The position numbers and the translations under genes were made by a program. The notes beneath the pieces are model-generated. The model was not told the origin of the DNA. It ran no database searches and saw only the letters and a list, made by a program, of their open reading frames with translations. Shown here one piece after another: positions 1 through 64,000 of a DNA stretch of 64,000 nucleotides; within the stretch, counting starts at the first letter, position 1, and each line of letters begins with the position of its first letter. The stretch comes from an uncultured Bacteroidota bacterium (GTDB lineage: Bacteria > Bacteroidota > Bacteroidia > Chitinophagales > Chitinophagaceae), in the NCBI GenBank assembly GCA_903839875.1, contig CAIMDZ010000018.1, forward strand, positions 1 to 64,000, written 5' to 3'.

Positions 1-72
1 GGCACCTGTAATAATGATCACCTTTCCTTTTTGATCAGGAATATTTGCTGTTGTCCAATTATTTTTGCTCAT
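1..72 (-). CDS. SDR-family oxidoreductase, N-terminus only (runs off the left edge)
   Basis: Reading leftwards from an ATG at 72, 24 codons are visible. They end in a hydrophobic strand followed by T-G-A, the beginning of the TGxxxGxG cofactor loop of short-chain dehydrogenases. The leading segment (SKNNWTTANIPDQKGKV) is typical of the NAD(P)-dependent SDR group. The substrate cannot be told because the catalytic YxxxK part lies outside the window. It is divergent from the TPR membrane protein at 291. Confidence 0.65.
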   Translation of the reverse strand, partial: MSKNNWTTANIPDQKGKVIIITGA

Positions 73-98
73 TTCTTATTTTATTTCAATAATACTAA

Positions 99-254
99 GT
101 GAAGATGTCAAAATAAATCCTACAATTTGGCTGTTCTTTTCCATTTCTGCTTCGTTGCAAAAGCCCTTAAATAGCTTGCTATTCGCGGATTTTGCGCCTC
201 GCATAAAAGAAAAATAACTATCCAACTTCGTAGGATTTATTTTGACATCTTCAC
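99..254. repeat. MITE-like element with perfect 25-bp terminal inverted repeats
   Basis: The arm at 99-123 is repeated exactly as its reverse complement at 230-254. The 106-bp interior has no convincing ORF. The element fills most of the space between two divergent genes. No flanking target duplication is obvious. It could be a non-autonomous transposon remnant or a structured RNA/terminator; long perfect arms with a short interior favour the first. No other copy was seen in this window. Confidence 0.6.
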
Positions 255-290
255 CAGGTAAAAATACTTTGAACGTAATTTAATAACCGC

Positions 291-2432
291 ATGGCAAAGA
301 AAAAGATCAATCAAAACACAAATCCAGGTAGCACGCCAGCGAAAAGTCCTGTCCATCAACAACGGCCGCAACCCACCAGGAGTAAAGTAGCACCTGCGGT
401 TGCAGGAGAAAAAAGTTTTTTAAGCAAGTATGCCATTATTCTTATACCGGCCGCTATCGGCATACTCACTTATATCTGCCTGAAAGCATGCACGGTTAAT
501 GAGCTTACCAACTGGGACGACCTTGGTTATATAAAAAATTGCCCATTGATCAAGGATATGTCGGACGACTGGCTGAAGAATATTTTCGCCTTGAAGCTGC
601 ACCCTTTAAGCGCCGTTAACCCGGTAATGGGCAACTACCACCCAATAACCATGATGCTTTATGCATTGGAATACCACAAGTATGGCCTGGAACCATGGAT
701 ATACCATTTCGACAGTGTTATCGCCCATGTGGTGTGTACGATTGCCGTTTTTTTCTTTGTTAATGTATTTACCCGTAGAATTATAGCTGCTACTATTGTT
801 GCTTTACTGTTTGGGCTTCATCCTATGCACGTGGAATCTGTAGCATGGGCTGCAGGACGCAAGGACATTTTGTACGGGCTATTCTACGTTCTGGCAATGA
901 CGTGCTATGTTTTTTATTTACGGGCTGCCGGAAACAAAAAAATTACCTGGTACATTGCCTTAACTATCCTGTTTCTTCTTTCCCTGCTTTCAAAAGCAGT
1001 GGCGGTAACACTGCCGTTAGCGTTATTTTTAATAGACTATTTTGAAGGCCGGCAATTATTGATCCCCAATGCACCCGGTGATGATAAAGGAAATATTCCT
1101 GAACGCTTTAAAAAATCAAAGATCAATTATTGGTTAGTTCTTGATAAAATACCACTCCTCGCGCTTGCATACGGATTCGGCCGGTTAGCTACAAATGCGC
1201 AAATAGAAATCGGCGCATATGCATCACTGGACGCCAGTTTTACTAACCTGGAGCGTTTTGCCCTGGGATGCTACGCTTTTTGCACTTATTTATGGAAAGC
1301 AATAATTCCGACGGGATTATGCAATTTTTACCCTTATCCGTTAAAGGTCGGGAATCCCTTATCGCTGCCTGGCATCTACTATATTTACCCTGTCATTGCA
1401 CTTGGATTAATTGCTTCCATTCTGGTATTTGCGCGTAAGAACAAGATTATAATGTTCGGGTTTGGATTCTTTATCCTTAACATTATTCTGCTGCTGCAAT
1501 TTATTCCTGTTGGTGGCGCTATCCTTTCAGACAGGTATGGATATATACCCTACCTGGGTTTGTTCTTAATTATCGGCTGGTATGTGTCCAACTATTTTGA
1601 AGTGAAAGAGAAAATACCAACCGGTAAAATATTGCTGGGTATTATGATTGGTTACTGCCTGGTGCTGGGCTATATGAGCAATGAACGCTGCAAGGACTGG
1701 TATGATTCTGTTACACTATGGCAGGACGATATAGATAAACACCCGGAGGCGCCGGTGGGATATTTTTACCTGGGACAGGAATATTTTACAAGATATGAAT
1801 TGGCAGTAGACCCTAAAAAAAAGAAAATCTATGCAGACTCTGCATTAGCCATGTTCAACGCATCAATACAAAGGAAACCTGATTACATCAACCCGATAAT
1901 ATGTGTGGCGGAGCTGCAGCGATCAAGCGGGTTGATTGATGCGGCCAGAACGACCTACTACCGGGCATTGAGTATAAACAGCAAAAGCGAGAGTGCGTAT
2001 CTCGGCCTGGGCGTGGTACTGAGCATCAAGCAGCAATTCGATTCTGCGGGGTACTACTTCAGAACGGCACTTTCAATAAAACCATTTTCACCGGAGGGAC
2101 ACAGCAATTTTGCCAACTACCTGGATATTGTGGGCAAACTTGATTCGTCGTTACTCGAGTATGCGGAATCCATCAGGGAAAACAGGGATGTGTATATACC
2201 TTACATGAACAGGGCGCGAATCTACCTGAGGCAGGAAAAACCTGATGAGGCGATGAAGGATATTGCACTGGGCTTACAAAACAATCCAAATGCCGGAGAC
2301 CTGTACTACCTGCGGGCCAGATGCTATGGCAAAAAAGGGAATAAAGCAGCCGCCATTGAGGACGTAAAAAAAGCCAGGTCATTGGGAAGTACCTTGTCTG
2401 ACCCGGTTTTGGAAAGCCAGTTAAAACCTTAA
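291..2432 (+). CDS. Multi-spanning membrane protein with C-terminal TPR repeats (TMTC/PMT-like glycosyltransferase family)
   Basis: 713 aa. A basic, Pro/Gln-rich cytoplasmic N-terminus (about 1-42) is followed by roughly ten hydrophobic segments up to about residue 460, then tetratricopeptide repeats to the end (repeats with G-Y-F-Y-L-G and A-Y-L-G-L-G cores). The first loop carries N-W-D-D, the acidic pair typical of GT-C enzymes, and a later loop has HPMHVESVAWAAGRKD, a signature of bacterial TMTC-like proteins. The family transfers sugars from lipid carriers to proteins in the periplasm; donor and target here are unknown. It stands alone between the repeat element and the convergent MFS gene. 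Confidence 0.75.
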   Translation: MAKKKINQNTNPGSTPAKSPVHQQRPQPTRSKVAPAVAGEKSFLSKYAIILIPAAIGILTYICLKACTVNELTNWDDLGYIKNCPLIKDMSDDWLKNIFALKLHPLSAVNPVMGNYHPITMMLYALEYHKYGLEPWIYHFDSVIAHVVCTIAVFFFVNVFTRRIIAATIVALLFGLHPMHVESVAWAAGRKDILYGLFYVLAMTCYVFYLRAAGNKKITWYIALTILFLLSLLSKAVAVTLPLALFLIDYFEGRQLLIPNAPGDDKGNIPERFKKSKINYWLVLDKIPLLALAYGFGRLATNAQIEIGAYASLDASFTNLERFALGCYAFCTYLWKAIIPTGLCNFYPYPLKVGNPLSLPGIYYIYPVIALGLIASILVFARKNKIIMFGFGFFILNIILLLQFIPVGGAILSDRYGYIPYLGLFLIIGWYVSNYFEVKEKIPTGKILLGIMIGYCLVLGYMSNERCKDWYDSVTLWQDDIDKHPEAPVGYFYLGQEYFTRYELAVDPKKKKIYADSALAMFNASIQRKPDYINPIICVAELQRSSGLIDAARTTYYRALSINSKSESAYLGLGVVLSIKQQFDSAGYYFRTALSIKPFSPEGHSNFANYLDIVGKLDSSLLEYAESIRENRDVYIPYMNRARIYLRQEKPDEAMKDIALGLQNNPNAGDLYYLRARCYGKKGNKAAAIEDVKKARSLGSTLSDPVLESQLKP

Positions 2433-2467
2433 CCCGTAAGTGTTGTCTGTTGCTGTAAAGAAATTCG

Positions 2468-3853
2468 TTACTCTTTATTTTTATCACTATGCAATTTTAA
2501 TGTCCTCAAGGTTGGTGCAGCGAAATAAGTAACGACAACAACAACAAGCGTCAGACACCCACCCAGGAAGACGGCAGGAACAGTGCCCATCCATTTTGCA
2601 GTGATGCCGCTTTCCATGGCGCCAAGTTCGTTTGATGAACTGATGAACATGGTGTTAACCGCTGCTACCCTGCCCCTCATACTATCGGGTGTATAAACCT
2701 GGAGGATGGTGTGACGGATAGCTACATTTACCGCATCGAACATCCCACCGAACAACAACATGGAGAACGCAATAATAAAGCCCCATGAAATACCAAAACC
2801 GGATAATGTAGCAACAACATTTGTGCCAAAATAACCCGAATAAGCGAAAATAATTGTAGTTATTCCAAATCCCACAATAGACAACAATAATTTGATTCCG
2901 GGGTTCGATTTTAATGGCACAAAGGATAATAGCAATAAGGTGAGGATAGAACCTATACCAGGAGCTGCGCGCATCCAGCCGAATCCGATCTCACCAACTT
3001 TCAGAATATCATCGGCATACACGGGAAGCAGGGCGACAGCCCCTCCAAACAGAACAGCAAACAGATCGAGCGACAAAACAGCAAGAATCAACTGAGACCT
3101 GAAAACAAACTTTAAACCTTCGCCAAGGCTTTTCATAACGGGTTCTTTTCCCTTCTTCAGAATTGGCTGCTTTGGTATACGTAAGATGGCGATAAATGCT
3201 ATGACCTCAATAATGCCTACACTGACCAGGCTCATCTGAAAACCAGTAAACGCTATCATAAACCCTCCCAGCAATGGCCCTATAACGGCGCCTGTCTGCC
3301 ACGAGGTAAGGCTCCAGGTCGTCGCATTTGGATACAGCTCACGTGGCACCAGCATTCCTTGTAAAGTAAAGGAAGATGGTCCCAGGAATGCCCTCAAAGC
3401 CCCACCCATAAATATACCCGCATAAACAAGCCATACTATTGCCGTAACAGATAAATGGGCAGGCAATTGGGGTAGCGCAAGAATCACAAAAAATATGGAA
3501 AGTAAAATATAACCCATAATGCATTGAGCCATCAGAGTTTTCTTCTCCTTCATATCCACAAAATGGCCGGAAAAAAAGGAGAAGCTAATGGCCGGGATCA
3601 CCTCCCACAAACCCAGCATACCCAGCGCCAGCTTGTCGTGGGTGAGCTTGTATACATAATAGGCAACAATCGCCGCCTGCATATTCAGTGCAAGGATAAT
3701 AGTGACCCGCAATAACAGGAAATTCCTGAAAAGGGGATAGTGAAGCGCCTTGTTTTTTTCGATAAATGAGCTTGCGAACCGCAAAAAGGGGGAGTTTGGT
3801 TTGTGCAAAAATATTCTATTCGGAAGATATTTACCGCTAAATTTGCCTGTCAA
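2468..3853 (-). CDS. MFS transporter (EntS/MFS_3-like exporter)
   Basis: Up to 461 aa with about twelve hydrophobic helices and the loop motif G-x-F-V-D-M-K-E-K-K-T-L (about residue 100), the cytoplasmic loop 2-3 signature of the major facilitator superfamily. It resembles the group containing the enterobactin exporter EntS and macrolide efflux proteins; the substrate is unknown. The start is doubtful. The longest frame begins with TTG at 3853, abutting the divergent ATG of the ABC permease, and another TTG lies at 3808. No ATG occurs before the second helix region, so a non-ATG start is likely. Confidence 0.85.
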   Translation of the reverse strand: MTGKFSGKYLPNRIFLHKPNSPFLRFASSFIEKNKALHYPLFRNFLLLRVTIILALNMQAAIVAYYVYKLTHDKLALGMLGLWEVIPAISFSFFSGHFVDMKEKKTLMAQCIMGYILLSIFFVILALPQLPAHLSVTAIVWLVYAGIFMGGALRAFLGPSSFTLQGMLVPRELYPNATTWSLTSWQTGAVIGPLLGGFMIAFTGFQMSLVSVGIIEVIAFIAILRIPKQPILKKGKEPVMKSLGEGLKFVFRSQLILAVLSLDLFAVLFGGAVALLPVYADDILKVGEIGFGWMRAAPGIGSILTLLLLSFVPLKSNPGIKLLLSIVGFGITTIIFAYSGYFGTNVVATLSGFGISWGFIIAFSMLLFGGMFDAVNVAIRHTILQVYTPDSMRGRVAAVNTMFISSSNELGAMESGITAKWMGTVPAVFLGGCLTLVVVVVTYFAAPTLRTLKLHSDKNKE

Positions 3854-5109
3854 TGACTAATATAGCGCAAATACTAGGTACCAGTATCGTCCAGGCCTTC
3901 CTTGAATTGAAGGCCAACAAGCTGCGTACTTTCCTTTCCCTGTTAGGAATAACCATTGGTATTTTTTGCATTATATCAGTACTTACTGTGCTTGACAGCC
4001 TGAAGAATAATATTCAGAAGGATATGGCCACCCTTGGAAGCGATGTGCTGTATGTTGGCAGGTGGCCATGGATGGACGAGGGAGGAGAATATAAATGGTG
4101 GGAGTACTGGAGAAGGCCCGGAATGACTCCGCTGGAAGCCAAAGCCATTCAAACCCAGGTGCCGGATGTAGCTATAGCCACCATATGCCTGACCACCCGC
4201 AGAATGACGGTAAAGTATAATGACCTGGACGTGAGCAGTATAGAAGGATATGCAGTTACTGATGGTTTTGACAAGCTGCAGAATATAGATCTTGTAAACG
4301 GAAGATACCTTAATACTTCGGAACTGGAGGGTGGCACTAATTCTGCAGTGCTAGGATATGAGGTATACCAGGCGCTGTTCCCGGGCAGTAAAGACCCGGT
4401 AGGAAAAAGCGTAACGTTTTACGGACGAAAATTTGCGGTGATAGGTGTTCTGAAAAAATCGGGACAGAATATGGCGGGATTTGACTTTGATAATTCTGTA
4501 ATCTACCCATACTACGCCGCTGCCAATTTCCTGGAGGTACGGTCACTCAATTATGATCCGATGCTGGCGGTGAAAGCTGCAAATGGTAAAAACCTGGAAG
4601 ACATAAAGTATGAAGTAGAGGGGGTATTACGGCGTGTAAGAAAAGTGAGGCCGGGACAGGCAAATGATTTCGCTATCAACCAGCTCAGCCAGGTTTCAGA
4701 ACGTATAGATTCGATGTTCGGGTTCATTGACATGATCGGTTTATTTATCGGGGGGGGTTCGTTGCTGGTGGGTGCGTTCGGTATTGCCAATATAATGTTT
4801 GTAACGGTTAAAGAGCGAACAAAAATGATCGGTCTGAAAAAGGCGATTGGCGCCCGCAAATCGTCAATACTATGGGAATTCCTGATTGAGGCTATTGTGT
4901 TGTGCCTGATAGGCGGACTTACCGGTATCCTAATTGTATTGCTGCTGAGCCTGATAATGACCTATGGTGTTGATTTCCCGGTTACCATGTCTTTAAGCAA
5001 CTTCTTTATTGGCATTATTGTTTCTATATTCGTCGGAGTATTATCAGGTTTTATACCAGCAAGGTCGGCCGCCCGGCTTGATCCTGTTGTGGCAATAAGA
5101 ACAAACTAA
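3853..5109 (+). CDS. MacB/FtsX-type ABC transporter permease
   Basis: 418 aa with the classic order: an N-terminal helix (about 28-48) after A-N-K-L-R-T-F-L-S-L-L-G, a long periplasmic MacB core domain (about 50-280), and three C-terminal helices in the FtsX domain (V-K-E-R-T-K-M-I-G-L-K-K-A-I-G-A-R near 315). MacB-type permeases couple an ATPase to export or mechanotransmission. No ATPase gene is adjacent, so the partner must be elsewhere. The phosphoribosyltransferase gene starts 13 nt after it and may be co-transcribed. Confidence 0.9.
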   Translation: MTNIAQILGTSIVQAFLELKANKLRTFLSLLGITIGIFCIISVLTVLDSLKNNIQKDMATLGSDVLYVGRWPWMDEGGEYKWWEYWRRPGMTPLEAKAIQTQVPDVAIATICLTTRRMTVKYNDLDVSSIEGYAVTDGFDKLQNIDLVNGRYLNTSELEGGTNSAVLGYEVYQALFPGSKDPVGKSVTFYGRKFAVIGVLKKSGQNMAGFDFDNSVIYPYYAAANFLEVRSLNYDPMLAVKAANGKNLEDIKYEVEGVLRRVRKVRPGQANDFAINQLSQVSERIDSMFGFIDMIGLFIGGGSLLVGAFGIANIMFVTVKERTKMIGLKKAIGARKSSILWEFLIEAIVLCLIGGLTGILIVLLLSLIMTYGVDFPVTMSLSNFFIGIIVSIFVGVLSGFIPARSAARLDPVVAIRTN

Positions 5110-5122
5110 AATTAATTTTGAA

Positions 5123-5623
5123 ATGAAAAAAAAGAGGGTGCTCATTCTCGACAAAGACCGCATTTCTTACAAACTTCGCCGGATGGCATATGAGATATGG
5201 GAACATAACAGTAATGAAAAGGAGATCATTCTGATCGGGATTGAAAAGGGCGGCAGAATTCTTGCCGAAAACCTCAGTGCATTGCTAAAGGAGATCAGCC
5301 CGATTAAAGCGAAAATGATACCTATTATCATTAATAAAAAGAAGCCGCTGAATAATGCTATTGAATTTAATGAAAATCTGACGGGCAAGTGCGTGATACT
5401 CGTAGATGATGTGGTGAACTCAGGCAAAACAATACTCTACTCGTTGAACACTATTCTTGCTTACGACCTTAAAAAATTAATGGTGGCTGTGTTGGTAGAC
5501 CGCAAGCATAAATCATTCCCGATAGCATCGGATATTGTTGGGCATACCATTGCCACAACGTTGCAGGACCATATTGAGGTAGAAACGGAAGGGAATGAGA
5601 TAGTGGCGGTTTATCTGGAGTAA
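5123..5623 (+). CDS. Phosphoribosyltransferase (PyrR/HPRT-like type I PRTase)
   Basis: 166 aa. The PRPP-binding motif is clear at 91-104 (VILVDDVVNSGKTI: two acidic residues followed by the phosphate loop), and an E-K-G-G-R turn at 41-45 matches the pyrophosphate loop. The family transfers phosphoribose between PRPP and nucleobases; PyrR members regulate pyrimidine genes. Substrate specificity cannot be read from the sequence. It follows the ABC permease by 13 nt. An array of 8-bp repeats begins right after the TAA stop. Confidence 0.85.
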   Translation: MKKKRVLILDKDRISYKLRRMAYEIWEHNSNEKEIILIGIEKGGRILAENLSALLKEISPIKAKMIPIIINKKKPLNNAIEFNENLTGKCVILVDDVVNSGKTILYSLNTILAYDLKKLMVAVLVDRKHKSFPIASDIVGHTIATTLQDHIEVETEGNEIVAVYLE

Positions 5624-5624
5624 A

Positions 5625-5686
5625 GTTGTTTAGTTGATAGGTTGAATAGTTGATATGTTGATTGGTTGAATAGTCAGAATAAAGGA
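5625..5686 (+). repeat. GTTGATAR 8-bp repeat array 1 (about 7 units, 3' of the PRTase gene)
   Basis: Immediately after the TAA at 5621-5623 the sequence falls into 8-bp steps of GTTGATAG, GTTGAATA, GTTGATAT, GTTGATTG and so on. The units are degenerate but keep GTTGA in register. Each unit contains TGA and often TAG/TAA, so all three frames are closed. The same array type occurs after ahpC, secG and the GlcNAc-kinase-like gene. Confidence 0.75.
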
Positions 5687-5703
5687 TTTAAAAAATATTG
5701 GAA

Positions 5704-6657
5704 ATGGCTTTTACATTAGTGATACATGGCGGGGCAGGGAATATTACACCGGCTATAATGAATGCTGAGCAGGAAAAACAATATAGTGCAGGCCTTAAAG
5801 AAGCATTGGATAAGGGCTATGAGATCCTGCACAAAGGCGGATCAGCGATGGATGCAGTAATTGCTTCGATTACTACTCTTGAAGATAATCCGTTGTTCAA
5901 TGCGGGACGGGGAGCAGTATTCACAAAGAAGGGACTGAATGAAATGGATGCTGCTATTATGGATGGGAGTAATTTAATGGCAGGAGCCGTAGCTGGTGTA
6001 CGTAATATTAAGAACCCAATTAAGCTTGCCCGTGAAATAATGCTGAAATCAGGGCATGTATTCCTTAGCGGTGAGGGCGCGGCTGAGTTCGCACTGAACC
6101 AGGGAATAGAAATGGCCCCTGATGAATATTTTTTCAACAGGTTGCGTTATGATCAATGGGTGGAGATACGGGATAGTGATTTTTACCAGCTCGACCATAA
6201 AGCAGATAATCTGAAAGGGCAAGCAGCTAACCCGGAATACAAATTTGGTACTGTGGGTGCAGTGGCTTGCGATGAACAAGGAAACCTGGCGGCAGGCACA
6301 TCAACAGGAGGAATGACCAACAAACGTTTTGGGCGTATTGGTGATAGTCCGGTTATTGGTGCAGGAACTTATGCCAACAATAAAACCTGCGCAATCTCAT
6401 GCACAGGGCATGGTGAGCCTTTCCTGCGTGCTGTAGTAGCACATGATGTTTCGTGTATTATGGAATATAAAGGTTTGTCGCTCCAAGATGCCTGCGCTTT
6501 GGTAATAAAAGATAAATTAGTGAAGATAGGCGGTGAAGGCGGGCTTATTGCTGTTGACGCAAAAGGCAATTATGATTTCTGCTTTAATTCTGCGGGGATG
6601 TACAGGGGGATGAGGGATAGTGAAGGGAAGAGTATGGTGGCGTTTTACGGGGAGTAA
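5704..6657 (+). CDS. Isoaspartyl peptidase / type III L-asparaginase (Ntn hydrolase)
   Basis: 317 aa from the ATG at 5704; a TTG two codons upstream is less likely. It starts with an I-H-G-G-A-G strand typical of plant-type asparaginases. The autocleavage nucleophile is Thr183 in F-G-T-V-G-A-V-A, followed by G-T-S-T-G-G-M-T-N-K-R and a G-D-S-P loop. The enzyme self-cleaves into alpha and beta chains and removes isoaspartyl residues from dipeptides, with some asparaginase activity. No signal peptide is seen, so it is probably cytoplasmic. Family length is normal. Confidence 0.93.
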   Translation: MAFTLVIHGGAGNITPAIMNAEQEKQYSAGLKEALDKGYEILHKGGSAMDAVIASITTLEDNPLFNAGRGAVFTKKGLNEMDAAIMDGSNLMAGAVAGVRNIKNPIKLAREIMLKSGHVFLSGEGAAEFALNQGIEMAPDEYFFNRLRYDQWVEIRDSDFYQLDHKADNLKGQAANPEYKFGTVGAVACDEQGNLAAGTSTGGMTNKRFGRIGDSPVIGAGTYANNKTCAISCTGHGEPFLRAVVAHDVSCIMEYKGLSLQDACALVIKDKLVKIGGEGGLIAVDAKGNYDFCFNSAGMYRGMRDSEGKSMVAFYGE

Positions 6658-6727
6658 AGGACAAATTAACATAGTACAGGTATTTGATTATTGAGTTTAC
6701 TTTATCTTTACAGTAATTTATTAAATA

Positions 6728-7147
6728 ATGGGACTTACTTACGCATCAGTGGAATTGATAAACAGGGATGACCTTGCTCTTGCACAAAGGTATATAATCG
6801 GTGAGGAAGACGTGAGAAAAATGCATGTTGACATGCTGGTGGATACAGGTGCGTATATGCTTGCTATAAATGAGAGCATACAGGAACAAATGCAATTCCC
6901 ATTAGTTGAAAAAAGAAAATTTGAACTTGGCAACGGGCATATCGTAGAATATGATATAGTGGCCTCAGTGGAACTCAAATTTAAAAACAGACGGACAAAT
7001 TGTAACGCCGTGGTGCTTCCTGACACCACTGAACCATTGCTTGGTGCTATACCACTGGAAGATATGGATGTTCTGATTCATCCATACAGACAGGAACTGA
7101 TTGTAAATCCTGACCATCCTTATTTTGCAGTGATGAAAATGAAGTGA
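6728..7147 (+). CDS. Clan AA (retropepsin-like) aspartic protease domain protein
   Basis: 139 aa. The catalytic motif is V-D-T-G-A at 38-42 (Asp39), preceded by a hydrophobic strand, and the second conserved strand ends in L-L-G-A-I-P-L-E-D-M-D near 113-123. This is the single-domain retropepsin fold that acts as a dimer. Similar small bacterial proteins are often listed as clan AA aspartic proteases without known targets. There is no signal peptide. The 98-aa antitoxin-like gene follows after 16 nt, but a functional link is not evident. Confidence 0.8.
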   Translation: MGLTYASVELINRDDLALAQRYIIGEEDVRKMHVDMLVDTGAYMLAINESIQEQMQFPLVEKRKFELGNGHIVEYDIVASVELKFKNRRTNCNAVVLPDTTEPLLGAIPLEDMDVLIHPYRQELIVNPDHPYFAVMKMK

Positions 7148-7163
7148 ATTAAAGAATTTACTT

Positions 7164-7460
7164 ATGAACAATTCAGCCTTTGACAATAAACAGATAAAAT
7201 CAAATAAACCACAAGCAAGCCGAAAACTGCTTGCGGATATACTTGCGAAGGAATCTAAATTGGTTGCAAAAGAATCTATGAAAGTATTGAGGGAATTTGA
7301 ACAGGAGACTGATCAATATGAATGGTGGAACGATAAAGAGTTTGTAAAAGAACAGGATAGGATTGACGCGGCAATGGAGTCGGGTGAAGACAAAGGTGTT
7401 ACATTGGAAGAACTGGAAAGCTCAATTGAAGCGATCAGGTTGCAGATGTATGGAAAATGA
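7164..7460 (+). CDS. Orphan antitoxin-like protein (TA module 1; toxin deleted)
   Basis: 98 aa. The C-terminal half (from W-W-N-D-K-E-F through A-M-E-S-G-E-D-K-G-V to the final Y-G-K) is nearly the same as that of the antitoxin at 7636, while the N-terminal half differs. In module 2 the toxin starts inside the last codons of the antitoxin with ATGGAAAAT. Here the same ATGGAAAAT is present at the end of the gene but runs at once into sequence matching the toxin's last codons. The antitoxin is therefore left alone. Function is inferred from the paralogue. Confidence 0.6.
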   Translation: MNNSAFDNKQIKSNKPQASRKLLADILAKESKLVAKESMKVLREFEQETDQYEWWNDKEFVKEQDRIDAAMESGEDKGVTLEELESSIEAIRLQMYGK

Positions 7461-7482
7461 AAATACAGGCAAGCTCAATAGA
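7452..7482 (+). pseudogene. Scar of a deleted ParE-type toxin gene
   Basis: This stretch joins the toxin's first nine bases (ATGGAAAAT, as at 7877) to bases matching its last 20 or so (AAATACAGGCAAGCTCAATA, compare 8171-8190). About 290 bp of toxin coding sequence is missing between them. The frame of the residue is broken. Confidence 0.6.
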
Positions 7483-7737
7483 AATCCCATACCTGAACGG
7501 TGCTAACGCCACTGTCGCCCGATCCACCAACGAAAAGTTGGGGACATGGTAGCGCAATAAGTCGGGCAAAAAATAGCCATATTGTAATTTTTCTATCAAT
7601 TCCAAAATCAGTAAATTTGTGTAAAGCATTTTTGTATGACTACGACCGAAGCATTACGGAAACAGGCAAAGAAATACATTGACAAGGCAGATGAAAATTC
7701 ATTGCGTAGGGTAAACGCTATTCTTGAAATAGATCAG
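7461..7737 (+). repeat. Direct repeat copy A (277 bp)
   Basis: It matches 8171-8448 closely, with scattered substitutions and a few 1-bp indels. It covers the toxin tail, an intergenic part with the small hairpin CCAAC-GAAAA-GTTGG, the promoter and the first 35 or so codons of the antitoxin gene. The two copies flank TA module 2, so recombination between them would delete or amplify it. Confidence 0.85.
7612..7619 (+). promoter_or_regulatory. Bacteroidota -7 box (TAAATTTG) for TA module 2
   Basis: TAAATTTG fits the TAnnTTTG consensus, with TTTTTC about 18 bp upstream in the -33 position. It lies 17 nt before the antitoxin ATG and is repeated before module 3. Confidence 0.6.
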
Positions 7738-7887
7738 GCTACCAATGACTGGTGGAATGACAAGGAATTCATTGCAGAATTAGACAGTCGGTATGACGCA
7801 ATGGAATCGGGCGAGGACAAGGGTGTTTCATTAGAAGAATTCGAAAGTTCTATTGAAAAACTTAGAATAGAGCGCTATGGAAAATAA
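7636..7887 (+). CDS. Antitoxin of TA module 2
   Basis: 83 aa. Residues 1-35 are identical to those of the module 3 antitoxin (starting MTTTEALRKQ), whereas residues 36-83 match the orphan antitoxin at 7164. This pattern suggests an N-terminal operator-binding/dimerisation part and a C-terminal toxin-neutralising part. The stop overlaps the toxin start by 11 nt, usual for type II pairs. The exact antitoxin family is not recognised with certainty. Confidence 0.75.
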   Translation: MTTTEALRKQAKKYIDKADENSLRRVNAILEIDQATNDWWNDKEFIAELDSRYDAMESGEDKGVSLEEFESSIEKLRIERYGK

Positions 7888-8191
7888 AATCATTTATTCC
7901 ATATCTCTTTCTATCCGTGCACAGAAAGATTTGCAAAAATCATTTAACTGGTATGAGGATCAAAAGGTTGGTCTGGGCAGCAGATTTACTAAGGAAGCCG
8001 CTGATCTTTTTCGAACAATCAAACAAAATCCAAAATTGTTTTCAATAAAGGACAAGTTTTACCGGGAAGTAGGCATGAGCTCCTTTCCATTTCTTGTCAT
8101 TTATAGAATTAACAGAAAACACGCTATCAGGATTGTTTCTGTTTTTCACACCTCGCAAAATCCTAAAAAGAAATACAGGCAAGCCCAATAG
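7877..8191 (+). CDS. ParE/RelE-family toxin of TA module 2
   Basis: 104 aa, highly basic. It has the RelE/ParE superfamily layout: an N-terminal strand (Y-S-I-S-L-S-I-R-A-Q-K-D-L), two helices including F-N-W-Y-E-D-Q-K-V-G-L-G-S-R-F, then F-P-F-L-V-I-Y-R-I and a final strand I-V-S-V-F-H-T-S-Q-N-P. This ending is typical of ParE-like toxins, which target gyrase or ribosome-bound mRNA depending on subfamily. It is translationally coupled to the antitoxin by an 11-nt overlap. Confidence 0.85.
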   Translation: MENKIIYSISLSIRAQKDLQKSFNWYEDQKVGLGSRFTKEAADLFRTIKQNPKLFSIKDKFYREVGMSSFPFLVIYRINRKHAIRIVSVFHTSQNPKKKYRQAQ

Positions 8192-8448
8192 AAATCCACA
8201 CCTGAACGGTGCTATTGCCACAGTCGCCCAATCCACCAACGAAAAGTTGGGGACACGGTAGCGCAATAAGCCGGGCATAAAACATAGCCATATTGGAATT
8301 TTTCTATCAATTCAGAAATCAGTAAATTTGTATAAAGCATTTTTGTATGACTACGACTGAAGCATTGCGGAAACAGGCAAAAAAATACATTGACAAGGCA
8401 GATGAAAATTCATTGCGTAGGGTAAACGCTATTCTTGAAATAGATCAG
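8171..8448 (+). repeat. Direct repeat copy B (278 bp)
   Basis: Partner of 7461-7737. It runs from the end of the module 2 toxin through the promoter and the 5' part of the module 3 antitoxin. Identity stops abruptly after the codons for I-L-E-I-D-Q, where the two antitoxins diverge. Confidence 0.85.
8323..8330 (+). promoter_or_regulatory. -7 box (TAAATTTG) for TA module 3
   Basis: Same TAnnTTTG box as at 7612, carried by repeat copy B, 16 nt before the antitoxin ATG at 8347. Confidence 0.6.
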
Positions 8449-8583
8449 CAAGAGGATTTTTGGGATGCCCTGCCAGAGTCCGTGAAAAAAGATGTAGATG
8501 AGGCACTTTTGGAGTCTGAAAGGGGTGAAGGAAAACCGCATCACGAAGTAATGAAGAAATATGACAAATGGCGTACGAAATAA
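8347..8583 (+). CDS. Antitoxin of TA module 3
   Basis: 78 aa. The first 35 residues equal those of the module 2 antitoxin. The rest (from Q-E-D-F-W-D-A-L-P-E-S-V-K to K-Y-D-K-W-R-T-K) is unrelated to it and resembles the C-terminus of antitoxins paired with RelE/ParE toxins (E-x-G-E-x-x-x-H-x-E-V-M-x-K-Y). The stop overlaps the toxin start by 16 nt. The mosaic suggests exchange of the toxin-specific half by recombination. Confidence 0.75.
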   Translation: MTTTEALRKQAKKYIDKADENSLRRVNAILEIDQQEDFWDALPESVKKDVDEALLESERGEGKPHHEVMKKYDKWRTK

Positions 8584-8861
8584 TCTGGCTACCCAAGGCT
8601 GAAAAGCGCTATCATGATATAATAAAGTGGCTTGAACAAAATTGGACCGACAAGGAGATCAGCAACTTTATTTCCAAAACAGAGTCTGTGCTGGAATCAA
8701 TAAGATTAGACCCCGAAATGTATCGGAAATCAGAAAGAAGAAATATCAGGCAGGCGATTGTTACAAAGCACAATCTGCTGCTATATACTATCAAAGGAAA
8801 TCGCATTGAATTGGTTGGCTTTTTTGATACACGTCAGAATCCCTCAAAGAAATTCAAATAA
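8568..8861 (+). CDS. ParE/RelE-family toxin of TA module 3
   Basis: 97 aa. It begins Y-E-I-I-W-L-P-K-A-E-K-R-Y and ends V-G-F-F-D-T-R-Q-N-P-S-K, with I-R-Q-A-I-V-T-K-H-N-L-L-L-Y-T-I in the third strand: the RelE/ParE fold. It shares little sequence with the module 2 toxin, consistent with the different C-terminal half of its antitoxin. Overlapping arrangement with the antitoxin supports a type II TA pair. Confidence 0.85.
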   Translation: MAYEIIWLPKAEKRYHDIIKWLEQNWTDKEISNFISKTESVLESIRLDPEMYRKSERRNIRQAIVTKHNLLLYTIKGNRIELVGFFDTRQNPSKKFK

Positions 8862-8928
8862 CCCACTGGCAAAGGAAACAAAGCAACTCTGATCCAACAT
8901 TCAATTCTCCCCTTCCCAACTAATCCCT

Positions 8929-8936
8929 TAAATTTG
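8929..8936 (+). promoter_or_regulatory. Putative uvrA promoter, -7 box TAAATTTG
   Basis: A full TAnnTTTG match 25 nt before the uvrA ATG. A weak TTC sits where the -33 element is expected. Confidence 0.5.
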
Positions 8937-8961
8937 CAGAGACTTACGGCGCTAACAAGCT

Positions 8962-11871
8962 ATGGCAGTTGAAAGAGTATTTATGGCTGAGAAGAAAACA
9001 AGTGTGAAAAGCACTAAAAAGGAAATAACCCCGAAGATCAAACATATAGAAGGTATTTCAGCACCCGAAGTGGAGCATCATACTAATGGTGAAAGTACAC
9101 TGCCTGATCCTCATGATGCGATCTTCATTAAGGGAGCGCGCATGCACAACCTGAAAAATGTGGATGTGGCTATTCCCAGGAATAAACTGGTGGTGGTAAC
9201 CGGTGTGAGTGGCAGCGGGAAATCGTCCCTTACCATGGATACACTTTTTGCCGAGGGCCAGCGAAGGTATGCAGAGAGTCTGAGTTCTTATGCGCGGCAA
9301 TTCCTGATGCGCATGGATAAGCCTGATGTGGATTATATACGTGGTATCTGTCCGGCAATAGCGATAGAGCAAAAAGTAACTACCCGAACTCCACGCAGCA
9401 CAGTGGGCAGTATGACGGAGATCTATGATTATCTGCGGTTGTTGTTTGCGCGTATTGGTAAAACCTATTCACCGGTAAGCGGTAAGGAAGTAAAGAAAGA
9501 CACAGTAACAGATGTGGTGGAGTTTGTGCAAACCCTGCCCGTTGGCGCAAAGGTTCAGTTTATAGTACCACTAATACTGCGCTATAAAAGAAGCCTGGAG
9601 GAGGAACTGAATATTCTGATGCAAAAAGGTTTCAGCAGAATCTACATTCCCAGCCTGGATGAAAAACCAATAAGGATAGAAGATGTACTTGCCGGGACGG
9701 TTTCTGTGGGTAACGCAAAAGTAAACCTGCTGATAGACCGTATTGTTGTTAAAGAACAATTTGATGAAGACGACCTGCACAGGCTGGCTGATAGCATACA
9801 AACTGCATTTTATGAAAGCGAGGGCGAGTGCCTGGTAGAAGTAGGCGGGAAGAAAATTCACACTTTCAATAATAGATTTGAGGCAGATGGTATCATCTTC
9901 GATGAACCATCGCCCAACATGTTCTCTTTTAATAACCCTTACGGAGCATGCCCCAAATGTGAGGGCTTCGGACAGGTACTTGGCATTGATGATGCACTGG
10001 TGATTCCAGACAGACGGCTGAGTGTTTATGAAGGTGCGGTGGTGTGCTGGAAGGGAGAGAAGATGAGTGAATGGAAAGATGGTTTCATCCGTGCTTCAGC
10101 AAAGTATGACTTTCCGATACACAAACCCATAGCCGACCTGACCGACGAACAATATCTATTGCTTTGGGAAGGCAACAGCCATGTGAACGGGATCAATGAC
10201 TTTTTCCAGATGGTGGAACAAAACCTGTACAAGGTGCAATACCGTGTGATGCAGGCAAGGTACAGGGGCCGCACCAGTTGCCCTGACTGTAAAGGCACCA
10301 GGCTGAGAAAGGAAGCAGCTTATGTGAAGATAAATGGCGTAACAATTGCAGACCTGATGTTCAGGCCTGCAGATGAGCTTTATGAATGGTTGCAACAATT
10401 AAAATTAAGTGAGCATGATCAGGCCATTGCAAAACGGATAATGATAGAAGTGAACCAGCGCATGAAAACCTTGCTGGATGTAGGCCTTAGCTACCTGAGC
10501 CTATGCAGGCTGGCAAATACTTTGTCAGGTGGTGAGAGCCAGCGGATACAATTGACCAAGTTCCTGGGCAGCAACCTTACGGATTCTTTGTACATACTTG
10601 ATGAACCCAGTATAGGTTTGCACAGCAGGGATACAGAAAGACTGATAGCAGTGTTGAAATCGCTGCGGGACCTGGGCAATACAGTAGTTGTGGTGGAGCA
10701 TGATGAAATGATGATGCGCCATGCCGACCATATCATAGACATGGGGCCGCTGGCAAGTCACCTTGGTGGAGAGGTAGTAGCTGTTGGCACCTATAAAGAA
10801 CTGATAAAAAACAAAGCAAGCCTGACCGGGAAATATTTAAGCGGTGAATTTAAAATAGAGCCGCCGAAAATTAAGAGAAAGCCCAGTGGCACAATAAGAA
10901 TAGAAGGGTGCAGGCAGAACAACCTGAAGAATATAGATGTTGACTTTCCACTCAACCTGCTTTGCGTAGTAACGGGCGTAAGCGGCAGCGGAAAAACCAC
11001 ACTCGTAAAACAGACGCTCTACCCCGCCCTGCAAAAACACTATGGCGAAGGAGCAGACAGACCTGGACTATTTAAAGAACTGGGAGGTGATCTGAAAAAT
11101 GTTGCGCACATAGAACTTGTGGACCAGAATCCAATCGGGAAATCATCGCGGAGCAACCCTGTTACTTATATCAAGGCTTATGACGAGATCAGGAAACTAT
11201 TTGCCAAACAGCAAATCGCGAAGATGCGTGGCTTTGTAGAGAAACACTTCTCGTTCAATACAGATGGCGGAAGGTGCGATACCTGCAAGGGCGACGGAGA
11301 AGTGGTAGTGGAGATGCAATTCCTGGCAGATGTGCACCTGCTATGCGAAGTGTGCAAAGGGAAGCGCTTTAAGGAAGAAGTGCTGGAGGTGACCTATCGT
11401 GGCAAGAGTGTCTACGACGTACTTGAGATGAGTGTAGACCAGGCCATTGAATTCTTTGCAGATGAAAAGAAACTGGCGCAGGCTTTGCAGCCACTTAGTG
11501 ATGTGGGCCTTGGGTATATAAAACTCGGGCAGAGCAGCGACACACTTAGCGGAGGCGAAGCACAGCGCGTGAAACTGGCATCGTTCCTTGGCAGAGGAAA
11601 AATGAGGGAAAAGGTGCTCTTTATTTTTGATGAACCTACCACCGGCCTGCACATGCACGATATAAAAAAACTACTTGGTTCTTTTGACGCACTTATTGAA
11701 CAGGGACATTCAATAATAGTAATTGAACACAATGCCGATGTAATTAACAGCGCGGATTGGGTGATAGACCTTGGGCCTGAAGGGGGCGTGGGTGGCGGAT
11801 ACCTGCTTTATGAGGGTGTGCCGGAGGGGTTGAAGAAGGTGAAAGGGAGTTATACGGGGCAGTATATGTAA
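8962..11871 (+). CDS. uvrA: Excinuclease ABC subunit A
   Basis: 969 aa. It recognises DNA damage and loads UvrB in nucleotide excision repair. Two ABC ATPase halves are present: Walker [10 protein letters not shown] at 81-89 and a second G-V-S-G-S-G-K-T-T near 675, with signatures L-S-G-G-E-S and L-S-G-G-E-A. The C-x-x-C pairs in each half (C-P-K-C/C-P-D-C and C-D-T-C/C-E-V-C) are zinc ligands. [15 protein letters not shown] is a family signature. The basic tail of about 50 residues before the first domain is longer than in E. coli. An ATG at 8983 is an alternative start. Confidence 0.97.
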
Positions 11872-11895
11872 ATCAAGGCAAGAGTAAAAGACTAA

Positions 11896-12600
11896 ATGTT
11901 GCACTTTCACGTTCATTCCTATATGGCCAGTCGATTCATGGCAGTGATGGTATTTTTCAACTGTGCGGTGGCGGCAAGCTACGGACAAATAACCAGTTGT
12001 CTTACCCAACTAAGAGACCAATCGCTGAACATTATTTACGTCGGCGTCAGCAATAATGTCTGGCTAAAAAACCTGCCTGATGGTTGCGAAGTAAAGTTCA
12101 ACGATAAACTCACTCCACCACGTGACCACTATGCCGACGACTCGTTCTACATTTACAAGAATTTCTTCCTGACGGTCGATAAAGAAGGTAGCTATATTCT
12201 TCGGGTGTTTAAAAACAATAAAGAGATTTTCAAAAAAGAATATCAGGCAAAGAAAATTAATAATCCTGTCGTGCGTTTAGGCGTTGTAAAGGATACTTTT
12301 GCTTCTGTCGAAGAAATTTTAGCGTACCCTGCCGTGGTGTGCAATATTCCCAATTGTTTATTAAAATGCATCTTTAGCATTAATTCATACGAAATCCACC
12401 TGCTCAAAAATATGAACCAGGGAGTATTTGTAAGACGCGAAGAGGGAAGAGATTTGAACGGTGCAGAATTCAGAAAAGAGATTATTGATGAAATTAAGAA
12501 ATTGAAGAAGGGAGACCACATCTTAATTGATGGAATTAAGGCGAGCCGCCCGGATGCCATCACAAGAAGTTTTACTCCGATAAAAGTCACAATCAAATAA
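11896..12600 (+). CDS. Secreted protein resembling the GldM C-terminal region
   Basis: Up to 234 aa. A signal peptide is visible (M-A-S-R-F-M-A-V-M-V-F-F-N-C-A-V-A-A-S-Y-G-Q); the ATG at 11923 would give the shortest n-region. The mature part begins N-I-I-Y-V-G-V-S-N and ends K-K-G-D-H-I-L-I-D-G-I-K-A with a final I-K-V-T-I-K, the pattern of the periplasmic Ig-like domains of the gliding/T9SS protein GldM (M-N-V-L-Y-x-G-V-x-N ... G-D-x-x-x-x-D-N-I-K). There is no N-terminal membrane helix with the GldM motor segment, so this is a stand-alone domain. Role unknown. Confidence 0.6.
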   Translation: MLHFHVHSYMASRFMAVMVFFNCAVAASYGQITSCLTQLRDQSLNIIYVGVSNNVWLKNLPDGCEVKFNDKLTPPRDHYADDSFYIYKNFFLTVDKEGSYILRVFKNNKEIFKKEYQAKKINNPVVRLGVVKDTFASVEEILAYPAVVCNIPNCLLKCIFSINSYEIHLLKNMNQGVFVRREEGRDLNGAEFRKEIIDEIKKLKKGDHILIDGIKASRPDAITRSFTPIKVTIK

Positions 12601-12695
12601 GCTATAGAAAATCTTTTTTGCCTTGTAAAGCCACTTTTCGTAATTTTCAAAAAATTCTGTCCGCCAGGGGGATTTAATACTGAAAAATAAATGAA

Positions 12696-13106
12696 ATGAA
12701 AAAAACACTGATCGTTCTGTTATTTATAATGCCGGCGTTGTGCGCACATGCTCAAAAACACAAGCATAAAAAAGACTTAATTGATAATTCACCACCTCCG
12801 CCGCGGGTGTGGGTTGCGAATATCCATACATGGTGGACTACCCGCGATTCCATACTTGCTAAGCCCATGTTAAGCACCGACTCGGTGGGATGCAGGGTGT
12901 CTGGTTTTACCATCTCTCTACAGGCGCCGGGTCATGAATTTTACGGGCCGCTTTACTCTAATACCTGGGAAATGACAGAAACACAAAAAGGGGTTATCAA
13001 GCAATGGGACTATAATGATGTTACCATGTATGTGCAGGATATACACCTGAACTGCCATGAAAAAGATGCTACATCACCCGCATTTACCTTGAAGTTTAAT
13101 CACTAA
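12696..13106 (+). CDS. Small secreted protein, GldM-C-like half domain
   Basis: 136 aa with a signal peptide ending C-A-H-A-Q at about residue 20 and a His/Lys-rich linker. The segment V-S-G-F-T-I-S-L ... T-E-T-Q-K-G-V-I-K ... Y-V-Q-D-I-H matches the pattern of the last GldM domain (S-F-x-x-S ... L-x-x-x-x-K ... I-x-D-I). It lies 95 nt after a protein with a similar domain, so the two may be related by duplication. Function unknown. A strong terminator follows. Confidence 0.5.
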   Translation: MKKTLIVLLFIMPALCAHAQKHKHKKDLIDNSPPPPRVWVANIHTWWTTRDSILAKPMLSTDSVGCRVSGFTISLQAPGHEFYGPLYSNTWEMTETQKGVIKQWDYNDVTMYVQDIHLNCHEKDATSPAFTLKFNH

Positions 13107-13138
13107 CTATTACCAGTAATTAGCAACCTTATTAAAAC

Positions 13139-13178
13139 AGGACGCCCTCCATTTTATATAGTAAATGGAGGGTGTTCT
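13139..13178. terminator. Bidirectional intrinsic terminator
   Basis: A 16-bp stem with two G-U wobbles (13139-13154 pairs with 13163-13178, 8-nt loop) lies between convergent genes ending at 13106 (+) and 13196 (-), followed by a T-rich run on the + side and a TTTT run on the - side. Confidence 0.85.
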
Positions 13179-13195
13179 CTTTTATTCTACATCAA

Positions 13196-13996
13196 TCATT
13201 TCAAAACAAAATTTATCGGGAGTTTAAAGTATACTTTTACCGCTTTACCATTATGCTTTCCTGGTTTCCATTTTGGCATACTTCTTATCATGCGCAGGGC
13301 TTCTTCGTCACAGCCTCCGCCTATACTGCGTTCAACTACAGCGTCACTTACTGAACCATCCTCATTTACAACAAAACGGATCAAAACCTTTCCTGAAATA
13401 TTAGCATCTCTGGCTGCATCGGGATAATTCAGATGACTGCTTAAATAGACATCCATATCTCCTATAAATTGCGGCATTTGTTCCACCCATATTACAGGAG
13501 CCTCATTTTTGGGTTCAGTTTTATCAGCAACACCTGTTCCAGGAACTTTAGTATCTACAGGCGCAATACCTGAAGTGTCGCCCGGTACATTTCTTAATCC
13601 AGGCAATGCATCTGTCAGTTTTTTATTCTCGGTCAAAAGTTTGTCGGGTTCAATTGGCTCTTTAGTAATCACAGGTGGTGTAAAGACAATAGTCCTGGCT
13701 GGTGGCGCTGGGACTGACGCTACCGGCTTTGGTGGTTTTGGCGGCAGAACTACCGGTTTTTCAACGGGATAAGGTATTGGACAAACAATAGGACCGCGTC
13801 GAACTATAGGCTTGACATGATTCACGTTTATAAAAGAAAAACAAACGAACCCCACCATTCCGATGAATATAACCCCAAATGCCCTTGTAAGCCGTTGGTT
13901 GTAATGTCTGCGCAGTTCGTAGCCGCCGTAGTTTTTGTTGCGCTTGTCGTAGATGATGTCGAGGTAGTCGGCGCGCATTAGTGTTTTAGTGTCCAT
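13196..13996 (-). CDS. Energy transducer TonB
   Basis: 266 aa. The N-terminal cytoplasmic motif A-D-Y-L-D-I-I-Y-D-K-R-N-K-N-Y-G-G-Y-E-L-R is diagnostic of Bacteroidota TonB proteins. A single membrane helix (about 38-56) follows, then a Pro/Lys/Val-rich periplasmic linker and a C-terminal TonB domain (about 180-266) with Y-P-D-A-A-R-D-A-N-I-S-G-K-V. It transmits proton-motive force to outer-membrane receptors. It sits 58 nt after exbD on the same strand. Confidence 0.95.
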   Translation of the reverse strand: MDTKTLMRADYLDIIYDKRNKNYGGYELRRHYNQRLTRAFGVIFIGMVGFVCFSFINVNHVKPIVRRGPIVCPIPYPVEKPVVLPPKPPKPVASVPAPPARTIVFTPPVITKEPIEPDKLLTENKKLTDALPGLRNVPGDTSGIAPVDTKVPGTGVADKTEPKNEAPVIWVEQMPQFIGDMDVYLSSHLNYPDAARDANISGKVLIRFVVNEDGSVSDAVVERSIGGGCDEEALRMIRSMPKWKPGKHNGKAVKVYFKLPINFVLK

Positions 13997-14054
13997 GATA
14001 GTCTGTTTAATAATTAGATGCGGTTATTTTCTTTTTCCATAAAGAAGTTCATAA

Positions 14055-14561
14055 TTATTTTCCAACGAGTGCTTTTTCTTCAACTGTAATATCCATCAGT
14101 ATGTAGTTCTGAATGTCTGTGATCTGCATTTCATCGAGCAACTGCACTACATCGGTATACTGGCTGTCGTCATTGGGCTTTATCAACACATAAACTTTGT
14201 GGGCAGCCTTCGTAAAGCTTGCCGGAAGCTCCTTTACCTGCTTTTTCTTGTTGAGCAGAACCGGGCGCAAATTGCTAATGGCACATTTCTTAAGCTTTTC
14301 TGCCCCCTCTATTTTCCCCTCATAGTACATAACATTGTGTCCCTTTACCGGGATAAGGGTGATCGTACTTTCTTCAGGTATCTCAGTCGAAGGTCCCTCT
14401 GTCGGCATGTTAATTGTCATTGCGTTGGGCTTCGCAATAGTTGTAGTGTAAATGAAAAAAGTGATGAGCAGGAACCCAAGGTCCACCATAGGGGTGAAGT
14501 CTATGCGTGGAGTGTGTTTTTTGGTTTTGCCGTTACGTTGCGGCATGTGTATATCTGCCAT
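14055..14561 (-). CDS. ExbD/TolR-type biopolymer transport protein
   Basis: 168 aa with the hallmark R-I-D-F-T-P-M-V-D-L-G-F-L-L-I-T-F-F near residue 24, whose membrane Asp takes part in proton conduction, and a periplasmic domain. It pairs with TonB downstream. ExbB, needed for the motor, is not in this window; Bacteroidota often encode further exbB/exbD genes elsewhere. Confidence 0.93.
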   Translation of the reverse strand: MADIHMPQRNGKTKKHTPRIDFTPMVDLGFLLITFFIYTTTIAKPNAMTINMPTEGPSTEIPEESTITLIPVKGHNVMYYEGKIEGAEKLKKCAISNLRPVLLNKKKQVKELPASFTKAAHKVYVLIKPNDDSQYTDVVQLLDEMQITDIQNYILMDITVEEKALVGK

Positions 14562-14702
14562 AGCATTGTTTATTATAAAGATGCTATTGGGGGATTATTC
14601 CATAAAATCACTGTTTTTTCGGGTAAAGGATTTAAAGTTGCCTCTTCTTACCGAATCATGTTTATACTGAAATTACTACCTTTGTTGGCAAATCGAGATG
14701 GC

Positions 14703-14894
14703 ATGACTTATATAGTAATTGATACGACAGATAAACAATCTGAAGCCTTTCTAAAGTACGTGAAGACGCTCCCGTTTGCCAAAATTGAATCTGGCTCAAA
14801 CGTTGCTACCATTAAGGCAATGGAACAAGTAAAGAAAGGGAAAACGACCAAGCACAAAAATGCAAAAGACCTTGTTTCTTTTCTGAATAAATAG
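14703..14894 (+). CDS. Small DUF2683-like (antitoxin-type) protein
   Basis: 63 aa from the ATG at 14703; the longer frame upstream is only the antisense of exbD. The pattern T-Y-I-V-I-D-T-T-D-K-Q-S-E-A-F-L-K-Y-V-K-T-L-P-F-A-K-I-E followed by a basic linker resembles DUF2683 antitoxin-like proteins, which usually precede a RelE/ParE toxin. Here the next toxin gene is convergent, on the opposite strand, so this is either an orphan antitoxin or unrelated. Confidence 0.5.
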   Translation: MTYIVIDTTDKQSEAFLKYVKTLPFAKIESGSNVATIKAMEQVKKGKTTKHKNAKDLVSFLNK

Positions 14895-14906
14895 ATATCG
14901 TAGCAG

Positions 14907-15194
14907 CTAACTTTCGTAAACAGGTTGCTGGTAGGTATTAAAAACGCGGGCAATAAATATTATGTTGCCCCGGATACGATAAAGTACTATGTAAGGAAAT
15001 TTAGCTATAACCTTGTAACGAGTATCACCATAAGTCAGGGAGGCGGAGAAAGGCATTTTCTTAATTTGGGCAAAGGTATTCTTCACAACAGAAGCAAAGC
15101 GTTTACCCAAACCTTTTTGTTTGCCGTTGTAATAATCAAAGCCTTTCCGGACATCTTCGATGGCTTTTGGCATTATCTTAAGCACGTACCCCAT
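14907..15194 (-). CDS. ParE/RelE-family toxin
   Basis: 95 aa from the ATG at 15194 (a TTG lies one codon before). It has the ParE layout: Y-V-L-K-I-M-P-K-A-I-E-D-V-R-K-G-F-D-Y-Y-N, the helix G-L-G-K-R-F, F-P-Y-I-V-L-Y-R-I and F-I-A-R-V-F-N-T-Y-Q-Q-P. It overlaps the antitoxin stop by one base (TGATG), so the two are translationally coupled. Confidence 0.85.
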   Translation of the reverse strand: MGYVLKIMPKAIEDVRKGFDYYNGKQKGLGKRFASVVKNTFAQIKKMPFSASLTYGDTRYKVIAKFPYIVLYRIRGNIIFIARVFNTYQQPVYES

Positions 15195-15415
15195 CAATCG
15201 GCGAATATCTGATCTTTTACATCATCCCAGTTCAAAGCATAATCCGGATTTTCATCTAATTTTCTAAATTCTTCCTCAACCAAAGCCTTCTGTTCTTCGG
15301 TAATTACATATTGTTGCCCGCCAGACTCTTCAATTTTAATAAATTTAAGACCGCGCAGCAATTCCATGACAAACTGGAATTTTCTTTCAGGAAATTGAAT
15401 CGTTAGCTGTCTCAT
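15194..15415 (-). CDS. Antitoxin paired with the ParE-type toxin
   Basis: 73 aa from the ATG at 15415 (M-R-Q-L-T-I-Q-F-P-E-R). It has a short N-terminal strand, a helical middle and an acidic C-terminus (N-P-D-Y-A-L-N-W-D-D-V-K), typical of small antitoxins that wrap a ParE toxin. It resembles proteins of the addiction-module type but no named family is certain. The 1-nt overlap with the toxin supports the pairing. Confidence 0.75.
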   Translation of the reverse strand: MRQLTIQFPERKFQFVMELLRGLKFIKIEESGGQQYVITEEQKALVEEEFRKLDENPDYALNWDDVKDQIFAD

Positions 15416-15440
15416 ATACGCAAATTTAGTAAAAAAACAA

Positions 15441-16694
15441 TTACCCCAGTTCAAACACCGTTATCTCCGGCATCACCCCCAGCCTGCCCGGATAACCGAG
15501 GAAACCAAAGCCACGATTCACATACAGATTTTGGTTTCCCGCTGTATAAAGCCCGGCCCATTCATTATACATATACTGTACAGGGCTCCATTTAAACCAC
15601 TTGCTTTCCACACCAAATTGCATGCCATGGGTATGCCCGGAAAGTGTGAGATTTACATCTGAATATTCAGGCACCACCTGCGCATGCCAGTGTGAAGGAT
15701 CGTGAGACAGGAGTATTTTGAACGGAACATTTTTCTCTTTCAGTCCGGCATAAGCTTTGGCCATATCGCCGTAGCGGGTGAAGTTGGCTTTTGCGCTCCA
15801 GTTCTCTATACCTATCAGCGCTATCTTATCACTGCGGCGTTCCAGCACTATGTGTTCGTTCATCAGCAGCCGCCAGCCCATGGAAGCATGGATTGCTTTC
15901 AGCCTGTCAAGATTTTCAATTTTAGCCTCTTTTGATGGCCAGTGTACATAATCGCCATAATCATGGTTGCCCAATGTGGAATAAACGCCCATTGGTGCTT
16001 TTAACCGGGAAAATATTTCCTGGTACTTTGCATCCACTTCGTGCGCATGATTATTTACCAGGTCGCCTGTAAACAAGATGATATCAGCCTTTTGATCCAT
16101 GGCCCTTTCAATGCCATGTGCCACAGCGCTATGATTGTCGAAGCTGCCTGTATGTATATCAGATATCTGCACAATCCTCAAACCTTTAAATCCTTCAGGA
16201 AGGGAAGCAAAATTCAGTTTCATTTTCCTGACCCGGTATTTATAACGGTTTGTGATACCATATGAGAACCCAAGTATAGACAGTCCGCCAAGAACAAGCG
16301 CTGTATGCTTCAGAAATTCAGAACGTGCAATAGTACTAGTGGAAGCGGACGGCTGGTTTATACTTTCGCCAAAAGCCAAGGATGCAATGAGCCAGGTTAC
16401 CAGCCTGCGGATATCATCCACGAGCATTACAAGCAGCACCAATATCTTGCCGACTACAAAACCCAAAACAAAAGCGATATAAAAGTTACGAAGCAGGTGC
16501 GGCATCGCGGCCCAGTTGATCTGCCTGAAAAGAATAAAACCCAACCAGGTGACGGTAGTCAGAAAAAGATAAAGACTTATGAGCGAAACACGCCATGCCG
16601 CCGGTAAATTTCTGACAGATGACCTTACAACAACAAAGGTGTAATACTCAGCCAGGCCAATAATTCCGAGAATAATAATTAACCGTACCCACAT
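15441..16694 (-). CDS. Membrane-anchored metallophosphoesterase (YkuE-like)
   Basis: 417 aa. Four hydrophobic helices occupy about 1-110, with another near 132-146. The calcineurin-like domain follows from about 170: D-I-H (179-181), G-D-L-V-N-N-H, G-N-H-D-Y, L-S-H-D and S-G-H-T-H-G carry the two-metal ligands. YkuE-type enzymes act on phosphoesters at the membrane, for example UDP-lipid intermediates; the substrate here is unknown. The gene starts 3 nt after the FMN reductase gene ends, suggesting one transcript. Confidence 0.9.
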   Translation of the reverse strand: MWVRLIIILGIIGLAEYYTFVVVRSSVRNLPAAWRVSLISLYLFLTTVTWLGFILFRQINWAAMPHLLRNFYIAFVLGFVVGKILVLLVMLVDDIRRLVTWLIASLAFGESINQPSASTSTIARSEFLKHTALVLGGLSILGFSYGITNRYKYRVRKMKLNFASLPEGFKGLRIVQISDIHTGSFDNHSAVAHGIERAMDQKADIILFTGDLVNNHAHEVDAKYQEIFSRLKAPMGVYSTLGNHDYGDYVHWPSKEAKIENLDRLKAIHASMGWRLLMNEHIVLERRSDKIALIGIENWSAKANFTRYGDMAKAYAGLKEKNVPFKILLSHDPSHWHAQVVPEYSDVNLTLSGHTHGMQFGVESKWFKWSPVQYMYNEWAGLYTAGNQNLYVNRGFGFLGYPGRLGVMPEITVFELG

Positions 16695-16697
16695 AAA

Positions 16698-17198
16698 TTA
16701 AAATTTCAAGAACTCCTCAATCTGCTGATTAATCACCTTTTCCGTTTCCGGTTTAAGTAAGGCGCCTTCTTTATTCATCTCTTCGTTAACCTTTGAGATC
16801 AGCATTTTGTTATAATGTACATGTACTTTAAGATAATGAAGTATGGCGGTCATATGCTCAATCCCGCGCAGGTTGCCAGCACGCCCGTCTGAGATACCAA
16901 CAAGTATGGCCTTTTTATACCACCAGCATTTCTTTACATCACTGTTATCCAGCATCAGTTTTAAGATACCGGGAAAGCTGGCGTTATATTCGGGCATAAT
17001 AAAAACGAACTTCTGCGCGGGTATCAGTAAATTCTTTTCCAGTTCCAGCATTTCGGGTCCACGTTCCCAAACCTGTTTGTTTTCAAGCGACAGGAGCTGA
17101 ACATTTTCAGCCCGCTCAGACAATAACTTAAAATAAAGGTTGGCTATGCGCAATGTCATGCTGTCATGACGGTTGGTGCCGGATATTATTGTGATCAT
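16698..17198 (-). CDS. NADPH-dependent FMN reductase family protein
   Basis: 166 aa flavodoxin-like protein. The phosphate loop is I-S-G-T-N-R-H-D-S at 4-12, and F-I-M-P-E-Y-N-A-S-F-P-G at about 87-98 is the second FMN-contacting loop of the family. It catalyses NAD(P)H-dependent reduction of FMN, quinones or azo compounds; the real substrate is unknown. First gene of a probable two-gene operon with the metallophosphoesterase. Confidence 0.88.
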   Translation of the reverse strand: MITIISGTNRHDSMTLRIANLYFKLLSERAENVQLLSLENKQVWERGPEMLELEKNLLIPAQKFVFIMPEYNASFPGILKLMLDNSDVKKCWWYKKAILVGISDGRAGNLRGIEHMTAILHYLKVHVHYNKMLISKVNEEMNKEGALLKPETEKVINQQIEEFLKF

Positions 17199-17336
17199 TC
17201 AAATTCAAAAATAGAAATTTTATACCCAAAGTTGAAAACAATTGCCCAAAAATCGGCTAATTTAAAATCCGCTCTCCTCAATTTATTCTTATTTCGGTAT
17301 AGAAAATCAGTATTACTACTTCCGAAATCCATTTCT

Positions 17337-17367
17337 AAAAAAAACTAAACCACCCTTGAAGGTGGTT
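17337..17367 (-). terminator. Intrinsic terminator after the ftsB-like gene
   Basis: AACCACC (17348-17354) pairs with GGTGGTT (17361-17367) around a 6-nt loop. On the - strand the stem is followed by a run of T with one interruption, 38 nt past the stop codon at 17405. Confidence 0.75.
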
Positions 17368-17404
17368 CAATGTAAATGCATTTTTATTGTCCTGCAAATA
17401 GCAG

Positions 17405-17707
17405 CTATTGGGCAACAACGGTGGATTTTTCAATTACGTATATATCTTCCCCGTCGTGCTTCATTTTGTATTGTTCGCGAGCGAATTGTTCCAGTTTGGC
17501 AGGATTGGTTTTCAGGTCATTCCGCTCCTTACTCATACGTGCAATTTCGGTATTCAGGTAGTTAATATTATCCTTAACTCCATTCAATTCCTTTTGCCTT
17601 GCCTGCAGGCTCATCCAGTCGTTCTGATCAAAATACACAGTCCATGCAATGAATGCTGCTCCCGTAAGCAGATATTTATTGGTTAGTATCCTGAATACTT
17701 TTTTCAT
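17405..17707 (-). CDS. Septum formation initiator (FtsB/DivIC-like)
   Basis: 100 aa. A short cytoplasmic N-terminus and one membrane helix (about 12-27) precede a coiled coil (about 35-80) and the conserved A-R-E-Q-Y-K-M-K-H-D-G-E-D-I-Y-V segment typical of FtsB/DivIC. These proteins bridge FtsL and FtsQ in the divisome. The gene follows enolase on the same strand, an order common in Bacteroidota and also in E. coli (eno with ftsB nearby). Confidence 0.88.
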   Translation of the reverse strand: MKKVFRILTNKYLLTGAAFIAWTVYFDQNDWMSLQARQKELNGVKDNINYLNTEIARMSKERNDLKTNPAKLEQFAREQYKMKHDGEDIYVIEKSTVVAQ

Positions 17708-17907
17708 CTGAAAATATATGTCTTTTTAGTTGCCAGATGGAACTCCAATGAACTTCTGAATGTTGCAAACGCTTGAATTTTCATTCCTCTGTGTGCTTAA
17801 CATCAGCTTTAGCATGGTCGTTTCATGCGCTAAAATTACATAAATTCCCTGAAACCGGATTATGGTCACTTATCAACATTTCCATACTTGCCCCAATCAG
17901 GTGCCTT

Positions 17908-19209
<1,302 letters not shown>

Positions 19210-19222
19210 TTAATTTGCGTGG

Positions 19223-19230
19223 CAAAAATA
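19223..19230 (-). promoter_or_regulatory. Putative eno promoter, -7 box TATTTTTG
   Basis: On the - strand TATTTTTG fits TAnnTTTG, 25-32 nt before the enolase ATG. No clear -33 element is visible. Confidence 0.45.
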
Positions 19231-19303
19231 GAATTTTATCAGCTAATTGTATAATGATTCCTGTCAGGTGCTCAGCAAAACAAACCTTTTATTGCAAGTA
19301 TGC

Positions 19304-19332
19304 AAAAAGGGCTGGCTTTCTGCCAACCCTTT
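19304..19332 (-). terminator. Intrinsic terminator after the Ig-repeat T9SS gene
   Basis: An 11-bp stem (19306-19316 with 19322-19332, one wobble, 5-nt loop) followed by TTTTT on the - strand, just past the stop at 19359. Confidence 0.85.
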
Positions 19333-19358
19333 CTTAAGTTTATTAATAACTTCTAATC

Positions 19359-21428
19359 CTATTTTGTAATAGCGATCTTAGCGCTGTATTTGCCGCTTGG
19401 GGTAACTGCATTCAGCATATAAATTCCGGCAGGCTCATCCAGCTTAACATTAATTAATTTGTTAGTGGAAACGGTAAATTCCTTTATTTTCTCACCTACA
19501 ACATTAGTAATCGTTACGATTGCCTCTTCATTTGTATTCCCGGCTAAATTCATTGTAAACTCACCCTGTGCCGGATTAGGATAAACATTTAAAGCAAATC
19601 CGCTATTGATTGTTTTAACACCGGTAGTAATAAACATGGTAAATGAACTGTCTGCAGTGCCGCAGCTATTATGAACCGAATAATGTAAAATATCAGTTCC
19701 CGGCTTGAGCATAATATAGGAAGCAAAGGTAGCATAAGCGAAACCACCTGCAGAAGAATCAAATGTGGAAAGTATCATAGCAATGCTATCAATGGTGTGA
19801 GTCCATGTACCACCTGCAGGCATACCTCTGATGAAATAATTTGTACCAATTACCACTGCATATGGTCCCATAATAGAAATAATGGGTGTATGATTAACCG
19901 TTATTGCAATAACAACCGTAGTGCTGCCAAATCCATTCTGAACAGTATAAGAAATATTTACAACAGTGGAAGCTGTACCCGAATCAACAGCAACACCTGT
20001 AACAACACCTGCATTGTTTACAGTAGCCCTTGCTACATTACTGCTACCCCAGGTTCCGCCCGCAGTAGCATCCGACAAGGTAATTGCAGAACCAATACAA
20101 ACTGAACTTGCCCCTGTTATTGTTCCGGCGGAAGGAGGATTGCCCACATGCATGGTAATTACTGCATTACTTGTACCACAATAGTTGGTAACGGTATAAG
20201 TGATGTTAACTGTTCCAACAGCAATTCCGGTAACCAAACCGGCGGTATCTACAGTTGCAATGGCAGTGTCATCCGTTGTCCATATTCCGCCGGTAACACT
20301 TTCACCCAATGTTCGTGTAAAGCCAACACCAACGCTATCTACCCCTGTAATTGGGGTTGCGCTACCTAAAATAGTCATACTATGAGTGGCAATGCTTGCA
20401 CCGCATGCATTGGTTAAATAATAGGAAATAGTAACTGTACCAAGACCAACACCTGTGACCGTACCTGAAGCATCAACTACAGCTACCGATGAGTTGCTGC
20501 TGAACCAGGATCCACCTGATACAGTTTCGGTGAGATGCGTCCAGTTACCTACACATAAATTGCCTGAACCTGAAATTGTACCGTGATTAAATAGTGTATC
20601 AATGCTGATAACAATTCCTGAAGTAACAGTATTACAGCCATTTGTAAATACATAGTAGATCGTATCCATTCCGTAGGATGATCCTGTCAGAATACCTGAG
20701 TGCGTAATAGAGGCCTTAGAGTTGCTGGTGCCCCAGGCCCAGGTACCAATAATATTACTATTTGTCAGGTTGATGGAATGGCCCACACAGGTTGCAGCAG
20801 GCCCCAGAATTGGTGCTGCTGCCACACTATCATCTACCCTGATTATAACCATTGCAACACCGGTGCCGCAAATATTGGATGCTGTATATTTTATAGTATC
20901 ATAACCTGCTAAATGACCGGTAACAATACCGCTACCTGAAATGGTTGCAATAGCAGGAGTTGTACTGCTCCAAACTCCACCGCTGACAGTATCGGACAAG
21001 GTCATGGTAAATGTTTTGCAAACAGAAGATGGGCCCGCTATAGTACCTGGAGCAATCCCAACTACTCTTAACAAACCTGAACCTGAAGTATCGGCACCGT
21101 CTGTATTGGATGCGATACACCTGTACCTATTTCCGCTCATTGGCAGGATGGCTAAAACAGTAAGCGAGGTGGTAGTATCACCAGTATAACCGGCACCTGA
21201 AGCATTCGACCAGGAAGTACCTCCATCGGTTGAAACCTGCCACCTGTAAGATATTGTAAGGATACCGGGGGTATCCATTGCGGTTATTGTATAGCTTGCC
21301 AGAGTTCCTGAACAGACTGTATCATTATTGGGATTCAATGTTACAGTGGGTACGGTTGCAAATGCAGAAACCGAACTTAAAATGAAACAACATACCAGGA
21401 TGCTCGATAAGTAAAAGATTTTTTTCAT
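19359..21428 (-). CDS. Secreted Ig-like (BIG2-type) repeat protein with T9SS type A sorting domain
   Basis: 689 aa. A signal peptide ends near A-F-A-T at about 25. An Ig-like domain with a C-S-G-T-L-A-S-Y-T-I start is followed by five or six repeats of about 80-90 residues of the pattern G-x-W-x-S-S-x-x-x-x-A-x-V-x-x-x-G-x-V-T-G, as in BIG2 domains. The last 75 residues form a type A T9SS sorting domain (V-Y-P-N-P-A-Q-G-E-F ... G-K-Y-S-A-K-I-A-I). The protein should cross the outer membrane by T9SS and be attached to or released from the surface. Adhesive role is an inference. Confidence 0.88.
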   Translation of the reverse strand: MKKIFYLSSILVCCFILSSVSAFATVPTVTLNPNNDTVCSGTLASYTITAMDTPGILTISYRWQVSTDGGTSWSNASGAGYTGDTTTSLTVLAILPMSGNRYRCIASNTDGADTSGSGLLRVVGIAPGTIAGPSSVCKTFTMTLSDTVSGGVWSSTTPAIATISGSGIVTGHLAGYDTIKYTASNICGTGVAMVIIRVDDSVAAAPILGPAATCVGHSINLTNSNIIGTWAWGTSNSKASITHSGILTGSSYGMDTIYYVFTNGCNTVTSGIVISIDTLFNHGTISGSGNLCVGNWTHLTETVSGGSWFSSNSSVAVVDASGTVTGVGLGTVTISYYLTNACGASIATHSMTILGSATPITGVDSVGVGFTRTLGESVTGGIWTTDDTAIATVDTAGLVTGIAVGTVNITYTVTNYCGTSNAVITMHVGNPPSAGTITGASSVCIGSAITLSDATAGGTWGSSNVARATVNNAGVVTGVAVDSGTASTVVNISYTVQNGFGSTTVVIAITVNHTPIISIMGPYAVVIGTNYFIRGMPAGGTWTHTIDSIAMILSTFDSSAGGFAYATFASYIMLKPGTDILHYSVHNSCGTADSSFTMFITTGVKTINSGFALNVYPNPAQGEFTMNLAGNTNEEAIVTITNVVGEKIKEFTVSTNKLINVKLDEPAGIYMLNAVTPSGKYSAKIAITK

Positions 21429-21743
21429 ATTTCTTCTGTTTTAATTTTTTGACCTTGCTTTAGGATTACCCGGTTTATTGAACTTGACAATGATAATTAA
21501 GAAATTATTAATTTCCTAAAGTTTAGGGCAGCAAATTTAGTCATTCCAATCTAATTTATATCAGATCATTGCACAGGATTGTATATAATTTATTTATTTA
21601 TACAAATTAATCTTTTGCATTAATTTTTGTTTGTCTGGTTTGAAATTGGATTATTATGTAATCTGCAGCACCCTCTATGATTGTAAACAGGAATATTTCC
21701 TTGTCAAATTCGTAACTTGCCCCCCTTAAATATATCAAATACA
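21429..21743. other. Intergenic region between divergent genes (315 bp)
   Basis: AT-rich region separating the starts of the Ig-repeat gene (-) and malic enzyme (+); it must hold both promoters. I see no ORF, strong hairpin or repeat. TAACTTGC at about 21710 is a weak match to TAnnTTTG upstream of the malic enzyme ATG. Confidence 0.4.
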
Positions 21744-24014
21744 ATGGCACAACTGATCAGGAAGGAAGATGCACTGGAATATCATGAGAAAGGCAGGCCG
21801 GGGAAAATTGAAGTTATTCCTACAAAGGAAACCAAAACACAGCGTGACCTTGCACTTGCCTACTCTCCCGGAGTTGCTGAGCCTTGCATGGAAATTTTCG
21901 CCAATCCTGACGATGTTTACAGGTACACTGCAAAAGGAAACCTGGTAGCTGTGATCACAAATGGAACAGCCGTGCTTGGATTAGGTGATATAGGTCCGCT
22001 GGCTTCTAAACCTGTGATGGAAGGAAAAGGTTTATTATTTAAAATATATGCAGATATTGACGTCTTTGACATTGAACTGAATGTAAGAGAAATAGATGAA
22101 TTTGTAAATGTTGTAAAAGCGCTTGAGCCCACATTTGGCGGTATCAACCTGGAAGATATTAAAGCCCCGGAATGTTTTGAAATAGAAAAAAGGCTTAAAA
22201 AGGAACTAAGCATCCCTATCATGCACGACGACCAGCATGGTACCGCAATAATCAGCGGCGCTGCGCTCATCAATGCACTCGATGTAGTAAAGAAGAAAAT
22301 AAGCGAAGTTAAAATTGTAGTTAGCGGTGCAGGCGCTTCCGCAATTTCCTGTTGCAAAATATACCTTGCCCTTGGGGCAAAAGTGGAAAATATTTACATG
22401 TTCGATAGCAAGGGACTTATCGTTACAAGCCGGCTGCACATGGATGATTACAAAATGCAGTTCGCTAAGGATATGGAGCCCATTGACCTTGGAGAAGCCA
22501 TGAAAGGGGCGGATGTTTTCATTGGCCTTTCAAAAGCAAATGTTGTTTCACAGGAAATGGTGAAAGGAATGGGGAAAAAACCTATTGTTTTCGCACTTGC
22601 AAACCCAAATCCTGAAATTACCTATGAAGATGCAATGGCTGCAAGGCCAGATGTAATAATGGCCACAGGCCGCAGCGATTATCCTAACCAGGTAAATAAT
22701 GTACTGGGTTTCCCATACATCTTCAGAGGTGCGCTTGATGTTCGTGCCGGCGCTATCAATGAGGCAATGAAATTAGCTGCGATAAAAGCCCTGGCTGCGC
22801 TGGCTAAGGAACCAGTACCCGATATTGTGAATGTAGCTTACAACAATGCAGTCCTAAAGTACGGGCCTACCTATATTATTCCTAAACCCCTTGACCCCAG
22901 GCTGTTGGTTCGTGTATCAATGGCTGTTGCGAAGGCCGCAATAGATAGCGGTGTTGCAAAAAGGATAATCACTGACTGGGATGCATATGAAGCAGAGTTG
23001 TTCCGTCGCCTCGGCAGCGATGATAACCTGCTCAGGTTTATTATCAATAAGGCGAAACAAAAACCAAAGCGTGTAGTATTTGCAGAAGCTGAAAATATTA
23101 AGATCCTAAAAGCCGCCCAGATTGCTAAAGATGAAGGCATCGCAATTCCTATATTATTAGGAAATGAGGATAAGATACGGGCCTTGATCGCGGAAAATAA
23201 CCTGCACCTGGATGGCGTAGAAATAATAAATCCGAAAAGCGACAGCGCTGAAAAGAAACGCAATGAATTTGGGGAAGCCTTTTTTGAGAAACGCCAGCGC
23301 AGAGGGTACAACCTTTACGAAGCAAAAAAGGTTATGCGGGAACGCACTTTTTATGGATGTATGATGGTGAACAGCGGCGAAGCCGATGCAATGATCTCAG
23401 GTCTCACACGCAAATATGTGGATACCATCCGGCCGGCACTGGAAATAATAGGCATTTCAGAAGGTACCAAACGAGTGGCCGGTATGTATATAATGCTTAC
23501 CAAAAAGGGCCCGTTATTCTTTGCCGACACTACGCTTAACTTCAACCCTACCGAAGATGAACTGGTGGATATAACATTACTTACTGCCGATGTTGTTGCA
23601 AGCTTCAATGTAAAACCAAGGATAGCGATGCTGTCGTATTCCAATTTTGGCAGCAACCCATCAGCCGAAGCAACCATAGTGAGAAATGCAGTAGAGCGGG
23701 TCAAATCAAAACGTCCGGACCTTGTAGTTGACGGAGAGGTACAGGCGGGTGTGGCATTCAATAAAGACTTGTTGAAAGAAAACTATCCTTTCTCTTCCCT
23801 TACCAATGAATCGCCTAATGTGCTCATATTCCCGAACCTTGCTGCCGGAAATATTGCCTATCACCTGTTGCAGGAGGTAGGTGGCGCTGAAGCAGTTGGA
23901 CCTATATTACTGGGCTTGAAGAAGCCGGTATATGTTTTACAATTGGGCAGTTCGGTAAGGCAGATAGTGAATATCATTGCATTGTCGGTGGTGGAGGCGC
24001 AGGTGAAGGAGTAG
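21744..24014 (+). CDS. maeB: NADP-dependent malic enzyme (MaeB type, with phosphotransacetylase-like domain)
   Basis: 756 aa from the ATG at 21744; the TTG at 21717 is not needed. It decarboxylates malate to pyruvate with NADP. The N-terminal malic domain has S-P-G-V-A-E-P-C and H-D-D-Q-H-G-T-A; the Rossmann part carries G-A-G-A-S-A-I. From about residue 430 a phosphotransacetylase-like domain follows (K-R-V-V-F-A-E ... S-Y-S-N-F-G-S), a regulatory acetyl-CoA-sensing module in MaeB. Length matches the family. Confidence 0.96.
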   Translation: MAQLIRKEDALEYHEKGRPGKIEVIPTKETKTQRDLALAYSPGVAEPCMEIFANPDDVYRYTAKGNLVAVITNGTAVLGLGDIGPLASKPVMEGKGLLFKIYADIDVFDIELNVREIDEFVNVVKALEPTFGGINLEDIKAPECFEIEKRLKKELSIPIMHDDQHGTAIISGAALINALDVVKKKISEVKIVVSGAGASAISCCKIYLALGAKVENIYMFDSKGLIVTSRLHMDDYKMQFAKDMEPIDLGEAMKGADVFIGLSKANVVSQEMVKGMGKKPIVFALANPNPEITYEDAMAARPDVIMATGRSDYPNQVNNVLGFPYIFRGALDVRAGAINEAMKLAAIKALAALAKEPVPDIVNVAYNNAVLKYGPTYIIPKPLDPRLLVRVSMAVAKAAIDSGVAKRIITDWDAYEAELFRRLGSDDNLLRFIINKAKQKPKRVVFAEAENIKILKAAQIAKDEGIAIPILLGNEDKIRALIAENNLHLDGVEIINPKSDSAEKKRNEFGEAFFEKRQRRGYNLYEAKKVMRERTFYGCMMVNSGEADAMISGLTRKYVDTIRPALEIIGISEGTKRVAGMYIMLTKKGPLFFADTTLNFNPTEDELVDITLLTADVVASFNVKPRIAMLSYSNFGSNPSAEATIVRNAVERVKSKRPDLVVDGEVQAGVAFNKDLLKENYPFSSLTNESPNVLIFPNLAAGNIAYHLLQEVGGAEAVGPILLGLKKPVYVLQLGSSVRQIVNIIALSVVEAQVKE

Positions 24015-24084
24015 CGATTGATTGATTTGTAATTATTTTTATTGGCACCCTTAATGGAGTTGATTTAATTCGTATATTTGAATT

Positions 24085-24468
24085 ATGCAGGAAGCGAAAT
24101 TGTCAGACGAGTTTCAGTTTGGCGGCAAAACTTTAACCGTTAATCTGAAGGTTCTCTTTTTCGAAGAGGACAAAATACACTTTGCATTTGTGCCCTCGCT
24201 AGACCTCACCGGATATGGTAAAACAAGCAAAGAAGCAAATGAAAGCCTTAAAGTTGTGCTAGACGAGTTTTTACGATACACGATTGAAAAGAATATTTTC
24301 TTCCTGGAATTACAGCGGCTTGGATGGGACATAAAGAATAAGAAAAAACCAATGATGCCCCCTGAACTGTCGGACCTGATCAATATCAATGAACAGCTTA
24401 AAGACATAATCAATCACAAGCAATATACAACTTCAAACTACCCTGTCAAACTGCCTGTCTTTGCCTAA
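24085..24468 (+). CDS. hicB: HicB-like antitoxin
   Basis: 127 aa. The partly degraded RNase H-like fold of HicB is recognisable: strands around V-L-F-F-E-E-D-K-I-H-F-A-F-V-P-S-L-D-L-T-G-Y-G-K-T-S-K-E-A with the helix E-S-L-K-V-V-L-D-E-F-L. The C-terminus is longer than usual and may carry the DNA-binding part. Its TAA overlaps the hicA ATG by one base (TAATG). Order hicB-hicA is less common than hicA-hicB but well known. Confidence 0.75.
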   Translation: MQEAKLSDEFQFGGKTLTVNLKVLFFEEDKIHFAFVPSLDLTGYGKTSKEANESLKVVLDEFLRYTIEKNIFFLELQRLGWDIKNKKKPMMPPELSDLININEQLKDIINHKQYTTSNYPVKLPVFA

Positions 24469-24701
24469 TGTCCACTCACTTGAAAAATGTCTCTCTGAGA
24501 GACTGCAGGAAATTTCTAACGAAAGTGGGCTGCAAAATTACCAGAACATCCGGTGGGCATGAGCATTGGACGAGGGCTGATTTATTCCGTCCTATCACCA
24601 TTCAGACCCACATTGACCCGGTGCCCGAAAGAATAATGAGGCAAATAATAGTAGCCTTGGACATGGATAAGGATATGTTTTGGAAAACTCTGAATGGGTA
24701 G
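24468..24701 (+). CDS. hicA: HicA toxin (mRNA interferase)
   Basis: 77 aa, a dsRBD-like fold. R-D-C-R-K-F-L-T-K-V-G-C-K-I-T-R-T-S-G-G-H-E-H-W is the HicA core, with the catalytic His at 31 in G-G-H. The C-terminal helix has I-M-R-Q-I-I-V-A-L-D-M. It cleaves mRNA when not bound by HicB. It is translationally coupled to hicB. Confidence 0.88.
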   Translation: MSTHLKNVSLRDCRKFLTKVGCKITRTSGGHEHWTRADLFRPITIQTHIDPVPERIMRQIIVALDMDKDMFWKTLNG

Positions 24702-24756
24702 CAATTGATTTTCATTAGCAATATTTCGACTTCAATTGCGTTTATTGCATGTTATC

Positions 24757-25101
24757 ATGCTGAATTTTATCCAATTTTTCCATAAATACTTTGCGTATTT
24801 TCCATTACTCACGTTTATCTCTAATGAAATAAATGCGGAAATATTTGTTTATTGCCAGCAACATAGTATTTCAAAAGAACATTTTTTTGTAGGAGGGTTT
24901 TATTCCGCCAATTACTTTGTTTGTATGTTTTCCTATGTACTAACTTTCTATTTCGTTATTATTGCATGGACTGCTATTACAATGATCGGCATATTATTTT
25001 TCAGGCCAAATTTCCGCATTAACAAACTTGCGTTGATTTTCTTTATTATTAGTTCAATTTTATTTTATTTAAGACAGAAAGAGTACGGCTATTATTACTA
25101 A
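24757..25101 (+). CDS. Hypothetical small membrane protein
   Basis: 114 aa from the ATG at 24757; a TTG at 24736 is in frame. Very rich in Phe and Tyr. Two strong membrane helices are visible (about 49-75 and 83-101) and a short hydrophobic N-terminus. Local AT content is high. No family recognised, and no clear link to hicA upstream or the peptidase downstream. Confidence 0.5.
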   Translation: MLNFIQFFHKYFAYFPLLTFISNEINAEIFVYCQQHSISKEHFFVGGFYSANYFVCMFSYVLTFYFVIIAWTAITMIGILFFRPNFRINKLALIFFIISSILFYLRQKEYGYYY

Positions 25102-25164
25102 ATACAATTCCCACCAAAATAGCTACCAGCTTAATCCCAGAACCAGTCCTAATCCTACAATCCA

Positions 25165-25172
25165 TACATTTG
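25165..25172 (+). promoter_or_regulatory. -7 box TACATTTG abutting the mtfA-like start
   Basis: A complete TAnnTTTG match ends only 5 nt before the ATG at 25178, so a transcript from it would be nearly leaderless. No good -33 box is seen. Confidence 0.35.
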
Positions 25173-25177
25173 CACCT

Positions 25178-25951
25178 ATGTACATAGGCCTTGCCATCAG
25201 CGTAATCATAATCGCAGGACTCGTCATCTTTTTCCGAAAGGGATTAAAGACGAACAAGGTTAACAATATTGTACCTGCAAATACCCGGCAATTGCTGGAA
25301 GAAAACGTTGCATTTTATAAAAACCTGGACGACGCAGATAAGGTAACTTTCGACGTCCGGGTAAAAGATTTCCTTACTACCGTGGCTGTAAAAGGAATAG
25401 AAGTGGAGGTAGAAGACCTCGACAGGGTATTGGTTGCGGCGGGCGCTATTATCCCCATCTTTGCTTTCAATGATTGGAAGTACAACAATATTTGGGAGGT
25501 ACTCCTGTACAAAGGAACCTTCAGTAAAGAATATAGTACGGACGATGCACAAAGAAATGTACTGGGCATGGTGGGCGACGGAGCCTTGCATCACGAAATG
25601 ATACTTTCCCAACCATCCCTCCGCTCTTCTTTTATTCACCCGACGGACGGACATAACACGGCGATACATGAATTTGCCCACCTGGTTGACAAAGCCGATG
25701 GCTCAACCGACGGGGTGCCGGAATACCTGCTAACGAATCCATACGTCATACCATGGGTGACCAGGATGCACGATACCATCAATGAAATGAAGCGGAAAAA
25801 TCATTCAGATATTAACCAATACGGCGCAACAAACGATGCCGAATTCTTTGCGGTTATTTCAGAGTATTTCTTCGAAAAGCCGGAGCAATTAAAAGATCAC
25901 CACCCGGAATTGTATGATATGCTCGAAATGATGTTTCACACAAAGAAATGA
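25178..25951 (+). CDS. M90-family zinc metallopeptidase (MtfA-like)
   Basis: 257 aa with an N-terminal membrane helix (2-21) that E. coli MtfA lacks. The zinc motif is H-E-F-A-H (H-E-x-x-H) near residue 162 followed by L-V-D-K-A-D-G-S-T-D-G-V-P, highly typical of MtfA, and a later E in A-E-F-F-A-V-I-S-E-Y-F-F-E is the third ligand region. MtfA links to control of glucose uptake in E. coli through Mlc; this lineage probably uses it otherwise. Confidence 0.88.
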   Translation: MYIGLAISVIIIAGLVIFFRKGLKTNKVNNIVPANTRQLLEENVAFYKNLDDADKVTFDVRVKDFLTTVAVKGIEVEVEDLDRVLVAAGAIIPIFAFNDWKYNNIWEVLLYKGTFSKEYSTDDAQRNVLGMVGDGALHHEMILSQPSLRSSFIHPTDGHNTAIHEFAHLVDKADGSTDGVPEYLLTNPYVIPWVTRMHDTINEMKRKNHSDINQYGATNDAEFFAVISEYFFEKPEQLKDHHPELYDMLEMMFHTKK

Positions 25952-26108
25952 TAAAAAACCCGCCAGCCTGAAAAGGGAGAAAATATTACAGTTGGGAAAA
26001 ATCATGTCAACATCACATTAATGGTATTTTGAGTTTAAGCTTACCTTTATGACCATGAATGTTTTTAACCCATGGAATTAATAGCAACAATCCAAATTCC
26101 AAAATTAC

Positions 26109-26126
26109 TCCCGATAGCTATCGGGA
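26109..26126. repeat. 18-bp perfect palindrome TCCCGATAGCTATCGGGA
   Basis: Identical copy at 42730-42747. It lies just before the likely start (26141) of the flavoprotein gene. A related interrupted hairpin occurs at 29193-29211. Confidence 0.8.
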
Positions 26127-26140
26127 CCAATTCCGAAAAA

Positions 26141-27370
26141 ATGAAGATTGCCATTATAGGCGCAGGCGCCGCCGGATGTTTTGCTGCTGCCAATATCCCA
26201 AATAAGGAAGGAGTAGAGGTGGTCGTATTTGAGAAAACGGCCAGGGTGATGCAAAAAGTAAAAGTATCAGGTGGCGGCAGGTGTAATGTTACACATGAGT
26301 GTTTTGATATCCCTGAACTCCTCACTGCATACCCAAGAGGTAAACAATTATTAAGAAAATCTCTTTACAGGTTCGGCCCGCAGCAAACAATTGATTGGTT
26401 TGAGTCAAAAGGGGTAAAATTAAAAACAGAAGCAGACGGCAGGATGTTCCCTGTCACAGATGATTCCCAAACTATCATTGATTGCATCTGGCAGGAAATG
26501 ATGCGCAATAAAGTGAAGGTGTTTTATCATAAATCGGTAACTTGTATAGAAAAGATAAAAGGCCAATTTATTATTCATTTTTCTGACACCTCTGAATATA
26601 TCGCTGATAAAATACTTCTTGCCACTGGCGGTTTCCCAAAGCCCGAACAATATAATTGGATCAAAGACCTTGGGCTTGCCATAGATTCGCCTGTGCCTTC
26701 ACTGTTTACATTTAACCTGCCCAAGCACCCGATCACTGAATTGATGGGCGTTAGCGTGCCCAATGCACGTATAAAAATAGCTGGAACAAAAATAGTACAG
26801 CATGGGCCATTACTGATAACTCACTGGGGCATGAGCGGTCCGGCAGTTCTTAAAACATCGGCCATTGCAGCACGTGAACTGGCAGACAGGAATTATGATT
26901 TCCAGGTAATCATAAACTGGCTGAACGATACGACCGATGAAGAATTAAAGAACTCCTTACTTCAGTTAAGAAAAGAACAAGGCAAGCAATTGGTACAAAA
27001 TAAAAATCCATTTGATCTTCCCCGACGGCTATGGGAATACCTGTTGCAGCAATGCGACATAAAAGATGATACCCGCTGGGGAGAATTGCCTGCCGCCGCA
27101 CAAAACAAATTATCGGAGCACCTGCTCCGCGACATATACCATGTAAAAGGCAAAACGACATTTAAAGAAGAATTTGTAACCTGCGGCGGCGTGAACCTGA
27201 ATGAAATAGACCCTCAGACAATGGAAAGCAAGAAGATGCCTGGTTTATACTTTGCCGGTGAAATACTGGATGCCGATGGCATTACAGGCGGTTATAATTT
27301 TCAGCATGCATGGAGTAGTGGGTGGATTGCAGCCTTGAATTTATCTTTAGAAGGCAAAGGTCAAAAGTGA
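26141..27370 (+). CDS. NAD(P)/FAD-dependent oxidoreductase (HI0933/BaiN family)
   Basis: 409 aa from the ATG at 26141. The frame extends upstream to 26072, but that part reads through the 18-bp palindrome and lies before the dinucleotide-binding strand, so I reject it. The N-terminus K-I-A-I-I-G-A-G-A-A-G is the FAD Rossmann motif; S-G-G-G-R-C-N-V-T follows near 45. The C-terminus G-E-I-L-D-A-D-G-I-T-G-G-Y-N-F-Q-H-A is diagnostic of the family. Physiological substrate unknown. Confidence 0.92.
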   Translation: MKIAIIGAGAAGCFAAANIPNKEGVEVVVFEKTARVMQKVKVSGGGRCNVTHECFDIPELLTAYPRGKQLLRKSLYRFGPQQTIDWFESKGVKLKTEADGRMFPVTDDSQTIIDCIWQEMMRNKVKVFYHKSVTCIEKIKGQFIIHFSDTSEYIADKILLATGGFPKPEQYNWIKDLGLAIDSPVPSLFTFNLPKHPITELMGVSVPNARIKIAGTKIVQHGPLLITHWGMSGPAVLKTSAIAARELADRNYDFQVIINWLNDTTDEELKNSLLQLRKEQGKQLVQNKNPFDLPRRLWEYLLQQCDIKDDTRWGELPAAAQNKLSEHLLRDIYHVKGKTTFKEEFVTCGGVNLNEIDPQTMESKKMPGLYFAGEILDADGITGGYNFQHAWSSGWIAALNLSLEGKGQK

Positions 27371-27455
27371 AAAGCTGAAATTAAACACCCCCCTTATTTT
27401 TATACTTTCGCCACACAATCTGACTGACAATTACTATTATTTGGATCCAACTTTA

Positions 27456-27463
27456 TACTTTTG
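27456..27463 (+). promoter_or_regulatory. Putative dapB promoter, -7 box TACTTTTG
   Basis: Full TAnnTTTG match 7 nt before the dapB ATG at 27470, giving a very short leader if used. TTTG at 27440 is too close to act as the -33 box. Confidence 0.35.
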
Positions 27464-27469
27464 ACATAA

Positions 27470-28189
27470 ATGAACATTGCACTTATTGGTTACGGAAAAA
27501 TGGGGCATGCTATTGAGCAGGTAGCAGTAAAACGCGGGCATACAATTGTATTGCGAATTACATCTGCCAATAAGCACGAAATGGATGACGTACACCTGCG
27601 CACTGCCGATGTGGCTATTGAGTTTACCAATCCTGCGGCGGCAAAGGAAAATGTATTAGCCTGCCTCAATGCCGGGTTATCTACCGTTTGCGGTACCACC
27701 GGGTGGAATGAACAATTACAGGAAGCACGCGATGCTGCTATTAAGAATAATGTTGCCTTTCTCCATGCCTCTAATTTCAGTATTGGAGTAAATATTTTCT
27801 TTGAAGTAAATAAGCTGATTGCAGCCCTGATGAACGGACATGCAGAATACAATGTGAGCATCGAAGAAACCCACCATACGCAAAAGAAAGATGCCCCCAG
27901 CGGCACGGCCATTACACTTGCAGAACAGATCATTCAGAATCTAACCAGAAAAAAAAACTGGGTACTGAATGACTACAACGAAAAAGACAAGATTCCAATC
28001 ATAGCCCACAGGGTAGATAGCGTGCCCGGCACCCACAAGGTCACCTGGTCATCAGCCATTGACGATATAGACATTATTCACACCGCCCACAGCCGCGATG
28101 GTTTTGCATTGGGGTCAGTACTGGCTGCTGAGTTTATTGCCGGCAAACAGGGAATATTTACCATGAAGGATGTGCTGGGTATAAAATAG
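27470..28189 (+). CDS. dapB: 4-hydroxy-tetrahydrodipicolinate reductase
   Basis: 239 aa. It reduces the dihydrodipicolinate precursor in lysine and diaminopimelate synthesis. The N-terminal nucleotide motif is G-Y-G-K-M-G-H; the catalytic segment is E-E-T-H-H-T-Q-K-K-D-A-P-S-G-T-A with the His pair and Lys. V-C-G-T-T-G-W is a further family motif. Slightly shorter than E. coli DapB (273), as usual in Bacteroidota. Confidence 0.96.
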   Translation: MNIALIGYGKMGHAIEQVAVKRGHTIVLRITSANKHEMDDVHLRTADVAIEFTNPAAAKENVLACLNAGLSTVCGTTGWNEQLQEARDAAIKNNVAFLHASNFSIGVNIFFEVNKLIAALMNGHAEYNVSIEETHHTQKKDAPSGTAITLAEQIIQNLTRKKNWVLNDYNEKDKIPIIAHRVDSVPGTHKVTWSSAIDDIDIIHTAHSRDGFALGSVLAAEFIAGKQGIFTMKDVLGIK

Positions 28190-28226
28190 TTTCGTTTTAT
28201 TCTTACATTTGATAAACTTGTTTTTT

Positions 28227-28625
28227 ATGAAACGTCTTTTCATTCCGTTGATAGTTGTGGTGATCACTACCTTTTTTTCCTGCAATGACAGGATGGAAAA
28301 CGATGGCAAAACAACAGTAGTACATGATAGCCTGGTAAATGTGCTCCCAACGTGGCAGGCGCTAAAGGTTAAAGTGAGTGATGATAAAACGGATATGCTC
28401 ATTGTAGTTGGTGATGCAACACTGTACAAAGCCTCTGATGAAGTGAAAAAGCAAAAGGCAGAAGAGGTTGCCAAAATGGTATTGCGCATTTATGGTCCAA
28501 ACAACTATCTCGAAAAAGGCAACCTGATCATTACCGCCAATATCCGCAACGAAGACGAAGCCCCAGCCGATGGAATCAAAATTCCGATGGATTTTGCGGG
28601 GATGAAGAAGGCGGGAGGGAAGTAA
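28227..28625 (+). CDS. Putative lipoprotein, unknown function
   Basis: 132 aa from the ATG at 28227. A signal peptide ends with T-T-F-F-S-C, a loose lipobox with Cys at about 19, so lipidation is possible. The rest is a mixed alpha/beta sequence (D-M-L-I-V-V-G-D-A-T-L-Y-K-A) without a known family. It follows dapB closely and may share its transcript. Confidence 0.65.
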   Translation: MKRLFIPLIVVVITTFFSCNDRMENDGKTTVVHDSLVNVLPTWQALKVKVSDDKTDMLIVVGDATLYKASDEVKKQKAEEVAKMVLRIYGPNNYLEKGNLIITANIRNEDEAPADGIKIPMDFAGMKKAGGK

Positions 28626-28690
28626 GGCTTATGCCGTTTCGTCATTTATTCCGATGAAATTACCTCTAACAGTATTCATACTATTTACTC

Positions 28691-29137
28691 ATGAAAAATT
28701 TAATACTGTTTTTTTTCTTATTTCCCAGCTACTTCTCTTTCGCTCAAGATTTTGTGCCGCCGAGGACGATAAAGATTGAACACGCTGGAAGTCAAAATTC
28801 TATTTATTATTCTGCTATTTTCTATGACGATATAAGTGCGCGACAAAAAATTGGTAAAGATAATTTTTATATATCTGATGCAATTTATTACTATGTTTAT
28901 GTTGGCAAACAACAATTCGATCAAATTGCCTTATTGACCTACTATTTGGTTGCCCCATATAAAGATCCTGAATCATACTATTATGTGTCGTATAAAGTAA
29001 GTGGAAAGAAAGTTATTGGCAGAGTAGTAAATGAAGGCGCAGCCATTCGATCTTTTTGTAAAAATATCCTAAGTATCATGCGGCAAGACACAGGAAACAA
29101 AGAAAACATAAAGTTCTTTGAGGAACATGGCTATTAG
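28691..29137 (+). CDS. Secreted hypothetical protein
   Basis: 148 aa. Signal peptide M-K-N-L-I-L-F-F-F-L-F-P-S-Y-F-S-F-A-Q at 1-19. The mature part is Tyr- and Ile-rich with alternating beta-strand patterns (Y-Y-S-A-I-F-Y-D-D, I-Y-Y-Y-V-Y-V). No family recognised. The stop codon is close to the convergent peptidase gene. Confidence 0.6.
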   Translation: MKNLILFFFLFPSYFSFAQDFVPPRTIKIEHAGSQNSIYYSAIFYDDISARQKIGKDNFYISDAIYYYVYVGKQQFDQIALLTYYLVAPYKDPESYYYVSYKVSGKKVIGRVVNEGAAIRSFCKNILSIMRQDTGNKENIKFFEEHGY

Positions 29138-29192
29138 GAGATTCGAAAACGCAGCATTGACCTGCAATCCCCTGCGAAGCCCCGGAACAAGG

Positions 29193-29211
29193 TCCCGATT
29201 TTTTATCGGGA
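29193..29211. terminator. Hairpin between convergent genes
   Basis: TCCCGAT and ATCGGGA form a 7-bp stem with a T5 loop, between the ends of genes at 29137 (+) and 29226 (-). There is no clean U-run, so terminator function is tentative; the arms resemble the palindrome at 26109. Confidence 0.4.
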
Positions 29212-29225
29212 GGGGTTTGGGGTGG

Positions 29226-31391
29226 CTACTTCAGATAAGTGTCAAAATAATCACTGATCTTCTGCATCAGATGTACCCTGTCCTTGCCCCTTACATTGTG
29301 CTCATAGCCGGGGTATACAAAGTAATCTACCTGTACATTTTCATCCACGCATTTCTTCAGGAAGTCTATGCTGTGCTGCCATACCACTACGTTATCCTGT
29401 GTACCATGTATCAGCATCAGCTTTCCTTTCAGGTTTTTCACCTTGGTCAGCAGGTTGGCATTCTCATATCCTTCAGGATTGGTTGCAGGTACGTCCATGT
29501 AGCGCTCGGTGTACATCACCTCATACATTTTCCAGTCCATAACAGGTCCGCCCGCTACTCCGCACTTAAACACACCCGGTTGCTTCAGCATAAGCGATGT
29601 GGTCATAAACCCACCATAACTCCAGCCATGCACACCCATTCTGTCCTTATCCACATAAGGCAGTGACTTCAGGTATTCCACACCCTTCATCTGGTCCTTG
29701 ATCTCCACATCTCCCAATTTGCGGAAGGTTGCCTGTTCAAAATTAATGCCCCTGTTCCAGCTACCCCTGCCATCCATCGTAAATACTATGTAACCATGCT
29801 GCGCCATATACTCATACCACAGATTACCACTCTCAGGAAATGAATTATGTATCAACTGCACATTAGGTCCGTTATAGAGGTACACAATAACAGGGTACTT
29901 TTTGTTCATGTCAAAATTAGTGGGCAGAATCAATTTGCCGTAGAGTGGCGTAACACCATCTGCAGCCTTAATAGTTACATTCCTGATTTCCGGGCGGTCA
30001 TAACCAGCCAGCGGGTCTTCCGCTTTTACCAATTCCAGGTTATCCGATCCGTCTGTTGCTCTTATCACACTGTTTTTAGGAATACCTGCACCGTTGTATA
30101 CATCATATACATACCTGCCATCCTCACTGCACAATGCATTATGCATACCTGCTCCCTTATCCAGCAACGTCATTTTTCCCTTCTCCAGGCTCACCGAATA
30201 AATGTGCTTTTCCAGCGGCGATTCTTTCGACGCTGTTATGAACAACTTCATATTTTCATCATCTACTCCAACAATCTCATTCACCACCCAGTTACCTTTT
30301 GTCAACTGGCGAACCAGTTTACCTTCCGTATCATATAAATACAGGTGTTCAAAACCATCACGCTCGCTCCACCAGATAAAGTAGTTCTTGTTCTTGTGCA
30401 GGAATGTCAATGGGTGTGTGGGGTGAACGTACTTCTTGTCTTTTTCTTCAAATAAGGTCAGCACTTTTGCACCTGTAGCAGCATTATATTTGTTCAGCAG
30501 CAGTTGGTTCTGATCCCTGTTGAGTATACCTATGTAAATATATTTTTCGTCAGGGCTCCAGGTAACGCAGGTAAGATAATGGTCTTTATTGGTAGTACCA
30601 GTTTGCATTGTTACTGTTTTACCACTTGCCGGATCATATACACACAGGGTTACTTCATGCGATGTACCGCCCGCCATCGGATACTTGATCAGGTCCACTG
30701 TTGCCGGAGTTGTATCCCATTTTATGATTGGATAGTCTTTTACCATCGTCTGATCCATACGGTAATAGGCCAGGAAATTACCTTTGGGCGAGAAGAATAT
30801 CCCGCCGTCAATACCAAATTCATCCCTGTGTACAGACTGACCACAAACTATATCTTTATTCGTTTCATTGGTCACCTGCACTTTACCTTTCACATGATCC
30901 CACATCCATAGATTGTTGTCAATGGTATAGGCTATTTTTTTGCTTTTATCCACCGTTACATGTTCCGCTTTTTCAGGTAAGGACACAAGGCTGGTAGTGC
31001 TCCAGCTATGAGTGGCGCCTTTAAGTGTGGCAACCGTGATCTCCTTATCCTTCATAAACCAGGCATTATCCATGTCCAGCCATTTTAATGCGGGTATGGC
31101 AGGAGCCTTTCCTTTTGGCCCATCCAGTTCAATGGCAGGTACAGTACCCTTAATCCCGCCATTTTTACAATCCACAACCGTCCAGAATTCTTCTTTATCC
31201 TTTTTATCCGAATACCAGAAATTATCTGTTCCCGGCTGCCACGATGTATTTTTTAAAGATTTTGGCGCCAGTGTGGTTGACATGCCATTAGTTGCCTCTG
31301 TAATGGTAAATTGCTTTTTCTGGGCTGATAATTGTACCGATATAGTTGTAACAACTACAAGTAACGAAGAAACGCTTTTGCAATAATTCAT
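29226..31391 (-). CDS. Dipeptidyl peptidase IV (S9 family)
   Basis: 721 aa with a signal peptide (to about S-A-Q near residue 23). An N-terminal eight-bladed propeller domain is followed by an alpha/beta hydrolase domain from about 480. The catalytic Ser is in G-W-S-Y-G-G-F, Asp in H-G-T-Q-D-N and His in Y-P-G-Y-E-H-N. It cleaves Xaa-Pro dipeptides from peptide N-termini in the periplasm or outside. Length and order match Bacteroidota DPP IV. Confidence 0.95.
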   Translation of the reverse strand: MNYCKSVSSLLVVVTTISVQLSAQKKQFTITEATNGMSTTLAPKSLKNTSWQPGTDNFWYSDKKDKEEFWTVVDCKNGGIKGTVPAIELDGPKGKAPAIPALKWLDMDNAWFMKDKEITVATLKGATHSWSTTSLVSLPEKAEHVTVDKSKKIAYTIDNNLWMWDHVKGKVQVTNETNKDIVCGQSVHRDEFGIDGGIFFSPKGNFLAYYRMDQTMVKDYPIIKWDTTPATVDLIKYPMAGGTSHEVTLCVYDPASGKTVTMQTGTTNKDHYLTCVTWSPDEKYIYIGILNRDQNQLLLNKYNAATGAKVLTLFEEKDKKYVHPTHPLTFLHKNKNYFIWWSERDGFEHLYLYDTEGKLVRQLTKGNWVVNEIVGVDDENMKLFITASKESPLEKHIYSVSLEKGKMTLLDKGAGMHNALCSEDGRYVYDVYNGAGIPKNSVIRATDGSDNLELVKAEDPLAGYDRPEIRNVTIKAADGVTPLYGKLILPTNFDMNKKYPVIVYLYNGPNVQLIHNSFPESGNLWYEYMAQHGYIVFTMDGRGSWNRGINFEQATFRKLGDVEIKDQMKGVEYLKSLPYVDKDRMGVHGWSYGGFMTTSLMLKQPGVFKCGVAGGPVMDWKMYEVMYTERYMDVPATNPEGYENANLLTKVKNLKGKLMLIHGTQDNVVVWQHSIDFLKKCVDENVQVDYFVYPGYEHNVRGKDRVHLMQKISDYFDTYLK

Positions 31392-31493
31392 AATTCCGGT
31401 TTGGGAAACAAACTTAATTTAAAAAAAGTGAAGAGTATAGCGATGAAGAGAATTATATACAGCATTCAATAAAAACCCCACTTTATAGGTCGC

Positions 31494-31522
31494 ACAAAAA
31501 AAGCTCCGGAATTTCCGGAGCT
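31494..31522 (-). terminator. Strong intrinsic terminator
   Basis: A 10-bp perfect GC-rich stem (31502-31511 with 31513-31522) is followed on the - strand by a run of T, 25 nt past the stop of the gene at 31547. Confidence 0.9.
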
Positions 31523-31546
31523 CTGTAAAGATGATTATATTATGAA

Positions 31547-32083
31547 TTATAACTGATCGTAAATCGGTGCGTCCACATTTCTGAGGATACCATAGAACTG
31601 ATATGTTTTGTGGTGGTAACCTTTCTTCAGGTACACATCGGTATCAATATCATCAGGAATAGTTATCCATGAGTGACGTTTCAACAGCAACCAACGGTAA
31701 ACACAAACAGTATTGGAACCACGGCGGGTTAATGCATAAAACTGGAGATGTTTCTGGGTATAGCCGTTTTTCAGCATCTGGTCGTCTGTATATTCGTCTT
31801 CGCAAACGCTCATGTGCGCCCTGCTAACCGGGTTGAACCAGCCATTAACAGCTACACGGTTTGGGCCTGGTGTACGATAGCACCAGAATAACAGGGTCTT
31901 GTCCTGCCAGCCCCAGTTGATTAATTGTCCGTCCTGGTACTCTCCGTCAGCTACAGTACAGAATTGCTGATCCTCGGGTATATACCAGCGAAAAACCCGC
32001 ACAAGGTCGTCCTGCGCAAAGGTTTTATTGGCAAAGAATAACGCTGCTAACACAGTTGTAAATACAATGATGGTTCTTTTCAT
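31547..32083 (-). CDS. Secreted repeat protein, DUF5648-like (paralogue 1)
   Basis: 178 aa from the ATG at 32083, which gives a clean signal peptide ending K-T-F-A-Q. The mature part has three repeats of about 45 residues with the pattern R-W-x-x-P-E-D-Q-Q-x-x-T-V-x-x-x-E-Y-x-D-x-x-L-x-x-x-G-W. This resembles the DUF5648 beta-trefoil-like module (R-x-x-N-x-x-x-x-x-H-x-Y-T-x-x-x-x-E). About 60-70% of the sequence matches the next gene upstream by eye. Function unknown; carbohydrate or surface binding is only a guess. Confidence 0.7.
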   Translation of the reverse strand: MKRTIIVFTTVLAALFFANKTFAQDDLVRVFRWYIPEDQQFCTVADGEYQDGQLINWGWQDKTLLFWCYRTPGPNRVAVNGWFNPVSRAHMSVCEDEYTDDQMLKNGYTQKHLQFYALTRRGSNTVCVYRWLLLKRHSWITIPDDIDTDVYLKKGYHHKTYQFYGILRNVDAPIYDQL

Positions 32084-32233
32084 GTTTAGTCTCATTTTCA
32101 AAATTGCACCCAAAATACATAAAAATTTCGTTGCCCTGCAAATTATTAGGCTAAAATTTTTTTTTATTTCTTTAATTATTACGCTGCAAAGATATACAAA
32201 ATCAGGTTTAAAGCCACTTTCTGCCGCTTTTTA

Positions 32234-32749
32234 TTATTTCTTCACAAGGCCGTAAAACTGGTAGGTCTTGTGGTGATACCCCTTTTTAAGGTAAAGATCA
32301 GTATCATTATTGTCGGGAATAGTAATCCAGCCATGCCGTGCAGGCAACAACCACCGATACACGCAAACGGTCTTTTCGCTCTTTTTGGTAAGCCCGTAAA
32401 ACTGCAACTGTTTCTGCCTGTAGCCATTTTTCATCATTTGCTCATCCGTGTATTCGTCTTCGCAAACACTCAAATACGAGTGACTCACTGAGTTGAACCA
32501 ACTATTCACAGCAACACGGCCTGGACCGGACGTATTACAGGCATAAAACAAAAAAGTTTTATTTGTCCACCCCCCTTTGTACAATTCCGAATCAACGAAC
32601 TCGTTCTCCGCAACCATACGGTATTGCTGGTCTTCCGGAGAATACCAACGGTTTACCGCAACATGCCCGCCATCCTGCCCAAAACTCGCAGTCATCAACA
32701 AACAAAGAGATGCTATACCCAATCCAAAAAATATAGCTGCCAGTTTCAA
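32234..32749 (-). CDS. Secreted repeat protein, DUF5648-like (paralogue 2)
   Basis: 171 aa. Signal peptide to S-F-G-Q at about 25, then the same three repeats as the gene at 31547 (V-N-R-W-Y-S-P-E-D-Q-Q-Y-R-M-V, V-N-S-W-F-N-S-V-S-H-S-Y, Y-R-W-L-L-P-A-R-H-G-W). The last repeats G-Y-H-H-K-T-Y-Q-F-Y-G are identical in both. A tandem duplication, 151 nt apart. Confidence 0.7.
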   Translation of the reverse strand: MKLAAIFFGLGIASLCLLMTASFGQDGGHVAVNRWYSPEDQQYRMVAENEFVDSELYKGGWTNKTFLFYACNTSGPGRVAVNSWFNSVSHSYLSVCEDEYTDEQMMKNGYRQKQLQFYGLTKKSEKTVCVYRWLLPARHGWITIPDNNDTDLYLKKGYHHKTYQFYGLVKK

Positions 32750-33023
32750 AATATCCTATTTGCTCACATGCAATTTATATAATTTTTATTATTTTCAATA
32801 ACATTGCTCCTAAATTACCCTCGGTCAACCGCCACATTTTTCTAAATCCTCCCTTTCCCGTAACTTCGCACCCCTTTTTGTGTGTCAACCTGTCAGGTAA
32901 TAAAAGATAGCATGACTTTTGATACGGATTGGGTTTGGATTAACCCGAATGCGCCAGGTAATAACCCGGACTTTCGACTTTATACTTTCGACTTTATACT
33001 TATTTAAAATACAATACTGAACA

Positions 33024-36000
33024 ATGATCTCATTTATCTCGAAAATATTTGGTGGCAGCAAGTCCGATAAAGATGTAAAAAAAATACAGCCTCAGGTTGC
33101 TGAAATAAATAAATTTTATAACGATTACCAGACTATTTCAAACGACCAGCTACGTAATAAAACGCACGAATTCCGTGCCCGCATCAAGGAACACTTAGTA
33201 GATATAGACCAGCAGATAGCGGATAAAAAAGCGGAAGCCGAAGTAGGCGATGCCGGTGATATCCAGTCACGTGAGGCTATTTATAATGAAGCAGACAAGC
33301 TGGTAAAAAAACGGGACGAACAAATCGAAGAGATTTTGCGGGAGATTCTTCCGGAAGCTTTTGCGGTAGTGAAAGAAACGGCCCACAGATTTAAAGACAA
33401 CACCGGGATCATTTCTACTGCTACCGACCTCGACAGGGAGCTGGCCATAAGTAAAAATCACATACGCATTGACGGTGATAAATCCATTTATGCCAATTCA
33501 TGGGACGCCGCAGGCCTACAGGTAACATGGAACATGCTCCATTACGATGTGCAGCTGATAGGTGGTATGGTACTTCATGACGGCAAAATCGCGGAAATGG
33601 CTACCGGTGAGGGTAAAACACTGGTATCTACATTGCCCGCCTACCTTAACGCATTAGCTGGCGAAGGTGTTCATATAGTTACCGTGAACGATTACCTCGC
33701 ACGTCGTGACCAGGAATGGAACGGGCCGTTGTTTGAATGGCTGGGGTTAACAACTGATTGTATAGATAAACATGAGCCTAACTCCCCCGAGCGCCGCCAG
33801 GCTTATCTTGCCGATATCACCTACGGCACCAACAATGAATTCGGCTTCGACTACCTCCGCGATAACATGGTGCATCACCCAAGCGAAATGGTGCAGCGCA
33901 AACACCACTACGCCATGGTGGATGAAGTGGATAGTGTGCTGGTGGATGATGCCCGTACACCGCTTATCATTTCAGGCCCCATACCAAAGGGCGATGAACA
34001 GCAGTTCCACATCCTGAAACCAAGGATTGAGCGTCTGCTGGAAGCCCAGCGTAAGGTGACCAACCATAGTCTTACCGAAGCTAAAAAACTGATTGCCGAA
34101 GGCAAAACAGATAAAGAAAACGGTGGCCTGTATTTATTTCGTTCATACCGTGGCCTGCCAAAAAACGGCGCTATTATCAAGTTCCTTAGCGAAGAAGGCA
34201 ACAAACAGATCCTCCAGAAAACGGAGAACTACTATATAGGCGAACAGCAGAAAAACATGCCTAAGGTTGATGCAGAGTTATTCTTTGCCATTGATGAAAA
34301 GAACAACAGCGTTGACCTTACCGAAAAAGGAATTGCACTGATTACCGGTTCAGGTGAAGACCCGAATTTCTTTATCCTGCCCGACATAGGCAGCGAACTT
34401 GCCGAAATTGAAAAATCCTCGGCTACCCCCGAAGAAAAGGTAAGCCGTAAAGATGCCCTGATACAGGATTATGCTATTAAGGCCGATCGCATCCACTCTG
34501 TTCAGCAGTTATTGAAAGCATACACATTGTTCGATAAAGACAATGAGTATGTGGTAATGGACGGCAAAGTAAAAATCGTGGATGAGCAGACAGGCCGTAT
34601 CCTCGATGGCCGCCGCTATAGCGATGGGCTGCACCAGGCCATTGAAGCTAAGGAAAATGTGCAGGTAGAGGCCGCAACGCAAACTTTCGCAACCATCACG
34701 CTCCAGAACTACTTCCGTATGTTCCACAAGTTGTGTGGTATGACGGGTACTGCGGAAACGGAAGCCGGTGAGTTCTGGTCTATTTACAAACTCGATGTGG
34801 TAACCATCCCGACAAATGTGGGTGTTATCCGTAAAGACCAGCAGGACCTGGTGTATAAAACCAAGCGCGAAAAATACCGTGCGGCTATAGATGAAATAGA
34901 AGCATTGCGCGCTATTGGCCGTCCGGCCCTTGTGGGTACAACGTCGGTGGAAGTATCCGAACTGCTGAGCCGAATGCTGCAGCAGAAAAAGATACCCCAC
35001 AATGTACTGAATGCCAAGCAGCACGCACGTGAGGCCCAGATTGTTGCCGAAGCAGGCCTGCCGGGTGCTGTCACCATAGCCACCAACATGGCCGGCCGTG
35101 GTACGGATATAAAACTGGGACCGGGTGTGAAGGAAGCCGGAGGGCTCGCCATCATAGGCACCGAGCGCCACGAAAGCCGCCGTGTTGACCGCCAGTTGCG
35201 TGGCCGTGCAGGCCGCCAGGGCGATCCGGGCAGTTCACAGTTTTTTGTGTCGCTGGAGGATGATCTGATGCGCCTGTTCGGTTCTGAGCGTATCGCTTCG
35301 CTCATGGATAAAATGGGCCATAAAGAAGGCGAGGTATTGCAGCACAGCATGATCTCAAAATCCATTGAACGCGCCCAGCGCAAAGTGGAAGAAAATAACT
35401 TCGGCATGCGTAAAAACCTGCTGGAGTATGATGATGTGATGAACGCGCAGCGCGATGTGATTTACAAACGCCGCCGCCACGCATTATTTGGCGAACGCCT
35501 TGCCATTGACCTCGATAATGCTATGTTCGCAGTGTGCGTAGGTCTTGCAGAGAAGTTCGTAGAAAACCGGAACCTGGAGGAATTCAAACTGGAGGTGATG
35601 AAACACCTGGTTGTGGAACTGGAGCTTACCAAAGAAGATGCCGATAAAGCCGATGCTAATACTATAGGAGAGCAACTGTACCACCAGGTGAAAGATTTCT
35701 ATCACCGCAAGGTAACAGCTCTTTCCGAGCAGATGTTGCCTACGCTGCAGCAGATACTGAATGACAATGGCGACCGGATTGATAATATCGTCATTCCTTT
35801 CACCGATGGTATCAAGGGTATGCAGGTTTATGTGCAACTGAAAGAAGCGGTAGCGCAAAATGCCCAGCCTGTGTTACAGTCCCTTGAAAAAAATATTACC
35901 CTCGGCATGATTGACGATGCGTGGAAGAACCATCTGCGTGCTATGGACGATCTGCGCCAGTCTGTGCGAATGGCCTCGTACGAACAGAAGGACCCTCTGC

Positions 36001-36359
36001 TCATTTATAAGTTTGAAGCCTTTAACCTCTTCAAGCAAATGATGCTGGAAACCAACCGCGATATTATTTCCTTCCTGCTGCGTGCCGGTATACCTATACA
36101 GGAAGCCCCGCCACAGGCAGCACGCATGCCCGAGCCTCATACCGATATGAGCCGCATGCGTGTGAACAAAGCTGAGATAGACCAGCGAGGCCAGGACTAC
36201 GCCGCCGATGAAAACGACTACTATACCGAAACACCTGATGCGCCACCCGTAAAACGCACCCCCGTACAGGCAGGCCCTAAAATAGGCCGCAACGACCCTT
36301 GCCCCTGCGGCAGTGGTAAGAAGTACAAGGCATGCCATGGTAAAGGGCTGGCGGGGTAA
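33024..36359 (+). CDS. secA: Protein translocase ATPase SecA
   Basis: 1111 aa. It drives preproteins through SecYEG. Walker A A-T-G-E-G-K-T-L at 193-200; the DEAD-type motif V-D-E-V-D-S-V-L-V-D-D-A-R-T-P-L follows near 300. The second half has G-T-A-E-T-E-A-G-E-F and A-G-R-G-T-D-I-K-L-G-P-G-V, and the C-terminus is a zinc-binding SEC-C motif (C-P-C-G-S-G-K-K-Y-K-A-C-H). It is about 200 residues longer than E. coli SecA owing to insertions common in Bacteroidota. Confidence 0.98.
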   Translation: MISFISKIFGGSKSDKDVKKIQPQVAEINKFYNDYQTISNDQLRNKTHEFRARIKEHLVDIDQQIADKKAEAEVGDAGDIQSREAIYNEADKLVKKRDEQIEEILREILPEAFAVVKETAHRFKDNTGIISTATDLDRELAISKNHIRIDGDKSIYANSWDAAGLQVTWNMLHYDVQLIGGMVLHDGKIAEMATGEGKTLVSTLPAYLNALAGEGVHIVTVNDYLARRDQEWNGPLFEWLGLTTDCIDKHEPNSPERRQAYLADITYGTNNEFGFDYLRDNMVHHPSEMVQRKHHYAMVDEVDSVLVDDARTPLIISGPIPKGDEQQFHILKPRIERLLEAQRKVTNHSLTEAKKLIAEGKTDKENGGLYLFRSYRGLPKNGAIIKFLSEEGNKQILQKTENYYIGEQQKNMPKVDAELFFAIDEKNNSVDLTEKGIALITGSGEDPNFFILPDIGSELAEIEKSSATPEEKVSRKDALIQDYAIKADRIHSVQQLLKAYTLFDKDNEYVVMDGKVKIVDEQTGRILDGRRYSDGLHQAIEAKENVQVEAATQTFATITLQNYFRMFHKLCGMTGTAETEAGEFWSIYKLDVVTIPTNVGVIRKDQQDLVYKTKREKYRAAIDEIEALRAIGRPALVGTTSVEVSELLSRMLQQKKIPHNVLNAKQHAREAQIVAEAGLPGAVTIATNMAGRGTDIKLGPGVKEAGGLAIIGTERHESRRVDRQLRGRAGRQGDPGSSQFFVSLEDDLMRLFGSERIASLMDKMGHKEGEVLQHSMISKSIERAQRKVEENNFGMRKNLLEYDDVMNAQRDVIYKRRRHALFGERLAIDLDNAMFAVCVGLAEKFVENRNLEEFKLEVMKHLVVELELTKEDADKADANTIGEQLYHQVKDFYHRKVTALSEQMLPTLQQILNDNGDRIDNIVIPFTDGIKGMQVYVQLKEAVAQNAQPVLQSLEKNITLGMIDDAWKNHLRAMDDLRQSVRMASYEQKDPLLIYKFEAFNLFKQMMLETNRDIISFLLRAGIPIQEAPPQAARMPEPHTDMSRMRVNKAEIDQRGQDYAADENDYYTETPDAPPVKRTPVQAGPKIGRNDPCPCGSGKKYKACHGKGLAG

Positions 36360-36659
36360 TTGGAAATTTGAATTATTTTTTTGGTAGTAACGCCTCCGGA
36401 TGGGGGCGTTTTTTTTATTTCTGAAAGTTTTACTAAAATTTTTCTGTTTTTAACCGTCTATTAGTATTGTGGCTGTGATGCTGGTTCATTTATGTTGGCC
36501 TGGTTAAATATAATAATTTTTAAAACTATTTCCCAGGCTGCCTGCAATATTCGGACCATATGGAATCATATTAATAAGGTATGCGATTTTTTTATACCTT
36601 ACATTAAGTTTTTATTTTAAATGTAACATATTTTAACCCGTCTTTAAAAAAACACCTTT
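36360..36659. other. Intergenic region after secA (300 bp)
   Basis: Contains the secA terminator at its start and an AT-rich remainder. The part just before 36660 (TTTTTTTATACCTT about 36587-36600 and AACATATTTTA) is shared with the upstream region of the paralogue at 38668, suggesting a common promoter/leader. Confidence 0.5.
36389..36416 (+). terminator. secA intrinsic terminator
   Basis: AACGCCTCC pairs with GGGGGCGTT around a GGAT loop (9-bp stem, one wobble), followed by eight T, 30 nt after the stop. Confidence 0.92.
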
Positions 36660-38414
36660 ATGAAAAGATTCATAGATTCCTTCGTATTGCTGACGTTTCT
36701 GGCAGTAGCATTAGTTGGCTTTTCCGTTCAGGCAAATGCTCAGTGGACGTGGGGACGCGCAGCATCCGGCGGCACTGTTGATTGCTGGCCAATTGCAACA
36801 GACAATGCCGGGAACATTTTCACTGCAGGTATTGCCGTGTATCATGCATCCAGCCTTGATTTTGGGACAGGAGTCACAATCCCTCCCTATTCCATTGGTG
36901 GCGCTTATCAAACTTTATGGGTTAAATACAACCATGCAGGTATTCCTCAATGGGCTGGCGGAACATCTTTCGGCAGTACCAATATTTTCAACATCTGTAC
37001 AGACCCTTCAGGAAACCTGATCCTGTTCGGTTCATTTACCAGCGCCACAATGACCATTGGTTCTTTTACACTAACCAATGCTTACGGCACTACTTCTGCT
37101 GCTCAGTACTTCCTGGCAAAGCTTGATCCTTCGGGCACGGTTCTGTGGGCTATAAATGATGGCAATATAAACCCTTCTTACTTCACAATACAAACTGCAT
37201 TTATACTTAGCGCGGGTGGCGTTGCCACAGATGCCGCAGGGAATATCTATATCACATCTTCATTTAATAAACGTACCATGACGATTGGCACAACAACGCT
37301 TACTAATGCAGATACTTCGGGAAGCACTTATGATATTTTTGTAGCCAAGTATACGCCTGCCGGTGTTCCGGTATGGGCTTCGTCAATAGGGGGATTACGA
37401 AATGACTACGGATTCGGAATTACGGTCGCCTCTACAGGCTATGTGTATATTACCGGTACTTTTTATTCACCCACATTCAGTGTTGGTTCCGGTACACTTG
37501 CCAACCCATCTGTGGCTCCCACAATCCCATACGTATACCCCTATGCATACATTGCCAAATTTTCATCTGCCGGTGTGCCGGTATGGGCACAAGGTGAAGG
37601 TGGTACACGCGGCGCATTTGGCGTTGGTATTGCACACGATATTTATGGCAATGTATACATGACCGGAGGCTTTGCCGACAGCACTATTACGTTTGGTTCA
37701 GTAACTGTAGGCCGCACCCTTGGTACTGCCGGAAATGATGCACTGTACCTTGTTCAATATTCATCTGCTGATGTTGTTACCTGGTATAAATCCATTAGTT
37801 CTTCAAATCGGTGTTATGGCTACAGCGTTGCTTTGACAGGCTGCGGCCAGGTTTGGGTAAGCGGCAATTACCTGGCAGATGCTGATGTAGATGGACATAC
37901 GCTGGCTCTGGTGGCGGGAGCCGACCCGGTGTTCGTTGCCGGGTATGATCTTTCTACCGGAGTTGTTGGTTATAGCGGCCTTGGTTCAGGAGGCGATGAC
38001 CAGAATGGTATCGCATGCGATGACTCCGGGAACGTATATCTTGCAAGCGATTTTTTCGGAGATTCATTATTTGTCGGCCATGATACAGTCTGGGCTACCG
38101 GCGGTGGATCGGAACATCTTTATATAGCGAAGTATGCCAATGCTTCATGCACTCCTACAAAAACACCTGCATTACCTTACAAAAAATATATCAATATCTA
38201 TCCCAACCCAGCGTCTAACACTATTTCTGTCGTTACCTCAGAGACAGTTGGAAAAATAGAAATAATGGACGTTTATGGCAAAAGAGTCATTGTTAAAAGC
38301 GTAAACCAACCGGAAATGACAGTTGACATCCACACCCTCCCCCGCGGTATATACTTTGCGGTATGGCTGGATGGATCCGGCGGACGAACAACGCAAAAAT
38401 TAGTGGTAGAATAA
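36660..38414 (+). CDS. Secreted propeller-like repeat protein, T9SS type A sorting domain
   Basis: 584 aa. Signal peptide ends near Q-A-N-A-Q (about 29). The body consists of repeats of about 60-70 residues with D-x-x-G-N-I-Y-I-T-G/S-S-F and F-V-A-K-Y-x-x-A-G-V-P-x-W-A (SBBP-like beta-propeller repeats). The last 75 residues (I-Y-P-N-P-A-S-N-T-I-S ... R-G-I-Y-F-A-V) are a type A T9SS signal. Its body is clearly homologous to residues 1-490 of the next gene, which instead ends with a type B signal. Confidence 0.88.
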   Translation: MKRFIDSFVLLTFLAVALVGFSVQANAQWTWGRAASGGTVDCWPIATDNAGNIFTAGIAVYHASSLDFGTGVTIPPYSIGGAYQTLWVKYNHAGIPQWAGGTSFGSTNIFNICTDPSGNLILFGSFTSATMTIGSFTLTNAYGTTSAAQYFLAKLDPSGTVLWAINDGNINPSYFTIQTAFILSAGGVATDAAGNIYITSSFNKRTMTIGTTTLTNADTSGSTYDIFVAKYTPAGVPVWASSIGGLRNDYGFGITVASTGYVYITGTFYSPTFSVGSGTLANPSVAPTIPYVYPYAYIAKFSSAGVPVWAQGEGGTRGAFGVGIAHDIYGNVYMTGGFADSTITFGSVTVGRTLGTAGNDALYLVQYSSADVVTWYKSISSSNRCYGYSVALTGCGQVWVSGNYLADADVDGHTLALVAGADPVFVAGYDLSTGVVGYSGLGSGGDDQNGIACDDSGNVYLASDFFGDSLFVGHDTVWATGGGSEHLYIAKYANASCTPTKTPALPYKKYINIYPNPASNTISVVTSETVGKIEIMDVYGKRVIVKSVNQPEMTVDIHTLPRGIYFAVWLDGSGGRTTQKLVVE

Positions 38415-38667
38415 TTACAGACCCCTTTCGGAATTTATTTTGCAATTTTGAAAAATAGCAGCGACGCCAAAACTATTCAGAAAATTGTGTTTGAATAGGT
38501 CTGGATTTTTTCATTAACCCCCGGATAATAAAAAGGGGCACTTGATTTTTTTTATTTGCATTCGTACTTTTTTCTTGGAAATATGCAACTTTTTTTATAC
38601 CTTTCGAAGCAATCGGGTTTTTTTTTGCTATAAACATATTTTACACTCATCCTCTAATAATGCCTTT

Positions 38668-41600
38668 ATGAAGAAATCTATAAATTCCATCATGCTGCTA
38701 TTTATTCTGTCAGCTTCTTTTATTTGTCTCTCTTCTCAGCTGCATGCCCAGGGTTGGTCGTGGGGCCGTGGTGGTTCGGGCGGAACCATTGATTCCTGGC
38801 CCATAGCGTGCGACCCTTCCGGAAATATTTATGCCGGTGGTCTCGCTACCAACCGCACCACACCCATTGATTTCGGCTACGGAGTCGCGCTGCCGCCCTA
38901 TCCATCAACCGCCTACTACCAGACCATGTGGATCAAATACAACAGCGCCGGTGTTCCTTTATGGGCGGGTTGCACCTCATCGGGTACAACATTCTTATAC
39001 AACATTTGCTCCGATCCCGGTGGCAATCTCATCCTGTTTGGCTCTTTTACCAGCGCTACAATGACGCTCGGATCTTTTACACTTACCAATTCTTATGGGG
39101 GTTCTGCAGCACAATACTTCCTGGTAAAGATAGACCCTACAGGCACTATCCTGTGGGCTATTGCCGATGGCAATATCAATCCATCTTATTATTCCATTTT
39201 AACCGCACTCATCTGCAGCGCCGGAGGTGTTACTACTGATGAAGCCGGAAACATCTATATCACATCTTCTTTCATTAAACCTACCATGACCATTGGTTCT
39301 ACAACACTCACCAATACCGACGCTTCCGGATCCAGTTATGATATTTTTGTTGCCAAGTATAGTCCGGCAGGCGTCCCCTTATGGGCAACCTCCGTTGGTG
39401 GTCCGAGAAATGATTATGGATTTGGTATTACGGTCGCTTCTACCGGGTTTGTTTATGTCACAGGTGTTTACTACTCCGCTTCATTCAATATTGGTTCAGG
39501 CACGCTTACTAATCCTGGGACAAACCCATATGCCTATATCGGAAAATTCACCTCTGCAGGTACTCCCAACTGGGGTCAGGGCGAGGGTGGTACTCTTGGC
39601 GCTTTCGGTGTAGGCCTTGCCCACGATAATTACGGGAATGTGTACATGACAGGTGGCTTTGCAGATGCAACCATTTCTTTTGGCGCAACCACAGTCACCA
39701 GAACATTAGGTACCGCAGGCGTTGATGCCCTTTACCTCGTACAATATTCACCAACCAATGTAGTAACCTGGAGTAAATCTATCAGTTCTTCCGTTAACTG
39801 CTGGGGGTTCTGTATTGCCATGGCTTCCTGCGGACAGGTATGGGTAAGCGGTAATTACAGGGCTAATGCGGATATTGACGGGCATATCCTCGCGGTTCCT
39901 CCGGGTACCCCGCCAGACCCCGTATTTATTGCAGGCTACAACCTTACCGGCGGGGTGGTAGGTTATGGCGGGCTTGCATCCGGCGGCGATGACCAGAATG
40001 GCATTGCCTGCGATGGCTCAGGAAATGTGTTTATCAACAGTGATTTCCAGGGCACTTCCCTTGTTGTCGGCTCAGATACTGTTCGGACTACCGGTGGCGG
40101 ATCAGAATATTTTTATATAGCCAAGTACGCCAACTCTATCATAGCCCCTGACACTGTTCATTTCAGGCATGATACTTCTGCCTGCGGCATTGACAGCATA
40201 TTACTCAAAGGCCGGGCCGGATATACCAATTATTATTGGGATAACACTTCCACCGATTCTACCCGCTGGGTATATACAACAGGCACCTACTTTGTATTCA
40301 ATATCCGGTGTGGCGATACTGTAATAGTGGATACTTTCCATGTCAGCTTTTTACCATCAGATACTACCAAATACCGTCACGACACCAGCGTATGTGTTGC
40401 TATTGGCTCTGCTACACTTTCTGCCCCTGCCGGCTATACGACCTACAGATGGAATACAGGAAGTCCCGCTTCTTCCATTGTAGTATCCGCAACAGGAACT
40501 TATTGGGTCAATTCAATTACAGGCTGCATATTGAAAGTTGACACCTTCCATTTTACCATTGTACCTGACGACACAACCTTTTATGCCCACGATACCTCCC
40601 TTTGTGCTTCGGCCGGGTCTCTTTCACTTATAGCACATGCCGGGTCTCTGTCGTGGTTATGGTCTACCGGCAGCACTGCACCTTCTATTCTCGTCAGCGC
40701 CTCCGGTGGGTACACGGTATTTGGCTCCAATGTATGTCATATCATCAAGGACACTTTCCATGTAACCTTCAAGCCGGTGCCGGTGGTTAACCTTGGCCTT
40801 GATACTGCATTCTGTATCGGCAATACTATTACGCTGTCATCAACCCAGCCTCCCGGATTCACTTATTTGTGGAGTACCGGCAGCACCGGTTCTTCTATCA
40901 GTGTTTCCACTTCAGGCACCTACTCATTAACCGTAACCGGAACAAACGGCTGCACTACCACCGATGCAAAAGTGGTAACAGTATCTCCCATACCCATTGT
41001 AGATCTCGGGCCTGATACAGCCATTTGTAACGGGGTTACTCCGCTGTTACAATCCATTTACACCTATCCCGCCGGAAGTACTTATCTCTGGAACACCGGA
41101 GGAACAACCGCTTCAATTATTGCACCTGCGGTAGGTACTTACTGGCTTCAGGTCACTGTTGTTGGTTGCTCTGCCACTGATACAATTAAGGTAACAAACC
41201 TCTACGACACGCTGAACTTCCCGATGAAGGATACTGCTATTTGCCGCGGTGGAACTGTTGCCGTTCGTGCAGCAGGAACTCCAGGCATGACCTACCAATG
41301 GATGCCAACAGCAGGCATTGCCATTTCCACCATGCTCAACCCTGCCATTACACCCGATACTTCGGCTATGTACTACATCAGAGCATCTATTTCCACTTGC
41401 TCCGATATTGTGGATTCATTCTATATTGATGTGCAGCCTGTTCCCCAGGTTTTTGCAGGTGGCAACAGATCCGTATGCCAGTGGGATACCTTACACCTGC
41501 ATACTTCAGTTATTCCTGCCTGGTACCAGCATTACTCTTATAGCTGGTCTCCGGCCACTTACCTGGATGATCCTACACAGCCTGACGTTGTGTTCACCGG

Positions 41601-42423
41601 CCAGACTAACACAAAGTACATTGTTACAGTTACCACCCCGGCAGGTTGCACAGGTATTGATTCTGCATCAATAATTGTTCATCCCGGAAACTTTGCCACC
41701 CTCGGCACTACCTACAACCTGTGCCCGCACGATTCGGCACAATTAAAACCCACAGGTGGTGTTTCCTATCAGTGGCATCCCGGCCTGTATCTCACCGATT
41801 CACTGACCTCAGCGCCATGGGTACATGCCATTACATCGCAGGGTTATACCGTTATTGCCACCGATGCTTTCGGTTGCCACGATACGGTATTTACCAATGT
41901 TGTTATCCGTCCTTCTGCAGTCATCTTCATCGAAGACTCTGCAAGGATCTACCCCGGAGAATCTTACCAGATCAACCCGCAGACCAATTGCACCTATTTT
42001 ACCTGGTTCCCGCCCGCCGGACTGAGCTACTACCATATCTCAAATCCGCTGGCATCTCCTGAGGTCAGCACCAAATACATTGTGCATGGCACAACTGAAT
42101 TTGGTTGCCAGGCTGTAGATTCAATCAATATTTATGTAGACAATACTACGCTACTGAATATTCCGAATGCATTTACTCCGGGCTCAGGGATAAACAACAA
42201 ACTCTACATCCTGCGCAGAGGCGAAGCTGTACTGCATTATTTCCGCATCTTCGACCGCTGGGGCAATAAGGTTTTTGAAACTACCAATATTGATGAAGGA
42301 TGGGATGGCACATTCCATGGCGCTCCTCAACCATACGATGTATACGTTTACCAGGTAGAAGCCGTATCAAATAGCACAGGACAGATCTTCAAAAAAACAG
42401 GCAATGTTACCCTGATAAGGTAA
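38668..42423 (+). CDS. Large secreted protein: propeller-like repeats, Ig/PKD-like repeats, T9SS type B (gliding-motility-associated) C-terminus
   Basis: 1251 aa from the ATG at 38668, which gives a signal peptide ending L-H-A-Q; the frame upstream to 38542 is rejected. Residues to about 490 parallel the preceding gene. After the shared Y-I-A-K-Y-A-N it switches to repeats of about 80-90 residues (L-S-A-P-A-G-Y-T-T-Y-R-W-N-T-G, Y-L-W-S-T-G-S-T) of Ig/PKD type. The C-terminus N-I-P-N-A-F-T-P-G ... F-R-I-F-D-R-W-G-N-K-V-F ... G-W-D-G-T-F is the CHU_C/type B domain. Likely a surface adhesin exported by T9SS. Confidence 0.9.
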   Translation: MKKSINSIMLLFILSASFICLSSQLHAQGWSWGRGGSGGTIDSWPIACDPSGNIYAGGLATNRTTPIDFGYGVALPPYPSTAYYQTMWIKYNSAGVPLWAGCTSSGTTFLYNICSDPGGNLILFGSFTSATMTLGSFTLTNSYGGSAAQYFLVKIDPTGTILWAIADGNINPSYYSILTALICSAGGVTTDEAGNIYITSSFIKPTMTIGSTTLTNTDASGSSYDIFVAKYSPAGVPLWATSVGGPRNDYGFGITVASTGFVYVTGVYYSASFNIGSGTLTNPGTNPYAYIGKFTSAGTPNWGQGEGGTLGAFGVGLAHDNYGNVYMTGGFADATISFGATTVTRTLGTAGVDALYLVQYSPTNVVTWSKSISSSVNCWGFCIAMASCGQVWVSGNYRANADIDGHILAVPPGTPPDPVFIAGYNLTGGVVGYGGLASGGDDQNGIACDGSGNVFINSDFQGTSLVVGSDTVRTTGGGSEYFYIAKYANSIIAPDTVHFRHDTSACGIDSILLKGRAGYTNYYWDNTSTDSTRWVYTTGTYFVFNIRCGDTVIVDTFHVSFLPSDTTKYRHDTSVCVAIGSATLSAPAGYTTYRWNTGSPASSIVVSATGTYWVNSITGCILKVDTFHFTIVPDDTTFYAHDTSLCASAGSLSLIAHAGSLSWLWSTGSTAPSILVSASGGYTVFGSNVCHIIKDTFHVTFKPVPVVNLGLDTAFCIGNTITLSSTQPPGFTYLWSTGSTGSSISVSTSGTYSLTVTGTNGCTTTDAKVVTVSPIPIVDLGPDTAICNGVTPLLQSIYTYPAGSTYLWNTGGTTASIIAPAVGTYWLQVTVVGCSATDTIKVTNLYDTLNFPMKDTAICRGGTVAVRAAGTPGMTYQWMPTAGIAISTMLNPAITPDTSAMYYIRASISTCSDIVDSFYIDVQPVPQVFAGGNRSVCQWDTLHLHTSVIPAWYQHYSYSWSPATYLDDPTQPDVVFTGQTNTKYIVTVTTPAGCTGIDSASIIVHPGNFATLGTTYNLCPHDSAQLKPTGGVSYQWHPGLYLTDSLTSAPWVHAITSQGYTVIATDAFGCHDTVFTNVVIRPSAVIFIEDSARIYPGESYQINPQTNCTYFTWFPPAGLSYYHISNPLASPEVSTKYIVHGTTEFGCQAVDSINIYVDNTTLLNIPNAFTPGSGINNKLYILRRGEAVLHYFRIFDRWGNKVFETTNIDEGWDGTFHGAPQPYDVYVYQVEAVSNSTGQIFKKTGNVTLIR

Positions 42424-42513
42424 CATCAATATTCATGACTAACATTTCCACCGCCGTGTTTCTGCTTTATCAGCAAGACACGTCGGTGTTTTTAATATAA
42501 TTCCGTCCCAACA

Positions 42514-42664
42514 GGGCAATGTCATTGACTTAAGCTTTCTCCGCACATCCGATACCACGGGCAACCCTTTCAGGATTCGTCCTTGTTGTTCATTTACCGC
42601 GGGTTTCACCCACGGCTATTCACGGGAAAGCCCTCCGGGCTTGCTTAAGTCAATGACATTGCCC
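42514..42664. repeat. Interspersed inverted-repeat element, copy 1
   Basis: Perfect 22-bp terminal inverted repeats (42514-42535 and 42643-42664; core CAATGTCATTGACTTAAG) with nested hairpins inside: CGGGTTTCACCCACGG-type and AAGCCC-TCC-GGGCTT. Copy 2 at 46035-46172 shares the arms and interior blocks (CAACCCTTTC, GGCTATTCAC). Confidence 0.8.
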
Positions 42665-42729
42665 CGATGGGGCACAACGGTATTTTTACATCTGAAACTA
42701 CTAACAGGCAGCCTCGCTGAGGCATCCCA

Positions 42730-42747
42730 TCCCGATAGCTATCGGGA
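42730..42747. repeat. 18-bp palindrome TCCCGATAGCTATCGGGA, copy 2
   Basis: Identical to 26109-26126. Confidence 0.8.
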
Positions 42748-42867
42748 TCCTATAAAGACATGTGTGTACAGGGTAGCTACCGGCAGGCATGTACGGAAGT
42801 GGCAGGATGGATAAAAAAGCAGACGCGATGGAGATGGAAATTCAGCTTTGGTTCCCTGACCTGACCT

Positions 42868-42881
42868 GCCTGCCGGCAGGC
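42868..42881. repeat. Palindrome GCCTGCCGGCAGGC
   Basis: Perfect 14-bp palindrome; related CTGCCGACAGGCAG-type sequence occurs at about 45540-45562, and half-sites (CCGGCAGGCA) at about 42780. Confidence 0.6.
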
Positions 42882-42949
42882 AAGTGTTGGCAGGTCTCCG
42901 CTATACACATTCCTCTGCATGTCGCCTGGTCAGATAATAAGCACGCCCC

Positions 42950-43819
42950 TCAATGCACCACCGCCAGCTTCCCCAGCTTATGCACTCCGTTTTCATCATT
43001 GATGCTTACAAAATACATACCCCGCGCCAGGTACGTAACATCCACCGTTTCGTGTTGGTTGCTGGTCGGCATTTGCATAGCCATCTGCCCCAGCATATTG
43101 TAAACGGAGATGGTATAAGCATGCGGATAGTTGGCGAAAATATTAAACTCATAGCCCGCCGGGTCGGGCCACAACCTGAAAGTTGAAACGGACTCGTGCA
43201 TATGATCAAAACTTGCACAGCTTTTCACATTGTCGAATGACCCTACCGCCGGACTAAACGGCGGCGCAGATCCGCCTGTGGAAAAACAATATACCGAGCT
43301 GCCACCGTCACCCACCACGAACGAACTCGTCAGCAATCCCAAAGGCCCCTTTCCATTTCCTACCCCTTCTATAAAATAGCTGCCCGGCATTTGACTCGCT
43401 CCGTAAAACTCCGTAAAATGCCACACATGCTGCCAGGTGCTGTTAATGAGGATCGAGTCTACATTATTTACCACATAGGTCAGGGCCCACGATCCGTATT
43501 CCAATCTGAGCGTATCGCCGGCCACTGCATTATAGTCCATTGCCACACGCTCACTGTCAAGCGCCGGATTAGTATAGTATAACTTTTTAGTCACCGCATC
43601 CTCGCGCACCCATCCGAATGTAAAATGCCGGTACGTTTTACCGTTCATCACTGTATCACTAATGTATTTATCGGTATGCGGATAATACGAGTCGCCGCCG
43701 CTACCGTACCCATAATACATTACCTCCCATTCATTCGTCGGGTCAGTAAATAATACCTTCTGCGCAAAGGATTGAAAACAAATTGCAGCGGCACACACCA
43801 GGGAAAAAAGCTTTTTCAT
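42950..43819 (-). CDS. Secreted protein with T9SS type A sorting domain
   Basis: 289 aa from the ATG at 43819, which starts a signal peptide (M-K-K-L-F-S-L-V-C-A-A-A-I-C-F-Q-S-F-A-Q). The frame upstream to 43891 lacks this feature. The middle part (about 20-215) has no recognised family. The C-terminus (F-R-L-W-P-D-P-A-G-Y-E-F-N-I ... V-Y-N-M-L-G-Q ... A-R-G-M-Y-F-V-S-I) is a type A T9SS domain, with P-D-P where P-N-P is usual. It resembles the C-terminus of the neighbour at 43888. Confidence 0.82.
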   Translation of the reverse strand: MKKLFSLVCAAAICFQSFAQKVLFTDPTNEWEVMYYGYGSGGDSYYPHTDKYISDTVMNGKTYRHFTFGWVREDAVTKKLYYTNPALDSERVAMDYNAVAGDTLRLEYGSWALTYVVNNVDSILINSTWQHVWHFTEFYGASQMPGSYFIEGVGNGKGPLGLLTSSFVVGDGGSSVYCFSTGGSAPPFSPAVGSFDNVKSCASFDHMHESVSTFRLWPDPAGYEFNIFANYPHAYTISVYNMLGQMAMQMPTSNQHETVDVTYLARGMYFVSINDENGVHKLGKLAVVH

Positions 43820-43887
43820 AACTATAGAATTATAAAGTTCATATAAATTTACGCAATTTAACCAAATTGACAAAAAACAATTACGGT

Positions 43888-45390
43888 TCACCGTTCCACC
43901 ACCACCCGCTCATTAACCCTGTTCCCGTCTTCATCGGTAATGCTTACATTATATACTCCGGCAGGCAGGTGACTTACGTTTATTGTTTCTTCTGGTTTAG
44001 CGTTATGTTTTGTTGTTACAATTTGCCCCATCATGTTTATAAGAGTTATTGTGTAGGGTTGGCTGGTGGTCATTTTTATGTTTAGTTCGTTGGTGGCGGG
44101 GTTGGGGAAGATTTGAAACTCGATTCTTTGGTGGTTTAGATTTTTTACGTAGGCGGAGGTATCAACAGGAGGATAAAGTGCCACATACGTACCGCAACTA
44201 TCACCATTTTTAAATGCGAAAATCAAATTTTCATACCGTATTGAAAGTGCCATACCTTCACAGCCATAGGTCCCATCAATATCAGTAACCCTACTAACCA
44301 AACCAAATCCATCCTTATAAGCTTCAAAAGATATACAGTATGGAGGATAATTATTGCCACAAAGAGGAGCACCTGTGTGTTGGTATTCAGATGAATTATT
44401 GCACCAGCTTGTATCATTAGGAAAAAAGTAATAAAAATTAATGTCAGGGCATGACTCAGGCATATCATTGACATACAAAACTACAGTAGTAGCATAAAGG
44501 GTATCCACCAGATCGTAGGTAAAGTATCCACTTGTTGATGATTCATGCCCCTTGTGGTGAATAGCATATTTAATATGAGTGGCGTCAGTAACTATTTTTG
44601 CAATTACACTGTCTATGAAAAGTGACTGATAGGTATCGTGCCCATCACAAGGTGTCATCCAGGAATTTACAGTAGTGGTTTGCCTTTCAAAAACATCGCC
44701 AGGATTGAAATTATAGATTTCAAGGGCATTTGGATTATGGTATCGTACCAAATGGAAAATCTGATCCGAAGGGGTGCTTCCTACTCCTTCATAAAAGTAG
44801 TCGGTAAGAGGGGGAAAATGGTAAGGGAAAGTATACAGGTCAAATACCTGCACAAAACCAAAACGCTTACCTAATTTAATTTGAAATGAATTCAAAGGAT
44901 CACTGGCATCTAATAAGCCCGATGCATACGCATTGATCTGGATCGTTTTCACTGAATCAAGAGAATCCAATACAGTCATGGTGTCAATTGAAAGTACAGT
45001 TGCCTTGTAGGAATGAATACTTGCATCATTATAAAATGTCCAACTGTCACCGACATTTGCTCTGGTTTTAATTTTCACTGTATCAAACGCCATAGTGTGA
45101 AACAAAAAAGTCCCGTCATTCAACATAGTAACAGAATCACCGAGCCAGTTTCCCCCATCAATTACGGGATAATTTGTGCCAGAAATTCCCATATATGGTC
45201 CTCTCAGTGTACAAAACGAATAATAGTATGTACTGTCAGGAAAAGCGATACCATAATTAAAACTACATCGCAAATAGTGGTTATTATTCGTAAAATAATG
45301 CGCCATGGTGTCTGGAAAGCACTGCCAGTTCTGTGCATTACTATTTGTAATCTGAAGAAGAATAAGAGAAAACAGCAGCCATTTTTTCAC
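43888..45390 (-). CDS. Secreted protein with T9SS type A sorting domain
   Basis: 500 aa. Signal peptide M-K-K-W-L-L-F-S-L-I-L-L-Q-I-T-N-S-N-A-Q. The middle is rich in Tyr, Asp and Ser with several Cys and no recognised catalytic motif. The C-terminus I-F-P-N-P-A-T-N-E-L-N-I ... L-I-N-M-M-G-Q-I-V ... G-V-Y-N-V-S-I is a type A T9SS signal. The gene precedes 42950 on the same strand (68-nt gap) and the two proteins share this domain, so tandem duplication of the export tag is likely. Confidence 0.82.
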   Translation of the reverse strand: MKKWLLFSLILLQITNSNAQNWQCFPDTMAHYFTNNNHYLRCSFNYGIAFPDSTYYYSFCTLRGPYMGISGTNYPVIDGGNWLGDSVTMLNDGTFLFHTMAFDTVKIKTRANVGDSWTFYNDASIHSYKATVLSIDTMTVLDSLDSVKTIQINAYASGLLDASDPLNSFQIKLGKRFGFVQVFDLYTFPYHFPPLTDYFYEGVGSTPSDQIFHLVRYHNPNALEIYNFNPGDVFERQTTTVNSWMTPCDGHDTYQSLFIDSVIAKIVTDATHIKYAIHHKGHESSTSGYFTYDLVDTLYATTVVLYVNDMPESCPDINFYYFFPNDTSWCNNSSEYQHTGAPLCGNNYPPYCISFEAYKDGFGLVSRVTDIDGTYGCEGMALSIRYENLIFAFKNGDSCGTYVALYPPVDTSAYVKNLNHQRIEFQIFPNPATNELNIKMTTSQPYTITLINMMGQIVTTKHNAKPEETINVSHLPAGVYNVSITDEDGNRVNERVVVER

Positions 45391-45660
45391 AAGGCATAAT
45401 TTAAGGTGGGGAAATTGCTATTATAAAATTATAACAAATAATTTAAATTATTCTCAGTCACATCTAATAAAGTATATTTCAGACAATCTTACTTTGCGTT
45501 TTCCGCCGTTGTCGGTGTTCTTCACCACCAACCCTGTCTGCCGACAGACTGCCGACAGGCAGGTTCGTGCAGGACACTCCCAAACAAATCAAGCCAGAAA
45601 AACCCATTAACACACACACAACAAAAATAAATTTATCGCAAAATCACAAAAATATAATAT

Positions 45661-45680
45661 TTGGCACGGAATTTTCTTTA
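45661..45680 (+). promoter_or_regulatory. Sigma-54-type promoter
   Basis: TTGGCACGGAATTTTCTTTA fits the -24/-12 consensus TGGCACG-N4-TTGCW with one change in the -12 element (TTTCT for TTGCT). The predicted start at about 45688 leaves a leader of about 57 nt with a GGCGC/GCGCC hairpin before the ATG at 45745. A sigma-54 activator is encoded at 49401-50636. Confidence 0.6.
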
Positions 45681-45744
45681 CGACATATAAGTGGGCGCTG
45701 AAATGGCGCCTGAAGATTAACCCTAAAAAAAAGTGAGGTATGTT

Positions 45745-45885
45745 ATGTGTGCTGTTATGCTGTTATTCGCCTTTACAATGTCGCTGGTTATCAACTATGC
45801 CGAAAAGCTGGTAAGCAACCACAAAGAGCAGATGCCCGTAAAAAGGGAAACCGATGAAGTATTAGTTACGGAAAAAACGGAATGA
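45745..45885 (+). CDS. 46-aa putative small membrane protein
   Basis: Starts M-C-A-V-M-L-L-F-A-F-T-M-S-L-V-I-N-Y, a single hydrophobic segment, followed by a charged tail (K-E-Q-M-P-V-K-R-E-T-D-E-V ... E-K-T-E). A GAGG ribosome-binding-like sequence lies 6 nt before the ATG, unusual for this organism, where AT-rich leaders dominate. It is the only ORF behind the sigma-54-like promoter. No family recognised; existence is an inference from context. Confidence 0.45.
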   Translation: MCAVMLLFAFTMSLVINYAEKLVSNHKEQMPVKRETDEVLVTEKTE

Positions 45886-46034
45886 GCCTGGGAAAAATAC
45901 CAATTGAAGGAACAAGTGAAACTTGTCAACCCAATGTCACTAACTTAAGAGATTTAGCCAGCGTTAGAATGTGCGATACCTATTGCATCGAACTCATTTT
46001 TAATTCATTTTAGTATAAACACGTGCCCCCTGTC

Positions 46035-46172
46035 GGGGCAATGTCATTGACTTAAGTATTTTGGTATTTACCATACCACATTCAACCCTTTCTGGGTTGG
46101 CCCGTGTTATTGTTTCACCGGCGGCTATTCACATTGAAGCCCTTCAGGCTTCCTTAAGTCAAGGACATTGCC
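46035..46172. repeat. Interspersed inverted-repeat element, copy 2
   Basis: Arms at about 46037-46056 and 46153-46172 (20 bp, one mismatch), interior similar in block order to copy 1 at 42514-42664. Flanked on both sides by TGTCGGGG. Confidence 0.75.
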
Positions 46173-46205
46173 TGTCGGGGTCATTTTTTCTGAAGTAATG
46201 ATATT

Positions 46206-46248
46206 ACTTGTCAACCTATCAACTTGTCAACGTATCAACTGATAAACC
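46206..46248 (-). repeat. GTTGATAR 8-bp repeat array 3 (3' of secG)
   Basis: On the - strand, directly after the secG TAA (46258-46256): GTTGATAC, GTTGACAA, GTTGATAG, GTTGACAA. Same unit and sense orientation as the other arrays. Confidence 0.75.
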
Positions 46249-46255
46249 AAAAAGA

Positions 46256-46540
46256 TTACTTGTGTTTCTCCGTCTTAGGCTGCGCAGAGCTTCCTTTTCC
46301 ACTGTTTAACTGGCCCTTCTGGAAGAACAGGATAGATACGATACAAAGTCCGGCAATAACGCTGATCATTGTCCAGGTGCCTTTCTCCATAATATCCGAA
46401 GATTGTTTTACACCCATCACGGCAGAACTCATGTTCCCGAATGTACCTGATAAACCGCCACCCTTTGGGTTTTGGATCAATATGAAGAATGCCAGTATGC
46501 CACAGGCCAGAATTATTAATATTGTTATAAACGCTATCAT
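46256..46540 (-). CDS. secG: Preprotein translocase subunit SecG
   Basis: 94 aa with two membrane helices (about 2-22 and 52-71) joined by the conserved loop I-Q-N-P-K-G-G-G-L-S-G-T-F-G (24-37). It is the accessory subunit of SecYEG. It overlaps the upstream gene by ATGA, so the two are translationally coupled. Confidence 0.95.
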   Translation of the reverse strand: MIAFITILIILACGILAFFILIQNPKGGGLSGTFGNMSSAVMGVKQSSDIMEKGTWTMISVIAGLCIVSILFFQKGQLNSGKGSSAQPKTEKHK

Positions 46541-48825
46541 GATAGTTTATCCTTTAAAGCTTCGTCAATTTTGCGGGCAAAGTAAACGTTTTTTTGAGGA
46601 TTTCGCAAACTTAATTTTTTATAGATCTCAATCGCCTTATCATATTTACCCTGCCTAATATATATATCAGCCAATGTTTCACTTTCCAGCACATCTTCCT
46701 TGCTTATGGAGTTTACCGCCATTTCAAATACGTTTTCGGGTATTTCTTCATTCTCCTCCTCCATCGCGGCAGCCAGTTTTTCTTTCTGCCACATGGTTTT
46801 CAGCGCTTTCTGGTCCTTTGTCTCCTCTTTCTGCTTCTCCGATGAATTCTTGAAATGCAACAACCACTCCGTGAAGCTCATAACCACCATCAGCGATTTA
46901 TCTTCCTCGCTTTGCAGGTCAGTTTCTTTCAGTTCATTGATCTCCAACGGTATCTCTTCCGATATCTTTTCACCTTGCTGTAAAAAATAGTCCCTTGTAT
47001 ATATGGGAAAAATCAATGGGTCTGAGTGCCTCCTGTTGCTTTCCGATTCCGGCTCATTTGTACCCGCTTCATTTACTATTTCTATTGCTTCTTCTGTAGG
47101 TGCTTGCTCAGTTGCGGCCACAACTTCAGTAAATGCAGGAACCACGTCCTTATCTTCAGCAGCTAATGAATCCTCTTTAGCAGCCATTGCCTCCGCAAAT
47201 GAAGACCTGAAAGAGGTACTTTCTTCCGGATGCTGTGTTTCAGGTAAATGCACAGACACCGGGGGTGAAAATACAGGATGCTGTTCGGCTACAGTTTCTT
47301 CCGGCAGACTCTCAGGTTGTACTTCGTTTATTTCCGGCAGCAATGGTACTGTATCTACTCTATTCAGCGGCTCCTCTGCCATCTCTGCAACAGGCAATGG
47401 CGCCTCCATACGTGGTTCTTCAGCCACTTCAGGAGTATATGTTGCTACAGGGGCTACCGGTTCCGGCACCTCCATCAATTCCGGCTCTGCCGGTTCATGG
47501 ACTATATGTGGTGGCTGTTCATGCACAATAAACTCCGCCTCAGGTATAATGGCTGATTTAGTTTCCGTAATTTCCGGTTCAGCGGCAAACTGCACGACAG
47601 GCTGCGGTATTTCTGCTTCAGGAGTAACAGGTACCGGTTCCGGAATAGTTTCTTTTATCTCCACAGCTACCGGCGCAACAACAATGGGTGGAGCTTGCTG
47701 CTCTTCAGCAACGATAACCGGCGCGATAATTTCAGGTACCTCCTCCTTTATCTCTATAGCAACGTGTTCTTCAGGAACATTTGAAGGTTGTGGTATTTCA
47801 ACCGCAGTAGGAACAACGAATGATGGTTCGACAGCAACCTGCACGCCAGGCTGCGGCACTTCTGCTACAGGAGCAACAGATACTGGTTCCGGAATAGTTT
47901 CAGTTATCTCCACAGCTACCGGCGCAACAACAATGGCCTGAGCATGCTGCTCTTCAGCAACGATAAGCGGAGCGATAAATTCAGGAACCTCCTCCCTCAT
48001 CTCTATTGCAAGGGGTTCTTCAGGAACATTTGAAGGTTGTGGTATTTCAACTGCTGCAGGAACAACGAATGATGGTTCAGGAATAACTTCAATTACAGGT
48101 GCAGCTATAGGCCCGGCCTCCATGACTGCAATTGGTGGATGCACTTCCTCCAACACCGGAAGTGCATACGTTAAATTGGGTAAAACGTCTTCACTAATGA
48201 CATCAATAATTGAAACCGGAACGGGCACTATCGGACTATGTGGAACAGGTATTAGCGGGGTAATTTCAGTAGTAATAGGTTCGGGTCCCGCAGATAACTC
48301 AGTTGGCTCAGGGGCCATTGTAACAGGCGCAACAAATTGTGGCTCAGGTGCAACAAATTCAATAACTGCCTCTGGTACCGGCAATGGTTTTTCAGCGGCA
48401 ACCGTTGCTGTTTCAAGTACTACAATTGATTCAGTTACCTGAATTACTTCGGCAGGAGCTTCTTCTGCCACAATTGGTTCGGCCGCTGTTACTATGGCAG
48501 GAGCTTCTTCTGCAGTGTGGTGTATCTCAACTATCTTTTTATCAACAGCTTTATTAGCCGTAATTAACTCAGCTGCATTACTGTTCCCTCCCTTGAGAAA
48601 ATCACTGAACAAAATCCAGTCTCCCATATATGGTTGTATGGCAGATAGCATTTGTGGTGAGAAGGGCGTTTTTTTATGAGTTTCAAGCGCCACCAGGTAG
48701 CGCGTGGGTACAAAGTAGGGAAATGTTTGCCGGAATAACGAAATACTGCTCTGGTCCCCTTCCGATATGGAATCAGGATTATCCATCAAGGAAGTAATAT
48801 ACTTTATGGAAGTTTGATTAGTCAT
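46537..48825 (-). CDS. Pro/Glu/Val-rich repeat protein with C-terminal TPR
   Basis: 762 aa. An N-terminal domain (about 1-90, Y-I-T-S-L-M-D-N-P-D-S-I) and a C-terminal one (about 600-762) are conserved-looking; the last part has a TPR unit (L-A-D-I-Y-I-R-Q-G-K-Y-D-K-A-I-E-I-Y). Between them lies about 480 residues of low-complexity Pro/Glu/Val/Ala sequence, including two tandem 83-aa repeats (residues 250-332 and 333-415). No signal peptide. Position between lptE and secG is typical for Bacteroidota; an envelope-related role is an inference. Confidence 0.75.
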   Translation of the reverse strand: MTNQTSIKYITSLMDNPDSISEGDQSSISLFRQTFPYFVPTRYLVALETHKKTPFSPQMLSAIQPYMGDWILFSDFLKGGNSNAAELITANKAVDKKIVEIHHTAEEAPAIVTAAEPIVAEEAPAEVIQVTESIVVLETATVAAEKPLPVPEAVIEFVAPEPQFVAPVTMAPEPTELSAGPEPITTEITPLIPVPHSPIVPVPVSIIDVISEDVLPNLTYALPVLEEVHPPIAVMEAGPIAAPVIEVIPEPSFVVPAAVEIPQPSNVPEEPLAIEMREEVPEFIAPLIVAEEQHAQAIVVAPVAVEITETIPEPVSVAPVAEVPQPGVQVAVEPSFVVPTAVEIPQPSNVPEEHVAIEIKEEVPEIIAPVIVAEEQQAPPIVVAPVAVEIKETIPEPVPVTPEAEIPQPVVQFAAEPEITETKSAIIPEAEFIVHEQPPHIVHEPAEPELMEVPEPVAPVATYTPEVAEEPRMEAPLPVAEMAEEPLNRVDTVPLLPEINEVQPESLPEETVAEQHPVFSPPVSVHLPETQHPEESTSFRSSFAEAMAAKEDSLAAEDKDVVPAFTEVVAATEQAPTEEAIEIVNEAGTNEPESESNRRHSDPLIFPIYTRDYFLQQGEKISEEIPLEINELKETDLQSEEDKSLMVVMSFTEWLLHFKNSSEKQKEETKDQKALKTMWQKEKLAAAMEEENEEIPENVFEMAVNSISKEDVLESETLADIYIRQGKYDKAIEIYKKLSLRNPQKNVYFARKIDEALKDKLS
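47581..48078 (-). repeat. Two tandem 249-bp coding repeats (83 aa each)
   Basis: Residues 250-332 and 333-415 of the protein encoded at 46537-48825 both begin E-P-S-F-V-V-P and run in register through I-P-Q-P-S-N-V-P-E-E, V-A-E-E-Q and A-P-V-A-V-E-I. The DNA is also nearly identical, indicating a recent duplication. Confidence 0.85.
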
Positions 48826-48838
48826 TTGTTGAAACCGG

Positions 48839-49345
48839 CTACCAATTTACGAAAGCTTTATTAAAAATATCATCGGCAAGTTGATTTCCTATATCTTCTA
48901 TCAATTTATTTTCAACATTCTGCAATAATTGAGAGGCATCGAAATCGGCAAACCGGGTAAAAGCCTGGGAGAAACTGGCCTTATCATTAATACGGTTTTT
49001 AAAGGTAATATTAATACTTAAAGTAAGCCTGTTTTTAGTAGCAATCTGTACTCCCTGAGCGCCTGTCACGGTAACCTCGTAGGTGGTTATGAATCCGGTC
49101 ATATCATAGTCTGCATCATCCTTAGTTACCGGCGAAAGGCCTGTCTGTGATAGTATCCGGCTCCTCAGCTTCTCGGTAAGCGTTGAGCTAAGGCTCGGCA
49201 CTACATTCCGGGCTTTATTGTCGAGTTGGTGAATATTTATATTCTTCCCTTCAATACTTGCACCTGAAAAGCTATAAATCCCACAACCCGTCAATAAAAG
49301 GAGGAGCGCAGGAACCAATAATATTAAAAGGCGTTTTGCAGGCAT
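48839..49345 (-). CDS. LptE-family LPS assembly lipoprotein
   Basis: 168 aa. Signal peptide with lipobox L-L-T-G-C (Cys21), followed by G-I-Y-S-F-S-G-A, the usual start of mature Bacteroidota LptE. The body has I-N-I-H-Q-L-D-N-K-A and T-L-S-I-N-I-T-F, matching the LptE fold. LptE plugs and assists LptD in placing LPS in the outer membrane. Next genes on the strand are the Pro/Glu-rich TPR gene and secG. Confidence 0.85.
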   Translation of the reverse strand: MPAKRLLILLVPALLLLLTGCGIYSFSGASIEGKNINIHQLDNKARNVVPSLSSTLTEKLRSRILSQTGLSPVTKDDADYDMTGFITTYEVTVTGAQGVQIATKNRLTLSINITFKNRINDKASFSQAFTRFADFDASQLLQNVENKLIEDIGNQLADDIFNKAFVNW

Positions 49346-49400
49346 AATTATTTACAAAAATAGGCCAAAGTGCGGATTAATTTTGTTAACTTCAGTTCGT

Positions 49401-50636
49401 TTATTCTTTTATATCATACTCCTTTATTTTGCGGTACAATGTTCGTTCAGATATACCCAATTCAGTGGCTGCGTCGCGCCGGCGGCTTTTATGTTTTTTA
49501 AGCGCCTTGGTGATGAGCTCCTTCTCCCTGTCGGCAAGAAAGAGTGTTTCTTCCACTTCCTCATGCCGGTCATTGTTCTCCAGCAGTATCGGGGTATTGG
49601 CATTGTAGGCGCTGCCTGCAGCCGCTTCGTTTTCTTTATATACCGGCAGCAGTGTATTTGAGGAAGGTTCCACAGGGGTATAACCCTGGTGATGAGCTAC
49701 ATCAAATATCATCTGTTTAAGGTCGTTCATATCCTTCTTCAGGTCGAAGAAGAGTTTATACAGGATATCCCTTTCGGTATTGAAATCCGAACCATTGGCA
49801 GAAGATGTACCAGCCATTGTAGGGCCTATAAGAGCAAGACTTCTGGAATGGGTGTCCCTGTTTGGCAGAAACCTTTGTAAAACATCAGCAGTAACGGTCT
49901 TATCAGTGGAGAGAACAGATATTTGTTCAGCAATATTCTTAAGCTCACGCACGTTTCCCGGCCACGGATAATTGACCAGCAACTGCATACCTGTTGCATC
50001 AAGTTGCACCGACAGCGTTTTGTACCGTTCCGCAAAATCGGCCGCAAACTTCCTGAACAGGAGCGGTATATCTTCTTTCCGGTCGCGAAGCGACGGCACC
50101 CTGATTGGCACTGTGCTTAACCGGTAGTAAAGATCCTGCCGGAATTTTCCTGCGGTAGTATGGTCAAGCAAGTCGCGGTTGGTTGCCGCAATTACCCGCA
50201 CGTCCGTCTTCTGCACTTTGGATGATCCTACCCTGATAAATTCACCTGCTTCCAATACGCGTAATAGCCGGGCCTGTGTACCTAAAGGCATTTCCCCGAT
50301 TTCATCCAGGAATATGGTACCCCCATTCACCGTTTCAAAATAACCCTTACGTGCGTCTACGGCACCTGTAAAAGACCCTTTCTCATGGCCAAACAACTCA
50401 CTGTCAATCGTTCCTTCAGGTATAGCGCCGCAGTTCACTGCTATAAAAGGGTTATGCTTCCTTGGAGACAGCGCATGGATGATCATCGAAAACACCTCCT
50501 TGCCTACACCACTCTCCCCTACTATCAATACCGAAAGATCTGTATTAGCTACCTGTACTGCTGTATTTAAGGCGTGATTCAATGCCGGTGAATTGCCAAT
50601 GATGCCAAACCTGTTTTTTATGCTTTGCGTGTCCAT
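49401..50636 (-). CDS. Sigma-54-dependent transcriptional activator (no receiver domain)
   Basis: 411 aa. The AAA+ domain begins almost at once: Walker A G-E-S-G-V-G-K-E at 40-47, the sigma-54 contact loop as G-S-F-T-G-A (Ser instead of Ala at position 2) and Walker B G-T-I-F-L-D-E. A linker of about 100 residues precedes a Fis-type helix-turn-helix at the end (A-A-T-E-L-G-I-S-E-R-T-L-Y-R-K-I). No N-terminal sensor domain, as in PspF, so activity must be set by a partner or by expression. It lies 55 nt upstream of lptE. Confidence 0.93.
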   Translation of the reverse strand: MDTQSIKNRFGIIGNSPALNHALNTAVQVANTDLSVLIVGESGVGKEVFSMIIHALSPRKHNPFIAVNCGAIPEGTIDSELFGHEKGSFTGAVDARKGYFETVNGGTIFLDEIGEMPLGTQARLLRVLEAGEFIRVGSSKVQKTDVRVIAATNRDLLDHTTAGKFRQDLYYRLSTVPIRVPSLRDRKEDIPLLFRKFAADFAERYKTLSVQLDATGMQLLVNYPWPGNVRELKNIAEQISVLSTDKTVTADVLQRFLPNRDTHSRSLALIGPTMAGTSSANGSDFNTERDILYKLFFDLKKDMNDLKQMIFDVAHHQGYTPVEPSSNTLLPVYKENEAAAGSAYNANTPILLENNDRHEEVEETLFLADREKELITKALKKHKSRRRDAATELGISERTLYRKIKEYDIKE

Positions 50637-50687
50637 TTTTTAAGTTAAAAGTCAAAGGTAAAACTCCAAAGTTGGAGATTACTGAAG

Positions 50688-51026
50688 TTATCGGGTGTTT
50701 AGTAAGGCCTGCACCTCTGTTTTCAAAACAGGTAAATGTTCAGTGCATATCTTCCATATCGTAGCATCACTTAGAAGATCATAATTGTGAATCAGTATAT
50801 GCCTGAAAGAAATTATTCTCTTCTTATCTGTAATTGGTAAAGCCTGATCTAGTTTATCTGCTTTCCAAAGCGCTTCACCAACAATTGACAATCGTCTTTG
50901 AACACCATCCATAGTTAAAACGTCACTCTCAAACGCTTCATAAGTAGGGACATTTAAAAGATATGTTTCGATCAACGCTATTGACTTATCAATGTCTGTC
51001 AGTAATTTATTTATTTCACGACTCAT
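50688..51026 (-). CDS. HEPN-domain protein (DUF86-type toxin of HEPN/MNT pair)
   Basis: 112 aa, all helical. The HEPN RNase motif R-x4-H-x-Y is present as R75-H-I-L-I-H80-N-Y82. In HepT/MntA systems the HEPN protein is the toxin and the nucleotidyltransferase neutralises it by adding AMP to the motif's Tyr. The gene overlaps the nucleotidyltransferase gene by 11 nt. Confidence 0.88.
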   Translation of the reverse strand: MSREINKLLTDIDKSIALIETYLLNVPTYEAFESDVLTMDGVQRRLSIVGEALWKADKLDQALPITDKKRIISFRHILIHNYDLLSDATIWKICTEHLPVLKTEVQALLNTR

Positions 51027-51327
51027 AAATTATCTGCTTGCTTTCATTTATACTTTCAATAAAATAGGGATTCCACATTTTTTCTTCCGATACCAAGTCC
51101 ACTTTTCGTTGCAACAAGTCTTGCAATCCAAAAAGCAAATCAAAATAGTCATCAACAACGTCTAGTTCTTTATTCTCCTTGTCAAACCGGTACAAAAAAT
51201 CCACGTCGCTTTCGTCAGTAAACTTATTTTCTTTCGCTGCGCTTCCCACAAGGTAAAACGACTTTAAATGATGCTTTTTGCAAAGATCAAGTATAGCGTT
51301 CATGTTATCTTTAATAAGCGGTACCAT
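51016..51327 (-). CDS. MNT-type nucleotidyltransferase (antitoxin of HEPN/MNT pair)
   Basis: 103 aa minimal nucleotidyltransferase. The signature G-S (28-29) and D-x-D (41-43, in D-E-S-D-V-D-F) are intact, so enzymatic neutralisation (AMPylation of the HEPN partner) is plausible. It starts 3 nt after the miaB stop and overlaps the HEPN gene, so all three may be one transcript. Confidence 0.88.
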   Translation of the reverse strand: MVPLIKDNMNAILDLCKKHHLKSFYLVGSAAKENKFTDESDVDFLYRFDKENKELDVVDDYFDLLFGLQDLLQRKVDLVSEEKMWNPYFIESINESKQIIYES

Positions 51328-51330
51328 TTT

Positions 51331-53262
51331 CTATATCATTTCTCCTATTAACGTTGCCGAAGTAGCTCTAGTCACCCGTACATGCACATAATCACCTTTC
51401 TTCAGGTCTTTCCCGTTTTTTGGGAATATCACTACCTTATTTTGTGTATTCCTTCCGCTCCAGTCGTGCTCGCTTCTCTTGCTGGTCGCTTCTATCAGCA
51501 CTTCATAGCTCTTGCCAATGTCCTGCAGGTAGTTCTCCCTTGAAAGGTTGTTTTGCATTTTTATGATCTCTTCCAGCCTTCTTTTCTTTACATCATCAGG
51601 TATATCATCTGTATATCTGCGTTCGGCAAGCGTTCCGGGGCGTTCACTGTAGGAGAACATATAGGCCATATCAAAACGGCTGAGTTCCATTACTGATAAG
51701 GTATCCTTGTGGTCTTCTTCCGTTTCGGTACAAAAACCCGTTATTACATCCGTGCTCAGTCCGCATTCAGGTATGATCTCCCTTATCCTTTTTACTTTAC
51801 TCAGATACCACTCACGGGTATAGGTCCTATTCATTAATTGCAGGATCCGCGTATTGCCACTCTGCACCGGCAGATGAATGTATTTACAAATATTAGGGTA
51901 CCTAGCCATGGTATGCAGCACGTCATCCGTAATATCCTTAGGGTGCGAAGTACTGAATCTTACCCTAAGCAATGGTGAGATCGAAGCAACAAGGGATAAA
52001 AGATTTGCAAAGGTAACAGCCCCCTCCAAACCTCCCCCCGAAGGGGAGGCTTTCCCTTCATTTTTCTGATCAAACCAGAGTGGCTTATCAGGTTGCATTT
52101 TTAGCTTAGTTTCTATTTTCTCCAGGACATTCGGAAGATCACCAATTACAGAATCATTGCTAAACCTCAGCACTTCAAAACCCAACTTATTTAGTTGTAA
52201 AGTTCTTTCTGCATCACTTTCAGCATTTTGCGGTAACTGATGAATTCCGCCGTCTACTTCTATGATAAGGTGCTTTGACAAACACACGAAATCGGCAATG
52301 TACCTGGAAATTATATGCTGCCTGCGGAATTTAAACCCTTCCAGCTTTTTTCCCCGCAAGCTGTCCCACAAAATCGTTTCGGCTTTTGTAGGATTATTTT
52401 TATTTTTTTCTTGAAATTCTTTCAGCAATCCATACATAGTTTCATCACCGGTCATATATCCCCGTAGCGAATCCTCCGAATCAGATTTTAACAAAAGATT
52501 ACTTGGGTCTGCGACAACACCTCCCTCCCTTCGGGGGAGGGCTGGGGTGGGGCTATAGTAGTAATAACTATCTACGTTTTGACCCAATAATGTCACCTCA
52601 CGGAAACCTCTTGCAAAAAGGTCTTTGCATTCGTTTACTATACTCGCCGCATCCCTGCTCCTTTCTCTTCCTCTTGTAAATGGCACAACACAGAACGTAC
52701 ACATATTATTACAACCGCGCATAATGGTCACGAATGCAGTAACCCCGTTACTATCCAGCCTCACAGGCGAGATGTCGGCATAGGTCTCATCCCTGCTCAA
52801 TAGCACATTCACTGTCTTTTGTCCGCCTTCTGCTTCCGTTATCAATCCCGGCAGGCTACGGTAGGCATCAGGGCCTACTACTAAATCTACCAGTTTCTCT
52901 TCTTCCAGGAATTTTGCCTTCAGCCTTTCCGCCATACACCCCAAAACCCCGATCAGCATTCCGGACTTCTTATCCTTAATCTTCCTGAAAACCTGTAGCC
53001 TGTTCCGCACTGTTTGTTCGGCTTTCTCCCTTATGGAGCAGGTATTGAGTAATACCAGGTCGGCGTCTTCAAAATTCTTTGTAGCTCCAAAACCCTCTTC
53101 ATGTAAAATAGACGCCACTATCTCACTATCACTAAAATTCATCTGGCAGCCATAGCTTTCGATATAGAATTTTTTATGGAATTTGTTCGGATCGCCCTCA
53201 AAAGGAGCATAAGCTTCCCCCTGACGTGACTCTTCTACCACTTTTTGCAGTACCTCTGCCAT
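51331..53262 (-). CDS. miaB: tRNA-2-methylthio-N6-dimethylallyladenosine synthase MiaB with an in-frame DUF559 insertion
   Basis: 643 aa from the ATG at 53262 (a TTG at 53286 is less likely). It methylthiolates i6A37 in tRNAs. All iron-sulfur ligands are present: Cys39, Cys75 and Cys109 in the N-terminal domain and C-N-N-M-C-T-F-C (184-191) of the radical SAM domain. The C-terminal TRAM domain ends the protein. Usual MiaB is about 440-480 aa; here 179 codons (237-415) are inserted after [10 protein letters not shown], in the loop before V-T-F-A-N-L-L. They encode a nuclease-like domain. The frame stays open, so a functional enzyme with an extra domain is possible. Confidence 0.92.
52018..52554 (-). 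mobile_element. REP-like palindrome-bounded element carrying a DUF559 endonuclease domain, inserted inside miaB
   Basis: 537 bp, a multiple of three. Ends are imperfect inverted repeats of about 33-35 bp (52018-52050 and 52520-52554; both start AGCCCC when read inward), and each end folds into its own CCTCCC/GGGAGG hairpin. The interior encodes a DUF559 (Vsr-like, PD-(D/E)xK-related) domain: [26 protein letters not shown] and [10 protein letters not shown] with candidate catalytic acids. The termini are translated as [12 protein letters not shown] and [10 protein letters not shown]. No target duplication is visible. Confidence 0.8.
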
Positions 53263-53386
53263 AATTTCCGATTTCAATTCGTGCAAAGGTAAAGCTTTGT
53301 AATGTGAATATGCTTAAAGTATCCGTTAAAATGAAATGAATTGGGTTGGAACCCTATACCTAAAACTCAAATGCAGATGACCTTTC

Positions 53387-53420
53387 TTTGTAGGAATTAT
53401 CAGGATTATCTGTAAATTTG
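53387..53420 (+). promoter_or_regulatory. Putative promoter of the glycan cluster
   Basis: TTTG (53387-53390) and TAAATTTG (53413-53420) are spaced by 22 bp, a good Bacteroidota -33/-7 pair, 61 nt before the glycosyltransferase ATG. It would head the run of + strand genes to 59811. Confidence 0.5.
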
Positions 53421-53481
53421 ATTTTCTCCTTCCGGACAGCTGGCTTGAGCATTATTTATATAATGGAGGTTTGAACTATCT

Positions 53482-54663
53482 ATGTTGATGGAAATAAATA
53501 ACAAAAAAATACTATTACTTACTTTAGTTCATCCAGATTTTCTTCCCCCCGTTTATTCAGTTGGGCAGGTTTTAAGAGATATTGGATTCAACGTCCATAT
53601 TTTAACCTTTGATTCATTTGTTCCGGCAGAATTGGATTTGGGGCAGAATATCAGGGTTGAATCAACCGGGAACCATTTTGAATCAAATACCCTGGGCCGT
53701 ATAAAACTCAGGAATAAGTTTACAAACAGAGCAAAGGAACTGGTTAATGAAGGCCCTGTAGCCATTATCACTTTCTGCCCGTTTTCATTTAATTGCGGGC
53801 TGCAAATCAAAAACAAAACCCCTCTTGTCTACCTTGTTCTGGAAATAGCTGATTTTATTCTGCCTGTTTTACTTAATTCACCATTATCCAATTTAAGGAA
53901 TTTACGTGCATTAAAGAATATCAGGAAAGCGGATTTTGTGGCAACACCATCTATACAACGTTCGGCATGGCTGGCTGGCAGATGCCACCTGAGTTTTATG
54001 CCTCATACTATTCTCAATACAGCTTATTTGCCAAAAACAGCTGATGAAGATACTTTCGATTCATTTAAATCCATAGTGCCACAGGAATTTCTCAATAAAA
54101 AGATAATATTATATACCGGTGCAGTAAATGAAGAACATTGTATTTTAGAATTAGTGCGGGCATTCGGACTTATAAATGATGAAACAAGCGCCCTCATAAT
54201 AACAGGTATTAAGGATAATGAATATTGTAACCGCATCAGGAAAGTTGTTGAGAAAAGTATTTGTGAACAACGGATTTTGCTTTTGCCCTATGTTACCCGG
54301 ACACAAATGCTGGCGCTCCAGTCAAACGCCGATATTGGTGTTTGCCTGACAAAAGAATACCAGGATAATGTGAGAACCAAAATGATAGCGCCTAATAAAG
54401 TGGGGGAATATCTCTATAAAAATCTTTTTATCCTTGGAATTAAAAATGAGTACCTGCTGCCACTCGAAATGAAGGGTTTTGCTTCGCTGGCTGAAAGTAC
54501 AACTCCGGTAGAAATCAGTAAGGCCATCAGAAAAGCATTGATAGCTGTGGGACAAAATAATCTGAAAGCAAACATCAGGTCATTTGTTAAAGATCAGTTT
54601 TGTATGCAGCAACAATTAAAGCCATTGATCTATTTTATAAATGAGGTAATTTCTATAAATTAA
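53482..54663 (+). CDS. GT-B-fold glycosyltransferase (GT4-like)
   Basis: 393 aa. The C-terminal half has the GT4 layout: K-K-I-I-L-Y-T-G-A-V-N-E-E-H (about 210-223), R-I-L-L-L-P-Y-V, and A-D-I-G-V-C-L-T with the donor-binding K-V-G-E-Y-L-Y near the end; N-terminal half has a variable acceptor domain. Sugar donor and acceptor are not readable. First gene of the glycan cluster; asnB-like follows after 37 nt. Confidence 0.8.
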   Translation: MLMEINNKKILLLTLVHPDFLPPVYSVGQVLRDIGFNVHILTFDSFVPAELDLGQNIRVESTGNHFESNTLGRIKLRNKFTNRAKELVNEGPVAIITFCPFSFNCGLQIKNKTPLVYLVLEIADFILPVLLNSPLSNLRNLRALKNIRKADFVATPSIQRSAWLAGRCHLSFMPHTILNTAYLPKTADEDTFDSFKSIVPQEFLNKKIILYTGAVNEEHCILELVRAFGLINDETSALIITGIKDNEYCNRIRKVVEKSICEQRILLLPYVTRTQMLALQSNADIGVCLTKEYQDNVRTKMIAPNKVGEYLYKNLFILGIKNEYLLPLEMKGFASLAESTTPVEISKAIRKALIAVGQNNLKANIRSFVKDQFCMQQQLKPLIYFINEVISIN

Positions 54664-54700
54664 TATGAAAAACCAGGAGCGAATTTTATTTTAAATTTTT

Positions 54701-56536
54701 ATGTGCGGAATAGCGTGCTGCTTAGGCAAAGACAAAGAGGAGGGAGCAAAGTTCGGATTACATTCAGTGGCCTTGTTGAAACACAGAGGCCCTGACGACA
54801 ATGGTATTTATAATGATGATGATGTTACCCTAAGCCATACAAGATTATCAATTTTGGAATTATCCCAATTGGGTCACCAGCCAATGGTTTCGTCCTGCGG
54901 CAGGTATGTGATCGTCTACAACGGGGAAATATACAATCACCTGGAACTTAGAAAAAGATATTTATCCAGACATCGTTTTAAAGGCCACTCTGATACAGAA
55001 ACCATTTTGGAACTCTTCAGGCTGCAAAAGGAGAAAATGCAGGAGGAAATGGTTGGTATGTGGTCTATTATTATTTGGGATAAGGAAGAGAAAAAATTAT
55101 TTATCAGCAGGTCCCGCCTGGGACAAAAACCATTATATATAAGGCGTTACGGCAAATCATGGCTCCTGGCCAGTGAGATAAAGCCCTTACTTTCTGAAAA
55201 TGAATTTACATCATTTGATCCAACATCTGTTGTAGAATACCTTGCATTGGGTAATTACGGGCACTTAGGTATTCACACATTTTTCAACGACATCCGGCAA
55301 TTCCCGGAAGGATCGTATGCATGGCTAACGCATGAACAAACAACTTTAGAACCATTAAAATTCTGGAAACTCCCCGACATTAAATACAAAGACAAGGTTC
55401 CTTTTGACAAGTCGGTGAGAAATGAATTACATGATATTATAGTAGAGGCAGTATTATCTGAAACATTGTCTGATGTACCAATCGGCATAACCCTTTCCGG
55501 CGGAGTGGACTCATCTATTATTGCAGGTATACTGGCGTCCTACTACGACAAGGAAACCCATATTTTTACCGCGCAGTCTCCAAACAGCAGCTATGATGAA
55601 ACAAAGTATGTAGATGCAGTGCTTAACAAATATCCCAACAGTAATTTTATAATTCACCGTGCTAATCTGAATGAACTTTCACTAAAAGAAAACCTTGATA
55701 AATACATTAAGATCCAGGAAGAACCATTCGGGGATCCATCCATCATCGCCCATGGTTTTTTAATGAGTATGGCCTCCACGGCGGGCATTAAGGTTATCCT
55801 GAACGGACAAGGAGCAGACGAATTATTTTTTGGTTACAACAATATGGCCCAGGCTATATTATCCTACCAGTTCAGATCGTTACAGGTTAAAAAATTCAGT
55901 AAAAACCTGAATGCAATGAAATTGGGTAGTGGTTACTTTTTCAGAACCTTACTCAAATCTTTTTTACCCGGACTCGAATTTGATCTGAGAACCAAATCGC
56001 GAATAAAAAGAAGGGAGATAATCCGGCCAGAATTATTAAACAGTGTGGACAATAAACTGGTAACCCTTTACAAATACAACAACATATACGATGTATGGCA
56101 GGAGTCTATGTATGGAGTACATATTCCACACTTAGTGCACTACGACGACAGGAATGCAATGGCCTACAGTATTGAAGGCCGGATGCCTTTTCTTGACCAT
56201 AGGATCGCTGAATTTGTAGCAAGGATAAGACCCGACGATTTCCTTAAGAAAGGTATGAGAAAATACATTTTACGGGAGTCATGCAGGCAATACATTCCGG
56301 ATAAGGTTTATAACAGGAAAGACAAAATAGGCTTTTATACCCCCCTTGTAAATATGTTGTGTAAAGATGAAAATTGGGTACTTTCCCATTTTGGTAAAAG
56401 CGGATTTCTGACTACTGCCCATGTTAACGAACTATCAAATAAGCTAAAATCAAAAACACTGACAATTAATGATGCTTTGCATATCTGGAGAAGTATTTCA
56501 ATGGATATATGGATGAAAGAATTTAAGGTTCACTAA
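54701..56536 (+). CDS. Asparagine synthase (glutamine-hydrolysing)-like amidotransferase
   Basis: 611 aa. Class II glutamine amidotransferase domain with Cys2 nucleophile (M-C-G-I), R-G-P-D-D-N-G, N-G-E-I-Y-N-H and G-H-S-D-T-E; then a synthase domain with the PPi loop L-S-G-G-V-D-S-S near 265. In true AsnB it makes asparagine from aspartate. In surface-polysaccharide clusters similar enzymes amidate uronic acids of a glycan, and the location between glycosyltransferase and FkbM genes favours that here. Confidence 0.9.
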   Translation: MCGIACCLGKDKEEGAKFGLHSVALLKHRGPDDNGIYNDDDVTLSHTRLSILELSQLGHQPMVSSCGRYVIVYNGEIYNHLELRKRYLSRHRFKGHSDTETILELFRLQKEKMQEEMVGMWSIIIWDKEEKKLFISRSRLGQKPLYIRRYGKSWLLASEIKPLLSENEFTSFDPTSVVEYLALGNYGHLGIHTFFNDIRQFPEGSYAWLTHEQTTLEPLKFWKLPDIKYKDKVPFDKSVRNELHDIIVEAVLSETLSDVPIGITLSGGVDSSIIAGILASYYDKETHIFTAQSPNSSYDETKYVDAVLNKYPNSNFIIHRANLNELSLKENLDKYIKIQEEPFGDPSIIAHGFLMSMASTAGIKVILNGQGADELFFGYNNMAQAILSYQFRSLQVKKFSKNLNAMKLGSGYFFRTLLKSFLPGLEFDLRTKSRIKRREIIRPELLNSVDNKLVTLYKYNNIYDVWQESMYGVHIPHLVHYDDRNAMAYSIEGRMPFLDHRIAEFVARIRPDDFLKKGMRKYILRESCRQYIPDKVYNRKDKIGFYTPLVNMLCKDENWVLSHFGKSGFLTTAHVNELSNKLKSKTLTINDALHIWRSISMDIWMKEFKVH

Positions 56537-56572
56537 TGCACTTTTTTGAACTGGCTTATTAATTAATATCCC

Positions 56573-57427
56573 ATGCCGTTAACATTCAATAAAGAACTAA
56601 CAAAACTGAACAGGGCAAAATCTATCATGGCCTTATTTCCGGGTCGTGCACGATTCAGGATTGCGAAAGCTCTTTATGATTACCAGTCTCAAAACATTCA
56701 TGGAATTGACCTGGTTGTTCCTTTGCAGGAAAACGGATTGGTATGTTTCATAAACACAAAAGACCTGATAGGCTGGAAGATTTTCTTTTTCGGTGAATAT
56801 GAAGCAGCTACTAACAGGATCCTGGCTGAATACATTAAAAGTGATGACGTTGTTATTGAAGCAGGCGCTAACATGGGCAGCGAAACACTATTGATATCCA
56901 GGCTGGCAACTACCGGGCATGTATATGGATTTGAACCGAATCCATATGTATTCGAAAGGTTAAAAATTAATGTTTCTATAAATGAGCTTAAAAACGTTGA
57001 AGTATATGATCAGGCCTTAGGCGAAAAAGACTGTACCGTTCAATTCAATATTTACCCCAAAGATTTTTGTAATTCAGGAATGTCGAGTAAGTATATGGAA
57101 ACCTCCCAGACCAGGAAAATTGAGGTTATCCAGAAAACGCTTGACTCATTTGTAATGGAACATAACCTCCCGAAAGTTGATTTTATTAAAATGGATATAC
57201 AAGGCGCTGAAATGGATATGCTGACCGGTGCGCAAAACACTATTTCCACGCACAAACCAACTATTTTTACAGAAGCATGCCGGCCTTATAACGATACAAT
57301 TGCCCTTTATGGAATACTAAAAGGTTATGGATATGAGGTCTGTCTTATTTGTGAAAAGAATATTACACCAATGAATTCTGTTGCTGAAATAAAAGACGGA
57401 AACTGGCTGGCCATTTACAAAAAATGA
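56573..57427 (+). CDS. FkbM-family SAM methyltransferase
   Basis: 284 aa. SAM-binding motif I is V-V-I-E-A-G-A-N-M-G-S-E-T near 93-105, followed by V-Y-G-F-E-P-N-P (motif II) and V-D-F-I-K-M-D-I-Q-G-A-E, the FkbM signature. The family O-methylates sugars or small molecules; target here is probably a glycan residue. Lies 37 nt after the asparagine-synthase-like gene. Confidence 0.88.
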   Translation: MPLTFNKELTKLNRAKSIMALFPGRARFRIAKALYDYQSQNIHGIDLVVPLQENGLVCFINTKDLIGWKIFFFGEYEAATNRILAEYIKSDDVVIEAGANMGSETLLISRLATTGHVYGFEPNPYVFERLKINVSINELKNVEVYDQALGEKDCTVQFNIYPKDFCNSGMSSKYMETSQTRKIEVIQKTLDSFVMEHNLPKVDFIKMDIQGAEMDMLTGAQNTISTHKPTIFTEACRPYNDTIALYGILKGYGYEVCLICEKNITPMNSVAEIKDGNWLAIYKK

Positions 57428-57460
57428 ATTATTTACATTGAGCCTGTTAATTGATTATAA

Positions 57461-58780
57461 ATGCTGAATATCGTATTTCTGTTCCTTTATGTTATACTAT
57501 CCGGTTTTCTATCGGGAGCGGAATTATTTATTTTGCTTACTGTTCATTTCATTATTTGCGTCATTGTCCATTTAAGGAAGAAAATTGCAATTACACCCGT
57601 GTTCATATTCTACCTGGGGGTAATAATTGTTAATATAGCAAATGTAAGCCTCATCAGCCAGGTGGAGAATCACCATATAACCACTTATACCTATATTGTA
57701 CCAAAATACATTAATCAGGCAGCACTGATATGGTGTATCTCAAGTACACTTTGTGTTATCGGCTATCAACTTACTATTAAAAAAAGTCTCCCGGCCATTG
57801 ATGTTGAGATCAGGAAAAAGAAGACCCTTCAAAACCTTTTTTGGATCTTATTTATCGCCAATATACTTACCATCATCGGTTTCGGGATGTTGACAAAGGG
57901 TGGTAACCAGTTCGCCAAGATCTTTGGCTTATTGAATTCTATCGGCATATTATTTTATGCACGTCTTTGGGCTAAGGGAAAGAACAGAACCTATAGAATG
58001 TACGCCATTCTTCTTTATGTGGTTGAAACCTATATTGCATTGACGTCATCATTTTTAAGGTTCGAATTAATTCTTCCTACCTTTTACCTGTTTGCAGGTT
58101 ATTTCATTGGCAAGGGTAATCTAAAATATATTTTCAGTTACCGCATTATTCCATTAGTGGCAATTCTTGTTTTTTATTCAAGTGTTTTCTCAACGCTTCA
58201 GCATAACAGATCGAATTTCATTTCTGTATTTACCGGTGGGGATGACGAGGAGGAAAGAGAAGAACCCAGGGAAAAACAGGGTGAAAATTCAGGGGCACTG
58301 CTAAACAGGAGCGCTAACCTGGCCCAGATAACCAATGTGGTAAACCTGGTAGAAAAAAATGGACTCTATAGCGGCGCTGCTTCTGCACCAATGATCACGG
58401 CATTGGTGCCCAGGGTACTATGGCCTGAAAAACCGCTGATACAGCTTGGCGCATGGTTTGCACTGGAAATAGGTGTAGGTTCCAAAACCTCAATGGGTAC
58501 TGCAAACAATTCTATTAATATGACTGTGGCAGGACAACTATACCTGGATTTCGGATGGATAGGGGTGGTTCTGGGCAGCTTTCTTTTCGGGGCCTTCCTG
58601 GCAATCCTGTGGAACGCAACCAGGTTTTATTCATCCGAATTCAATCTTACCGGCACTATTTTTGGAGGCTACCTGTTCCTGCTTTCCATTGGTAGTTATG
58701 CCGACCTTCAAGTAGTAATCACCCTTTTATCTACTTACCTGATTTTCTTATTTATCAAAAAAATATCAAAGGCAAAATGA
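57461..58780 (+). CDS. O-antigen/repeat-unit polymerase-like membrane protein (Wzy-type)
   Basis: 439 aa with about ten hydrophobic helices and one long extracytoplasmic loop (about 255-350) that starts with a very acidic stretch (D-D-E-E-E-R-E-E-P-R-E-K). This topology is typical of Wzy polymerases, which lack conserved motifs, so the call rests on topology and neighbourhood. Its stop overlaps the next start (ATGA). Confidence 0.7.
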   Translation: MLNIVFLFLYVILSGFLSGAELFILLTVHFIICVIVHLRKKIAITPVFIFYLGVIIVNIANVSLISQVENHHITTYTYIVPKYINQAALIWCISSTLCVIGYQLTIKKSLPAIDVEIRKKKTLQNLFWILFIANILTIIGFGMLTKGGNQFAKIFGLLNSIGILFYARLWAKGKNRTYRMYAILLYVVETYIALTSSFLRFELILPTFYLFAGYFIGKGNLKYIFSYRIIPLVAILVFYSSVFSTLQHNRSNFISVFTGGDDEEEREEPREKQGENSGALLNRSANLAQITNVVNLVEKNGLYSGAASAPMITALVPRVLWPEKPLIQLGAWFALEIGVGSKTSMGTANNSINMTVAGQLYLDFGWIGVVLGSFLFGAFLAILWNATRFYSSEFNLTGTIFGGYLFLLSIGSYADLQVVITLLSTYLIFLFIKKISKAK

Positions 58781-59811
58781 GAATACTGGCGATCGGCCCA
58801 TTATGGAGGGGAAGTAATGCAGGCGGATTGTTTCGCGCACTGAGCAGGCAGGGATGCCTTTTAGAGGTGCTCGATGAGTTTTATTACCTAAGTCTGCAAA
58901 CCAAAACCAAATCTACCAAGGTGCTTGAGCGCATCATCAGGCCATTACAGGAAAAGGAATTCAATAAAGCAATCAGGAAGAAAACAGAGCTTTTCTCCCC
59001 GGATGTGGTTTTTGTATACAAAGGCGCTTTTGTACAACCACAGACCCTGCAGTTTGCAAAACAACAAAAATGCAAACTAGTGCTTTTCTACCCCGATGTA
59101 AGTATGACTGCCCATGGTACCAATATTCCAAAATCCATCCCGCTTTATGACCTTATTTTCACCACCAAAACCTTTGGTATTAAAGATATGGAGGCGACGT
59201 ATGGCGTAAAGAACACCCTTTTTATTCCTCATGGTTTTGATCCGGAGATACACAGAAAATTAACAATCAGCGAAACAGACAAAACAAAATTCGGCTGCGA
59301 TGTTTCTTTCATCGGTACATGGTCACCTAAGAAGGAACAATGGCTTACTGTACTCAAAAATGCATGCCCGGACATAAACCTTAAGATATGGGGTGAGCAA
59401 TGGTTTAAGTCCACAACTGCTGCATTAACTTCATCTATCCAATTTACAGGAGTGGTAGGCGACCTGTATGCTATAGCAATACAATGCTCAAAAATAAACC
59501 TGGGTATTCTGTCAGAACGTGTAGCGGGTTCATCTTCGGGGGACCTTATAACTTCCCGCACATTTCACATACCCGGTTCTTCCGGTTTTATGCTGCATGA
59601 ACGCAACGAAGAATCTGTACTTTATTTTAAGGAAAATGAAGAAGCAGGATTCTTTGGTGATGCTGAAGAAATGGCAAAGCAGGTAAAATATTTCCTGGGA
59701 AACGATTCCCTGCGTAACAATATTCAATCTGCGGGTTATGAAAGAGCCCTAAAAGATCACTCGCTCGATGAACGGGCGAAGGTTGTGATTGCACGCATAA
59801 ATGAATCATAG
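58777..59811 (+). CDS. CgeB-like glycosyltransferase
   Basis: 344 aa. It begins M-R-I-L-A-I-G-P-L-W-R-G-S-N-A-G-G-L and has D-V-S-F-I-G-T-W-S-P-K-K-E and, near the C-terminus, T-S-R-T-F-H-I-P-G-S-S-G-F-M-L-H-E, the signature of the Glyco_trans_1_2/CgeB family. It likely adds a sugar to the cell-surface glycan built by this cluster. Translation is coupled to the polymerase gene. Confidence 0.85.
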   Translation: MRILAIGPLWRGSNAGGLFRALSRQGCLLEVLDEFYYLSLQTKTKSTKVLERIIRPLQEKEFNKAIRKKTELFSPDVVFVYKGAFVQPQTLQFAKQQKCKLVLFYPDVSMTAHGTNIPKSIPLYDLIFTTKTFGIKDMEATYGVKNTLFIPHGFDPEIHRKLTISETDKTKFGCDVSFIGTWSPKKEQWLTVLKNACPDINLKIWGEQWFKSTTAALTSSIQFTGVVGDLYAIAIQCSKINLGILSERVAGSSSGDLITSRTFHIPGSSGFMLHERNEESVLYFKENEEAGFFGDAEEMAKQVKYFLGNDSLRNNIQSAGYERALKDHSLDERAKVVIARINES

Positions 59812-59819
59812 CATACCTG

Positions 59820-60419
59820 CTACCTAAAATTCATCACCAGACCCATACCTGCACCACCGGGTACTACAACAGGCCGCACGTGGAGGCTAATATCCCGGGA
59901 AATATCAAAGTTCTTCAGGTGGGCCGATGTGATCGCGTCTATTACCTGAAGACAATACCCGATAGCGCTGAACAATACTGTAAGGTCGAGATATTTGCTA
60001 TAGTCATTCTGGAGCTGCTGAAGCTGGTCGCTACTATATTTTTTTACATACTCATCAGTAGGATAAGGATTATTTATCCTGCCTATGTAGGCCTTGCGAT
60101 AAGATTGGTATTTGTTAAGATTATTGGTAAAAAAATAACCGGCAACACCAATACCAACGTAGACTACAGGAATTTTCCAGTATTCCCTGTTATACAACTG
60201 CCCCAGGCCAGGCACAATAGATGAATACAACCCGGCTTTCTTCGGATTGGGTTGAAAACGTTCATGTTTTGTAATCAATGGGGTAGTTTGTTGTCTTGTA
60301 CGGTAATCCGTAGTATCAATACCTGGCATTGCTACACTGTCCGGCACTGCCTGTGCAGTACAATGAAATGCAGGTAGAAATGCCATTACAACCAGCAAAA
60401 CAGAAACCATCCTCTTCAT
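59820..60419 (-). CDS. DUF5683 domain protein
   Basis: 199 aa with a signal peptide (ending C-T-A-Q-A, about 24). The core K-K-A-G-L-Y-S-S-I-V-P-G-L-G-Q-L-Y-N-R-E-Y-W-K-I-P-V-V-Y-V-G is the DUF5683 signature, followed by two hydrophobic segments. The family is common in Bacteroidota and of unknown function, probably in the envelope. Convergent with the glycan cluster (8 nt apart). Confidence 0.85.
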   Translation of the reverse strand: MKRMVSVLLVVMAFLPAFHCTAQAVPDSVAMPGIDTTDYRTRQQTTPLITKHERFQPNPKKAGLYSSIVPGLGQLYNREYWKIPVVYVGIGVAGYFFTNNLNKYQSYRKAYIGRINNPYPTDEYVKKYSSDQLQQLQNDYSKYLDLTVLFSAIGYCLQVIDAITSAHLKNFDISRDISLHVRPVVVPGGAGMGLVMNFR

Positions 60420-60575
60420 TAATGTATTCGATTTAGTACCATCGTAAACGACACAAAGTTAGTTTAATTGTCAGAATATAATTTACACCCGGAAGTTTGG
60501 TATTTTGTGCCCTGATAATTTTACCTTTATTCCCATCCTTTACTTTTAAAAACCAGCCGGAATAAATATTTCATA

Positions 60576-61457
60576 ATGCTTTTATTTTCTATCCTTAAGT
60601 TCATTACCAACCATCCATTGAACCGAAATAATAAGTTTGGTGCTGTAATGCGTTTTATCAGGTGGCAGATTAATATCCGGCTCAATCCCTATCCTGTTAT
60701 TTACCCTTTCACAGCAAAGGCGCTCCTGATTATAAATAAGGGTATGTCGGGGGCTACAAGCAACCTTTATTGCGGATTGCATGAATTCAATGATATGGGG
60801 TTCCTGCTGCACTTCCTGCGAGCGGATGATTTGTTTGCAGATATAGGCGCCAATATAGGCAGCTATACGGTTCTTTCTGCCGCCCATATAGGCGCACAAA
60901 CTATTTCTGTTGAGCCTGTTCCGGCAACTTATTCACACCTAATGCGCAACATAGGCATCAACCAGGTGGGCGACCATGTTCAACCACTCAATGTTGCACT
61001 CGGCGCACAGGCAGGCTTTGTGGAATTTACCAGTACACTCGGTTCTACAAACCATGTGGCTATAAGCGGGGACAAAGACAAAATCAGGGTAGAGATGCGT
61101 ACACTGGATGATATTTTAGTGGGGCGGAAGACACCCGCATTGTTGAAAATAGATGTGGAAGGGTTTGAAACAGAGGTGATCAACGGGGCTAAAAATGTGC
61201 TTGCGGATTCAGGACTTAAAGCCATAATTATAGAACTTAACGGATCAGGTAAGCGGTATGGCTACGATGAAAGAAAGATACATGAAACTTTTCTGGCCGC
61301 TGGTCTGGAGCCTTACCTCTATGACCCAATGACACGCACGTTAACCAAAGCCGGAACATTTGGATTTCATAATACTATTTATATAAGAGACATTGATTTT
61401 GTTACTGAGCGGGTAAGTGGGGCAGAGAAGTTAACGGTTCATGGAATTTCTTTTTAA
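60576..61457 (+). CDS. FkbM-family SAM methyltransferase (second copy)
   Basis: 293 aa. Motif I L-F-A-D-I-G-A-N-I-G-S-Y-T near 90, then I-S-V-E-P-V-P-A and L-L-K-I-D-V-E-G-F-E-T-E-V, the FkbM signature. It is only distantly similar to the copy at 56573. It is separated from the main cluster by the reverse-strand DUF5683 gene but probably also acts on a surface glycan. Confidence 0.88.
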   Translation: MLLFSILKFITNHPLNRNNKFGAVMRFIRWQINIRLNPYPVIYPFTAKALLIINKGMSGATSNLYCGLHEFNDMGFLLHFLRADDLFADIGANIGSYTVLSAAHIGAQTISVEPVPATYSHLMRNIGINQVGDHVQPLNVALGAQAGFVEFTSTLGSTNHVAISGDKDKIRVEMRTLDDILVGRKTPALLKIDVEGFETEVINGAKNVLADSGLKAIIIELNGSGKRYGYDERKIHETFLAAGLEPYLYDPMTRTLTKAGTFGFHNTIYIRDIDFVTERVSGAEKLTVHGISF

Positions 61458-61720
61458 TTTTTTCCGTTTTTTTTTATAAGGGAAATAATTTGTTGAAATG
61501 TACCTCCATCCCCTTGCCGAGCCAGCAAGAAAACCGGAGCGGGATTGGTGAAAAAGGCTCTGATTAATACAGAATTCAACCATATAATTAAAAATCATCA
61601 CTTCACTGTAGCTTCATTGAATTACTTTATTCATTCATAGTAAATCGTAATGACGGGAATCATTGTAGTTAATTTTTAAAGTACGAACTTTGCGGCAACA
61701 TTTAAAAAATATATCAAAAC

Positions 61721-62278
61721 ATGGCTAACAATTTTATTACAGTGGGATCTAAATTCCCGGAATTCAACAAGAAATCTGTAGTAGCTCTTGAGAAGGGTAA
61801 AGAATTTAAGAACATCAGCAATAAGGACATTGATGGAAAATGGGCAGTGATGTTCTGGTGGCCGAAGGATTTCACCTTTGTATGCCCGACAGAGATAGCG
61901 GAGTTCAATAAGAATTACACCAACTTCACAGACCGCGATACGGTATTACTGGGCGCGTCTACAGATAACGAATATGTGCACCATGCATGGCGCAGAGACC
62001 ACAAAGACCTTCATGACCTGAAGTTCCCCATGATAGCAGATACCTCTAAAAGCCTGGCTGAAGAATTAGGTATACTTTCTGAAGAGGAAAAAGTAGCTTA
62101 CCGGGCAACTTACATCATTGACCCCGAAGGCATAGTTCGCTGGGTATGCATCAACGACCTGAATGTGGGCCGCAATGTAACTGAAGTATTGCGTGTGCTG
62201 GACGCCCTGCAGACTGATGAGCTTTGCCCATGTAACTGGTCGAAAGGCGAAGAAACACTGGTTGCGGCAGTAGGATAG
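61721..62278 (+). CDS. ahpC: Alkyl hydroperoxide reductase AhpC (peroxiredoxin)
   Basis: 185 aa 2-Cys peroxiredoxin. Peroxidatic Cys55 is in F-T-F-V-C-P-T-E; the C-terminal C-P-C (169-171) holds the resolving Cys. It reduces peroxides in the cytoplasm using AhpD or AhpF. The pairing with an AhpD-like gene downstream suggests AhpD as its reductant, as in the actinobacterial system. Intergenic terminator and repeat array separate them. Confidence 0.95.
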   Translation: MANNFITVGSKFPEFNKKSVVALEKGKEFKNISNKDIDGKWAVMFWWPKDFTFVCPTEIAEFNKNYTNFTDRDTVLLGASTDNEYVHHAWRRDHKDLHDLKFPMIADTSKSLAEELGILSEEEKVAYRATYIIDPEGIVRWVCINDLNVGRNVTEVLRVLDALQTDELCPCNWSKGEETLVAAVG

Positions 62279-62284
62279 GTTTTT

Positions 62285-62330
62285 CAGCTGACTGGTTGAC
62301 TAGTTGATAGGTTGACTAATTGATAAGTAG
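62285..62330 (+). repeat. GTTGATAR 8-bp repeat array 2 (3' of ahpC)
   Basis: Seven nt after the ahpC TAG (62276-62278): GTTGACTA, GTTGATAG, GTTGACTA, ATTGATAA and flanking half-units in register. Same sense as ahpC. Confidence 0.7.
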
Positions 62331-62348
62331 GGAGTTAACGGTATTTTG

Positions 62349-62382
62349 GCAGTTTGCAGGATGGCCTGCAAACTGCTTTTTT
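62349..62382 (+). terminator. Strong intrinsic terminator between ahpC and ahpD
   Basis: GCAGTTTGCAGG pairs perfectly with CCTGCAAACTGC (12 bp, ATGG loop), followed by six T. It ends 14 nt before the ahpD ATG, so it may limit read-through into ahpD. Confidence 0.92.
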
Positions 62383-62396
62383 CAAATTGTGAATCA

Positions 62397-62987
62397 ATGG
62401 AAACAGTTATAGTAAATGAAACGGTAGTAACCCTTCTGCAGGATCTGGGCATTGACCCTTCTTACAGCAGCAAAAGCCTTACAGCATTAGCTGCTGTGAA
62501 TAGCAAGTACCTGAGAGACCTGAAGCTGAATGTTTCAACCACCATAGGCAGTGGCAAGCTTACACGTAAGGAGGCACTCATGCTGGCGCTCGCAGTGGCG
62601 GTTAATGAAAAGAATGATACCCTGATAACCGCGTTTGAAAATCTGTCGCGGAAGGAAGGCGCGACTGATGAGGAGATTGGTGAAACTCATGCCATCACCT
62701 CTCTGATGAATACCAATAATATTTTTTACAGGTTCAGGCACTTTATGCATAATGTGGAGTTCTATAATAAACAACCGGCAGGCCTGCGCATGAGCATCAT
62801 GATGACACCGGTTATGGGGAAGCAGCTTTTTGAATTGATGAGTTTAGTGATATCCGCAGTAAATGGATGCGAGCAATGTGTGACATCGCACGAGCATTCT
62901 GTTAAAGAACAGGGGGCTGATGAACATCGTATCTATGATGCTATCAGGCTGGGCGCAGTGATTAAGAGTTTGTGTGTGGTGATATGA
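62397..62987 (+). CDS. ahpD: Carboxymuconolactone decarboxylase/AhpD-family alkylhydroperoxidase
   Basis: 196 aa from the ATG at 62397; the longer frame from 62346 reads through the terminator and is rejected. The redox motif is C-E-Q-C-V-T-S-H-E-H (C-x-x-C-x-x-x-H) near 162. AhpD proteins recycle AhpC or reduce peroxides directly. Adjacent to ahpC, as in other species. Confidence 0.9.
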   Translation: METVIVNETVVTLLQDLGIDPSYSSKSLTALAAVNSKYLRDLKLNVSTTIGSGKLTRKEALMLALAVAVNEKNDTLITAFENLSRKEGATDEEIGETHAITSLMNTNNIFYRFRHFMHNVEFYNKQPAGLRMSIMMTPVMGKQLFELMSLVISAVNGCEQCVTSHEHSVKEQGADEHRIYDAIRLGAVIKSLCVVI

Positions 62988-63084
62988 AGACCTGAAGCCC
63001 CTGACCTCTAAAGGGGAACCACGCATTTAGCTTTAGATGTAGCTCTCATCTGTAGCTAATAATTTTTAGCTGAATTGATTTTCT

Positions 63085-63212
63085 TCTATCAACCTATCAA
63101 CCAAAAAAACTTATCAACCTATCAACTTATCAATTTATCAACCTATCAACCTATCAACCTATCAACTTATCAACTTATCAACTTGTCAACCTATCAACCA
63201 ATCAACTCACCA
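63085..63212 (-). repeat. GTTGATAR 8-bp repeat array 4 (about 15 units)
   Basis: The longest array: two units, a 9-bp interruption (CAAAAAAAC on the + strand), then 13 uninterrupted 8-bp units. On the - strand it starts inside the last codons of the kinase-like gene (K-L-V-S-stop), and the TGA stop at 63204-63202 belongs to a GTTGATTG unit. Confidence 0.9.
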
Positions 63213-64000
63213 ACTTCTTGTAGTAATGGATGAGCCCTTCCATCGGAGATTTCTCTATTTTGCCCATGTCCAGTTCGTATTGGTTGCAAAGGTTATTGAG
63301 GACATCTTTGAACTCGTAGGCTATAGAACCTGAGAAATTCAGGGGTAGATTCCATGTCTTGCGGTGTTTGAGGATGCTGGTATGAAAAAAGTCATTGAGG
63401 CAGTCTTCAATAATGTTCTCAACCATATAATGCCCGCGATTTTCTTTAAGCAAAGATACAAATGACGCAAGATATCTGTTTGGATTTGGCTGGTGATAGA
63501 GGGTGTTGATGATTTCGCGTATATCATTTCCGAACCGCATTTCGAAACCCATCTTCAATTCAGCATCAAAAGTTCCATAGGCGTAATATTGAAGTATACG
63601 TTTCCCCATATAGTTACCGCCACCTTCATCACCTGCTATATAACCTAATGATGGCCGTTGCTCTTTTATTTTGTTGCCATCCCAATAGCAACTGGCGCTG
63701 CCTGTACCGAGTATGCAAACCACTCCTGGCTTATCGCCGCAAAGAGCCTTGCAGGCAGCCATCATATCGCCTTGTACTTCCGTTTTCTTTATCCCGAAAT
63801 GTGCTTTGAGAATTTCCGCCAGGAACTTTTGCTTTTCCGGATTTGCGGCGCCTGCGCCGAAATAATGAAGATGGTCGGCTTTATATTTTTTGTTGTCCCA
63901 GGGCAATTCATTCACGAGCATTGCTACAATTGCATCCTTGCCCTGGATGTATGGATTAATACCCTGGGTACTGAAATGCAAAGGTTTTTTGCCTTTCCGT
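63202..64000 (-). CDS. BadF/BadG-type ATPase, N-acetylglucosamine kinase-like (5' end outside window)
   Basis: At least 265 aa visible; the frame is open to the window end, and the N-terminal D-x-G-S/T-x-T phosphate loop is missing. Visible motifs: H-F-S-T-Q-G-I-N-P-Y, G-D-M-M-A-A-C-K-A-L, I-L-G-T-G-S-A-S-C and G-D-E-G-G-G-N-Y-M-G-K. These mark the BadF/BcrA/NAGK group, which phosphorylate N-acetylglucosamine or similar sugars. The stop codon lies in an 8-bp repeat array. Confidence 0.88.
   Translation of the reverse strand, partial: RKGKKPLHFSTQGINPYIQGKDAIVAMLVNELPWDNKKYKADHLHYFGAGAANPEKQKFLAEILKAHFGIKKTEVQGDMMAACKALCGDKPGVVCILGTGSASCYWDGNKIKEQRPSLGYIAGDEGGGNYMGKRILQYYAYGTFDAELKMGFEMRFGNDIREIINTLYHQPNPNRYLASFVSLLKENRGHYMVENIIEDCLNDFFHTSILKHRKTWNLPLNFSGSIAYEFKDVLNNLCNQYELDMGKIEKSPMEGLIHYYKKLVS

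Follow-up and report, generated by a model that had tools for sequence, protein, structure and literature searches.

The window, a stretch of 64,000 nucleotides from the 5.29 Mb genome of an uncultured member of the Chitinophagaceae, contains a miaB gene that also encodes a DUF559 nuclease domain (Table 1). As first described from this single stretch, the insert is in frame: it spans exactly 179 codons of the gene without a stop. On the coding strand it starts with AGCCCC and finishes with GGGGCT. It adjoins the MiaB motif GQNVDS, which is invariant across the 36 rows of our alignment, and is directly followed by VTFANLL. The ends are inverted relative to each other, with 28-nt arms that are 79% complementary, and each can be read in the sequence as a hairpin of its own. 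The Fe-S cysteines of MiaB were proposed to have been retained, and six Cys columns of the MiaB part are likewise invariant in the 36-row alignment.

Table 1. Coordinates of the miaB fusion gene and of the parts of its insert, as positions in the window.
Feature	Position	Strand	Remarks
miaB-DUF559 fusion ORF	51331..53262	minus	643 aa plus stop
Whole REP-DUF559-REP element	52018..52554	minus	537 bp, codons 237-415, in frame; absent from most relatives
Palindromic repeat, coding 5' end	52515..52554	minus	Encodes a 13-residue peptide; resembles the dispersed genomic repeat family
Inverted palindromic repeat, coding 3' end	52018..52052	plus	Encodes an 11-residue peptide; outer limits drawn by eye
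DUF559 nuclease domain (predicted Vsr/EDxHD fold)	52102..52410	minus	Pfam match and modelled fold

The assignment of the insert to DUF559 was confirmed by Pfam, in which PF04480 matches with an E-value of 4e-33 and a score of 114 bits against a cut-off of 20.6. MTES_1575 also matches the insert, below its own cut-off, and no HUH/Y1 tyrosine transposase was found among the insert's Pfam matches. The fusion carries the UPF0004, Radical_SAM and TRAM domains beside DUF559. The DUF559 frame has neither a start nor a stop of its own, and the next MiaB match in the genome, among the matches listed, is only 30% identical. Given the open frame, and with no other miaB seen in the genome, we infer that translation of the host enzyme includes the insert as a domain. 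Directly downstream of miaB (50688-51327) lies a gene pair for a nucleotidyltransferase, which matches PADLOC PDC-S09, and a HepT-like ribonuclease; we take this pair to be a toxin-antitoxin system of the MntA-HepT type.

The nuclease part is poor in a model of the full fusion (mean pLDDT 69), and the insert was therefore modelled alone, giving a mean pLDDT of 80 with core blocks mostly at 88-97 and repeat-derived ends at about 53-69. This model resembles 3hrl, a putative endonuclease and solved DUF559 protein (Z 15.3, 43% identity over 94 residues), the homing endonuclease I-Bth0305I (Z 11.3; Foldseek E 2.5e-4) and Vsr (Z 9.8). As modelled, the insert nuclease has the Vsr/EDxHD catalytic fold. 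In an alignment of 88 DUF559 rows, E59, Q79, E99 and H105 are invariant and D88 and D101 are conserved at 90% or more. Across 14 pairs, pN/pS ranges from 0.09 to 0.38 in the nuclease and from 0.05 to 0.25 in the hosts, with dS near saturation, a pattern that indicates purifying selection on the nuclease.

The insert is a sporadic feature of MiaB. Of the 35 genomes sampled from the genus, 32 had a readable miaB loop; no comparable MiaB match was obtained from G005, G040 or G041. Its absence from most relatives is confirmed: the nuclease occupies the loop only in the window genome (G000) and in G001, two further genomes (G006, G009) carry repeat remnants without a nuclease in the same loop (peptides SPSPALPQGEGA and SPSAGGGLEGA), and in the remaining 28 the loop is short and variable. 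These relatives do not, then, share a palindrome-free domain conserved in all of their MiaB proteins. A third copy in MiaB was found in L326, a metagenome-assembled genome (MAG) labelled Bacteroides, and its nuclease groups with the other two MiaB nucleases (support 96). The host part of this MiaB is 80-84% identical to that of the window genus, and the Bacteroides label or the bin may be wrong.

Host proteins and the history of the nuclease

Copies of the same kind occupy many other genes. DUF559 is present in 25 of the 35 genus genomes, the window genome having only three such domains. In LeuRS, an essential enzyme, the nuclease lies in frame at a site in the editing domain (S1) in 11 of the 33 genes read, and in one other of the 33, that of G043, at a second site (S2b) before RETNTMPG. 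Repeat-derived peptides without a nuclease are found at S1 in six further genomes and at the second site in several LeuRS genes, and the frame remains open through these scars and through tandem copies. Since hosts such as LeuRS are essential and LeuRS was found at one place per genus genome, the fusions are presumably functional. The LeuRS stretch between LLNQGM and KMSKS varies strongly in length (about 80-140 aa) and in sequence from one species of the genus to another, and inspection by eye showed no repeat-derived peptide there.

DUF559 occurs in 222 of 395 sampled Bacteroidota genomes, with at least 36 matches in frames of over 800 aa among the matches listed. Pfam was run on the window's fusion and on 30 other fusions or long frames. 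The hosts identified in this way are LeuRS, MetH, HsdR, HsdM, RecG, UvrD-type helicases, a fused methylmalonyl-CoA mutase, Eco57I-type and type ISP enzymes, an N6/N4 methylase, HemF, HemE, HisF, RNase H and an M23 peptidase. The domain is N-terminal in HemF, HisF and RNase H, C-terminal in HemE and internal in most others. A scan of GTDB, from which the best 80 of at least 558 relatives were kept, adds CinA, MetRS, an IleRS-type synthetase, adenine deaminase, urocanase, a CoA transferase, an ALDH-MaoC protein and UDP-GlcNAc 2-epimerase; that all 80 loci lie in long host frames is a biased outcome, because in-frame copies served as queries. Including MiaB, about 24 host protein families contain the element in frame, nearly all of them in Bacteroidota. 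The urocanase fusion L344 comes from a MAG labelled Saccharibacteria, for which the label or the bin may be wrong.

By reading, many inserts adjoin conserved-looking motifs, among them VFTTRPDT in LeuRS, KGDVHDIGKN in MetH, VIWHTQGSGKS in HsdR and MTATPIPRT in RecG, all of which we take to be highly conserved motifs. In the HsdR of L218, a GIY-YIG nuclease domain lies at residues 251-316 between HSDR_N and DUF559; it may be another in-frame nuclease insert, of a different kind.

Nuclease trees, built on 121 columns, are weakly resolved but retain a signal of host site. Our first sample comprised 96 domains, 65 in long frames and 31 in short ones, a ratio that is not a frequency because many of the loci were chosen for long frames. 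The tree of these domains contains a 38-row clade (support 98) of long-frame copies only, with none of the 30 labelled free-standing copies. In a tree of 174 domains, from which two duplicates among the 80 GTDB domains were left out, the 19 multi-member host sites (hosts named by homology or motif reading) require 26 changes compared with 77 when shuffled. On these trees, nuclease lineages are tied to host sites. Divergence of nuclease and host is correlated in MetH (r 0.83), and inheritance at this host therefore looks mostly vertical.

At other hosts, copies at one site can be far more divergent than the proteins that carry them. Hosts and nucleases are 95% and 59% identical in the LeuRS pair G047/G023, 92% and 59% in G016/G005, 86% and 77% in G048/G016, and 75% and 38% in the HsdR pair L218/L240. 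For LeuRS pairs picked after the trees were seen, the nuclease data reject G016 with G005 (p-AU 0.016 for protein, 0.038 for DNA) and do not reject G023 with G047 (p-AU 0.14), and the host data reject G016 with G048 (p-AU 4e-5). In the MiaB host tree, G001 belongs to a clade of five genomes (100/96), of which the other four have loops that look native; G000 falls outside this clade, and a grouping of the two carriers is rejected (p-AU 0.005). Judged by these tests, the nuclease copies are host-incongruent at both LeuRS and MiaB. No co-conversion tract was seen around miaB, where identity also drops beside the loop in insert-free pairs.

The element has also been lost. Placing the full copies on the host tree of LeuRS requires seven changes, at least six of them forced by the starred branches. 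G042, sister of the full G022, retains a scar that is short and in frame and that fits a deletion between CCTCTCC copies; the scars represent lost copies of the element. Scars are undercounted on this tree, since G003 and G013 were labelled 'empty' even though their DNA holds short repeat-like remnants. Repeated independent arrivals at one site were suggested by the drawn tree and are not supported by AU tests, in which the one-group constraint was not rejected for LeuRS-S1 (p-AU 0.46), HsdR (0.44) or LeuRS-S2b (0.64).

These patterns bear on the possibility that the nuclease is a domesticated accessory domain, kept because it benefits the host enzyme or the cell, for example in defence or repair. 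Purifying selection close to that on the hosts, the co-divergence at MetH and the restriction-modification proteins among the hosts would all be expected of such a domain. We nevertheless regard domestication as unlikely, though it keeps some weight: the hosts are as unrelated as LeuRS, MiaB, HemF and urocanase, presence is sporadic with losses that leave scars, near-identical hosts hold very different nucleases, and PADLOC gave no match for the insert as a known defence gene.

The dispersed repeat family and its probable partner enzyme

The terminal repeats recur elsewhere in the window genome, as a REP-like family would require. CCCTCCCCNNNGGGGAGGG was found with up to two mismatches at 48 sites, compared with three for a reversed control, and CCCTCTCCNNNGGAGAGGG with up to one mismatch at 48 sites, compared with none for the control. 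The 48 sites are spread over many contigs. Seven copies from this genome, read by eye, give the consensus AGCCTCACCCCGGCCCTCTCCnnnGGAGAGGGAGGTGTTG; the GTAG tetranucleotide tag was not seen in these seven, nor the CGTC tag in the repeat copies read. The repeat is open in five of its six reading frames, a property that favors its survival in frame. The preliminary description suggested that the element may be selected to land in frame. The in-frame placement stands, but with 48 repeat sites on many contigs and only three DUF559 domains, it is better read as the product of a mostly open repeat and of selection against frame-breaking insertions.

In median count, the repeat is commoner in genomes that carry the nuclease. 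At least one CCCTCTCCNNNGGAGAGGG site is present in 31 of the 35 genus genomes, with a median of 21 sites in the 13 carriers of a LeuRS-S1 or MiaB nuclease and 5.5 in the 22 others (Mann-Whitney p 3e-4, or 0.002 after subtracting four sites per carrier, in a test that ignores relatedness). Some genomes are rich in the repeat without either nuclease, namely G003 with the highest count (56 sites) and G004 and G021 with 31 each. G043, which has its nuclease at S2b, has no CCCTCTCCNNNGGAGAGGG sites and 17 sites of its own repeat variant; of this variant, G000 and G008 have two sites each and the other 32 genomes none. By these counts, one repeat variant clearly follows one nuclease variant. A third repeat type, which flanks some short-frame nucleases, does not track them cleanly. 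The repeat AACCCCNACCCNNAAGGG has 12 sites in G018 and 21 in G023 (both strands), and is thus abundant in both even though G018 is without a DUF559 match and G023 has only the one in LeuRS.

Inverted ends are widespread among DUF559 copies. For 51 of 65 copies in frames of at least 300 aa and 23 of 30 in shorter frames, the inverted-end score is above that of all control windows from the same locus; one short-frame copy was left out for too little flank. The proportion is smaller in the second sample, in which only 40 of 77 loci exceed all controls (three of the 80 loci were left out). Stems of at least 8 were present in the left flank of 51% of 139 distinct long-frame copies, in the right flank of 39% and in both flanks of 31%; among 591 control stretches the share was 10%. 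In addition, DUF559 matches were found in 38 records of a plasmid collection, of which eight, from other phyla, were examined. In seven of these (two from Sphingomonas, the others from Sphingobium, Qipengyuania, Pseudanabaena, Deinococcus and Sinorhizobium), clear long inverted palindromes surround the gene, with scores of 26-104 against control maxima of 10-15.5; the Azospirillum copy is weak (14 against 11.5). Free-standing DUF559 genes flanked by repeats hence exist in other phyla. Two of them are located between genes of an operon, one between sufB and sufC in Sphingomonas (L375) and the other between paaD and paaZ in Deinococcus (L380).

RAYT transposases are thought to multiply other REPs. 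The repeats could be ordinary REPs moved by RAYT tyrosine transposases, with DUF559 a passenger between two of them, and Y1-type transposase matches are indeed present in 33 of the 35 genus genomes. The DUF559-end repeat was however found in none of 30 examined Y1 (RAYT-type) loci, whereas 17 of the 21 loci long enough for the comparison have other inverted repeats beside the Y1 gene (scores of at least 16.5, obtained with no control windows). Furthermore, G019 and G014 have Y1 genes and no CCCTCTCCNNNGGAGAGGG site, one repeat variant tracks one nuclease variant, and inverted palindromes likewise border the free-standing DUF559 genes found in other phyla. We consider a RAYT-driven origin quite unlikely; the DUF559 nuclease itself is probably the enzyme behind this RAYT-less repeat family. 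The repeats flanking the Y1 genes (L266-L294) are separate from those of DUF559, and several of them hold TGTAG.

A proposed homing-like element within host proteins

The suggestion made at the outset, that a REP-like family tied to a DUF559 nuclease lies in frame in tolerated loops and yields fusion proteins, fits the dispersed repeats and the roughly 24 in-frame host families. As nuclease lineages are tied to sites and depart from the host tree at LeuRS and MiaB, the behavior of the element is more like homing than random transposition. With a probability of roughly 0.64, we interpret it as a selfish, site-tied, homing-like element that is carried in frame as a domain of host proteins. The mobile element would consist of a DUF559 frame with an inverted palindromic repeat on each side, here lodged in a variable MiaB loop. 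The nuclease would cut the empty site, or else the palindromic ends, and the element would be copied in during repair. In this manner the element may spread within one site and rarely found a new one, while the nuclease, acting in trans, would also multiply solo repeats. Location in an essential gene would provide expression and make careless deletion costly, and loss would proceed by in-frame deletion. The case for cleavage, homing and repeat mobilization is indirect, drawing on the fold, on the incongruence and on how repeat and nuclease types partly pair.

It is very unlikely that the insert is instead removed before the protein functions, as an intein, an intron or a bypassed stretch. Self-splicing elements often carry homing nucleases, according to an excerpt of PMC3943268, but the fusion has no protein-splicing domain by Pfam at E 0.01, positions 51300-53300 have no Rfam match at gathering scores, and the LeuRS frame is open through scars and tandem copies. 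An assembly artefact or decaying pseudogene is a negligible prospect, for although draft assemblies make up many of the genomes, that of the window included, it is contradicted by independent genomes, by purifying selection and by in-frame copies in named isolates (Flavobacterium frigidimaris DSM 15937, Lutibacter flavus DSM 27993).

The homing-like element we propose shares features with several known systems. As in REP-RAYT systems (REPtrons, REPINs), an enzyme gene lies between inverted palindromes that have many further copies in the genome; the enzyme there is an HUH tyrosine transposase and here a nuclease of predicted Vsr fold, many copies here are in frame inside host genes, and the repeat copies read are without GTAG. 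To our knowledge, Rickettsia palindromic elements have no enzyme domain. In the accessible parts of their descriptions, they are about 150 bp long and CGTC-tagged (PMC3733652, PMC10969869) and, like intragenic REPs, form in-frame palindromes within genes of known proteins, including tRNA-related and repair genes (PMC3733652). The present element differs in its conserved nuclease domain, its length of 537 bp, the lack of CGTC in the copies read and the filling of the same loop in many species.

The likeness to EDxHD/Vsr-like homing endonucleases such as I-Bth0305I extends to the modelled fold, the site-tied lineages and, at two hosts, copies that are incongruent with the host. I-Bth0305I also carries long additional regions that bind DNA, as described in the accessible part of PMC3943268, whereas the insert is a small domain only. 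It also has no group I intron or intein around it and is bounded by REP-like palindromes; the window copy is neither intron- or intein-borne nor free-standing, and is kept as an in-frame protein domain. Inteins are similarly in frame, nuclease-carrying and close to conserved motifs of essential genes, but a self-splicing domain was not found here and the insert lies next to the motif, in a variable loop. The Caulobacter protein VsrA has a DUF559 domain in common with the insert and, in an excerpt of its description, is a stand-alone protein with a predicted role in mismatch repair (PMC12907096). A DUF559 gene has been placed in the EDxHD homing-endonuclease family, according to an excerpt of PMC9403480. 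We found no account of a REP-DUF559-REP element in the open-access papers searched, where none of those mentioning DUF559 describes one by its title and the start of its abstract.

Inserts of this kind recur in many bacterial genes, essential ones among them, and suggest a class of mobile DNA within host proteins that has drawn little notice. A bolder reading, which we hold tentatively and at somewhat less than even odds, is that these are a new class of selfish DNA, namely in-frame, non-splicing homing elements. In such elements DUF559 would be a permanent domain of essential enzymes, exchanged between species at the same loop, occasionally founding a new host site and multiplying RAYT-less REP-like repeats in trans. 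If this is correct, DUF559 would be the missing mobilizer of RAYT-less REP families across bacteria. More generally, our interpretation would assign a role to DUF559, a widespread nuclease family of unknown function, and a candidate enzyme to REP families that have no transposase. It would also mean that mobile DNA can live permanently within essential proteins without splicing, and would explain the oversized tRNA synthetases, methionine synthases and MiaB proteins of Bacteroidota.
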